Virus record (IMG/VR): IMGVR_UViG_3300025655_000169
Location: 1-31,924 of that record
Source of the DNA: a virus
Strand: one strand, 5' to 3'
DNA length: 31,924 bases
In this document: piece after piece, positions 1 to 31,924 of the stretch
Numbering within the stretch: position 1 is the stretch's first letter
How the letters are laid out: each line of letters opens with the position of its first letter
Notes under the pieces: model-generated
Databases searched by the model: none
What the model was told of the DNA's origin: nothing
The model's input: the letters and a program-made list of their open reading frames with translations, nothing else
Program-made: the position numbers and the translations under genes

Positions 1-2
1 CT

Positions 3-983
3 GAGAGCGTCGGCGGGACTGCGGTCGCTGGTCTATGGCCGCGCGATGCTTATGCCGCGGGCTCCAGCGTAATCCTCACGGGGGCCGCTGGGAGCCTCAC
101 CATCACCGGCGCCTCGGGCGCCGCAGTGGCGGGCCTGGCGGCCTCAGGCGCCGCGGGAAGCCTCACCATCACCGGCGCCTCGGGCGCCGCAGTGGCGGGC
201 GCTACGCTAAGCGGAGCGGCTGCAACACTGACCATCACTGGCGCCTCTGGCGCCGTGCTGTCGGGCCGGGTCCTGGAAGGGCTGGCCACGACTCTGACGA
301 TCACCGGGCTGACTGGCGAGATCCCGGCCCAGGGCGAATTCCCCGGTTCGCCTGGCAGCCTGGCACTTGCCGGGCAGGCAGGCGTCATGACGCTCGGCGA
401 GGCGCTGGCGGGCGCAGCAGGATACCTCAGCCTTAGCGGCGCCGCGGGGGCCGCTCAGCTTGGGCTGGAAGTAAGCGGGACCCAGGGCTCGCTCAGCCTG
501 AGCGGTGAGGCCGGCGTCGTAGGCGCCGGGCTCGCTGTCGCTGGCGCCCGGGGCTCACTGTCCATTGCTGGCGCGGCTGGCGGCGCTGTGCTTGGCACCA
601 TCGCTGCCGCGCCCGCCGGATCGCTGGCCTTGACCGGTGTAGCAGGTGCCACATCAATCGGCGAGGTGCTGACTGGCGCGCAAGGCACACTGACCTTCGT
701 AGGACAGGCCGGCTCGCTGGACTTCGACGTAGACCTGGCGGGGGCGCCAGCGACTCTAACGCTCACCGGCGCGCAGGCCGCCCTGGTGTTCGGCAACGCC
801 CTGATCGGGTCCGCTGGCAGTTTCACGTTGGTGGGCAGGGCGGCGACGGTGACCGGCGTTACCATCCCCATCGTAAACTTTGAGCCAGTAGCGATTGTCA
901 TATCTGGTCTGTCCGACCCGGAGGACGGAACCATTACCGCCAGCATCACCGACCCGGAAGACGCACCCATCATCCTGAACTGA
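3..983 (+). CDS. 22-residue tandem-repeat virion protein (5' partial)
   Basis: The reading frame is open from the first bases of the window, so the true start lies upstream. From base 81 the protein is almost entirely a 22-residue repeat of the form G-x-x-G-S/T-L-x-h-x-G-x-x-G followed by a variable small-residue stretch; I count eleven good copies and a degenerate twelfth. Short alternating hydrophobic/small segments such as SLTITG, bounded by glycines, suggest a regular beta structure (solenoid or stacked strands). The last ~35 residues are not repetitive and are acidic (ISGLSDPEDG, SITDPEDAP). It sits first in the visible late operon, 10 bases before a small structural gene, so a surface, decoration or fibre role is plausible. 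I do not recognise the family. Function is inferred from position only. Confidence 0.75.
   Translation, partial: ESVGGTAVAGLWPRDAYAAGSSVILTGAAGSLTITGASGAAVAGLAASGAAGSLTITGASGAAVAGATLSGAAATLTITGASGAVLSGRVLEGLATTLTITGLTGEIPAQGEFPGSPGSLALAGQAGVMTLGEALAGAAGYLSLSGAAGAAQLGLEVSGTQGSLSLSGEAGVVGAGLAVAGARGSLSIAGAAGGAVLGTIAAAPAGSLALTGVAGATSIGEVLTGAQGTLTFVGQAGSLDFDVDLAGAPATLTLTGAQAALVFGNALIGSAGSFTLVGRAATVTGVTIPIVNFEPVAIVISGLSDPEDGTITASITDPEDAPIILN
81..872 (+). repeat. 66-bp (22-codon) tandem repeats inside the first CDS
   Basis: Twelve consecutive 66-base units start at 81, 147, 213, 279, 345, 411, 477, 543, 609, 675, 741 and 807. The first two are nearly identical in DNA (shared core from GGAAGCCTCACCATCACC onward), while later copies are conserved mainly in protein. 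This points to old duplication plus recent duplication or conversion at the 5' end. The last unit is degenerate. The array may continue upstream of the window in diverged form. Confidence 0.85.
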
Positions 984-993
984 GGACACACCC

Positions 994-1422
994 ATGGCCG
1001 TAGGCAATTTCACTTTTTACAACCAAGGCAAGGCCCGAGTGGCCGACATCGACCTCGATGCGGCTACCGTCGCGTGGGTCCTCCTGACCGACTCGTACAC
1101 CCCCGCCGCCACCCACGACGATTGGACTGACATCAGCGCCACCGAGTGCGCCGATGGAGACTACAGCGAGCAGAGCGTGGCCGTCACGGTGAGCGAGAGC
1201 GCTGGCACCGTCACCCTCGGCGTCTCTGGCAGCGAGGTTAGTTTCGGCACCTCTGTCACCATCACCGCCAAGTACCTGGTGGCCGTGATCGGTACTGCCG
1301 GCTCCCTAACCGGCACTGACAAGCTTATCGGCTACGCTGACCTGAGCTCCGGCGGCGGTTCCGTGAGCTCTGCCAGCTCCACCTTCAAGGTCACTTACGC
1401 CTCCGGGTTCGCCACCTACTGA
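994..1422 (+). CDS. small virion structural protein (tail or head-tail region)
   Basis: 142 residues starting at ATG 994, with GAGGA seven bases upstream. The N-terminus (GNFTFYNQGKARVADIDLD, then VAWVLLTDSYTP) follows the pattern of small phage proteins that open with a short beta region followed by a VxLLTDSYTP-like motif and a conserved H-D/W segment (THDDWTDI). Such proteins commonly lie between head and tail genes in podovirus and siphovirus clusters. The rest is Ser/Thr/Gly-rich and probably beta-sandwich. It lies between the repeat protein and the adaptor-like gene, with one base separating it from the latter. The exact role (decoration, stopper or tail) cannot be decided from sequence. 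Confidence 0.65.
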   Translation: MAVGNFTFYNQGKARVADIDLDAATVAWVLLTDSYTPAATHDDWTDISATECADGDYSEQSVAVTVSESAGTVTLGVSGSEVSFGTSVTITAKYLVAVIGTAGSLTGTDKLIGYADLSSGGGSVSSASSTFKVTYASGFATY

Positions 1423-1423
1423 T

Positions 1424-2098
1424 ATGAACTTCCTCCAGATATGCCAACGGGCCCGGGAGAAGTGCGCCATCACCGGCGCCGGGCCGTCCACTGTTACCGG
1501 GCAGACAGGGACATTGCTACGTCTGATCGACTGGGTAAACGAGGCCTGGCTGGAGATTCAGGGGGCCCACGACGACTGGGACTTTCTGTGGCTGCGCGGG
1601 ACCTTCGACACGCAGGAGACGAGCCCCGGGGTCTACGCCAGGGACTACGACCTCGGCAGTAACGTGCAGCGAGTGAACCCGCTGAGCGTGACCTGCTACG
1701 ACTCGGACGGCGAGACCGAGGAGTGGCGCCTGGTGGAGATACCTTATGCCAGGTACCGCAACCAGACCGATATCGGCGTGAACACGGCCCAGCGCCCGAC
1801 CCAGTTCGTGATCATGCCGAACGACGTGATGCGTCTGTACCCGAGGCCCGACGGCGTCTACACCCTGCAGTTCGACTACTACAAGATGCCGAGTGCGATG
1901 TCGGAAAACACCGATGAGCCGGAGCTGGCCGAGGAGCACCTGCAGTGGGCGATCATCTACGGCGCCATGCGCCGGTACGCCCTGTATGAGAACGCGCAGG
2001 AGGTGCTGATTGAGGCCGAGGCTGGCTATCGCCAGGTGATGAACCTCGTGCGGCGCAAGCACCTGCCGGCGATCGCTATGGGAGCGCCCCTGGCGTGA
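1424..2098 (+). CDS. head-tail adaptor-like protein (T7 gp11 / P22 gp4 position)
   Basis: 224 residues. The N-terminal helix (MNFLQICQRAREKCAITG), a WVNEAWLEIQ helix, an aromatic segment (DDWDFLWLRG) and a C-terminal helical stretch ending in the LVRRKHLP region match the usual plan of phage adaptor/connector proteins that dock under the portal: helix bundle, beta domain, then a long tail helix. It overlaps the next gene by 4 bases (GTGA), and that gene looks like a tail hub/nozzle. This is the normal adaptor-then-nozzle order of short-tailed phages. Family assignment rests on pattern and order, not on a catalytic motif. Confidence 0.6.
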   Translation: MNFLQICQRAREKCAITGAGPSTVTGQTGTLLRLIDWVNEAWLEIQGAHDDWDFLWLRGTFDTQETSPGVYARDYDLGSNVQRVNPLSVTCYDSDGETEEWRLVEIPYARYRNQTDIGVNTAQRPTQFVIMPNDVMRLYPRPDGVYTLQFDYYKMPSAMSENTDEPELAEEHLQWAIIYGAMRRYALYENAQEVLIEAEAGYRQVMNLVRRKHLPAIAMGAPLA

Positions 2099-3648
2099 AG
2101 CTTCCTCCAAACGATGTCAAGACCATCGTGCTGGGCGAGGGTGAGGACCTGGTGACCCCGGCCGTCAAGCGAGACGGCGGCGCCGCCATCTACACCTTGA
2201 ACTACGAGGTGGCGGTGGATGGTGGGTACCGGCGTGTCGAGGGCTACGAGCGCCTCGACGGGCAGACAGCCCCATCGGCCGGCGGCACCCGCGGGGATAT
2301 CCTGGCTGTGCCGGGCTCCGGTGGCATCCTCGGCGTAGCGGTCTACGATGGCGACGTCTACGCCTTTCGCGACAACGCGGGCGGCACAGCCGTGGACCTG
2401 TACAAGGCAACGGCGTCGGGCTGGTCGCAGGTTACGCTGTCCAACGCCATCACCGCGGGGGCCAGGATCGATCACTTGGCCTACAACTTCACGGGCGCGG
2501 TGAGCGGCAAACGCCTGTACTGGGCCAACGGCAATGACCGCTGCATCGAGTTCGACGGCACGACCGACACCCAGCTGACCGGCACTGGCGCTCCGACGGC
2601 CCCGCAGCACCTGGCCGCGGCGGGCAACCGTCTGGTACTGTCCTCGGCCGGCGGGCAGGTGGACCTCTCGCCTGTCGGTACGCCGACCAGCTCAGACTGG
2701 ACCGTGACGGGCGGCAGCATCAACATGGGCGACGAGGTCACGGCGATGATCCCGCACGTCGCTGGCGCTCTGACCGTACTGTGCGCAGAGCGCATCAACA
2801 TACTGAACGAAGTGGCCGGCAGCCTCAGCAATGCCAGCATGCAGGAGCACACCTCGCACACCGGCGCCAGGGAGTGGACATCGCAGCGCTTCACCGACGT
2901 GCTGTTCCTGGACACGTTCGGCGTGTCCAGCCTATCCGCCACGCAGGCCTATGGCGACTTCGAGATGAACTCGTTGTCGCGCAGGGTGAAGCCGCTGGTG
3001 GATTATTGGCGGCCAAGCGCTGCAGCGTCGGTAGTCTCGCGTCGCAAGAACCAGTACAGGCTCTACTTTCCCGACTCCGATAACGGGGTGACCGACGTCC
3101 TGACCGGTACCCGGGTGGGCGATAGCATGCGCTGGGCGCGCGGAAAACTAGGCTTCGTGCTGACCTGCGTCACCAGTGCCGAGATCGACGGCGAGGAGCG
3201 CCTGTTCGCGGGCTCCACCTCCGGCATGGTGTATGAGCTCGACGTTGGCAGTGACTTCGATGGCGAGGAGATACTGGCCATCCTGCGCCTGCCGTTCAAC
3301 CACTTGGGAACCCCCAGCGCGTTGAAGCGCTTTCGCCGCATCTGGGCCGACGTCAGCACCCCGGCACAATTCGACGCTTCGCTGTCTGTGGAGATCAACT
3401 ACGCCGACCCCGATACCCCGCCGTCGGTACGGATGACCGACGAGTTACTTGGCGGGGGCGGCATGTGGAGCGTGGATCGCTGGAGCGAGTTCGCTTGGTC
3501 CGCCAGGCAGCTCGGGGAGCTGGAAGCACAGCTCGCCGGCTCCGGCATGAACGTGGGTATCATCCTCTCGTCCCGAGGTGACGACGTTCCTGTACACACT
3601 TGGCAGTCTGTACGCATAAAATATACGACGAGGGCCATTGACCGATGA
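2095..3648 (+). CDS. tail hub/nozzle-like protein (P22 gp10 / T7 gp12 position)
   Basis: 517 residues with a GTG start overlapping the previous stop (GTGA). The N-terminus (PPNDVKTIVLGEGEDLVTPAV) and the NYEV...YRRVEGYERLDG segment are typical of large beta-rich podovirus tail proteins that cap the adaptor ring. The middle contains repeated beta blades with Gly-rich turns (YDGDVYAFRDN, GKRLYWANGNDRCIEFDG, RLYFPDSDNGV), consistent with a propeller-like fold. The C-terminus is beta-rich. It is followed by the tail fibre with a 4-base overlap. It probably forms the tail tube end and closes the DNA channel. The role is inferred from pattern and gene order. Confidence 0.6.
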   Translation: MKLPPNDVKTIVLGEGEDLVTPAVKRDGGAAIYTLNYEVAVDGGYRRVEGYERLDGQTAPSAGGTRGDILAVPGSGGILGVAVYDGDVYAFRDNAGGTAVDLYKATASGWSQVTLSNAITAGARIDHLAYNFTGAVSGKRLYWANGNDRCIEFDGTTDTQLTGTGAPTAPQHLAAAGNRLVLSSAGGQVDLSPVGTPTSSDWTVTGGSINMGDEVTAMIPHVAGALTVLCAERINILNEVAGSLSNASMQEHTSHTGAREWTSQRFTDVLFLDTFGVSSLSATQAYGDFEMNSLSRRVKPLVDYWRPSAAASVVSRRKNQYRLYFPDSDNGVTDVLTGTRVGDSMRWARGKLGFVLTCVTSAEIDGEERLFAGSTSGMVYELDVGSDFDGEEILAILRLPFNHLGTPSALKRFRRIWADVSTPAQFDASLSVEINYADPDTPPSVRMTDELLGGGGMWSVDRWSEFAWSARQLGELEAQLAGSGMNVGIILSSRGDDVPVHTWQSVRIKYTTRAIDR

Positions 3649-5159
3649 CTTATTACACCCGGACGTTCGACAAGAACCCCGGCGACAGCGCGAACGAAGC
3701 CGAACTCGAGAGCGAATTCGACGCCGTGGCGACCGGCTTCCAGTCGGTCGAGGGCGACGTTGACAACGTCGTGCGATTCACCAATGCGGACTTCACCGCC
3801 CAGACCTCCGCAGCCAACGCTGCGACCCGAGCCAACTCGGTGATCGGTTTCGATGGCAGCGGAGATTTGGAATTAAAGGCTAGCTACGACACGGTGCTGA
3901 GCGATTGCCAGACCGCGCAGACTGCAGCGGAAGCGGCGCAGACGGCGGCAGAGGCTGCACAGACGGCCGCCGAGACGGCCGAGACCAACGCCGAGACGGC
4001 CGAGACCAACGCGGAGACGGCACAAGCCAACGCGGAGACGGCACAAGCCAATGCCGAGGCTGCCGAGACCAACGCAGCCTCGGCCCAGGGCTACGCCGAG
4101 GAGTGGGCGAACACGGCGGAGGATTCGCTGGTTTCCGTCGCCGCCGGCGGCGACGGGGCGACCGAATACTCCGCGCGGCACTGGGCCGCGAAGGCGGCGG
4201 CGGCCGCTACGGCGTATTCGGCAGACCCTGGCATTGAAAACCTGCTCATCAACGGCGACATGCGGTTCAACCAGCGCGGGGAGTCCTACGTCACGGCTGA
4301 TGGCTTCCCGGCTGATCGGTGGCATATCGGCGGCTTGGGAACTACGTGGTCGAGTCAAAAGGTGCAGTTCGACCATACGGCGCACCCGATTGCCTCGCGC
4401 CCCGACAGCTACGTCGTCACTGCGGTAACGGCTGGCGCGGGAACCTCGGACTATGTGCTGTTTGGTCAGGCTGTTGAGGGGGTGAGGAACACTGCCGGGC
4501 GCACGCTAACGCTGTCGTATTGGGCTAAAGCGAACAGCAGCAGTCTAAAGGTCGCCATCGAAACGCAGCAGTACATGGGCACAGGCGGTTCCGCCGTCAA
4601 TATCGACTATCAAGGGCAGCAAACCCTCACAACTGGCTGGGTCGAATACCATCACACCTTCACGCTTGATGATCTGTCAGGTGCCACGTTCGGCACTGCC
4701 GGGACAGATTGCCTGTACGTCTTTTTCTGGCTGGATAGCGGCAGCGTATTCGACGCACGAAACGGTGGCATGGGGCACCAAAGCGGAAACATCTACATCG
4801 CGGATGTTCGGCTGTATTTTGGCGGCCAGCAACTTGATGTGGAGCGGCGCGGCGATGCGCAGGAGCTGGCCATGTGCCAGCGATACTACCAGTGCTCCGA
4901 CATAGACAACGCCGGGTCAACGATAAACTGGTCGGGCAATAACACAGTCGCCGTGTCGTATTTCGCAGGCAGAGCCTTTGCTGTGCAGATGCGAGCCATA
5001 CCGGATGTGTCTGGGTCATCCGCCTCTGCTTCTGGGTTTAGCACCAGCATCAACCTAAGTGCATCGGCAATGGGCATAAGAGATGTGCGGGCGTCAACTT
5101 CTGGCGGCGCCGGGAACTATTTCAGAACGCATTGGGAAGCCGAAGCGGAGTTTTTCTAA
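3645..5159 (+). CDS. tail fibre / receptor-binding protein
   Basis: 504 residues, starting in ATGA with the upstream gene. Residues ~1-75 form an anchor region (YYTRTFDKNPGDSANEAELESEFDAV) like those that attach phage fibres. Residues ~85-165 are an Ala-rich heptad-like coiled coil made of repeated TAAEAAQ and TNAETAE units. The C-terminal half begins with NLLINGDMRFNQRG, a common opening of phage fibre tip domains with a jelly-roll, carbohydrate-binding-like fold, and includes the AQELAMCQRYYQ motif frequent in fibre ends. The C-terminal part is visibly less G+C-rich than its neighbours: 4921-4980 is 32 of 60 G+C. This fits exchange of receptor-binding modules. No enzymatic motif was seen. 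Confidence 0.8.
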   Translation: MTYYTRTFDKNPGDSANEAELESEFDAVATGFQSVEGDVDNVVRFTNADFTAQTSAANAATRANSVIGFDGSGDLELKASYDTVLSDCQTAQTAAEAAQTAAEAAQTAAETAETNAETAETNAETAQANAETAQANAEAAETNAASAQGYAEEWANTAEDSLVSVAAGGDGATEYSARHWAAKAAAAATAYSADPGIENLLINGDMRFNQRGESYVTADGFPADRWHIGGLGTTWSSQKVQFDHTAHPIASRPDSYVVTAVTAGAGTSDYVLFGQAVEGVRNTAGRTLTLSYWAKANSSSLKVAIETQQYMGTGGSAVNIDYQGQQTLTTGWVEYHHTFTLDDLSGATFGTAGTDCLYVFFWLDSGSVFDARNGGMGHQSGNIYIADVRLYFGGQQLDVERRGDAQELAMCQRYYQCSDIDNAGSTINWSGNNTVAVSYFAGRAFAVQMRAIPDVSGSSASASGFSTSINLSASAMGIRDVRASTSGGAGNYFRTHWEAEAEFF

Positions 5160-5705
5160 ATGATTCAGCACAATATTCTGTCCGCCAAGCGTGGACCATC
5201 GGAGCAGGCTCCGCTTCGGGTTACAACTGATGGCGGAAAAGAGTGGTTCGTTCAATGGCCCGGCGCGTCAGGCATGGCGGCTAGGGTGCAGGGATGGATC
5301 GACGAAGGCAATAGTATCGCCGCGCATCAGCGATTCGCGAATATCGAACAGGCCAGGGAACACCAGACCAGGGCCGCATACCGCAAAGCAAAAGCACTGC
5401 TCGACGACGCGACAGCCGACTACAGCCCGGCGGAAATGGCCGCATGGACCGAGCTGGAGGCGGAGGCGCGAGCCGTTGTCGATGACGGCGCAGCCCCCGG
5501 TAGGCTAATGGCCGATGAAGTGGCGCACGGGAAGCGTAGTGTAGCCGTGCTGGCCTCCACGGTCACCGCCAAGGCGGATGCCCTGCGGACGTTGCGATCG
5601 GCTGTAATAGCTGCCAGGACCGCACTGGCGGATCAGATCGCCGTGGCCGCCTTGCCGGAGCTGGAATCACTGGACCCGGGCGACCCCACCCACTGGCCGA
5701 GTTAA
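5160..5705 (+). CDS. tail-fibre-associated protein (possible fibre assembly factor)
   Basis: 181 residues whose ATG follows the fibre stop codon with no gap. The N-terminus (NILSAKRGPSEQAPLRVTTDGGKEWFVQWPG) is beta-like; the remainder is helical, with many Ala, Glu and Arg residues (EHQTRAAYRKAKALLDD; WTELEAEARAVVDDG). It ends in LESLDPGDPTHWPS. Genes at this position often encode a fibre chaperone or a short second fibre part, and this one shares the lower G+C of the fibre tip at its 5' end, which suggests they move together. No motif proves the role. Confidence 0.5.
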   Translation: MIQHNILSAKRGPSEQAPLRVTTDGGKEWFVQWPGASGMAARVQGWIDEGNSIAAHQRFANIEQAREHQTRAAYRKAKALLDDATADYSPAEMAAWTELEAEARAVVDDGAAPGRLMADEVAHGKRSVAVLASTVTAKADALRTLRSAVIAARTALADQIAVAALPELESLDPGDPTHWPS

Positions 5706-5718
5706 TCTGGAGACTATC

Positions 5719-7689
5719 ATGGGCCTATTAGACAGTCTGAAAGCCGCGAGCCGGGCAGCTTTGCAAAATGCGGGCGTGGCTTATGACACGTCCTACGACA
5801 CCCCTACCACGCGGAGCGTTATCCCTACGGGCACCACGTCGCTGACGCCGACCGTTACCCAGCGCAGCGCGTCTGCCACCAGTCCGACGGGCGGCGCGGC
5901 GACTACCGGGGCGCCATCCCTGCTGACCAAGGCACAGAAGGCGGCCAGCGCAGGCAGTGCGCCGACCTACAGCGACAACCAGTACAAGACGCTGGCGGCG
6001 CAGATGGGGATCGGCACGGGCGCATTCCGGCAGGATGCGGCGAACCTGGCCGACATCAAGAAACAGGTGGACGCCAAACTGTACACCAGCCCCGTAGCCG
6101 TGGCCGCGAAGGAAAACCCGCCCGTCTCCATCGACACAGGGTACACCGGCGCCAACGCGATCCAGACCACGAACGCGGACCAGGCGGAGGCTGGCTACTG
6201 GAAGCAGCAGGCGCTGGATATGGGCCTCGGGTCGGCATCGTGGCGGCAGAACGCGGACATCAGCGAGATCAAGGACGTGGTGCAGAAGGCGAGCTGGGGG
6301 CTGCCGTACACCATCAACTACCAGATGCCGGGCACGGGCACCGACATCAACCTGCCGGATCGTGTCGGCACCAGCTACCCGGGGATGAAGTACGTCCAGT
6401 ACGCGGACGGCACCTGGGGCTGGGCTACGGACAGCGGCGATCCGAATGCCACGAATTACTGGGGCAGCAGCGGCGTCAACACCATGATCGAGCAGATGGC
6501 CGGTGCCGGGCTGAACCCGATGGCGAACGGCTATATCCCGGGCGTCGGGCCCGCGCCGGGGCTTCAGGGCTGGTACGAAAACTACGACACCCTGCGCGGC
6601 CAGTACCGTGGCTATGCCGGGTATCTGGATGCCACCTACCCGGGCGGCTACGCCCAGTGGCAGAAGGATTACGGCAACGCCCAGGCGGAGTCCTTCGGCG
6701 TGACGCCCAACGCTGACAATAGCAGCATCGTGGGCGGCGGCGGAACGACTCCGGGAACGACTCCGGGAACGACTCCGGGAACGACCCCGGGAACGGCCCC
6801 GGGAACGACCCCGGGAACGACTCCAGGAACGACCCCGGGAACGACTCCAGGAACGACTCCGGGCGATGGTGGCAGTGGCGACTACAACCCGGCGCCCCTG
6901 GGCGATCCCTACACCACGCACGACCGGCTGCTCTACGACCCCTATACCGGGCATATCAACTGGCAGACTGAGACGACCCAGGGCCAGCTCGAGAACATGC
7001 TGGCGGAGAACAGCCCCCTGCTCGAGCGCACCCGGCAGCAGGCCCTTGAACAGGCCAACGCCCGGGGGCTGCTCAATAGCTCCATGGCGATGGGAGCGGC
7101 TACCAACGCCGTTATCGACCAGGCGAAGGACATAGCCGCGTCAGATGCCTCGGCCTACCGCAACCAGGCCCTGCAGAACCAGTCGGACATCAACACGGCA
7201 CTGCGCGACATATTCGGCGCCGAGTCTGGTCTGGCGCAGATCGACCGTCAGTCCCTGTGGCAGCAGTCGGCCATGCGCCTGGAAGGCGCGATCAAGGCGG
7301 ACTTGGCTACGCTGGACGCAAGCCTGGCGGTGGGCCTGGAGGAAATGAAGCAGAAGTACGGCATCTACCTGGAGAACCTGAAGCTCGGCGGCGAGGCCAG
7401 CAACACGTTCGCCAACCAGGCCGCGACGCTGTACGACGGGGCCCTGCGCTCGATCTCCAATATCGGCGCCCAGGACCTGACGCCCGAGCAGTACGCGCGG
7501 GCCGTGGACGACATCATCGCGAGCCTCGACAAGGCCCTGGCGTTCAATGCGGCCATTTACGGAATGGACTACACGCCTGGCAGCGGGACCCCAGACCCGA
7601 TCGTTACCATACCCCCGGGCGAGTCTGACGGGACCAACGACGGACCCCCAGACCCCGCCGACATCATCCCCTCTGACTCGTACGGCTGA
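5719..7689 (+). CDS. internal virion-like protein with TTPG linker
   Basis: 656 residues, ATG 5719 with TGGAG upstream. Residues 1-~330 contain two similar short modules (YKTLAAQMGIGTGAFRQDAANLADIKK and WKQQALDMGLGSASWRQNADISEIKD), an internal duplication. Residues 343-382 are ten TTPG/TAPG units forming a flexible linker. The C-terminal part has NSPLLERTRQQALEQANARG and LLNSSMAMGAATNAVIDQAK, a pattern I recognise from uncharacterised podovirus internal or core proteins, followed by long amphipathic helices. It precedes other putative ejection proteins. Its role in DNA delivery is inferred from this pattern and its position. Confidence 0.6.
   Translation: MGLLDSLKAASRAALQNAGVAYDTSYDTPTTRSVIPTGTTSLTPTVTQRSASATSPTGGAATTGAPSLLTKAQKAASAGSAPTYSDNQYKTLAAQMGIGTGAFRQDAANLADIKKQVDAKLYTSPVAVAAKENPPVSIDTGYTGANAIQTTNADQAEAGYWKQQALDMGLGSASWRQNADISEIKDVVQKASWGLPYTINYQMPGTGTDINLPDRVGTSYPGMKYVQYADGTWGWATDSGDPNATNYWGSSGVNTMIEQMAGAGLNPMANGYIPGVGPAPGLQGWYENYDTLRGQYRGYAGYLDATYPGGYAQWQKDYGNAQAESFGVTPNADNSSIVGGGGTTPGTTPGTTPGTTPGTAPGTTPGTTPGTTPGTTPGTTPGDGGSGDYNPAPLGDPYTTHDRLLYDPYTGHINWQTETTQGQLENMLAENSPLLERTRQQALEQANARGLLNSSMAMGAATNAVIDQAKDIAASDASAYRNQALQNQSDINTALRDIFGAESGLAQIDRQSLWQQSAMRLEGAIKADLATLDASLAVGLEEMKQKYGIYLENLKLGGEASNTFANQAATLYDGALRSISNIGAQDLTPEQYARAVDDIIASLDKALAFNAAIYGMDYTPGSGTPDPIVTIPPGESDGTNDGPPDPADIIPSDSYG
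6745..6864 (+). repeat. 12-bp tandem repeat encoding (TTPG)10
   Basis: Ten 12-base units (ACGACTCCGGGA and close variants with CCC, GCC or CCA) encode TTPG, once TAPG. They form residues 343-382 of the internal virion-like protein and probably a stiff Pro/Gly linker. Synonymous differences between units show that the array is not entirely recent. Copy number is likely to vary between related phages. Confidence 0.9.
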
Positions 7690-8126
7690 TGCTACGCAAG
7701 GCAACGGAGAAGGACACTGCGGCGATCGTCGCACTGCTTGTGGAGGCTAAGCAGGGTTCCCCCTATGCCGACCTCCCTCTGCACCGCGGCGCGATCACCC
7801 GGATGGTGGCGAGGCTGGTCGCCGGGGGTTGCTGCTGGGTCAGGACTCGGGGCCGGCACACGGTGGCCTGCGCCATCGGGCAACTGGCCGATAACCTGTA
7901 CGGGTACCGGGTGCTGTCGGTCCACGCCGTGGTGGGCGGCGGGGGTTTCTGGCTGCTGCGCAAGCTGGTGGAGCAGGCGAGAGAGGCGAACGCGACCGGC
8001 GTGTGGATGGGCACGTCGCTCGCGTCAGACGATGAACAATTCAGCGGCTTGGCCGAAGCTCTCGGCGGGTCGCGCACGGGCTCAACCTATGAGGTGCAAA
8101 CATGGCAGCAGCAATTCCTGCAGTAG
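7689..8126 (+). CDS. GNAT-like acetyltransferase within the virion operon
   Basis: 145 residues; the ATG overlaps the previous stop (TGATG). The start (LRKATEKDTAAIVALLVEA) is the usual first strand and helix of a GNAT fold. The central strand (LSVHAVVGGGG) followed by FWLLRKLVEQARE matches the acetyl-CoA-binding strand, Gly-rich turn and helix, although the pyrophosphate loop is not a textbook RxxGxG. It ends with AEALGGSRTGSTYEVQTW, like the final strands of the family. Small GNAT genes between internal virion genes occur in several podoviruses. The acceptor is unknown; a virion or host protein is possible. The gene overlaps the next by 25 bases. Confidence 0.6.
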   Translation: MLRKATEKDTAAIVALLVEAKQGSPYADLPLHRGAITRMVARLVAGGCCWVRTRGRHTVACAIGQLADNLYGYRVLSVHAVVGGGGFWLLRKLVEQAREANATGVWMGTSLASDDEQFSGLAEALGGSRTGSTYEVQTWQQQFLQ

Positions 8127-8950
8127 TATCCATCGCATCCGGCACGGCCGCAGGGCTGAGCATGGGCGCAATCCTCGGCAGCCTGGCGGTGTCCACCATC
8201 GCGAGCGTGGTGATCGGCGAGATCACCGACTCCCCCATCCTGGGGGCGCTGGCAGGGTCCCTCGCCGGTTTCGGCATGAGTTCGCTGATGAGCACGGGCA
8301 CGGTGGCCGGGACTGCCGATGTGGCGGGCACGGCGATAGAGGGCGGGGCGCAGACCTTCGCCTACGAACCGGCGCCGGTAGGCGAGTTCACCCCGCTCAG
8401 CTCCGGCGCGGCGGGTGCCGAGGCCGTGGGCGCCCCGGTGATCGACATGTCGACCAACGCCACGCTGGGCGGCAGCACCGTCGGGGGCGGGGGCTCCCTG
8501 CTGGGCGGGAGCGGAGGGCTGATCGACGCGGTGAAGCAAGCGGGTTCGAGCCTGACAGACGGTCTGGGGCAGTTCTTCTCGGGGGACGGTGCGAAAGAGG
8601 GCCTGATGAAACTGGGCGGCGATCTTATGCAGGGCTACAGCAAGGGAAAGGAGCTGGAGGCCCAGCGCGAGATTCTCGATCGTGAGTACGCCGACAAGCA
8701 GAAGCTGAGCAAGTTCGGCCTGCGGCTCAACGACACCCGCGAGGACATGCCCAGTCAGCTGCAAGCCGGCTGGGACCGCATCGGGACAGTGTCGCGGCCA
8801 GACGGCTCCCCCGTCGTCAACACGGCGGCGCCCGGGCCCCTGCCCACCTCCGGCATGTTGAACACTTCGGCGCTGACCAATGTCAGCCCCAACTCCCTGC
8901 AGCAGGAAAACGCCCTGCTGCGTTCACTGTTGGCCGAGAGGACCGCATGA
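8102..8950 (+). CDS. putative internal/ejection protein with hydrophobic N-terminus
   Basis: 282 residues; the start at 8102 is supported by GAGGTG six bases upstream. Residues ~5-60 are rich in Ala, Gly, Ile and Val (AAIPAVVSIASG, ILGSLAVSTIASVVIG, ILGALAGSLAGFGM) and could insert in a membrane. The middle is Gly-rich and the C-terminus has a helix (KGKELEAQREILDREYADKQ). A small membrane-active protein before larger ejection proteins resembles the layout of T7 gp14 and P22 ejection proteins, so I infer a role in crossing the cell envelope. The family is not recognised with certainty. Confidence 0.5.
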   Translation: MAAAIPAVVSIASGTAAGLSMGAILGSLAVSTIASVVIGEITDSPILGALAGSLAGFGMSSLMSTGTVAGTADVAGTAIEGGAQTFAYEPAPVGEFTPLSSGAAGAEAVGAPVIDMSTNATLGGSTVGGGGSLLGGSGGLIDAVKQAGSSLTDGLGQFFSGDGAKEGLMKLGGDLMQGYSKGKELEAQREILDREYADKQKLSKFGLRLNDTREDMPSQLQAGWDRIGTVSRPDGSPVVNTAAPGPLPTSGMLNTSALTNVSPNSLQQENALLRSLLAERTA

Positions 8951-9447
8951 TGGAACAGAAACAGCTGGCGCAGGAAGTCCCCAACGTGGACCGCGAGAAG
9001 GTCCAGACGATGTTCGACGCGGCCCTCGGCCTGGCCTACGAGAAGGGTTTCGATCAATTGGTGGACACCTTCAAGGGCGTGACTAAGCCGGGGCCCTTCT
9101 CCCGGCGCATGGCCGGTATCGTGGTGCCGCTGCTGGACACCGCAGAGGCTCAGGTCGGCGGCGCCAGCGACGAGGAACTCACTCTGGTGGGCCTGTTGTT
9201 GGTGGCACAAATTTACGCGGACATGCTCGAGGGGGAGGTGATCCCCGACGACAAACAGATGCTGCAGGCAGCACTGCAGATGACCGCGGCGCAGTGGCTG
9301 TCGAGCCACCCCGACCGGGTTGATTCGGAGGAGTTCAAGCAGGCGGCCGCCATGGTCGGCCAGCAAGGGCAGCCCCCCGCCGGTCCGCCCGGTAACGCAT
9401 CACCCATGCAGCAGGGGCTGATGGCCGCCCTGGGGGGTCCGCGATGA
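8947..9447 (+). CDS. hypothetical protein in the ejection-gene cluster
   Basis: 166 residues, starting in an ATGATG overlap with the upstream stop (8947, or 8950 for the second ATG). Mostly helical (REKVQTMFDAALGLAYEKGFDQLVDTF; LTLVGLLLVAQIYADMLEGEV), with a low-complexity C-terminus rich in Gln, Pro and Gly (QQGQPPAGPPG). No catalytic motif or clear membrane segment. Similar small helical genes lie between ejection-protein genes in podoviruses. It may be a minor virion part or an assembly factor for the giant protein downstream; this is inference from position. Confidence 0.45.
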   Translation: MMEQKQLAQEVPNVDREKVQTMFDAALGLAYEKGFDQLVDTFKGVTKPGPFSRRMAGIVVPLLDTAEAQVGGASDEELTLVGLLLVAQIYADMLEGEVIPDDKQMLQAALQMTAAQWLSSHPDRVDSEEFKQAAAMVGQQGQPPAGPPGNASPMQQGLMAALGGPR

Positions 9448-10205
9448 ATTACGGACTGATAGGTGCCATCGGGGGCCTCGGCAAGGGCCTTAGCAGCATG
9501 GCCGAGGACCGGCTGAAGGCGATCAGGGCCGAGCGCCTGGCCGACATCAAGCGGCGCTGGGACCGCGAGGACCAGGCGGAAGAACGCCGGTACACAGAAG
9601 GCCGTGACGCGGAGAAGTTCGCGCGAGACAGCGCCGAACATGATCGGCGGGCGGCACTCAAGGCTGACCTCGATCTGGAGAGCAAGAGGGCGGAACGGGA
9701 ACTTCCGCCGGGCCGACCGAAGAGCGTGGACCTCAAGCGCATGTACGAAGCTCAGTACATGACCGAGCAGGACGCCTTTGGCAACAAGCGCCTGGCCAAG
9801 GGAGCCCCCAGCTTCGCCGAGTTCTCGCGGCTCAACGGCGATGACGCCACGGTTTACCCGGAACTTGAGACGGGACCAGAAGAGCCCCCGGAGGCCAATC
9901 CAGAAGACCCCGGTCTGATGGATCGGTTGGAGCGCGGCTGGGAAGACCTGATCGGCGAGGACGACGCGGTGACATCGGCGAAGCCCCCGGCCCCAGCGGC
10001 GAAACCGCGGCCCCCTGTCGCCCCGACCACCGGCGTTATCGACAGCGTGGATAAGGCCAAGCGGTACATGTACAGCATGTTGGGCGCCATCGAGAAGATG
10101 GGCGGGACGCCCAGCCCCGCCGATATCGAAGAGGCCCGGCGCAGGATGCTGCAGCGTGCCACGCCTGAAGTACGTGAAACCCTCAAGAAACAGAACCTGG
10201 GGTAA
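9444..10205 (+). CDS. hypothetical protein, charged coiled coil, upstream of giant protein
   Basis: 253 residues, ATGA overlap with the previous gene. After a short Gly-rich start (LIGAIGGLGKGLSSMAED) the protein is a long, highly charged helix (residues ~20-90, many Arg, Asp and Glu), then a Pro-rich acidic linker, and a C-terminal helical segment (DKAKRYMYSMLGAIEKMGG; DIEEARRRMLQRA). The long charged helix suggests assembly or binding to another virion protein. Three bases separate it from the giant gene. The family is not recognised. Confidence 0.45.
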   Translation: MNYGLIGAIGGLGKGLSSMAEDRLKAIRAERLADIKRRWDREDQAEERRYTEGRDAEKFARDSAEHDRRAALKADLDLESKRAERELPPGRPKSVDLKRMYEAQYMTEQDAFGNKRLAKGAPSFAEFSRLNGDDATVYPELETGPEEPPEANPEDPGLMDRLERGWEDLIGEDDAVTSAKPPAPAAKPRPPVAPTTGVIDSVDKAKRYMYSMLGAIEKMGGTPSPADIEEARRRMLQRATPEVRETLKKQNLG

Positions 10206-10208
10206 AAA

Positions 10209-13200
10209 ATGGCCTTCGACTTTGATGCATTCGACGCGAGCTATTTCAACGAGAAGGCCGAGCCGCCTCCGGCGGACGTGCCCGAGGAGCGGTCCTGGGG
10301 CGAGGCGCTGTCCGATGTCGGCGCCGCTGCGGGTGCTGGCGCGGGGAGCCTCGTCAGCGGCATCGGCAGCTTGGCCGGTGTCGTTACGGGCGACATGGAT
10401 AATGGCTCGGCGCTGCGCGAGATTGGCGACCGCACCAGCGAGTACTGGGGCGAAAAACAGTCGGATTACATCAAAGCGAAGAAAGACAGGCGCAAGGACG
10501 CCGTGGCCCAGGCCGGGGACCAGTGGGGCAAGCTCGGCACGTACCTGTGGGAGACCGTGCAGGAACCCGCACTACTGATGGACTTCGCAGCGGAACAGGT
10601 GCCCATGTTTGTGCCCGGGGGCGCCGCTGGGCGCCTTGTCGGCGCGGGCGCACGGACCCTGGGGGCAGGGGAGACCCTGGCCAAGGGCGCAGCCACGGCC
10701 GCGGCCGTGGGTGTCGGTACCGGGCAGCAGGCCGGCGACGTGGCCGGGAGCACCTACGAGCGCCTGATGGAGTTGGACGAGCGCACATGGGCCTCCAACA
10801 AAGACTACCAGCGCTATCTCGCCGAGGGGGCCACCACCGCCGAGGCGAAGAAGCAGGCGGCGCAGGGCCTGGTAGAGGCGGCGACGGCGGCGGGCACCCT
10901 GGTATCCCTGGGTACTAACCTGCTGCCCGGGGCCCGGGCGATTGAAAAGGCGCTGGCCGGCGGCAAGCCGTTGACCGGAAACGTCATAAAGCGCGTGCTG
11001 ACGGGCGCGGCCGGCGAGGGCCTGCAGGAGGCCGCGGAGGAGTCCTCCGGGCAGCTGGCGGGTAACCTGGCTGTGCGCCAGGTGGACCCCACGCAGGCGA
11101 AGTACGAGGGCGTGGGCGAGGCGGCCGGCGCCGGGCTGCTGTCCGCGGGCTTCGGCGCCGTGTCGGGGCTGCGCAAGGGCGACGCGCCACCGCCCCCGGG
11201 GGGCGACGCCGATAAGGACGTCTCCGCGCTGGTCGGCGCCGTCGACGCATCGGCAGGGAATCAGTCTGCGCCTGTTCAGCCACAGCCTGCAGTTGGCGCG
11301 ATCCCGGCGCTGGGCACGGGCGCCTATGAGCATGTCGGCCCCTTCGGCGTCGGACCCAAGGGGCAGCCCATCGGCACCTTCCGCGACACCGCCACCGGGG
11401 AGGAGGTGCAGGCCATGTACAGCCTGTTCCAGGGGCCCCCCGGCTTCGAAGCCCCCGGCACTGAGACGAAGAGCGCCATCAAATTCGACAATGAAGGGCT
11501 GCCACCGGCTGACGTCGGCGCGATGGCACAGGACCCTAACATCGAGCTCGGCCCGGAGCAGCCGGCGATGCAAGCCCGGCGCGATCTGCAGGACCTTATC
11601 GCGGCCAGCGAAACGGCCCGCGATCCGGCCACCGTCGCGGCACTGAAGGAGCGCGTGCGCCCGCACCTAGCCGGGGCCCCTAACACCGTGGACCATCGGG
11701 CAGCCACCCAGCTGTTCAATGACCTGGCCGCCAAAGAGGCCAACCTCGGCGCCGCGGCGGCGGCCGACACCGTCGCCATGGGTGAGATGGCGCGCCAGCG
11801 CCAGGCCCAGGAGGCTGATAAGTTGGCTCAGGTGGAGCAGGCCTTCGCCCAGCGCCAGGCCCAGCAGGAGCAGCAGAAGGCCCGCGAGAGCGCTATCGCG
11901 GCGGGCCAGCGCGGCGCGCAGCAGGCGGCCGAGCAGTGGGCGATATCCGAGACCCAGGAGCCCCCGGCGAACACGGCCATGGGCGACGCGCTGCGCGTGG
12001 CCCAGGAAGAGGCCGCCCGCAGGCAGGCGGCACAGGAAGTGGCCAGCGACCGACGCGCCGTCGTCGATGCCGGCTACGCGGCGCAGGAGGCCGACACAGC
12101 CGCCCAGGTCGAACAGGGCATGGCAGAGCTTGAGGTGCGCCGCAACGCCTCAGACGCGAGCAGACGGGCCGCACAGGAGCCTTTCAACCCGGCGATGGCC
12201 GAGGCGATGCTGGCGGCCAGAACTCGCGCCGCGCCCGCCGCGTCGCCTGAGACAGCGCCCAACGCCGCGGCAGATCGGGCGCAGGGAATCGCCGGCGCGC
12301 GCCCGGCGCCAGACGTCGCGCAGGAACTGCCCGCCATGCAGGAACAGGCCGATGCGCTTCCACGCCGCGGCGACCGGGCCTCGTTCGCCGACGACATGTC
12401 GTCGCAGCTGGCCTGGCTGAACGCCCGGGCGCAAGCCGTGGGCTTCGCCAACGTCGATGAGATGCTGGCCTCCGACATGGCGCAATTCCAAGAGCTGGCC
12501 AGGCAATGGCGCGACGAGAACCCCATGCCGCGGCAGGCGCCCAGCACCGTGGAGGGCGTGCGCGAGGAGCTGTCCCAGGAAATCGGCGGGTTCCGCGTCA
12601 ACGAGGCGCAGAAGTCCGGGCTAATTCGGATCGTGAAGAACGCCGCCGAAGTGACCTCGGAGGCGGTGCGCAACGCGATCGGCGCCGATGCCGACGTCGC
12701 CGCGGTGTGGGACGGGCAGTCGATGTGGCTGCTGGCCGACAACATCGCGCCGGGTGAATCGGTGCCCAAGATGCTGCACGAAGCGAAGCACGGCGGCACG
12801 GATATCTGGGGCGAAATGGACGACGTGCAGGCGGAATTTGATCGCCTGTTGGCGGAAGGGGATGCCGCGGCCCTGTCGGCGCAGGCCAGGGCGGAGGCCG
12901 ACCCCGCCACCGCGGGCAACGCCAAACTGCTGCAGGACGAGCGCCTGGGCTATTTCACCGAGGAGGCCAGGGCCCGCATGGCGGAGGGCAGCCCGGTGAA
13001 ACTGTCCGAACGTGCGCGGGCCTTGTACCAGAAGATCATCGCCGCGCTGAAGGCGCGCATTCGCACCTCGCCGTTCATGCAGGCGATGGGCGGGCGGTTT
13101 ATCGACTTCAAGCTGACCGATGAGTATGCCGTGGCCCTGGCGCATCAGGCCCTGCGTGCGCTGGAGAAGCGTGTCGTCGGCAGTCACGGCGAGGCCGTCG

Positions 13201-16200
13201 CCCAGCAGGAGGTGCCCGTCGCCCAGCAGGAGGTGCCCGTCGCCCAGCAGGAGGTGCCCGCCGCCCAGCAGGAGGTGCCCGCCGCCCAGCAGGAGGCGCC
13301 CGCCGCCCAGCAGGAGGTGCCCGCCGCCCAGCAGGAGGACGTCGACGGCTACGCGGTAGCCGCTGGTTCTATCGCGCCGCGGTACTCTCTGAGCACTTGG
13401 AACGCAGAGTCGCAGGAAAAACTGCGCGCGGCGAACGAGCGTAACGGCCTGGTGGCACGGGAAGACCTCGACAAGTGGATCGAAGACATCGACTCGATGG
13501 CCGCCAAGGTACTGGCCAACAAGGACCTGCATTTCAACGCAAATCTGCTGTATGACCCGTTTAAGCCAAACAGTGACCCGCACTATAAGTTCTCGCTGGA
13601 CTTCAGCACCTTGTGCAAAAAGCGTCTGGTACTGCAGGCGACCCTGGAAGACATCCAGCTGAAGCTCGACCGTGGGCTGACCGCCACCGAGTTTATGCAG
13701 GTGCGCTCCAGGCTCAAGGCCGAGGGCTACACGGTTTCCTGCGGCGTGTGCTACGTCGACACCCGGCGCATGCACATGGGCAAGGCCATCGAGGAGTTCC
13801 TCGGTAAGGGTATCGCAGAGATCGCAAAGATGTCCAAGTCGGTCGACTATGAGGCTGCCGCCGCCTCGAAGATCACCGCGAAGATGGCCACCGACCCGGC
13901 GCGCCAGGACGAGTTCAAGGAGAAGTTTCCCGATGCTTACAAGGTGTGGAGTTCGTACACCCGCAAGCTTAAGAAAAAGCCAGGCGGCACTCCTGCCGCC
14001 GCCGACCTGAAGCGCGCCTTCGCCGAGTTCAAGCAGCTCAAGACGCCAGGGGCCATGAAGCGGCGCGCTGGACTGGCCGACGCGCGCGAGGCTTTCGACA
14101 CCATCCACAAGGTGCCGAAGCACCTGTTCCTGTCTCAGGAAGGCCTGGATAGGATGAAGGCCGACTACAACGACGCCTACCGAGTCTTCATGGGCTACCT
14201 GAACCCGCAGGCTATGAAGACTCCAGAGAGCCGCACTGAGTACACCAACCAGATACTGGAGCACTACACCGATCGCCGTGGCAGGGTGAGGCAGGCGGCG
14301 GTCGACGCCGTTAACGCCAAGTCCGGGCAGCGTTGGCAGTCATGGTCGGACTTCGAGCTAGTGCATGCCCTGGATGCCATGCAGGCGATTGCCGACATGG
14401 CCGTGGTAGGTCTGCACGGGCACACCTACACCAAGGTGCCGGAAATGCCCCGGGTGCTCGGCGACACCGGGCTGATGATCAACCTGTCACTGATCCCTCG
14501 CGGCAAGGGCCTGCGGTCGGACGGCTCCCTCGACTTCGACCCGGTGGAAGGCATGCCGTTCGATGTCGCCAGGCAGCTGCGCGCGCGCTACGGCCAGACC
14601 ACCGGCACCATCGCGATAGGCATATCCGACGAGCACATTCGCGCCCTGCTGGCGCACCCAGATATCGACTATGTCATCCCCTACCACGCCTCTGGGCTGT
14701 CTCGGGAGAATATGGCCCGAATGGAGGAAGGCATGGAGGGCTGGACCGACTACGCTCAGGTGGCCGGGATGCCGGGTAATTCGAACGACTCGCAAAAGGA
14801 GGTAGTGCTCGACAAGACGAAAGCGGCAGCGGCCGGGGCACAGGTGAAAGGCGGCATGGTGGAGTGGGGCCCCCTGGAGATTGAAAACTGGTGGGACAAC
14901 AACAAAACCGGCGAAGAGAACGCGGCCGAGTACCTGCGCCTGGTGCGCGAGGCCGGGCTGCGGCCTAAGTTCCCGATGTTCGTCAACGCGGACTACACCG
15001 AAGCCGAGCCGGGCTATTGGAAGCTGCTCGTCGACCGGCGCATGTACGACAACGAGGGTATCGGCATCGTGCAGGGCCCGGTGCGCCCGGAGTTCGACAT
15101 GGATGCCGTGCAGGACCTGCTGGCCAATTACAGCAAGGAGGACTACTCGGCGCCGCAGGCTATCGTGACGGACCTGGCCGACCAGATCGAGCGCGGCGAG
15201 AGCGGCGGCGTGCAGGTAGCCATGCCTGCCATTCGAAAGTCGCGCGGGTCCCAGGCAGGGGGCCCCGCGACAGAGGCCACGCGGCCGGACCGTAAAGTCC
15301 GCCGATCGCGTACGGCGCCATCCAGTATTGATTCGGAATACGAGGACGCCGTGGCCCGTGGAGATGCCGACGTAGCGGAGCAGATGGTGGTCGACAAGGC
15401 GGCCCAGGAAGGCCTCGAGCTGCTGGCCGATACCCCGGCCTATACGGTGCGCAGGGGCGCCTCCCCGAGGCGTACAGAGACGGCCTACAAGCTGTTCAAA
15501 ATGAAGCCGTCGCAACCCGGCAAACTGTTCCCCCTATTTGTGGAGGCTGGTAACGCCATCCCGACCGGGGTCTGGCTGGACGCCAGGGCGGGCCGTGAGG
15601 GACCACCATCCAAGACCGGGGTGCGGAGGGTTAAGTCCAAGCTCGGGGACCTGTCGTACCGCCCCGGGTGGCACGCAGGCGACGTGCCCCTAGCCACGCA
15701 CATCGGCGCAAAGGGCAAAGATGGGCGCATATGGGCGCGCAAGGACGATGAGGTCTGGGTCGAGGTCGAGGTAGCCGCCGATGACGGCGGCCGATACCAG
15801 GCCATGGCGAATGAGAACGGCCGCCGCGGGGACGGCACCGTGTCGGCTGCAAAGGCCGATATCAAGGAGATGCCAGTCGACGGCATGTACCGCTACAAGA
15901 CCAACCCGAACATGACCGGCGAATGGATCATCTCCGGGTCCATGAAGATAAACCGCGTGCTGACTGAGGACGAGGTAAACGCCTTGGTGCAGGAAGCAGG
16001 GCTTGAGCCCATGCCCTGGGAGGGCGGCCCCTCGGACAGTAGACGATACGGCGTTGAGCCCGGAGATACGGTTGCGAGCGGGAAGGTGCCGGGTGTGACC
16101 TACGACGATAACGGCGACCTGATACCGCTGAGCCAGCGCATGGACCCCGCCAACCCCGACATCCGCTTCAGCCGAGGTCCCGGGCCCGCCGGTCGGGCTG

Positions 16201-18533
16201 TCCAGGCGGCCGGGCGCACACTCGGCGGCACCCCCGTCGGCGCCGCTGCCGCCAATGCGGTGCAGAACACGCTGGCCAAGCTCAAGCTGGTGGACACCGC
16301 TCCGCCGCAGCTGAAGAAGCTCATGCGCCAGTACCGGACCCAGGTCAACAAGTCCAAGGCGTCGGCCAAGACCGTGGCTGAGGAGGGAGCCGTCCTCAGC
16401 GACGCCGAAAAGGCGATGCTCTCCGACGTGCTGGAAGGCACTCTGCAGACCGGCCAGGTGCCGCCCGCCTATGTGCAGCGGCTCGGCGTCTCGATCCGCA
16501 ACGCGCTGGACGTGCAGACCGACGAGCTGCTGCGCCTGGGCATGATCACGCAGGAGTCGGCCGATCGGTGGCGCGACGTTTATCTGCCAAGGTTCTACCG
16601 AAAGCACATGAACGACAGCGCCATGAAGCGAATGGCCGAGGCTTTTCGCTTCAACTCGCAGCGCGCCGGGATCCGCGGCAAGCACCTGAAGGGGCGCGGC
16701 ATATGGGAGCCGGTGCCTGAGTCGGAGGTGCAGGACTGGACCGACATGGGCTGGGAGGAGCGCGGCCAGGTGGCGACGTCCAAGCGCAACCAACTGGCGG
16801 GCGACACCGAGGCCGAGCCCTGGTTCTACATGTGGCGCGACTACACCAAGGCCGAGCGCACAAAAATGGGCGAGATCAGAGATGGGGTGTTCCGCTATGC
16901 CGCGGGCTACCTGTCGACGCAGCGTGACATCGCCCTGGGGCGGCTATTCGAGGCGATCTCCCAGGACGACGAGATGGCCACGAGCAACGAGGCCGAGGCG
17001 GGCGAGGGCTGGGTCAAGCTGGCCGATACGAAGATCCCCGACACCCCGGGGGTGCGGAAGTACGGAAAGCTGGCCGATATGTGGGTACACCCCGACGTGG
17101 CCGAGCAGCTCGAGCACATGGCCGGTGGTGACAGCAAGGCCTGGCGCACCTACAAGCGGTGGATGGCCGCATGGAAGGAGGGCAAGACAGCGATGAACCC
17201 GGCGGCGCACATGAACAATGTGATGTCGAATATCTGGGCCGCCCATTTCGGTGGCGTGGCGCCCTGGCGCGTCGGCCTCTACGCCAAGACGGCAAAGGAG
17301 TTCAAGAACGAGGGGTCGTACTACCAGGAGGCCATCGACAATGGTCTGCTGGGTACCGAGTTCGTGTCCGCGGAACTGGCCGAGGTGTTCGGCGACTACG
17401 ACTTCGGGCCCAGCCCGGCGAACCGGGACGATACCGTCATGGAGCGGCTGCTGACACGGGCCGGCGAACTGGCGTCCAAGGCGCCGGGCTGGAAGGTCTA
17501 CCGCGAGGCGGCGAGAAAGGCCTACACCGCAGAGGACCAGTACTTCAAACTGCTGCTGTACATCAACGAGCGCGAGCAGGGGGCCACCGAGGACGAGGCC
17601 ATCGAGCACGCCGAACGCTACGTGTTCAACTACGCCGATCTGCCGAAGGGGGCCAGGGCTGCCCGGGACAGCGTGCTGCCGTTCTTCTCGTACACCTACA
17701 AGGCGACCGGCATGATGCTGCACACGCTGGCCAACAACCCCAGCAGGCTGCTGGCGCCGGCCGCCTTCTTCGGTGGCATCAACGCCCTGGCATACCTGAT
17801 GCTGGGCGCCGATGAGGACGACGAGCGCGAGGTGATGCCCGAGTATATGCGCGGCTACACGGCCCTGGGTACGCCGAAGAATATCCGCCTACCTGGCGGA
17901 GACGAGGGCCAGGCGCAGTTCCTCGACATCTACCGGTGGCTGCCGCTTGGTGATGTGTTCGACATGGCCAACCAGGCCGGCGGTCTTCCGATCCCGGCCC
18001 CCATCGTGCCGAACCACCCCCTGGCTACGTTGTTCGCTGGCGCAATTCTAAACACCGACCCTTACTTCGGCCGGGAGATTGTGCAGGAGTGGCAGAAAGA
18101 CGCGGACGGCGACTGGACATCGGACGGCTACGCCGAGTTCGGGCGCTGGGCCATGCAGCAGTTCCTGCCGGCTGCCCCGATCATCCCCGGCAGCTACCGG
18201 TTCAATCAGCTGATGGAAGGCCTGGCCAACGAACTGGACACCGAGATCGGCCCCTACACCGGCACCAAGCGCAACGGCGAGCCCTACAGCCTGGGCCAGG
18301 CCCTGTCGCACACGGTCGGCATCAAGACCCGCGAGTACGACGTGGAGAACGAGCGCGGCAAGCGCCTTCGCAGCCTCGGCTACCAGGCCCGAGAGGTGAA
18401 GTCGGAGGCCAGGAAGGCGCGCCGGGACAGCGCCCGTGGGGCCGTGACAGAGGCCCGGGTCGAGGACCGCCTGCGGCGCCTGGAGGAGCGGCTGAGCCGG
18501 ATCAACGAACGGGCCGAGGCGCTGACCGACTAA
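10209..18533 (+). CDS. giant multi-domain internal virion/ejection protein (polyvalent type)
   Basis: 2774 residues, by far the largest gene. Visible parts in order: Gly/Ala-rich hydrophobic stretches (~40-62, ~120-180); Ala/Gln-rich coiled coil (~505-680); zincin-like domain (~795-920) with HEAKH at 857-861 and a candidate third ligand E911 in DERLGYF; a 7-residue repeat linker (997-1044); a ~590-residue domain (~1055-1645) with C1136, C1178 and C1181 (CxxCY) and the conserved-looking segments GDTGLMINLSLIP and GYWKLLVDRRMYDN; a ~190-residue domain (~1745-1938) with RPGWH at 1818-1822; a linker ending PDIRFSR; and a helical C-terminal module (~1990-2774) containing a hydrophobic segment (~2514-2534). 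The domain set matches large 'polyvalent' proteins of phages and mobile elements that enter cells with the DNA. It ends the late operon, where T7 gp16-type proteins lie. The ejection role is inferred. Confidence 0.75.
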   Translation: MAFDFDAFDASYFNEKAEPPPADVPEERSWGEALSDVGAAAGAGAGSLVSGIGSLAGVVTGDMDNGSALREIGDRTSEYWGEKQSDYIKAKKDRRKDAVAQAGDQWGKLGTYLWETVQEPALLMDFAAEQVPMFVPGGAAGRLVGAGARTLGAGETLAKGAATAAAVGVGTGQQAGDVAGSTYERLMELDERTWASNKDYQRYLAEGATTAEAKKQAAQGLVEAATAAGTLVSLGTNLLPGARAIEKALAGGKPLTGNVIKRVLTGAAGEGLQEAAEESSGQLAGNLAVRQVDPTQAKYEGVGEAAGAGLLSAGFGAVSGLRKGDAPPPPGGDADKDVSALVGAVDASAGNQSAPVQPQPAVGAIPALGTGAYEHVGPFGVGPKGQPIGTFRDTATGEEVQAMYSLFQGPPGFEAPGTETKSAIKFDNEGLPPADVGAMAQDPNIELGPEQPAMQARRDLQDLIAASETARDPATVAALKERVRPHLAGAPNTVDHRAATQLFNDLAAKEANLGAAAAADTVAMGEMARQRQAQEADKLAQVEQAFAQRQAQQEQQKARESAIAAGQRGAQQAAEQWAISETQEPPANTAMGDALRVAQEEAARRQAAQEVASDRRAVVDAGYAAQEADTAAQVEQGMAELEVRRNASDASRRAAQEPFNPAMAEAMLAARTRAAPAASPETAPNAAADRAQGIAGARPAPDVAQELPAMQEQADALPRRGDRASFADDMSSQLAWLNARAQAVGFANVDEMLASDMAQFQELARQWRDENPMPRQAPSTVEGVREELSQEIGGFRVNEAQKSGLIRIVKNAAEVTSEAVRNAIGADADVAAVWDGQSMWLLADNIAPGESVPKMLHEAKHGGTDIWGEMDDVQAEFDRLLAEGDAAALSAQARAEADPATAGNAKLLQDERLGYFTEEARARMAEGSPVKLSERARALYQKIIAALKARIRTSPFMQAMGGRFIDFKLTDEYAVALAHQALRALEKRVVGSHGEAVAQQEVPVAQQEVPVAQQEVPAAQQEVPAAQQEAPAAQQEVPAAQQEDVDGYAVAAGSIAPRYSLSTWNAESQEKLRAANERNGLVAREDLDKWIEDIDSMAAKVLANKDLHFNANLLYDPFKPNSDPHYKFSLDFSTLCKKRLVLQATLEDIQLKLDRGLTATEFMQVRSRLKAEGYTVSCGVCYVDTRRMHMGKAIEEFLGKGIAEIAKMSKSVDYEAAAASKITAKMATDPARQDEFKEKFPDAYKVWSSYTRKLKKKPGGTPAAADLKRAFAEFKQLKTPGAMKRRAGLADAREAFDTIHKVPKHLFLSQEGLDRMKADYNDAYRVFMGYLNPQAMKTPESRTEYTNQILEHYTDRRGRVRQAAVDAVNAKSGQRWQSWSDFELVHALDAMQAIADMAVVGLHGHTYTKVPEMPRVLGDTGLMINLSLIPRGKGLRSDGSLDFDPVEGMPFDVARQLRARYGQTTGTIAIGISDEHIRALLAHPDIDYVIPYHASGLSRENMARMEEGMEGWTDYAQVAGMPGNSNDSQKEVVLDKTKAAAAGAQVKGGMVEWGPLEIENWWDNNKTGEENAAEYLRLVREAGLRPKFPMFVNADYTEAEPGYWKLLVDRRMYDNEGIGIVQGPVRPEFDMDAVQDLLANYSKEDYSAPQAIVTDLADQIERGESGGVQVAMPAIRKSRGSQAGGPATEATRPDRKVRRSRTAPSSIDSEYEDAVARGDADVAEQMVVDKAAQEGLELLADTPAYTVRRGASPRRTETAYKLFKMKPSQPGKLFPLFVEAGNAIPTGVWLDARAGREGPPSKTGVRRVKSKLGDLSYRPGWHAGDVPLATHIGAKGKDGRIWARKDDEVWVEVEVAADDGGRYQAMANENGRRGDGTVSAAKADIKEMPVDGMYRYKTNPNMTGEWIISGSMKINRVLTEDEVNALVQEAGLEPMPWEGGPSDSRRYGVEPGDTVASGKVPGVTYDDNGDLIPLSQRMDPANPDIRFSRGPGPAGRAVQAAGRTLGGTPVGAAAANAVQNTLAKLKLVDTAPPQLKKLMRQYRTQVNKSKASAKTVAEEGAVLSDAEKAMLSDVLEGTLQTGQVPPAYVQRLGVSIRNALDVQTDELLRLGMITQESADRWRDVYLPRFYRKHMNDSAMKRMAEAFRFNSQRAGIRGKHLKGRGIWEPVPESEVQDWTDMGWEERGQVATSKRNQLAGDTEAEPWFYMWRDYTKAERTKMGEIRDGVFRYAAGYLSTQRDIALGRLFEAISQDDEMATSNEAEAGEGWVKLADTKIPDTPGVRKYGKLADMWVHPDVAEQLEHMAGGDSKAWRTYKRWMAAWKEGKTAMNPAAHMNNVMSNIWAAHFGGVAPWRVGLYAKTAKEFKNEGSYYQEAIDNGLLGTEFVSAELAEVFGDYDFGPSPANRDDTVMERLLTRAGELASKAPGWKVYREAARKAYTAEDQYFKLLLYINEREQGATEDEAIEHAERYVFNYADLPKGARAARDSVLPFFSYTYKATGMMLHTLANNPSRLLAPAAFFGGINALAYLMLGADEDDEREVMPEYMRGYTALGTPKNIRLPGGDEGQAQFLDIYRWLPLGDVFDMANQAGGLPIPAPIVPNHPLATLFAGAILNTDPYFGREIVQEWQKDADGDWTSDGYAEFGRWAMQQFLPAAPIIPGSYRFNQLMEGLANELDTEIGPYTGTKRNGEPYSLGQALSHTVGIKTREYDVENERGKRLRSLGYQAREVKSEARKARRDSARGAVTEARVEDRLRRLEERLSRINERAEALTD
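13197..13340 (+). repeat. 21-bp tandem repeat encoding (V/A)AQQEVP
   Basis: Six full 21-base units (GTCGCCCAGCAGGAGGTGCC-type) begin at 13197, 13218, 13239, 13260, 13281 and 13302, with a partial seventh ending near 13340. They encode residues 997-1044 of the giant protein, a probable flexible linker between the zincin-like and CxxCY domains. Near-identity of the units indicates recent expansion. Confidence 0.9.
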
Positions 18534-18922
18534 CGGGCCTCAAGGGGGACCAGCCCCGCCGCCACTGACGGCGGGGTGGCCCAGGTTTTCAGTGCCCACA
18601 GATGCAGATCGATGTCAGCCTTCGCGGGCGAGGCGGCGCCCCGGTTGTAGACCTTCTGCTTGCGCGGGGCGCACTTCGCACAGTGCTTTGTCTCCTGGTA
18701 CAAACGCGTGCGCAGGCCGTTGAGCATGAGCTCGCCGGTTCTATCGCAGCACGTGTACCGCACAAGCATCTGCGGCTCCAGGCCCTTCTTGCGCTGCTTC
18801 CACTGCACTATTTCCAGCACCTTGAGCCTCAACTCCGGGATGTTTGGCAGTTCCCGGGCGATCTCCGACAGCGCCTCTCCGCGCCGCAGCCGCGCCCTTA
18901 CCTGTTCGACCGTCATGTTCAT
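18530..18922 (-). CDS. small Cys-rich protein, possible zinc ribbon
   Basis: 130 residues. The start at 18922 is chosen because it forms ATGA with the helicase stop and has AAGGAG eight bases before it; a longer upstream extension would overlap the helicase in another frame. Residues ~1-50 are basic and helical (TVEQVRARLRRGEALSEIAREL). A CC pair in RYTCCDRTG and a CAKC about 25 residues later could bind zinc in a ribbon-like arrangement. It is the last gene of the minus operon and ends with TAG overlapping the TAA of the giant gene. Nucleic-acid binding is plausible; the family is not recognised. Confidence 0.6.
   Translation of the reverse strand: MNMTVEQVRARLRRGEALSEIARELPNIPELRLKVLEIVQWKQRKKGLEPQMLVRYTCCDRTGELMLNGLRTRLYQETKHCAKCAPRKQKVYNRGAASPAKADIDLHLWALKTWATPPSVAAGLVPLEAR
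18554..18588. terminator. possible terminator hairpin at the meeting point of the two operons
   Basis: A perfect 8-bp stem (CCCCGCCG ... CGGCGGGG) with a 7-base loop lies at 18554-18576, 21 bases past the late-operon stop, with TTTT at 18585-18588 after an 8-base gap. The T-run is short and distant, so this is a weak intrinsic terminator at best. It sits inside the 3' end of the opposing gene, where it could also slow early transcription. Confidence 0.35.
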
Positions 18923-20289
18923 CGATTGCACTCCTTCAGGTGGTTCATCAGCACGTCCTGCACGCTCTTCTTGGTCTCCCAGCGTTCGCGCACCAGCTCG
19001 TCCACGGTGCCGGGGGCAATGAGTCGATAGACGAACGTGGGTTTTGCCTGGCCTTGCCGGTACAACCTGGCGTTTAGCTGCTCGTACAACGTGAGCGACC
19101 AGACCAGGCCGAACCACACGACGACGCGCCCCCCGGCCTGCAGGTTGAGCCCGTGTCCACCACTTTTTGGGTGGATAAGGAGCATGGGCACGCGGCCCTT
19201 GTTCCAGGCCTCCACGACCTCGGTGCCTTTGCCCAGGGTCTGGGCGTAGGGGTATCGCTTCTGCAGCCTCTCGAGCTCATGGCGAAAGTTGTAGGCCACC
19301 AGGACGGGCTGCCCCCCGGCCTCGGACAAGATGTCGTCCATGGCCTCCAGGCGGGCGTCGTGGACACGCTCCCAGGTACCCGTGCTGCCGCCCTCTTCGG
19401 CGCTGTGGTAGAGGGCCCCGGAGGTGTACTGCAGCAGCTTGCCGGTCTTGCTGGCCGGGTTGTCCGCCACCACGTCGCCCTCGCGCAGCTCCAGGTACCA
19501 CTCTTCGTGCAGGCGCTTGTATTCGCCCATGTTCGGGACGTAAACGGGCACGTCGACCACTTTCAGCGGGGGCATGGTCAAATAGTCCTCGGTACGCATC
19601 GCCAGGCAGACGTCCTCGAGCCGGCGCAATATCTCCTTCTCTGAGTGTGGCATCGCTTCCCACTTGTAGACCATGTGGTTGTTGCGGCCCCCGTAGGCCG
19701 GGCGAAACCAACGATCCCTGAATGCTGTGAATGTGCGCCCCAAGCGTTCGCCTCGGTCGAGGAAGAACACCTGGCCCCATAGGTGGATGAGCCCCTCACT
19801 GGCCGGGGACCCGGTGAGCTCGATGAACCGGTCGACCTTTTTCAGCGTCCTGGCCAGGGCCTGGGCGCGAACGCTGCCGCCGCGCAGCCGGAACGACTTC
19901 AGGTTGTCGGCCTCGTCGGCGACCACCACGTCGTAGGGCCAGCGCTTGCGCCCGACCCAATACTCGACCAGGTTCGGCAGCTGCTCGTAATTGGTGACGT
20001 GGATGACTGAGTCGTCGGCCATGACGGCCGCGCGTTGTTTCTTGGTACCGGTGATGACCGAACAGGTCAGGTGCGGCATCCACTTCGCCACTTCCGCCGG
20101 CCAGGTGTTGATGGCGACACGCTTGGGCGCCACCACCAGCACACGGCGGATTTCATGGAGGGCCCACAGGGTGGAGAGGGCCTGCAACACCGTCAAGGTC
20201 TTGCCCAGGCCCATCTCCCACCAAAGCGCGGCGCTGGGGTGCTCCAGCAGCCACTGCACGCCGCGCTCCTGGTACGGGTGCAGCTTCAC
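18919..20289 (-). CDS. SNF2/SF2 helicase-like ATPase (DEAD type)
   Basis: 456 residues from GTG 20289, chosen because it forms GTGA with the upstream stop and begins MKLHPYQ, the usual start of these proteins; a longer N-terminal extension looks spurious. Motif I is EMGLGKT (25-31), motif II DEAD (125-128), motif III LTGSP (158-162). The second RecA-like domain has SGGHGLNLQ (motif V) and QLNARLYRQGQ (motif VI). This is a compact SNF2-type ATPase of the kind found in phage replication clusters beside family A polymerase and VRR-NUC genes. It probably translocates on DNA during replication or recombination. It differs from the second SNF2 gene at 29277-31220 in size and motif II. Confidence 0.9.
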   Translation of the reverse strand: MKLHPYQERGVQWLLEHPSAALWWEMGLGKTLTVLQALSTLWALHEIRRVLVVAPKRVAINTWPAEVAKWMPHLTCSVITGTKKQRAAVMADDSVIHVTNYEQLPNLVEYWVGRKRWPYDVVVADEADNLKSFRLRGGSVRAQALARTLKKVDRFIELTGSPASEGLIHLWGQVFFLDRGERLGRTFTAFRDRWFRPAYGGRNNHMVYKWEAMPHSEKEILRRLEDVCLAMRTEDYLTMPPLKVVDVPVYVPNMGEYKRLHEEWYLELREGDVVADNPASKTGKLLQYTSGALYHSAEEGGSTGTWERVHDARLEAMDDILSEAGGQPVLVAYNFRHELERLQKRYPYAQTLGKGTEVVEAWNKGRVPMLLIHPKSGGHGLNLQAGGRVVVWFGLVWSLTLYEQLNARLYRQGQAKPTFVYRLIAPGTVDELVRERWETKKSVQDVLMNHLKECNR

Positions 20290-20462
20290 TCGTCGACCGG
20301 CGTCAGTTCGACCCAGGCCGCGGCGCCGCGCGCCGTGCATTGGATCGTCGGGTCCGCCTTCTCCGGGTGCGTGATCTTGAAGGCTTCGGCGTAGTCCGCC
20401 GCCTCGACGGTGTCCTCAGCCACGACTTTACCTAGGTCGATCTGCCGCGCGCGAAATTTCAT
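20286..20462 (-). CDS. small hypothetical protein
   Basis: 58 residues (MKFRARQIDLGKV...). ATG 20462 is chosen because AGGAG lies seven bases upstream; a more upstream ATG gives an extension without support. It overlaps the helicase GTG by 4 bases. The sequence is a short mixed beta/helix (EAADYAEAFKITHPEK; QCTARGAAAWVELTP) with no known motif. An operator-like inverted repeat lies 21 bases upstream, so it may begin its own transcription unit. Confidence 0.6.
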   Translation of the reverse strand: MKFRARQIDLGKVVAEDTVEAADYAEAFKITHPEKADPTIQCTARGAAAWVELTPVDE

Positions 20463-20482
20463 CAGTTTTCTCCTGGTAGCAG

Positions 20483-20497
20483 ACAGCCACAGGCTGT
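20483..20497. promoter_or_regulatory. ACAG-N7-CTGT operator copy upstream of the 58-aa gene
   Basis: The 15-mer ACAGCCACAGGCTGT has 6-bp arms around a 3-base centre and matches the operators in the promoters at 27761, 29227 and 31258. At the matching spacing the flanks give only poor -10 (GCTACC) and -35 (TCAATA) boxes on the minus strand, so a working promoter is doubtful. It could be a weak promoter or a roadblock/accessory site. Confidence 0.5.
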
Positions 20498-20689
20498 TTA
20501 TTGATACAGCTCTCGCCACGCTCTGTACATAGCGCTGCGCTGGCCGCTGGTGCGCGGCTCATGTAGCCCTCCGCTCTTCAGCATCCACAGGTCTGTCTTG
20601 GATAGGCCGCAGCGCTCGCACAGCGTGCGGTCTCCCCAGTACTGCTGGATGTCCTCGATCAGCCGGCGGTATTCCCTGGGCGGGCTCAT
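20498..20689 (-). CDS. small HTH-like protein
   Basis: 63 residues from ATG 20689, which overlaps the upstream stop as ATGA. Residues ~23-50 (LCERCGLSKTDLWMLKSGG) look like a helix-turn-helix with the recognition helix at SKTDLWMLKSG, as in small Cro-like or Mor-like proteins. Lack of other domains suggests a DNA-binding regulator or accessory factor. It directly follows an XRE-type gene in the same operon. The start is decided by the overlap; a further upstream ATG gives an Arg/Gly-rich extension in the wrong context. Confidence 0.55.
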   Translation of the reverse strand: MSPPREYRRLIEDIQQYWGDRTLCERCGLSKTDLWMLKSGGLHEPRTSGQRSAMYRAWRELYQ

Positions 20690-21057
20690 TCTTCTGCCTC
20701 CTCTGGCAGTCCTGCCTGGTGCTCCTCCCATAGCGTCTTGATCTCGGTCCATCGGGCAGAGAGGTTACCGTACTGACCGACGGTGCCGCGCAGATCGGCG
20801 ACGTGCCCGGTGTCCTCCAAAGCGAACAGCAGCTCCATGGCCTTGTGCGCGACGACATACTCCGGGTCTCCGTAGCGCAACCAACCGGGGTTGATATTCA
20901 ACGCCTTCGCGGCAAGATCGTAGGATCGCGCCGAGCCCCGGTCCATCCTCTCCATCTGTTTTAGCGTCAAATCCGACAGCTTAGCGGCCCTGGCCGTGGC
21001 CAGTCGGGTCATGTCGCGCATCTCGCGCGCGTGCTGTAAGCGGCGCCCTATGCTCAT
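20686..21057 (-). CDS. XRE-type helix-turn-helix protein
   Basis: 123 residues starting at ATG 21057 (ATGA with the upstream stop). Residues 1-~65 (MSIGRRLQHAREMRDMTRLA, then ARAAKLSDLTLKQMERMDRG and AAKALNINPGWLRYG) match the five-helix XRE/lambda repressor fold; the ending NPGWLRYGD is typical. The C-terminal part is helical (HKAMELLFALEDTGHV; WTEIKTLWEEHQAG) and lacks a Ser/Lys self-cleaving peptidase. It is probably an early regulator, distinct from the repressor-like gene at 31345-31869. Confidence 0.7.
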   Translation of the reverse strand: MSIGRRLQHAREMRDMTRLATARAAKLSDLTLKQMERMDRGSARSYDLAAKALNINPGWLRYGDPEYVVAHKAMELLFALEDTGHVADLRGTVGQYGNLSARWTEIKTLWEEHQAGLPEEAEE

Positions 21058-21293
21058 GCCCGATCCTCCCACGGTACCTGGGAAACGTGCGTAACCTTGC
21101 CGTGTGCATCGCACCGGGCGACATGCGCCCATTCGCCGGCGGGTAGCGCCAGGGCGATGGAGCCGTCGCTGTCGGCCATGATCAGTGCGCCATCGCTAAC
21201 GGACACCTGGCTGGCCTCCACGTAGGCCATCTCCTCGGGGCGCCGGGCGCTGGAGATAACTACTCGGTAGCGGAATGTGTTGCTGGTCATCAT
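21054..21293 (-). CDS. hypothetical protein
   Basis: 79 residues (or 78 from the second ATG). ATG 21293 overlaps the upstream stop (AAATGATG) and has AGAGGA just upstream. A beta-rich small protein (FRYRVVISSARRPEEMAYVEAS; GALIMADSDGSIALALPAGEW) resembling short phage domains that carry a single antiparallel sheet. No catalytic residues are evident. The function is unknown. Confidence 0.5.
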   Translation of the reverse strand: MMTSNTFRYRVVISSARRPEEMAYVEASQVSVSDGALIMADSDGSIALALPAGEWAHVARCDAHGKVTHVSQVPWEDRA

Positions 21294-21655
21294 TTAGTCC
21301 TCTCGGTATGTTCGCCGTCGTCGACGGCATCGAAATGTTTATCCGGGTGCGTCGAGTGCTTGAACTCGACCAGGCAGAGGTTGGCGGCATCCACCAGGTG
21401 TTCCATGTTGCCCGTGCTCTGGTAGTGTCGAAGCCGTTTTATGGCACTCCCTGCCCTGTCGTAGCCCGTGTCGGTTGTGCGGTCCAGGCGCCCGTAGCGA
21501 AATCGCCCCATCAGTAGGCGGTTGCGCATCAGGCGCTCAAACTCGGGCGACCACTCAGTAGCCCGCAGGTCCTCGGCGCCCTCGGTCTTGTCACCGACGG
21601 CACCGTGGATTACCCGGTGCAGGATTCGCTGGCGCATCCATTCGAAATTAGTCAT
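21290..21655 (-). CDS. phage-type hypothetical protein (helical, LVDAANL motif)
   Basis: 121 residues from ATG 21655 (ATGA with the nuclease stop); an Arg/Gly-rich upstream extension is out of place. The C-terminal half has GYDRAGSAIKRLRHYQSTGN and LVDAANLCLVEFKHSTHP, then HFDAVDDGEHTER. I have seen this arrangement in small proteins of phage and prophage replication clusters. It suggests an all-helical fold, perhaps distantly like nucleotide pyrophosphohydrolases, but no E-x-x-E-type metal site is clear. The function is unknown. Confidence 0.5.
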   Translation of the reverse strand: MTNFEWMRQRILHRVIHGAVGDKTEGAEDLRATEWSPEFERLMRNRLLMGRFRYGRLDRTTDTGYDRAGSAIKRLRHYQSTGNMEHLVDAANLCLVEFKHSTHPDKHFDAVDDGEHTERTK

Positions 21656-21930
21656 CTGAGCCGCTCCAGCAGGGCGTCGACCTCGTGGACTGAGGTGACC
21701 ACCTCGACGGCGAACCCGCGGGCCTGCAGCCTGGCGAACTCGCGGGCCTGGAAGGTACTTATCGCGCCCCACCCGGGGGCCTTCAGCTCCACCAGCACCA
21801 GCCTGCCGCCGGGCAGAAAGCACAGCCGATCAGGAACGCCGCGTTGCCCCGGCGACGTGTATTTACGACACAGCCCGCCCATCTCGCGTATTCCGCGCAC
21901 CAGCCGGTTCTCGACGATCGTCTCCCGCAC
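21652..21930 (-). CDS. VRR-NUC domain nuclease
   Basis: 92 residues, GTG start at 21930, one base after the upstream stop. The whole protein is a VRR-NUC PD-(D/E)xK nuclease: E7 in the first helix, GVPDR with D34, and the core ELK (E48, K50) in RLVLVELKAPG, followed by FQAREFARLQARGFAVEVV. The family acts on branched or flap DNA in phages (Holliday-junction resolvase-like) and in the FAN1 group. It lies in the replication block between polymerase and helicase genes, fitting a role in processing replication or recombination intermediates. Confidence 0.9.
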   Translation of the reverse strand: MRETIVENRLVRGIREMGGLCRKYTSPGQRGVPDRLCFLPGGRLVLVELKAPGWGAISTFQAREFARLQARGFAVEVVTSVHEVDALLERLR

Positions 21931-21931
21931 G

Positions 21932-22243
21932 TCACGCCTCCAGTATGAGGGGGCCGGCCGCCTTCGCGACCCTACGAAAAAGGTCCAGGTAGCTGTAGGG
22001 CAGGGAGGCGTCTATGTCCTCCGAGGCTACGTTCCCGCGCCCCCTGTCTTTCGAAGCGGCGAGGCACGCAAGGGCGAAGCCTTCCGCCAGGCGCGCAGCC
22101 GTGTGGGGCGCCGGCAAGACGATCAGGCGCCTGGCCTGGTTGTACCGCACGGGGCCCTCCTCTGGGTCCAGGCGCAGATAGGGGTGTACCCGCAGCTCAC
22201 GGGACAGCTTGTCGTACAAAGCGTTCACTATGTCTTGGTTCAT
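21932..22243 (-). CDS. hypothetical protein after the DNA polymerase
   Basis: 103 residues, ATG 22243, three bases after the polymerase stop. Sequence features: an N-terminal helix (MNQDIVNALYDKLSRELRVH), a beta hairpin (YNQARRLIVLPAPH), a hydrophobic helix (LAEGFALACLAASKD) and a C-terminal helix (YLDLFRRVAKAAG). No motif is recognised. Its place between polymerase and nuclease suggests a replication accessory role, which is inference only. Confidence 0.5.
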   Translation of the reverse strand: MNQDIVNALYDKLSRELRVHPYLRLDPEEGPVRYNQARRLIVLPAPHTAARLAEGFALACLAASKDRGRGNVASEDIDASLPYSYLDLFRRVAKAAGPLILEA

Positions 22244-22246
22244 CGG

Positions 22247-24022
22247 TCAGTCCTTGCGGTAGCGTTTTGCCTCGAATCCCGAGGCGGACAAGGGCAGGCC
22301 GGGGGCCCACTCAGGCACACGGGCCAGCCATGTGCTCAGGCCCTCTGCCGTGTATTCCGGGCTGTCGGGCGTCTCGGTGATCACCTCGTCGTGGACGGTG
22401 CCGATGATCCGGTAGCCCGCCTCATCGATCGCTGGCATGTTCGCTGCCATGACGTCGCGCGCGATCGCCTGCACGATGTTCTCGCAGATTTTCCCGCCGA
22501 ATGTGCCGATCGGGGCCCAGGCCTTGCGCGGCCCTTTGCCCTCCTGGGACGGGCCCCAGTAGGTGATGACCTTATCGATGCGGGTGTCGTACTCGCCCTG
22601 GCCCTTGGGGATGCGCCGCGGCACGTCGCGAATCTTTGGATGGTGGTAGTGCAGCCGGCCGCCGGAGGGGAGGTGGACCAGCAGGACGTCGAGGGGCGCC
22701 ACGATGTGCTCGAAAGAGACCTCGCCGCACTCCACTACGGTGTTCGGCTGCACGATCGCTTGGCGCATCGCGTCGTCCAGGTCGCGCCACAGGGCCCGCA
22801 CGCCGGGGTGCCCTTCGCGCCAGCCCTGTTTAATCACGTCCAGCGCCACGTAGACCTCGTCGCTCAGGGCTTCGTAGCGCCCCTGCCTCCGGTCGCGGCA
22901 CAGCGCCCGCGACGCCCGGGCGATCTGGCGCTCTGTTGCCCTGGCCAGGGTCGGTTCGACCAGGGCGTCGAATTCCATCCCGTAGCCCTTACCCATAGCT
23001 ACGTATGCGCCCACGCCGCCCTCGTAGCCGAGGGAGAGCTCCTGCACTTTTCCGATCTGTCGCTCGTCTTTGTCCACGTCCTGGGGCGCCACGCCGAATG
23101 ATTTGGCGAATGCCAGCACGTAGAGGTCGGGCCCGACACCATCGTCATAGGCCTGGAAGGCGTCGAGCTTCCACTGTTCCCCGGCCAGCCACGCCAGCAC
23201 CCGGCCCTCGATATTCGACAGGTCGGAGACCACGAACTTTTTCCCGGGCGGGGCCTTGATCATGCCGCGGATCGTGGAAGCCGCGGCCTCGATGGGGTCC
23301 GCGTAGAGCTCCAGCAGGGACCCGTCGACCATCGCAGCGATGGTAGCGTCGCGCTCCTCGATGGTCTTGAAAGACCCCCGGTACAGGTTTTGCCACTGCA
23401 CCAAGCGCCCGGCCCAGCGCCGTGTGCGCCCGGCGCCGCACCAGGTAAATCCGTTACGGATGCGCCCGCCCACGGCACAGTCGCGCATCTTGCGAAATTT
23501 TGCAGTGCTGGTGCGGCTGCGATCGGCGCGAATCTCCAGCAGCTCCCGGGCCACCGGCGACAGATCGCCGGCCGCAAGGGCTTCCGCCACCGCCGCCTTG
23601 GTCATCTCCGGCAGCTTGGCGTCTTCCTCCAGGTATAGGTACGACAGCAGGGCGTCGCGCTGGGTCGCGCTGGCCAGGGCGCCCCCTGTAAGCTGGTGCG
23701 TGCGCTTGTCCATCTGCGCCTGCGCGTCGCGCACCGCCTGCAGCGCCCCCTCTATGGCCTCCAGGTCAACGGGCAGGCCACGCTGGTTGATCTCATAATC
23801 CAGGACCCAGAGCCGGTGCTCGGGCCCGGTGTAGTTCCAGGTCGGCATCACCTGGTGGCAGCGGCGCATCGCTTCGACATCAACGCGGCAGTAGTTTTTG
23901 AATGCCTCCCAGTCCTGGGGGCTGTCGCCTGGGGCGTGGAAATTACCCTTCTTATCCGGTACGCAGAAATACTGGATCAGGGCCGGGCCGTTGCGCAGCT
24001 TTACCGCTTTTTCCGCCATCAC
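22247..24022 (-). CDS. family A DNA polymerase (C-terminal part of a split exo-pol)
   Basis: 591 residues from GTG 24022 (or 590 from ATG 24019). Exo III of the 3'-5' exonuclease (YCRVD, Y44/D48) is at the N-terminus; motif A SDLSNIEGR (D267), motif B RQIGKVQELSLGY (R321, K325, Y333) and motif C VHDE (H544-E546) are intact, so the polymerase site looks functional. Exo I and II are in the separate ORF 24019-24363, in the -1 frame relationship, overlapping as GTGATGG. Joined, the protein would be about 704 residues, close to single-chain phage relatives. Either a frameshift or a real two-gene exonuclease explains this. It replicates phage DNA, with the helicases, ssDNA-binding protein and nucleases nearby. 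Confidence 0.92.
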   Translation of the reverse strand: MMAEKAVKLRNGPALIQYFCVPDKKGNFHAPGDSPQDWEAFKNYCRVDVEAMRRCHQVMPTWNYTGPEHRLWVLDYEINQRGLPVDLEAIEGALQAVRDAQAQMDKRTHQLTGGALASATQRDALLSYLYLEEDAKLPEMTKAAVAEALAAGDLSPVARELLEIRADRSRTSTAKFRKMRDCAVGGRIRNGFTWCGAGRTRRWAGRLVQWQNLYRGSFKTIEERDATIAAMVDGSLLELYADPIEAAASTIRGMIKAPPGKKFVVSDLSNIEGRVLAWLAGEQWKLDAFQAYDDGVGPDLYVLAFAKSFGVAPQDVDKDERQIGKVQELSLGYEGGVGAYVAMGKGYGMEFDALVEPTLARATERQIARASRALCRDRRQGRYEALSDEVYVALDVIKQGWREGHPGVRALWRDLDDAMRQAIVQPNTVVECGEVSFEHIVAPLDVLLVHLPSGGRLHYHHPKIRDVPRRIPKGQGEYDTRIDKVITYWGPSQEGKGPRKAWAPIGTFGGKICENIVQAIARDVMAANMPAIDEAGYRIIGTVHDEVITETPDSPEYTAEGLSTWLARVPEWAPGLPLSASGFEAKRYRKD

Positions 24023-24363
24023 AATACCCTGGATAGTGTCGCCAGATCAGCCGGCAGGCCGAGCGAGCGGGCCTGCGCGGCGGTGTCGTGCCACCGCTCG
24101 ATCGGCGTAGGGAGCCCCAGCGCGTGCTCCAGCACGGCCTTGTCGAATGGCACGTTGTGAGCTATGAGCAGCACGGCGTCGTCGCAGAGCAGGTCCCGCA
24201 ACCGCGCGGGCATGCGCTCGGTCTGGCACTCCCACAGTTGCACCGGTTCGTCGCCCACGGCCCAGGCCATGAGGATCGCCTCGCAGTCCCGGGTGTAGAC
24301 GTCGCCGCCGCGGGTCCTAATATTTACCCGGGAACGGGTTTCGAAGTCGAGGTATAGGTTCAT
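24019..24363 (-). CDS. 3'-5' exonuclease N-terminal fragment of the DNA polymerase (Exo I and II)
   Basis: 114 residues, ATG 24363 in ATGA with the upstream gene. It begins with YLDFETRS (Exo I; D6 and E8 as likely metal ligands) and includes IAHNVPFDKAVLE (Exo II). It ends SLGLPADLATLSRVL, exactly where relatives continue into the segment found at the start of the polymerase ORF. The stop TGA overlaps the polymerase start. Alone it lacks Exo III and cannot form a full proofreading site, so it must either join the polymerase by frameshift or assemble with it as a separate chain, or it is broken. A single missing base is an alternative explanation. Confidence 0.85.
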   Translation of the reverse strand: MNLYLDFETRSRVNIRTRGGDVYTRDCEAILMAWAVGDEPVQLWECQTERMPARLRDLLCDDAVLLIAHNVPFDKAVLEHALGLPTPIERWHDTAAQARSLGLPADLATLSRVL

Positions 24364-25112
24364 GTCACGGAGTACTCCTGCTCAGGGCCTTCTTTCCAAG
24401 CGCACACCACGGTGGGTTTGACCCACCAGCGCCTGCCAGTTTTGTGGGACTGGCGCCAGTGCCCGCGGCGCATGTGCGCGCAGGGGCTGGCGTGGGTGCC
24501 GCCCAGATCATTCCCGGCGGCGACCGTACGGGCGCCGATGCGCACGGTCCTGTAAAGGGTGCGCAGGGCCTTTCCTCTGGCTTTGCCTGGGGACCGGATT
24601 GGCGGCGCATCGATTACGGTGGTCTCGGCGTTGATAGCATCCAGGGCCCGCCGTACGGAGACCGCTAACAGCTGCACCACCTCTTCAAGGGGCAGGCGTT
24701 CCACGGGTGTCATAACAACGCAGTGCATCAGCTCGGTTGTTGGTGCGCCAACGATCCCCTCCGGCCAGTTAAGCACCGCGGCGCTGCCAAGGCGCGGGGC
24801 TTCCCCATCGACGAGCATAAACATGAAGATGTGCCGTGAGACACCATCGTCGGAGTCCGCGACGAGGAGAGCGATGTCGCGGTCCTCCAGCCAGACCCTT
24901 TGGTACGGCAAGGGTGATATGAGGCGCCCTCCTACCGGGGTATCCGGCAAATCGTCGATCGGCCTATCGAACTTGAATGGGACGCAGTCATCCGCGAACG
25001 CCTCTAGCTGGCGCACTAACCGTACGGGGTCATCGAGGGAATCTAACATGGTCTCGGAGGCTACTATGCGACCTGCCCGCAGCCCCCGACGTAGCTTCTT
25101 CAGCTGACTCAT
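24360..25112 (-). CDS. mobile-element hypothetical protein with RRGHW...WVKPTVV motif
   Basis: 250 residues. The start at 25112 is chosen because GGAGG lies six bases upstream and the ATG overlaps the stop of a small membrane ORF (ATGA); a second ATG four codons upstream lacks this. The N-terminal part is mixed helix/beta. The C-terminus has GGTHASPCAHMRRGHWR followed by RRWWVKPTVV, a motif I know from uncharacterised proteins of phages, plasmids and prophages. The Cys and His residues here (C-A-H, R-G-H) hint at metal or nucleic-acid contact. It precedes the exonuclease/polymerase genes. Function unknown. Confidence 0.6.
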   Translation of the reverse strand: MSQLKKLRRGLRAGRIVASETMLDSLDDPVRLVRQLEAFADDCVPFKFDRPIDDLPDTPVGGRLISPLPYQRVWLEDRDIALLVADSDDGVSRHIFMFMLVDGEAPRLGSAAVLNWPEGIVGAPTTELMHCVVMTPVERLPLEEVVQLLAVSVRRALDAINAETTVIDAPPIRSPGKARGKALRTLYRTVRIGARTVAAGNDLGGTHASPCAHMRRGHWRQSHKTGRRWWVKPTVVCAWKEGPEQEYSVT

Positions 25113-25255
25113 CGTATCCTCCAAAGGTATGCCGCCGCGGCGAATACCGCAGCAAGCATCAACCTCGGCCTGGTCCCGCTGATGGCCCAGCGCACTATCT
25201 GCACCAGGGCCACCAGCAGGGCCAGTTTACCTGCCAGTGCCAGGCCGAGGATCAG
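25109..25255 (-). CDS. small two-helix membrane protein (non-ATG start)
   Basis: A 48-residue frame fits exactly between its neighbours. It starts at CTG 25255, overlapping the stop of the ssDNA-binding gene, with GAGGA upstream, and ends at the ATGA that starts the 250-residue gene. The sequence has two hydrophobic stretches (LILGLALAGKLALLVALV and LMLAAVFAAAAYLW) joined by a basic loop (VRWAISGTRPR), consistent with an inner-membrane hairpin with a positive cytoplasmic loop. CTG starts are rare, so an internal GTG may be used instead. No family recognised; a holin-like or membrane-anchoring role is only a guess. Confidence 0.5.
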   Translation of the reverse strand: MILGLALAGKLALLVALVQIVRWAISGTRPRLMLAAVFAAAAYLWRIR

Positions 25256-25794
25256 GCGAAAACGTCCTCTTCTTCCTCCTCGTCGAAGGCTTCGAACATC
25301 TCATCGGCCATGGCCGGGCGCGCGGCGCCGAAGCGCTCTCCCTCTCCGTAGTACTGGACACCCATCAGCTGGGCGTTGATGCCCTTTCCATACTGATTGT
25401 CCTGGGCCCAGATCGAGATGTAGCAGACCACCTCGCAGCCGGCGTAAAGCAGCCCGGAGGAACGCCCGACGTTGGTCCTGCCGTCGCGGGCTTTGACGCC
25501 CGGGGGTGCCTCGGAGGAGGCGGACACGTACTTGGTGCCCTCGCCGAACCCTTCGTACTGGGCCTTCTCCTCGCCGTCGTGTAGGAAATACTGGCGCAGC
25601 TGCTGGGCCGGCTTGGTGACCTTGCCGTTCCACTTGGCCTTGCAGACCTCCAGGGCCTTGGCCTCCAGGCGCTCGGCCTGGCCGTCGTTGGCGTCGAAAA
25701 GCACCAGGCAGTTGTACCTGCCCGACTCGGGGTGCGGGTCGAAAATGTTGGGGAAGGCCAGTCGGCCGCGGACTTTTACCAATTCATCACTCAT
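25252..25794 (-). CDS. phage single-stranded DNA-binding protein (DUF2815 / gp2.5-like)
   Basis: 180 residues, ATG 25794, overlapping the upstream gene by 8 bases. VKVRGRLAFPNIFDPHPESG, YNCLVLFDANDG and the conserved GCEVVCYISIWAQDN segment are typical of the DUF2815 OB-fold proteins related to T7 gp2.5. The C-terminus is strongly acidic and ends in an aromatic (FEAFDEEEEEDVFA), the usual tail by which ssDNA-binding proteins contact polymerase and helicase. Its place between the Cas4-like nuclease and polymerase genes supports a replication/recombination role. Confidence 0.88.
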   Translation of the reverse strand: MSDELVKVRGRLAFPNIFDPHPESGRYNCLVLFDANDGQAERLEAKALEVCKAKWNGKVTKPAQQLRQYFLHDGEEKAQYEGFGEGTKYVSASSEAPPGVKARDGRTNVGRSSGLLYAGCEVVCYISIWAQDNQYGKGINAQLMGVQYYGEGERFGAARPAMADEMFEAFDEEEEEDVFA

Positions 25795-26956
25795 CGTTTT
25801 GCTCCAGGTTGTCGAATGCGATTGCTACGGACGGCCGCGGGTCATCTGCCGCGACCAGGGTGGGTTTGCCGGGCGCCTGGGAAATCAGGCCCGACAGTTT
25901 GTTCATCCTGACCTTGCTGAGCACTTTCTCGGCCTGGGATGGGGACAACACTTTGGTGACGTAGGCCTCGTCCTTGCGCAGCCGGAATGTCTTTGTGAGC
26001 ATCCGCTCGACGGCGGCTTCGTCGGTCCACTTGCGGGTGCCCTTTCGCCCGGCCACCAGCTTGAGGCCCGGTATCTCACGCCCGGCCGAGACCTCGTCGC
26101 GACAGTATTCGGCGATCTCGTCGCAGCGCCGCCGGACCAGGTCCAGCTGCAGGTAGAGCTTGCCCAGCTGATCGCGATCCATCGCCGCGAGGGCGCCCAT
26201 GCCGGTCACCTCGGCGACCTCCAGGTCATCGAATACGATCGGCACATTGGCCACGTCAGCCGCGGCCCGGTTGGCCTCGGCGTAGGTGGTACACTCCGGC
26301 TTACCCTTGCAGAACGTGCAGTGCTCGCCCGCCAGGGACGGGGGGTCCTCGCGCTGGGCCTCCTCGTAGGCGGCGGACAGCGGCCCCTCGGCCCAGGCGC
26401 GCAGCTCATCGGTCGACAGGATCGCCGTGTCGACGTGGTCAAGCGGGGGCTGGACGATTACCAGCTCCACCTCGGCCACGTCGCACAAGTCAGCGGTCGC
26501 CTCGAGCATCCCGACCGCATAGGCGGGCAGCCCGGAGTCCAGGGCCGTCACCCGATGGCCGCGCCCGAACTTGGCGTCGAGCACGACCAGCCGCTCGTCG
26601 ACGACATCGAGCACGGCGGCATCCAGGTGGCCGTAGCCGCCGGGCACGTAGCGGTCGTAGTTGACCTCCTCCTCGATAAACTGCAGACCGGGGTACGCCT
26701 TCACCTTGTCGACGTAGACCTGGACCTCGGCAGCGAACTCGGCGTCGACGTTGTGGCCGTTGAAACGCTGGCCGATGCGGTCCTTCGCGTCGCCGCCGTT
26801 TCGCAGGACGTCCTCGGCGCAGTCGTGCCGGGCCGTCCCCGCCTCGGCGTAGCTCGAGGACCGGCCTGCCTTACCGTCCTCTAGCCGCGCGGACAGGGGG
26901 CAGGCGATCCGTCGCTGGATCACGCTGCCACCCCAGAGACTGTGGGCGCGGGTCAT
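25787..26956 (-). CDS. Cas4/RecB-like PD-(D/E)xK nuclease with Fe-S cysteines (DUF2800 type)
   Basis: 389 residues from ATG 26956 (ATGA with the upstream gene). GYGHLDAAVLD (H110, D112) and VLDAK (D127, K129) form the catalytic core of the RecB-type exonuclease fold. C19 and the cluster C213, C216 and C222 (HCTFCKGKPEC) are placed as in Cas4 and AddB, where four Cys hold a 4Fe-4S cluster. The C-terminal part is helical. DUF2800 nucleases commonly lie beside DUF2815 ssDNA-binding genes in phages, as here, suggesting 5'/3' end resection for recombination. Confidence 0.88.
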   Translation of the reverse strand: MTRAHSLWGGSVIQRRIACPLSARLEDGKAGRSSSYAEAGTARHDCAEDVLRNGGDAKDRIGQRFNGHNVDAEFAAEVQVYVDKVKAYPGLQFIEEEVNYDRYVPGGYGHLDAAVLDVVDERLVVLDAKFGRGHRVTALDSGLPAYAVGMLEATADLCDVAEVELVIVQPPLDHVDTAILSTDELRAWAEGPLSAAYEEAQREDPPSLAGEHCTFCKGKPECTTYAEANRAAADVANVPIVFDDLEVAEVTGMGALAAMDRDQLGKLYLQLDLVRRRCDEIAEYCRDEVSAGREIPGLKLVAGRKGTRKWTDEAAVERMLTKTFRLRKDEAYVTKVLSPSQAEKVLSKVRMNKLSGLISQAPGKPTLVAADDPRPSVAIAFDNLEQNDE

Positions 26957-27306
26957 GGCATGGCCTCCTGCAGGGCCTTGAGCACACACGCGCGCTTGTC
27001 CTCGGGCACCTGGCTGATCTTGCAGGGTTCGATGCCGCAGGCCTCATAGATCGAGGCCAGGATTTCGCGGGCCTCGGCGCCACCGACGGCCCTGTTCAGG
27101 GCCATCCCGGCCTGCACGACGACGGAGGCCTCGGGGACCTCGGCGGGCTTGCTGGGCTTGCTGGGCTTGCTGGGCTTGCTGGGCTCGGCGCCCTTGCTGG
27201 GCTTTGCCTCGGGAGGCGACGCGGGCTGCCCTGAAGGCGCGGAAGCGACGGCCTCGGACAGACGATTGATGGCCGTGACGAGGTCCATTAACACATTTTC
27301 GATCAT
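26953..27306 (-). CDS. hypothetical protein with SKP repeat linker
   Basis: 117 residues, ATG 27306 preceded by GGAG. N-terminal helix (MIENVLMDLVTAINRLSEAV), then a Pro/Ser/Lys-rich linker with four SKP units, then a C-terminal helical domain (VVVQAGMALNRAVGGAEARE; ACVLKALQEAMP). Helix-linker-helix proteins of this sort, with a conserved C-terminal helical domain, often precede the Cas4-like nuclease in phage clusters. The Lys-rich linker may bind DNA. The role is unknown. Confidence 0.55.
   Translation of the reverse strand: MIENVLMDLVTAINRLSEAVASAPSGQPASPPEAKPSKGAEPSKPSKPSKPSKPAEVPEASVVVQAGMALNRAVGGAEAREILASIYEACGIEPCKISQVPEDKRACVLKALQEAMP
27145..27180 (-). repeat. 9-bp tandem repeat (SKP)4
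   Basis: Four perfect copies of the plus-strand unit GGGCTTGCT encode Ser-Lys-Pro four times in the minus-strand gene at 26953-27306; a fifth copy is imperfect. Perfect identity points to recent slippage. It forms a basic flexible linker. Confidence 0.85.
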
Positions 27307-27425
27307 TGTTGTCTCCGACGGTTTCTGCCCTTCACATCGGGCAGGTGGTCGGCCAGCCAAGCCCCGACGGTAAGCACCGCCAGGACCATGGCCAGCCAGA
27401 GGATTATCAGGAAAAGGTTGCCCAC
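27303..27425 (-). CDS. small single-helix membrane protein (40 aa)
   Basis: 40 residues from GTG 27425, with AAGGA six bases upstream, ending at the ATGA of the next gene. The sequence is one membrane helix (LFLIILWLAMVLAVLTVGAWL) followed by a basic tail (KGRNRRRQQ), indicating N-out/C-in topology or a peripheral cytoplasmic tail. It exactly fills the space between two genes. No family recognised; Rz-like or inhibitor-like roles cannot be claimed. Confidence 0.6.
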   Translation of the reverse strand: MGNLFLIILWLAMVLAVLTVGAWLADHLPDVKGRNRRRQQ

Positions 27426-27434
27426 GATCAGTCC

Positions 27435-27713
27435 TTAGCTGATCTTGGACACGCGCACGCTCACCACGGTGCTGTGCCGGGTGTGCGCGGTGACCAGCTG
27501 GCGGGACGGCCGGAGCTTGGCCGCGACGGCCTTCCAGTCGACCGAATCACGGTCGCTGGAGATTACGGTAGCCCGGAAGTTCAGGCCGATCGGGTCGGCG
27601 CCGGCCTTCAGCGCTTCGGCGAGGTCCTTCTCCAGGGCCTGGAGGCGCTTCACCTCGGCGCGGATTTCGGCCAGTTGGTCGGCACGGGGCAGGGAAAAAA
27701 TGGATGCGTTCAT
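27435..27713 (-). CDS. phage-type hypothetical protein, first gene of a promoter cassette
   Basis: 92 residues, ATG 27713, with AGGA upstream. Helical N-terminus (LPRADQLAEIRAEVKRLQALEKDLAEAL) then a compact part with VDWKAVAAKLRPSRQLVTAHT and VVSVRVSKIS. I have seen this pattern in small proteins of phage replication clusters. It is the first gene after the operator-controlled promoter at 27761-27789, so it and the replication block downstream are probably controlled together. The biochemical role is unknown. Confidence 0.6.
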   Translation of the reverse strand: MNASIFSLPRADQLAEIRAEVKRLQALEKDLAEALKAGADPIGLNFRATVISSDRDSVDWKAVAAKLRPSRQLVTAHTRHSTVVSVRVSKIS

Positions 27714-27717
27714 TTAG

Positions 27718-27746
27718 CGTTCCTCGTTAGTCGTTCGTCGTTCGGT
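27718..27746 (-). promoter_or_regulatory. CGAACGAC-rich leader motif, copy 1
   Basis: On the minus strand the leader reads ACCGAACGACGAACGACTAA followed by CGAGGAACG, running to just before the start codon and including the AGGA of the ribosome site. Related sequences occupy the same place after the two other operator-controlled promoters. It may be an RNA element or simply part of a duplicated promoter cassette. Confidence 0.55.
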
Positions 27747-27760
27747 ACAGCTTAGGGGTG

Positions 27761-27789
27761 ATTATATGACAGTTTAAAACTGTTTACAA
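27761..27789 (-). promoter_or_regulatory. operator-controlled promoter of the replication operon
   Basis: Minus-strand -35 TTGTAA (27784-27789) and a perfect -10 TATAAT (27761-27766) are 17 bp apart. Between them lies ACAGTTTAAAACTGT (27769-27783), a perfect inverted repeat with 7-bp arms, starting 3 bp from the -10. A protein bound there would block RNA polymerase. The stop codon TAA of the upstream gene falls inside the -35 box. Confidence 0.75.
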
Positions 27790-28044
27790 CTGCGAATTTT
27801 CGGGTATCCAGCACACGCCCATGCGGGCCGCTGAGAGCACGGCCTCAATGGCGCCGCCGCGGGGGATGCGCCGGTTGGCCTCGAATATGTCTACCAGGTC
27901 GTCGGGGTCCAGGCCATGGACATCGGTCAGATACTCCAGGTGGGCCCGCAGCGCCACCTCGCCGCCGGGGTAGCTGCTGGAGTATGCGGCGATGCGCCGC
28001 TCCTGGATGTCCATGGCACGGGCTATGGTCAGGAGCATTTTCAT
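27784..28044 (-). CDS. hypothetical protein
   Basis: 86 residues, ATG 28044 in an ATGA overlap. Helical, with LLTIARAMDIQERRIAAYSS, LRAHLEYLTDVHGLDPDDLV and IPRGGAIEAVLSAARMGVCW. The central part could be a small helix-turn-helix-like or acyl-carrier-like bundle, but no known motif fits. Its TAA stop lies within the -35 box of the replication promoter, so its transcription runs directly into that control region. Confidence 0.5.
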   Translation of the reverse strand: MKMLLTIARAMDIQERRIAAYSSSYPGGEVALRAHLEYLTDVHGLDPDDLVDIFEANRRIPRGGAIEAVLSAARMGVCWIPENSQL

Positions 28045-28382
28045 TTTGTCGCCCTCTTACGGTTGATCACGGGGGCCTCGCGGAGGGCCTCATTAAATGC
28101 CTGCTTACCGATGCGATGGAGCAGGCCCTCGACAGCGGACCTGGCGCACTCCCGCGGGTCGTTCGGCAGCAACTTCGCCGCGCGGCGCAGGGCGTGAAGC
28201 CGGAGCAGTCGAGAGACGACCATACCGCTGGGCTCATGGAGCAGCAGCTCCGGGTGGCCGCCGTCGGCGGCATCCTGGATAAAAAGGCGCTGCTCGATCC
28301 CGTCGACCGTGTACAGCATAACCTTGCCCGTCACCTCGATCGGGGCGCCCTCTTCGAGCGAGCTCAGTATCGTCTTTCTCAT
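28041..28382 (-). CDS. hypothetical protein
   Basis: 113 residues from ATG 28382, chosen because it overlaps the stop of the 57-residue gene (ATGA); a 76-residue upstream extension is Arg/His-rich and covers that gene in another frame. The N-terminal part is beta (GAPIEVTGKVMLYTVDGIEQRLFIQD), and the C-terminal part is basic and helical (LLRLHALRRAAKLL; LLHRIGKQAFNEALRE). No recognised family. A nucleic-acid-binding role is possible from the basic helices. Confidence 0.5.
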   Translation of the reverse strand: MRKTILSSLEEGAPIEVTGKVMLYTVDGIEQRLFIQDAADGGHPELLLHEPSGMVVSRLLRLHALRRAAKLLPNDPRECARSAVEGLLHRIGKQAFNEALREAPVINRKRATK

Positions 28383-28552
28383 GACGCACCCCGCTGCGGG
28401 TACTCGAGCTCCGCGCAGTCGACGGTGATAGGGGCGGGATCGCCCAGCACCGCGGAAATGGTGGTCTCGAATCCGGTGACCCCGACCACTACGTAATACC
28501 CAGTGGAGCCACGGCGACAGACGATGCTGCCGATTTTCGGTGCGTATTTCAT
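28379..28552 (-). CDS. 57-residue hypothetical protein
   Basis: ATG 28552 has GGAGGGG upstream and overlaps the previous stop (ATGA); its own TGA overlaps the next ATG. The sequence is MKYAPKIGSIVCRRGSTGYY, then a beta-rich remainder (VVVGVTGFETTISAVLG; PITVDCAELEYPQ). It looks like a small SH3-like or OB-like barrel with two Cys residues. Its perfect junctions on both sides show it is a real gene despite its size. Function unknown. Confidence 0.65.
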   Translation of the reverse strand: MKYAPKIGSIVCRRGSTGYYVVVGVTGFETTISAVLGDPAPITVDCAELEYPQRGAS

Positions 28553-28896
28553 TGTTCCCCTCCGATAATGTCACCATTGTGGTCGACGTACATGATCGAC
28601 CACCCCTCATCCAGCGCCGCCTGCACGGCGACGCGCTCAGCCTCCCGGGTGTAGCTAACGATCCTGATCGCCCTGGGGTCCCACGCCAGGGCGAGGACCC
28701 GCCGATTCATCTGGCTGGTAAGGGCCGTAGGGTTGCGCTTCCACGGCGACAGCAACAGCCGCTTGGTCGCCCTGGCGTGCTCGACGTAGGCGCTGGCCTT
28801 CGCCCAAAGGGCTCGCTCGCCGACCTCGGGGCACCAGTTGGCCGCGGGGGCCCCGTTCTCGCCGTACCTCTTCACCAGTGCGCGCGGTGCGTTCAT
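28549..28896 (-). CDS. hypothetical protein
   Basis: 115 residues, ATG 28896 in an ATGA overlap. Basic N-terminal half (ALVKRYGENGAPAANW; YVEHARATKRLLLSPWKRNP) and a C-terminal part of alternating strand and helix (ALAWDPRAIRIVSYTREAER; AALDEGWSIMYVDHNGD). The end of the protein could be a small Rossmann-like or nucleotide-binding piece, but no motif is certain. Function unknown. Confidence 0.5.
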   Translation of the reverse strand: MNAPRALVKRYGENGAPAANWCPEVGERALWAKASAYVEHARATKRLLLSPWKRNPTALTSQMNRRVLALAWDPRAIRIVSYTREAERVAVQAALDEGWSIMYVDHNGDIIGGEQ

Positions 28897-29198
28897 GGTC
28901 TATCCCCCAACAGGCAACCGCAGAAAGTGCCGCGGCACGGCTCCAGGCGACTGCTGGCGGCGCGCTCGGCGACGTCCGCAGCGTCGATGCACAGCAGACT
29001 GTGCGGGCCGTCGGTGAAGTGCATGCCGATCGGTGCCATTAGCTCGAAGCTAAAGTCGGCATCGTCCACCAGGGCCTCGACGGCGCACCGTGTACCATCG
29101 ACGTCCTGCCACCCGGCCAGGGGGTAGGCTACGGGGCTGCCGTCGCCATAGAACAGGCTTGCATACTCGTCGCGCTCTTGTCGTGTCGCATCTATCAT
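28893..29198 (-). CDS. hypothetical protein, first gene of the second promoter cassette
   Basis: 101 residues from ATG 29198. An upstream ATG at 29228 overlaps the -10 box, so transcripts would lack it; ATG 29198 has GAGGA eight bases upstream within the shared leader. The sequence is acidic (DYE- and D-rich) with ERDEYASLFYGDGSPVAYPL, VDGTRCAVEALVDDADFSFE and a Cys-rich end (CRGTFCGCLLGD). Small acidic early phage proteins sometimes inhibit host functions, but nothing here proves that. Confidence 0.55.
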   Translation of the reverse strand: MIDATRQERDEYASLFYGDGSPVAYPLAGWQDVDGTRCAVEALVDDADFSFELMAPIGMHFTDGPHSLLCIDAADVAERAASSRLEPCRGTFCGCLLGDRP

Positions 29199-29220
29199 CT
29201 GTCGGTCCTCGTTTGTCGGT
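29199..29220 (-). promoter_or_regulatory. CGAACGAC-rich leader motif, copy 2
   Basis: The minus strand reads ACCGACAAACGAGGACCGAC before ATG 29198. It is related to the leaders at 27718 and 31231, with the same ACCGA and AACGA parts, and contains the GAGGA ribosome site. Confidence 0.5.
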
Positions 29221-29226
29221 AGGGGC

Positions 29227-29256
29227 ATCTTATGACAGCATAAGGCTGTCAGTCAA
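29227..29256 (-). promoter_or_regulatory. operator-controlled promoter of the 101-aa gene operon
   Basis: Minus-strand -35 TTGACT (29251-29256) and -10 TAAGAT (29227-29232) are 18 bp apart. The operator ACAGCATAAGGCTGT (29235-29249) fills the spacer and starts 3 bp from the -10, as in the promoters at 27761 and 31258. Five base pairs of each arm match. Confidence 0.75.
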
Positions 29257-29270
29257 CAGCCACAAACTGT
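29256..29270. promoter_or_regulatory. second operator copy, upstream of the -35 box
   Basis: ACAGCCACAAACTGT keeps the ACAG/CTGT ends. Its centre is 21 bp from that of the operator in the spacer, about two helical turns, so two bound dimers could lie on the same DNA face. It overlaps the -35 box by one base. Confidence 0.6.
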
Positions 29271-29276
29271 ATCTTT

Positions 29277-31220
29277 TCACGCGCCGAGCTGGCGCTGGTA
29301 CTTGACGAGCAGTTTCTCGGCGAACTGCGCCTGGCGGTCGCTCAGGACGTCCTGCGCGGCCAGGGAGTGCCCGAACCGTGCGTCGAATCGGTTGAAGCCG
29401 GCGCCGTCCAGCTCGCGGGCCCCGTCGCAGCGCCCGGCCAGGTAGCGCAGTTTGTACAGCAGGTCGGCTTTCTCGGCGTAGGTGTAGCGCCGGGCGGCCC
29501 TGGCCTCTACCTTGGGGGCTTCCTTTAGCTCGACACTCATCACGGGCTCTTTGAGCTCGCGCTGGGCCAGGGGGTTGTCCAGGGCGGCGTCGGCGATCGC
29601 CTGCTTGGCGACCAGCGCGCTCGCGATGCGAGCGTCCAGGGACCCTTCGAGCACCAGGTGCTGCACCAGGACAGACTCACTCTGTCCGATACGGTGGGCC
29701 CGGTCCTCGGCCTGGGACATATTGGCCGGGACCCAGTCCAGCTCGGCGAACACCACGTGGCTGGAGCGCGTCAGAGTGAGGCCAACGCCGGCGGCGCGGA
29801 TATTGCCTACCAGCACGTCGGCCTGACCGCTCTGCAGGGCGTCAACTGCGGCCTGTTTGGCCTGGTCACTCATCCCGCCGACGACCTTGACCGCGCGCAG
29901 GTCGGCCTCGGCCAGCCCCTCCATCAGGGCCTGCACCACGTCGACGTGGTGCGCGAACAGGATCACGGGGCCCTGCTCGGCGGCGCTGATGACGTGCTCC
30001 AGCACGTAAGGGACCTTCGCCATGGCGACGTCGTGACGGCGCTCTGCCATGTCGGTGAATGCCACCCGGTACCCAGCCTGCAGCTCGGCCACGGCCTGCG
30101 CGTAGGCGTCCTGATCCTCGAGCAGCTTGGCCAGCTCGACGGCCTGGTGCAGCTCAGCCAGCACGTCCTGGTGGGCCTGGTAGGCCTTGGCCTCGGCCTT
30201 GACAGCGCGGGAGGCGCCATTCTGGGCCAGCTCGATGACCTGGCGGCGCTTAGCCGGGAGCTCCTTGAGCACGTCGGCCTTCAGCCGGCGGACCATCAGG
30301 GACTCGCGCAGGCGCTCCTGCAGCTCGTCGAGATTCTCGGCGCCGGTGAAATCCCAGCCCCAGCGGGTGCGATGGGCGCCGCAGTAGCGCTTGGCGAATC
30401 CGAAAAAATTGCCGAACTGCCCGTGGTCGAGGTAGCCCAGTACGGGCTGGGCCTCGATCGGCCGATTCAGGATAGGTGTCCCGGTCAGGGCCAGCTTGCG
30501 CTCGGCCGGGATGCCCGGCATGCGCTTTGACGGGTCTTTGTCCCACTTGCCCAGGATCGCGACAGATCGCTGGGTCTTGGGGTTCTTCAGGTAGTGGGCC
30601 TCGTCCAGGATCACCAGGTCCCACCGCTGGCCGTGCAGATACGGGCGCCACTTGCGGGCCACGTCGTAATTTACGATTACGACGTCGGTGTCGGGCCAGG
30701 CTTTGCCGATGACGCCGATAGACAGGTCGCGCACCGACCACTTGGCCAGCTCGCGCTGCCAGTTCAGCTTCAAGGACGCCGGGCACAGCACCAGCACCTT
30801 GCGGATCGACTCGTCGGCGTTGATCACGCCGATCGCCTGGATGGTCTTGCCGAGGCCCATCTCGTCGCCCAGCAGGGCGGACTGACGGGCCATCGCGTAG
30901 GCGATGCCGGCCTTCTGGTAGGGCAGGTAGGAGAGCCCCTCGGGGGCCGGGACGTCCAGGTCGGCGTCGGCGGCGCGGGAGGCGGCGACGGCCTCGCGGG
31001 CCTCGACCTCAGCCTCGACGTCGTCCACCCACCACTGGGCTTCCCAGGAGCCGTCGTCGTCGCGCTTGCAGCTTATTCCGGCCGCCTTCAGGGCGCCCTT
31101 GTCGGCGCGCCATGCGTTCCAGAATACGTCGCCGGGTCGAGCGGTGCGCAGGGCCTTGCGACCAAAGCGGGTCTTGAGGTGCTTGGGGGAGCTCCAGCTG
31201 GCGAGGGCTTCGATATTCAT
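29277..31220 (-). CDS. SNF2-type helicase (DEAH; SMARCAL1-like)
   Basis: 647 residues, ATG 31220, with AGGAAA upstream. Residues 1-90 are a small extra domain (AWRADKGALKAAGISC; WEAQWWVDD). SNF2 core: DEMGLGKT (119-126), DEAH (206-209), LTGTP (245-249), second-domain motif V (GVGLTLTRSS) and motif VI AEDRAHRIGQ. The basic C-terminus ends with a helical region. This is the phage SNF2 type resembling SMARCAL1-like annealing helicases and is first after the promoter at 31258-31287. It probably remodels replication forks or recombination intermediates. The N-terminal piece may bind DNA. Confidence 0.92.
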   Translation of the reverse strand: MNIEALASWSSPKHLKTRFGRKALRTARPGDVFWNAWRADKGALKAAGISCKRDDDGSWEAQWWVDDVEAEVEAREAVAASRAADADLDVPAPEGLSYLPYQKAGIAYAMARQSALLGDEMGLGKTIQAIGVINADESIRKVLVLCPASLKLNWQRELAKWSVRDLSIGVIGKAWPDTDVVIVNYDVARKWRPYLHGQRWDLVILDEAHYLKNPKTQRSVAILGKWDKDPSKRMPGIPAERKLALTGTPILNRPIEAQPVLGYLDHGQFGNFFGFAKRYCGAHRTRWGWDFTGAENLDELQERLRESLMVRRLKADVLKELPAKRRQVIELAQNGASRAVKAEAKAYQAHQDVLAELHQAVELAKLLEDQDAYAQAVAELQAGYRVAFTDMAERRHDVAMAKVPYVLEHVISAAEQGPVILFAHHVDVVQALMEGLAEADLRAVKVVGGMSDQAKQAAVDALQSGQADVLVGNIRAAGVGLTLTRSSHVVFAELDWVPANMSQAEDRAHRIGQSESVLVQHLVLEGSLDARIASALVAKQAIADAALDNPLAQRELKEPVMSVELKEAPKVEARAARRYTYAEKADLLYKLRYLAGRCDGARELDGAGFNRFDARFGHSLAAQDVLSDRQAQFAEKLLVKYQRQLGA

Positions 31221-31230
31221 TGGCGTTTCC

Positions 31231-31250
31231 TGTCAGTTGTCGTTCGTCGG
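31231..31250 (-). promoter_or_regulatory. CGAACGAC-rich leader motif, copy 3
   Basis: The minus strand reads CCGACGAACGACAACTGACA ahead of the SNF2 gene's AGGAAA ribosome site. It shares ACCGACGAACGAC with the leader at 27718 and matches that at 29199 less closely. Confidence 0.5.
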
Positions 31251-31257
31251 TGCAGCC

Positions 31258-31287
31258 ATCTTATGACAGTCAAAAGCTGTCTGTCAA
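31258..31287 (-). promoter_or_regulatory. operator-controlled promoter of the SNF2 helicase
   Basis: Minus-strand -35 TTGACA (31282-31287, perfect) and -10 TAAGAT (31258-31263) are 18 bp apart. The operator ACAGTCAAAAGCTGT (31266-31280) fills the spacer and starts 3 bp from the -10. A strong promoter that a repressor would shut off by covering both boxes. Confidence 0.78.
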
Positions 31288-31295
31288 CAGGGGAA

Positions 31296-31310
31296 TCAGC
31301 TAAAAACTGT
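31296..31310. promoter_or_regulatory. second operator-like copy upstream of the SNF2 promoter
   Basis: TCAGCTAAAAACTGT differs from the ACAG-N7-CTGT pattern at one end base. Its centre is 30 bp (about three helical turns) from the operator in the promoter spacer. It also resembles the degenerate copy at 31904. Confidence 0.5.
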
Positions 31311-31344
31311 AATTTTTTACACGATCAGGTCGGGGCCCCGCGGC

Positions 31345-31869
31345 TCAGCCCTCGAGCGCCTCGAGCAATTGCCCGGGCGTGGCGGCGACTCTCACGCCCA
31401 GCATCGTGGCCTGGACGGCCAGCTGCAGGTCCCCCGTAGCGAGCAGTGGCTGGACCCCGGGGCGCAGCGCACGCACCAGCAGCAGGTGCAGCAGCGCCTG
31501 GCAGTCGTCGCCCACCACGACGGCGCGGGACTCATCTATATAGGCCAGGCGCAGGGCGCTGTGCCCGAGCACGGGCGCCGGCGCCTGCTCCCGCCCCCTG
31601 GCCCATGTCGCCAGGGCCTCCTGCAGGCGGTTGGGGGCCGGCTCCGGGAGCCCCGGCTTAAAAAAATGGTCGACGCCGACCCCCAGCAATTTAGCGAGCG
31701 CCTCCATTCTCTCGCCCCGTGGATAGCTCGATCGGGCCGAGGCGCTGCACCAGGCGTTTACCGATTGCTGGGTGATCCCCAGGGCCCTGGCCACCTCGCG
31801 CTGGTTGAGGCCCTTGGCGGCGATCGCCGCCTTGAGCCGACGGGAAAACAGCTCTTTGTCTGCGGTCAT
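31345..31869 (-). CDS. XRE-family repressor-like protein
   Basis: 174 residues, ATG 31869, preceded by GGAGGTG in a GA-rich leader. Residues ~7-70 are an XRE helix-turn-helix (RRLKAAIAAKGLNQREVARA, LGITQQSVNAWCSA, then RMEALAKLLGVGVDHFF). The C-terminal part (RLAYIDESRAVVVGDD; LLATGDLQLAVQATMLGVRV) has alternating strands and helices and no Ser/Lys peptidase site, so it would not self-cleave like CI or LexA. The last ~35 residues loosely resemble the end of PIN domains, but I would not rely on that. It lies upstream of the SNF2 promoter with the operator family all around it and is the best candidate to bind it. Confidence 0.75.
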   Translation of the reverse strand: MTADKELFSRRLKAAIAAKGLNQREVARALGITQQSVNAWCSASARSSYPRGERMEALAKLLGVGVDHFFKPGLPEPAPNRLQEALATWARGREQAPAPVLGHSALRLAYIDESRAVVVGDDCQALLHLLLVRALRPGVQPLLATGDLQLAVQATMLGVRVAATPGQLLEALEG

Positions 31870-31903
31870 AGCGACACCTCCCTCTCTCTCTCTCAGTAGT
31901 TTA

Positions 31904-31918
31904 ACCGCTTTTAGCTGT
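31904..31918. promoter_or_regulatory. degenerate operator upstream of the repressor-like gene
   Basis: On the minus strand ACAGCTAAAAGCGGT keeps the ACAG end and differs in the other. It shares CAGCTAAAA with the site at 31296. TAAACT, a possible -10, follows it directly, and the -35 would be past the window edge. Weak binding here would allow autoregulation of the repressor. Confidence 0.45.
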
Positions 31919-31924
31919 CGCTTG

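Follow-up and report, generated by a model that had tools for sequence, protein, structure and literature searches.

A probable radical SAM domain with a split cluster loop in giant polyvalent phage proteins

The window, i.e., the whole stretch of viral DNA that was analyzed (31,924 nucleotides), encodes a giant protein containing a domain that is probably a divergent radical SAM enzyme. The cluster loop of this domain appears to be split by a hairpin, and the protein itself is of the polyvalent or ejection type, most likely injected into the host. The initial annotation had left the activity open, but suggested that three Cys residues could hold a metal or an Fe-S cluster in an enzyme. This suggestion seems right in kind, as the three residues are invariant and a [4Fe-4S] site of the radical SAM type is predicted from sequence; the activity now indicated is radical SAM chemistry. 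The features discussed are listed in Table 1.

Table 1. Coordinates of the domain, its motifs, the neighboring features and the compact homologues (window positions unless a locus is named).
Feature	Position	Strand	Basis or remark
SU10-type adaptor gene, upstream of giant frame	1424-2095
Tail fibre gene, upstream of giant frame	3645-5156
Giant polyvalent/ejection-type protein carrying the domain, 2774 aa	10209..18533	+	open frame, ATG start
N-terminal aa 57-355, like N-terminal part of N4-type virion RNA polymerase	10377..11273	+	phrog_2206
QQEVP-repeat linker, ~7 copies of a 21-bp repeat, immediately 5′ of domain	13195..13338	+
Domain as first reported, aa 1055-1644	13371..15140	+	alignments A1, A2 and A4, 60-member census
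Core conserved in all relatives, aa ~1113-1629, ~520 residues	13545-15095	+
C1136, predicted first cluster ligand, end of strand 1 (SLDFSTLC)	13614..13616	+	60/60 Cys
41-residue helical-hairpin insertion in cluster loop, C1136 to C1178	13617..13739	+	two predicted helices
C1178-x-x-C1181 (CGVC-YV), predicted ligands 2 and 3	13740..13751	+	60/60 Cys
Second helical insertion, variable, CxxC helix to strand 2	13806..14216	+	length spread in family
R1375-x-x-S1378-x-S1380-D1381 after strand 2, at radical SAM GGE (SAM-binding) position	14331..14351	+
Y1407-T-K1409 at strand 3	14427..14435	+	100/93/100%
N1425-x-S1427 on strand 4	14481..14489	+	98/100%
GTIAIGIS on strand 5	14604..14627	+	G1466 97%, G1471 85%
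I1490-P-Y-H1493, end of strand 6	14676..14687	+	H1493 60/60; NH in compact homologues
Domain 3′ of the radical-SAM-like one, aa 1756-1936, PHROG of unknown function	15474..16016	+	phrog_30118
Compact homologue, L214 (Moorella phage MTATph1 CDS0078)	2980-3675
Compact homologue, L207	1387-2115
Compact homologue, L206	1270-1923	-

Distribution and conservation of the domain

To collect relatives, the window domain and three alignments were used as queries against a viral collection, and bacterial genomes were scanned in addition. This resulted in 62 distinct homologues, of which 60 are full length; the relatives originate from metagenomic viruses. Every full-length relative is situated inside a giant frame of about 1290-5017 residues, some of these being clipped by contig ends, and the median pairwise identity in the 60-row alignment is 29%. 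With single-sequence tblastn, the giant domain was not found in 50,697 phage records and 72,556 plasmids. The compact form described below has no match in the 72,556 plasmids either, and a collection of 84,980 species genomes contains the family at only two loci. The idea that the same motifs occur in conjugative elements is not supported by these counts. Searches of the domain against Pfam, NCBIfam, PHROGs and PDB sequences gave no match, weak matches obtained with one or two family members being disregarded.

The motifs originally pointed out are all present, in the order given: STLCKKR at residue 1133 (C1136), VSCGVCYVDTRR at 1176 (C1178 and C1181), GDTGLMINLSLIP at 1418, DIDYVIPYHASG at 1485 and GYWKLLVDRRMYDNEGIG at 1602. 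The span first assigned to the domain is correct as well, the universally kept part being smaller (Table 1). The family alignment recommended as a check showed the three Cys residues to be invariant, as C1136, C1178 and C1181 are Cys in 60/60 relatives. Of the other residues to be checked, some are conserved: T1420 and G1421 are near-invariant (95 and 97%), in contrast to the rest of GDTG; the His of the Y-H pair (H1493) is conserved in 100% of the relatives; and the Asp of D-R-R is retained (D1609, 98%), unlike both Arg residues. D1131, V1183, G1373, R1375, S1378, D1381, Y1407, K1409, S1427, I1490 and H1493 are additionally identical in 60/60 relatives, and the motif R1375-x-x-S1378-x-S1380-D1381 is conserved at 98-100%. 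Judged from this alignment, the conservation is far above chance, and its pattern is what an active site would show rather than a structural linker. The spacing between the conserved elements is variable: the Cys residues follow the pattern CX41-72CX2C in the 60 relatives, and 88-201 residues separate the CxxC from strand 2. At residue 1579 (14943-14945), 53/60 relatives have a Cys where the window has a Val, which makes this a fourth, non-essential family Cys.

Besides the giant proteins, there are compact homologues. Two of these, both stand-alone, were found when the profile of the core, A4, was run against 398 Bacillota genomes (E 1.2e-9 and 1.4e-8). The third is CDS0078 of Moorella phage MTATph1, annotated as hypothetical and 51% identical to L207 (tblastn). 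The compact proteins are 218-242 aa long and are encoded by stand-alone genes in one phage and two Bacillota genomes. Common to all three are the motifs SLD[LF][TS][TS]xCPxxxxGxPCxYCYV (CX8CX2CY), GGLRxFSFxDY, LKAITKQ, VSVD and NH. In the Moorella phage, the gene is located near integrase and DNA polymerase genes. The L207 gene adjoins a gene that looks RadC-like by eye (2239-2685); in L002, a RadC domain is fused behind the giant domain. The compact family is itself unannotated and radical-SAM-like.

The giant protein and its probable route into the host

The 31.9-kb virus record is probably a fragment. The giant frame is intact and its neighborhood is a phage tail operon: the genes on its 5′ side are structural (SU10-type adaptor, tail and tail fibre), while those on its 3′ side are on the minus strand and belong to replication, encoding SNF2 helicases, DNA polymerase A, an Enc34-type ssDNA-binding protein and DUF2800. 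Two different SNF2-type helicases are present on this one small fragment (18919-20340 and 29277-31220, both on the minus strand). Furthermore, a 12-bp repeat in ten copies (6742-6863) encodes a (TTPG)n stretch in a 656-aa protein (5719-7689).

The window protein itself has matches to PHROG families only. Residues 57-355 match the virion RNA polymerase family phrog_2206 (E 1.4e-14, profile positions 132-447), and residues 1756-1936 match phrog_30118 (E 2.3e-50); the combination of the radical-SAM-like domain with phrog_30118 is also found in relative L001. An assignment of residues 1756-1936 as ADP-ribosyltransferase was given no support by comparison with the L016 flank, and LPD38, which was sought in the C-terminus of the window protein, was not found. 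The repeats of the QQEVP linker in front of the domain (97% matches, Tandem Repeats Finder) may provide a length-variable hinge.

In the relatives, the giant protein combines disparate effector domains, as is characteristic of polyvalent proteins. Within 450 residues after the domain, ART-PolyVal, an ADP-ribosyltransferase, occurs in 19/59 relatives, which suggests that the ADP-ribosyltransferase and the radical-SAM-like domain form a functional pair. Other relatives have C5 methylase (3), LPD3 (3), PBECR5 (2), RadC (2) or LPD23 (1) there; L002 additionally has LPD38. The polyvalent proteins described earlier are likewise giant and multidomain, with ART-PolyVal, PBECR, RadC, LPD3 and LPD38, and they have been argued to be injected (Iyer et al., 2017, PMC5512222). 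The word "radical" is absent from the main text of that paper and no radical SAM domain is described there. N4 vRNAP is described as being ejected into the host and as having a lipid-binding N-terminal domain (PMC12633501). The radical SAM mention for N4 vRNAP in the same paper is based on an HExxH motif only and is unrelated to the domain. The giant protein is probably carried in the virus particle, and its N4 vRNAP-like N-terminus would imply injection with the DNA. The proposal that the domain travels with the DNA thus receives indirect support, from this N-terminus and from the ART-PolyVal, PBECR5, LPD3 and LPD38 domains of the relatives.

A radical SAM enzyme could also act in virion assembly or late infection, e.g., on the phage's own proteins, rather than as an injected effector. 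A labile cluster would be easier to use within the producing cell, and the compact homologues are encoded on their own, in the phage close to genes for integrase and DNA polymerase and otherwise in bacterial genomes. Action at these stages is nevertheless unlikely given the giant context, as the N4 vRNAP-like N-terminus and the polyvalent effector domains belong to proteins held to be injected (PMC5512222; N4 vRNAP, PMC12633501).

Predicted fold and relationship to radical SAM families

The AlphaFold2 model of the window domain, built with the 30-row alignment A2, has a pLDDT of 81.9 and a pTM of 0.80, low confidence being confined to the N-terminal end and the insertions. L002, a compact member of the giant family, is modeled with a pLDDT of 91.3 and a pTM of 0.88. 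Its model comprises, at high confidence, six strands with a helix after each, while Foldseek support for a partial (beta/alpha)6 barrel is weak. The predicted strands 1-6 are SLD(F), RWQ, GHAYT, GLMINL, GTIAIGI and YVIP. In the model, the first Cys (C24 in L002, C1136 in the window) is located after strand 1, and the other invariant clusters are SxSD after strand 2, YTK at strand 3, NxS at strand 4, GxIxxG at strand 5 and IPYH at strand 6. The GTIAIGIS stretch resembles GxIxGxxE, a motif on the fifth strand of radical SAM enzymes. Based on homology and strand order, the three Cys would cluster.

The Foldseek comparison that had been recommended for AlphaFold models yielded no confident PDB relative. 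Against the PDB nothing was found below E 0.001; the better matches are barrel enzymes, including the radical SAM protein QueE (prob 0.54) and anSME (0.30), but the scores of QPRTase and muconate-lactonising enzyme (0.72) are no lower than that of QueE. Against BFVD the one match under this threshold (E 5e-17) is to an uncharacterised phage protein that is probably a family member. Ranks 2-3 are GP88-domain phage proteins, and two Fe-S oxidoreductases are within the top 30.

The relationship to known enzymes runs via the compact family. From profile comparison, this family is clearly homologous to the giant domain: hhalign of the giant domain with the compact profile A7 gave Prob 98.4 and E 5.6e-15, where each E-value, here and below, refers to one pair of profiles and A7 consists of just three rows. 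After removal of the two insertions from the giant profile, the match covers the full length and pairs all three Cys (E 4.6e-26), and BLASTP of the window domain with L207 alone gave E 3e-4. Strand by strand, both have SLDxTxxC, CxYCYV, GGLRxFSFxD, ITK, VSVD and NH. However, the compact proteins have CX8CX2C, do not have the helical insertions (the second is mostly absent) and carry an additional cluster of Cys at the C-terminus, which is missing from the giant domain. These matches indicate that the giant domain corresponds to the compact protein plus two helical insertions, a hairpin separating Cys 1 from Cys 2 and a further one ahead of strand 2.

The compact profile in turn matches 25 viperin/MoaA-like radical SAM sequences (Prob 95.8, E 8.2e-9), which 0/60 column-shuffled controls reach, with the first Cys on the first Cys and CxYC on CxYC. 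It also matches 29 mixed PF04055 sequences (E 2.1e-5, 0/60 shuffles), DUF5131 (E 8e-4, 0/60) and GP88 (E 0.025, 1/60). In NCBIfam, L207 matches nothing but the viperin-family radical SAM model, and this far under its cut-off (E 0.0039). Direct comparison of the giant domain with a canonical radical SAM profile gave a weak signal (P 0.007-0.04; about 0.01 for the insert-free giant profile without compact sequences). The viperin/MoaA-like enzymes (NF038283, PF04055) resemble the giant domain through the profile match via the compact family, the three-Cys loop after strand 1 and the order of the barrel. These enzymes have the canonical CX3CX2C and GGE, and their models miss the giant domain itself. 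At the level of sequence, homology to radical SAM is convincing, via the compact bridge and thus transitive rather than a direct match.

Two phage protein families show partial likeness. DUF5131 (PF07505, phage Gp37/Gp68) shares CxxCYxE, SxSD after strand 2 and TK after strand 3, but consists of short stand-alone proteins with CX6CX2C. It has no significant full-length match to the domain; as sole relative it is consistent but marginal until the insertions are removed, the insert-free giant profile without compact sequences giving P 3e-4 (0/50 shuffles). GP88 (PF17338) shares the three Cys, RxxxxSD and YTK and includes the BFVD structure neighbors, but has CX6CX3C spacing. BFVD and the motif order suggested GP88 as the closest relative; profile-profile comparison gave nothing. 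A Pfam search of the domain found neither family above its cut-off, and GP88 was found in none of 29 virus records searched for it.

In agreement with radical SAM enzymes, all 60 relatives have three conserved Cys in the loop after strand 1, the strand order being taken from the model. Instead of CX3CX2C, the spacing is CX41-72CX2C in the giant and CX8CX2C in the compact proteins, and instead of GGE after strand 2, RxxSxSD is found, similar to DUF5131. Non-canonical Cys spacings do occur in the radical SAM superfamily, and the GGE motif varies across it. ThiC is a member with non-canonical Cys spacing (PMC4389238).

It is quite unlikely, in comparison, that a barrel derived from radical SAM enzymes has lost radical chemistry and uses the three Cys and H1493 to hold Zn or a structural Fe-S cluster, as a hydrolase, transferase or binding module. 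With the additional invariant His that ends strand 6, a Cys3His site could be completed, GGE is not kept as such, and Foldseek finds other barrel enzymes equally well. Yet the compact homologues retain a near-standard CX8CxYCY and align to radical SAM via the Cys and the strand-2 region, and variation at the GGE position is seen in phage proteins of the DUF5131 type, which share SxSD and TK with the domain. Highly improbable is a non-radical-SAM TIM barrel with a thiol-metal site (e.g., Zn-Cys3 methyltransferase-like) that came to resemble radical SAM by convergence: Cys3-Zn barrels exist and the top Foldseek barrels are QPRTase, muconate-lactonising enzyme and TIM, but in Zn-Cys3 barrels the ligands follow later strands, whereas here the three Cys are all placed after strand 1, the radical SAM arrangement, and the homology chain via the compact family places Cys on Cys with 0/60 shuffles.

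Proposed chemistry and significance

For the divergent radical SAM enzyme favored here, the following mechanism can be proposed. The six strand-helix units would form a partial barrel, in which a [4Fe-4S] cluster is coordinated by C1136, C1178 and C1181, and the helical hairpin splits the classical CX3CX2C loop. SAM would bind to the free iron of the cluster and to the RxxSxSD motif after strand 2. A host reductant could then drive reductive SAM cleavage to a 5′-deoxyadenosyl radical, which would abstract a hydrogen from a substrate that K1409, N1425, S1427 and H1493 position at the mouth of the barrel. Entry of the domain into the host together with the DNA is most likely, as has been argued for other polyvalent proteins, and its target early in infection may be a host or phage macromolecule or a metabolite. 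Several points argue against this reading: the direct profile match to radical SAM is weak and the bridge is a family of only three sequences; PDB matches stay above E 0.001, with other barrels scoring like QueE; the Cys spacing departs from CX3CX2C; an oxygen-labile cluster is awkward in a free virion; and LPD38 is missing from the C-terminus of the window protein. As to the labile cluster, it could be assembled in the host after ejection.

A fuller proposal, somewhat on the doubtful side, is that of a new radical SAM family, its cluster loop opened by a helical hairpin of 40-70 residues, that travels in the virion within an ejection protein and modifies a host target by free-radical chemistry during the first minutes of infection, often beside an ADP-ribosyltransferase. 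As far as sequence allows this to be judged, what would be new here is the radical SAM family itself, with its split cluster loop, and the type of protein that carries it. The predicted cluster ligands are invariant across 60 giant phage proteins, yet the family was missed by Pfam, NCBIfam and PDB sequence searches, and it offers a natural example of how far a cluster-binding loop can open. The compact homologue of ~230 aa allows a direct test of the chemistry. Radical SAM enzymes are not among the polyvalent or ejected phage effectors in the defining paper (PMC5512222), to which the family would add radical chemistry. If an injected radical SAM enzyme is indeed involved, it would represent a class of phage effector chemistry without earlier description.
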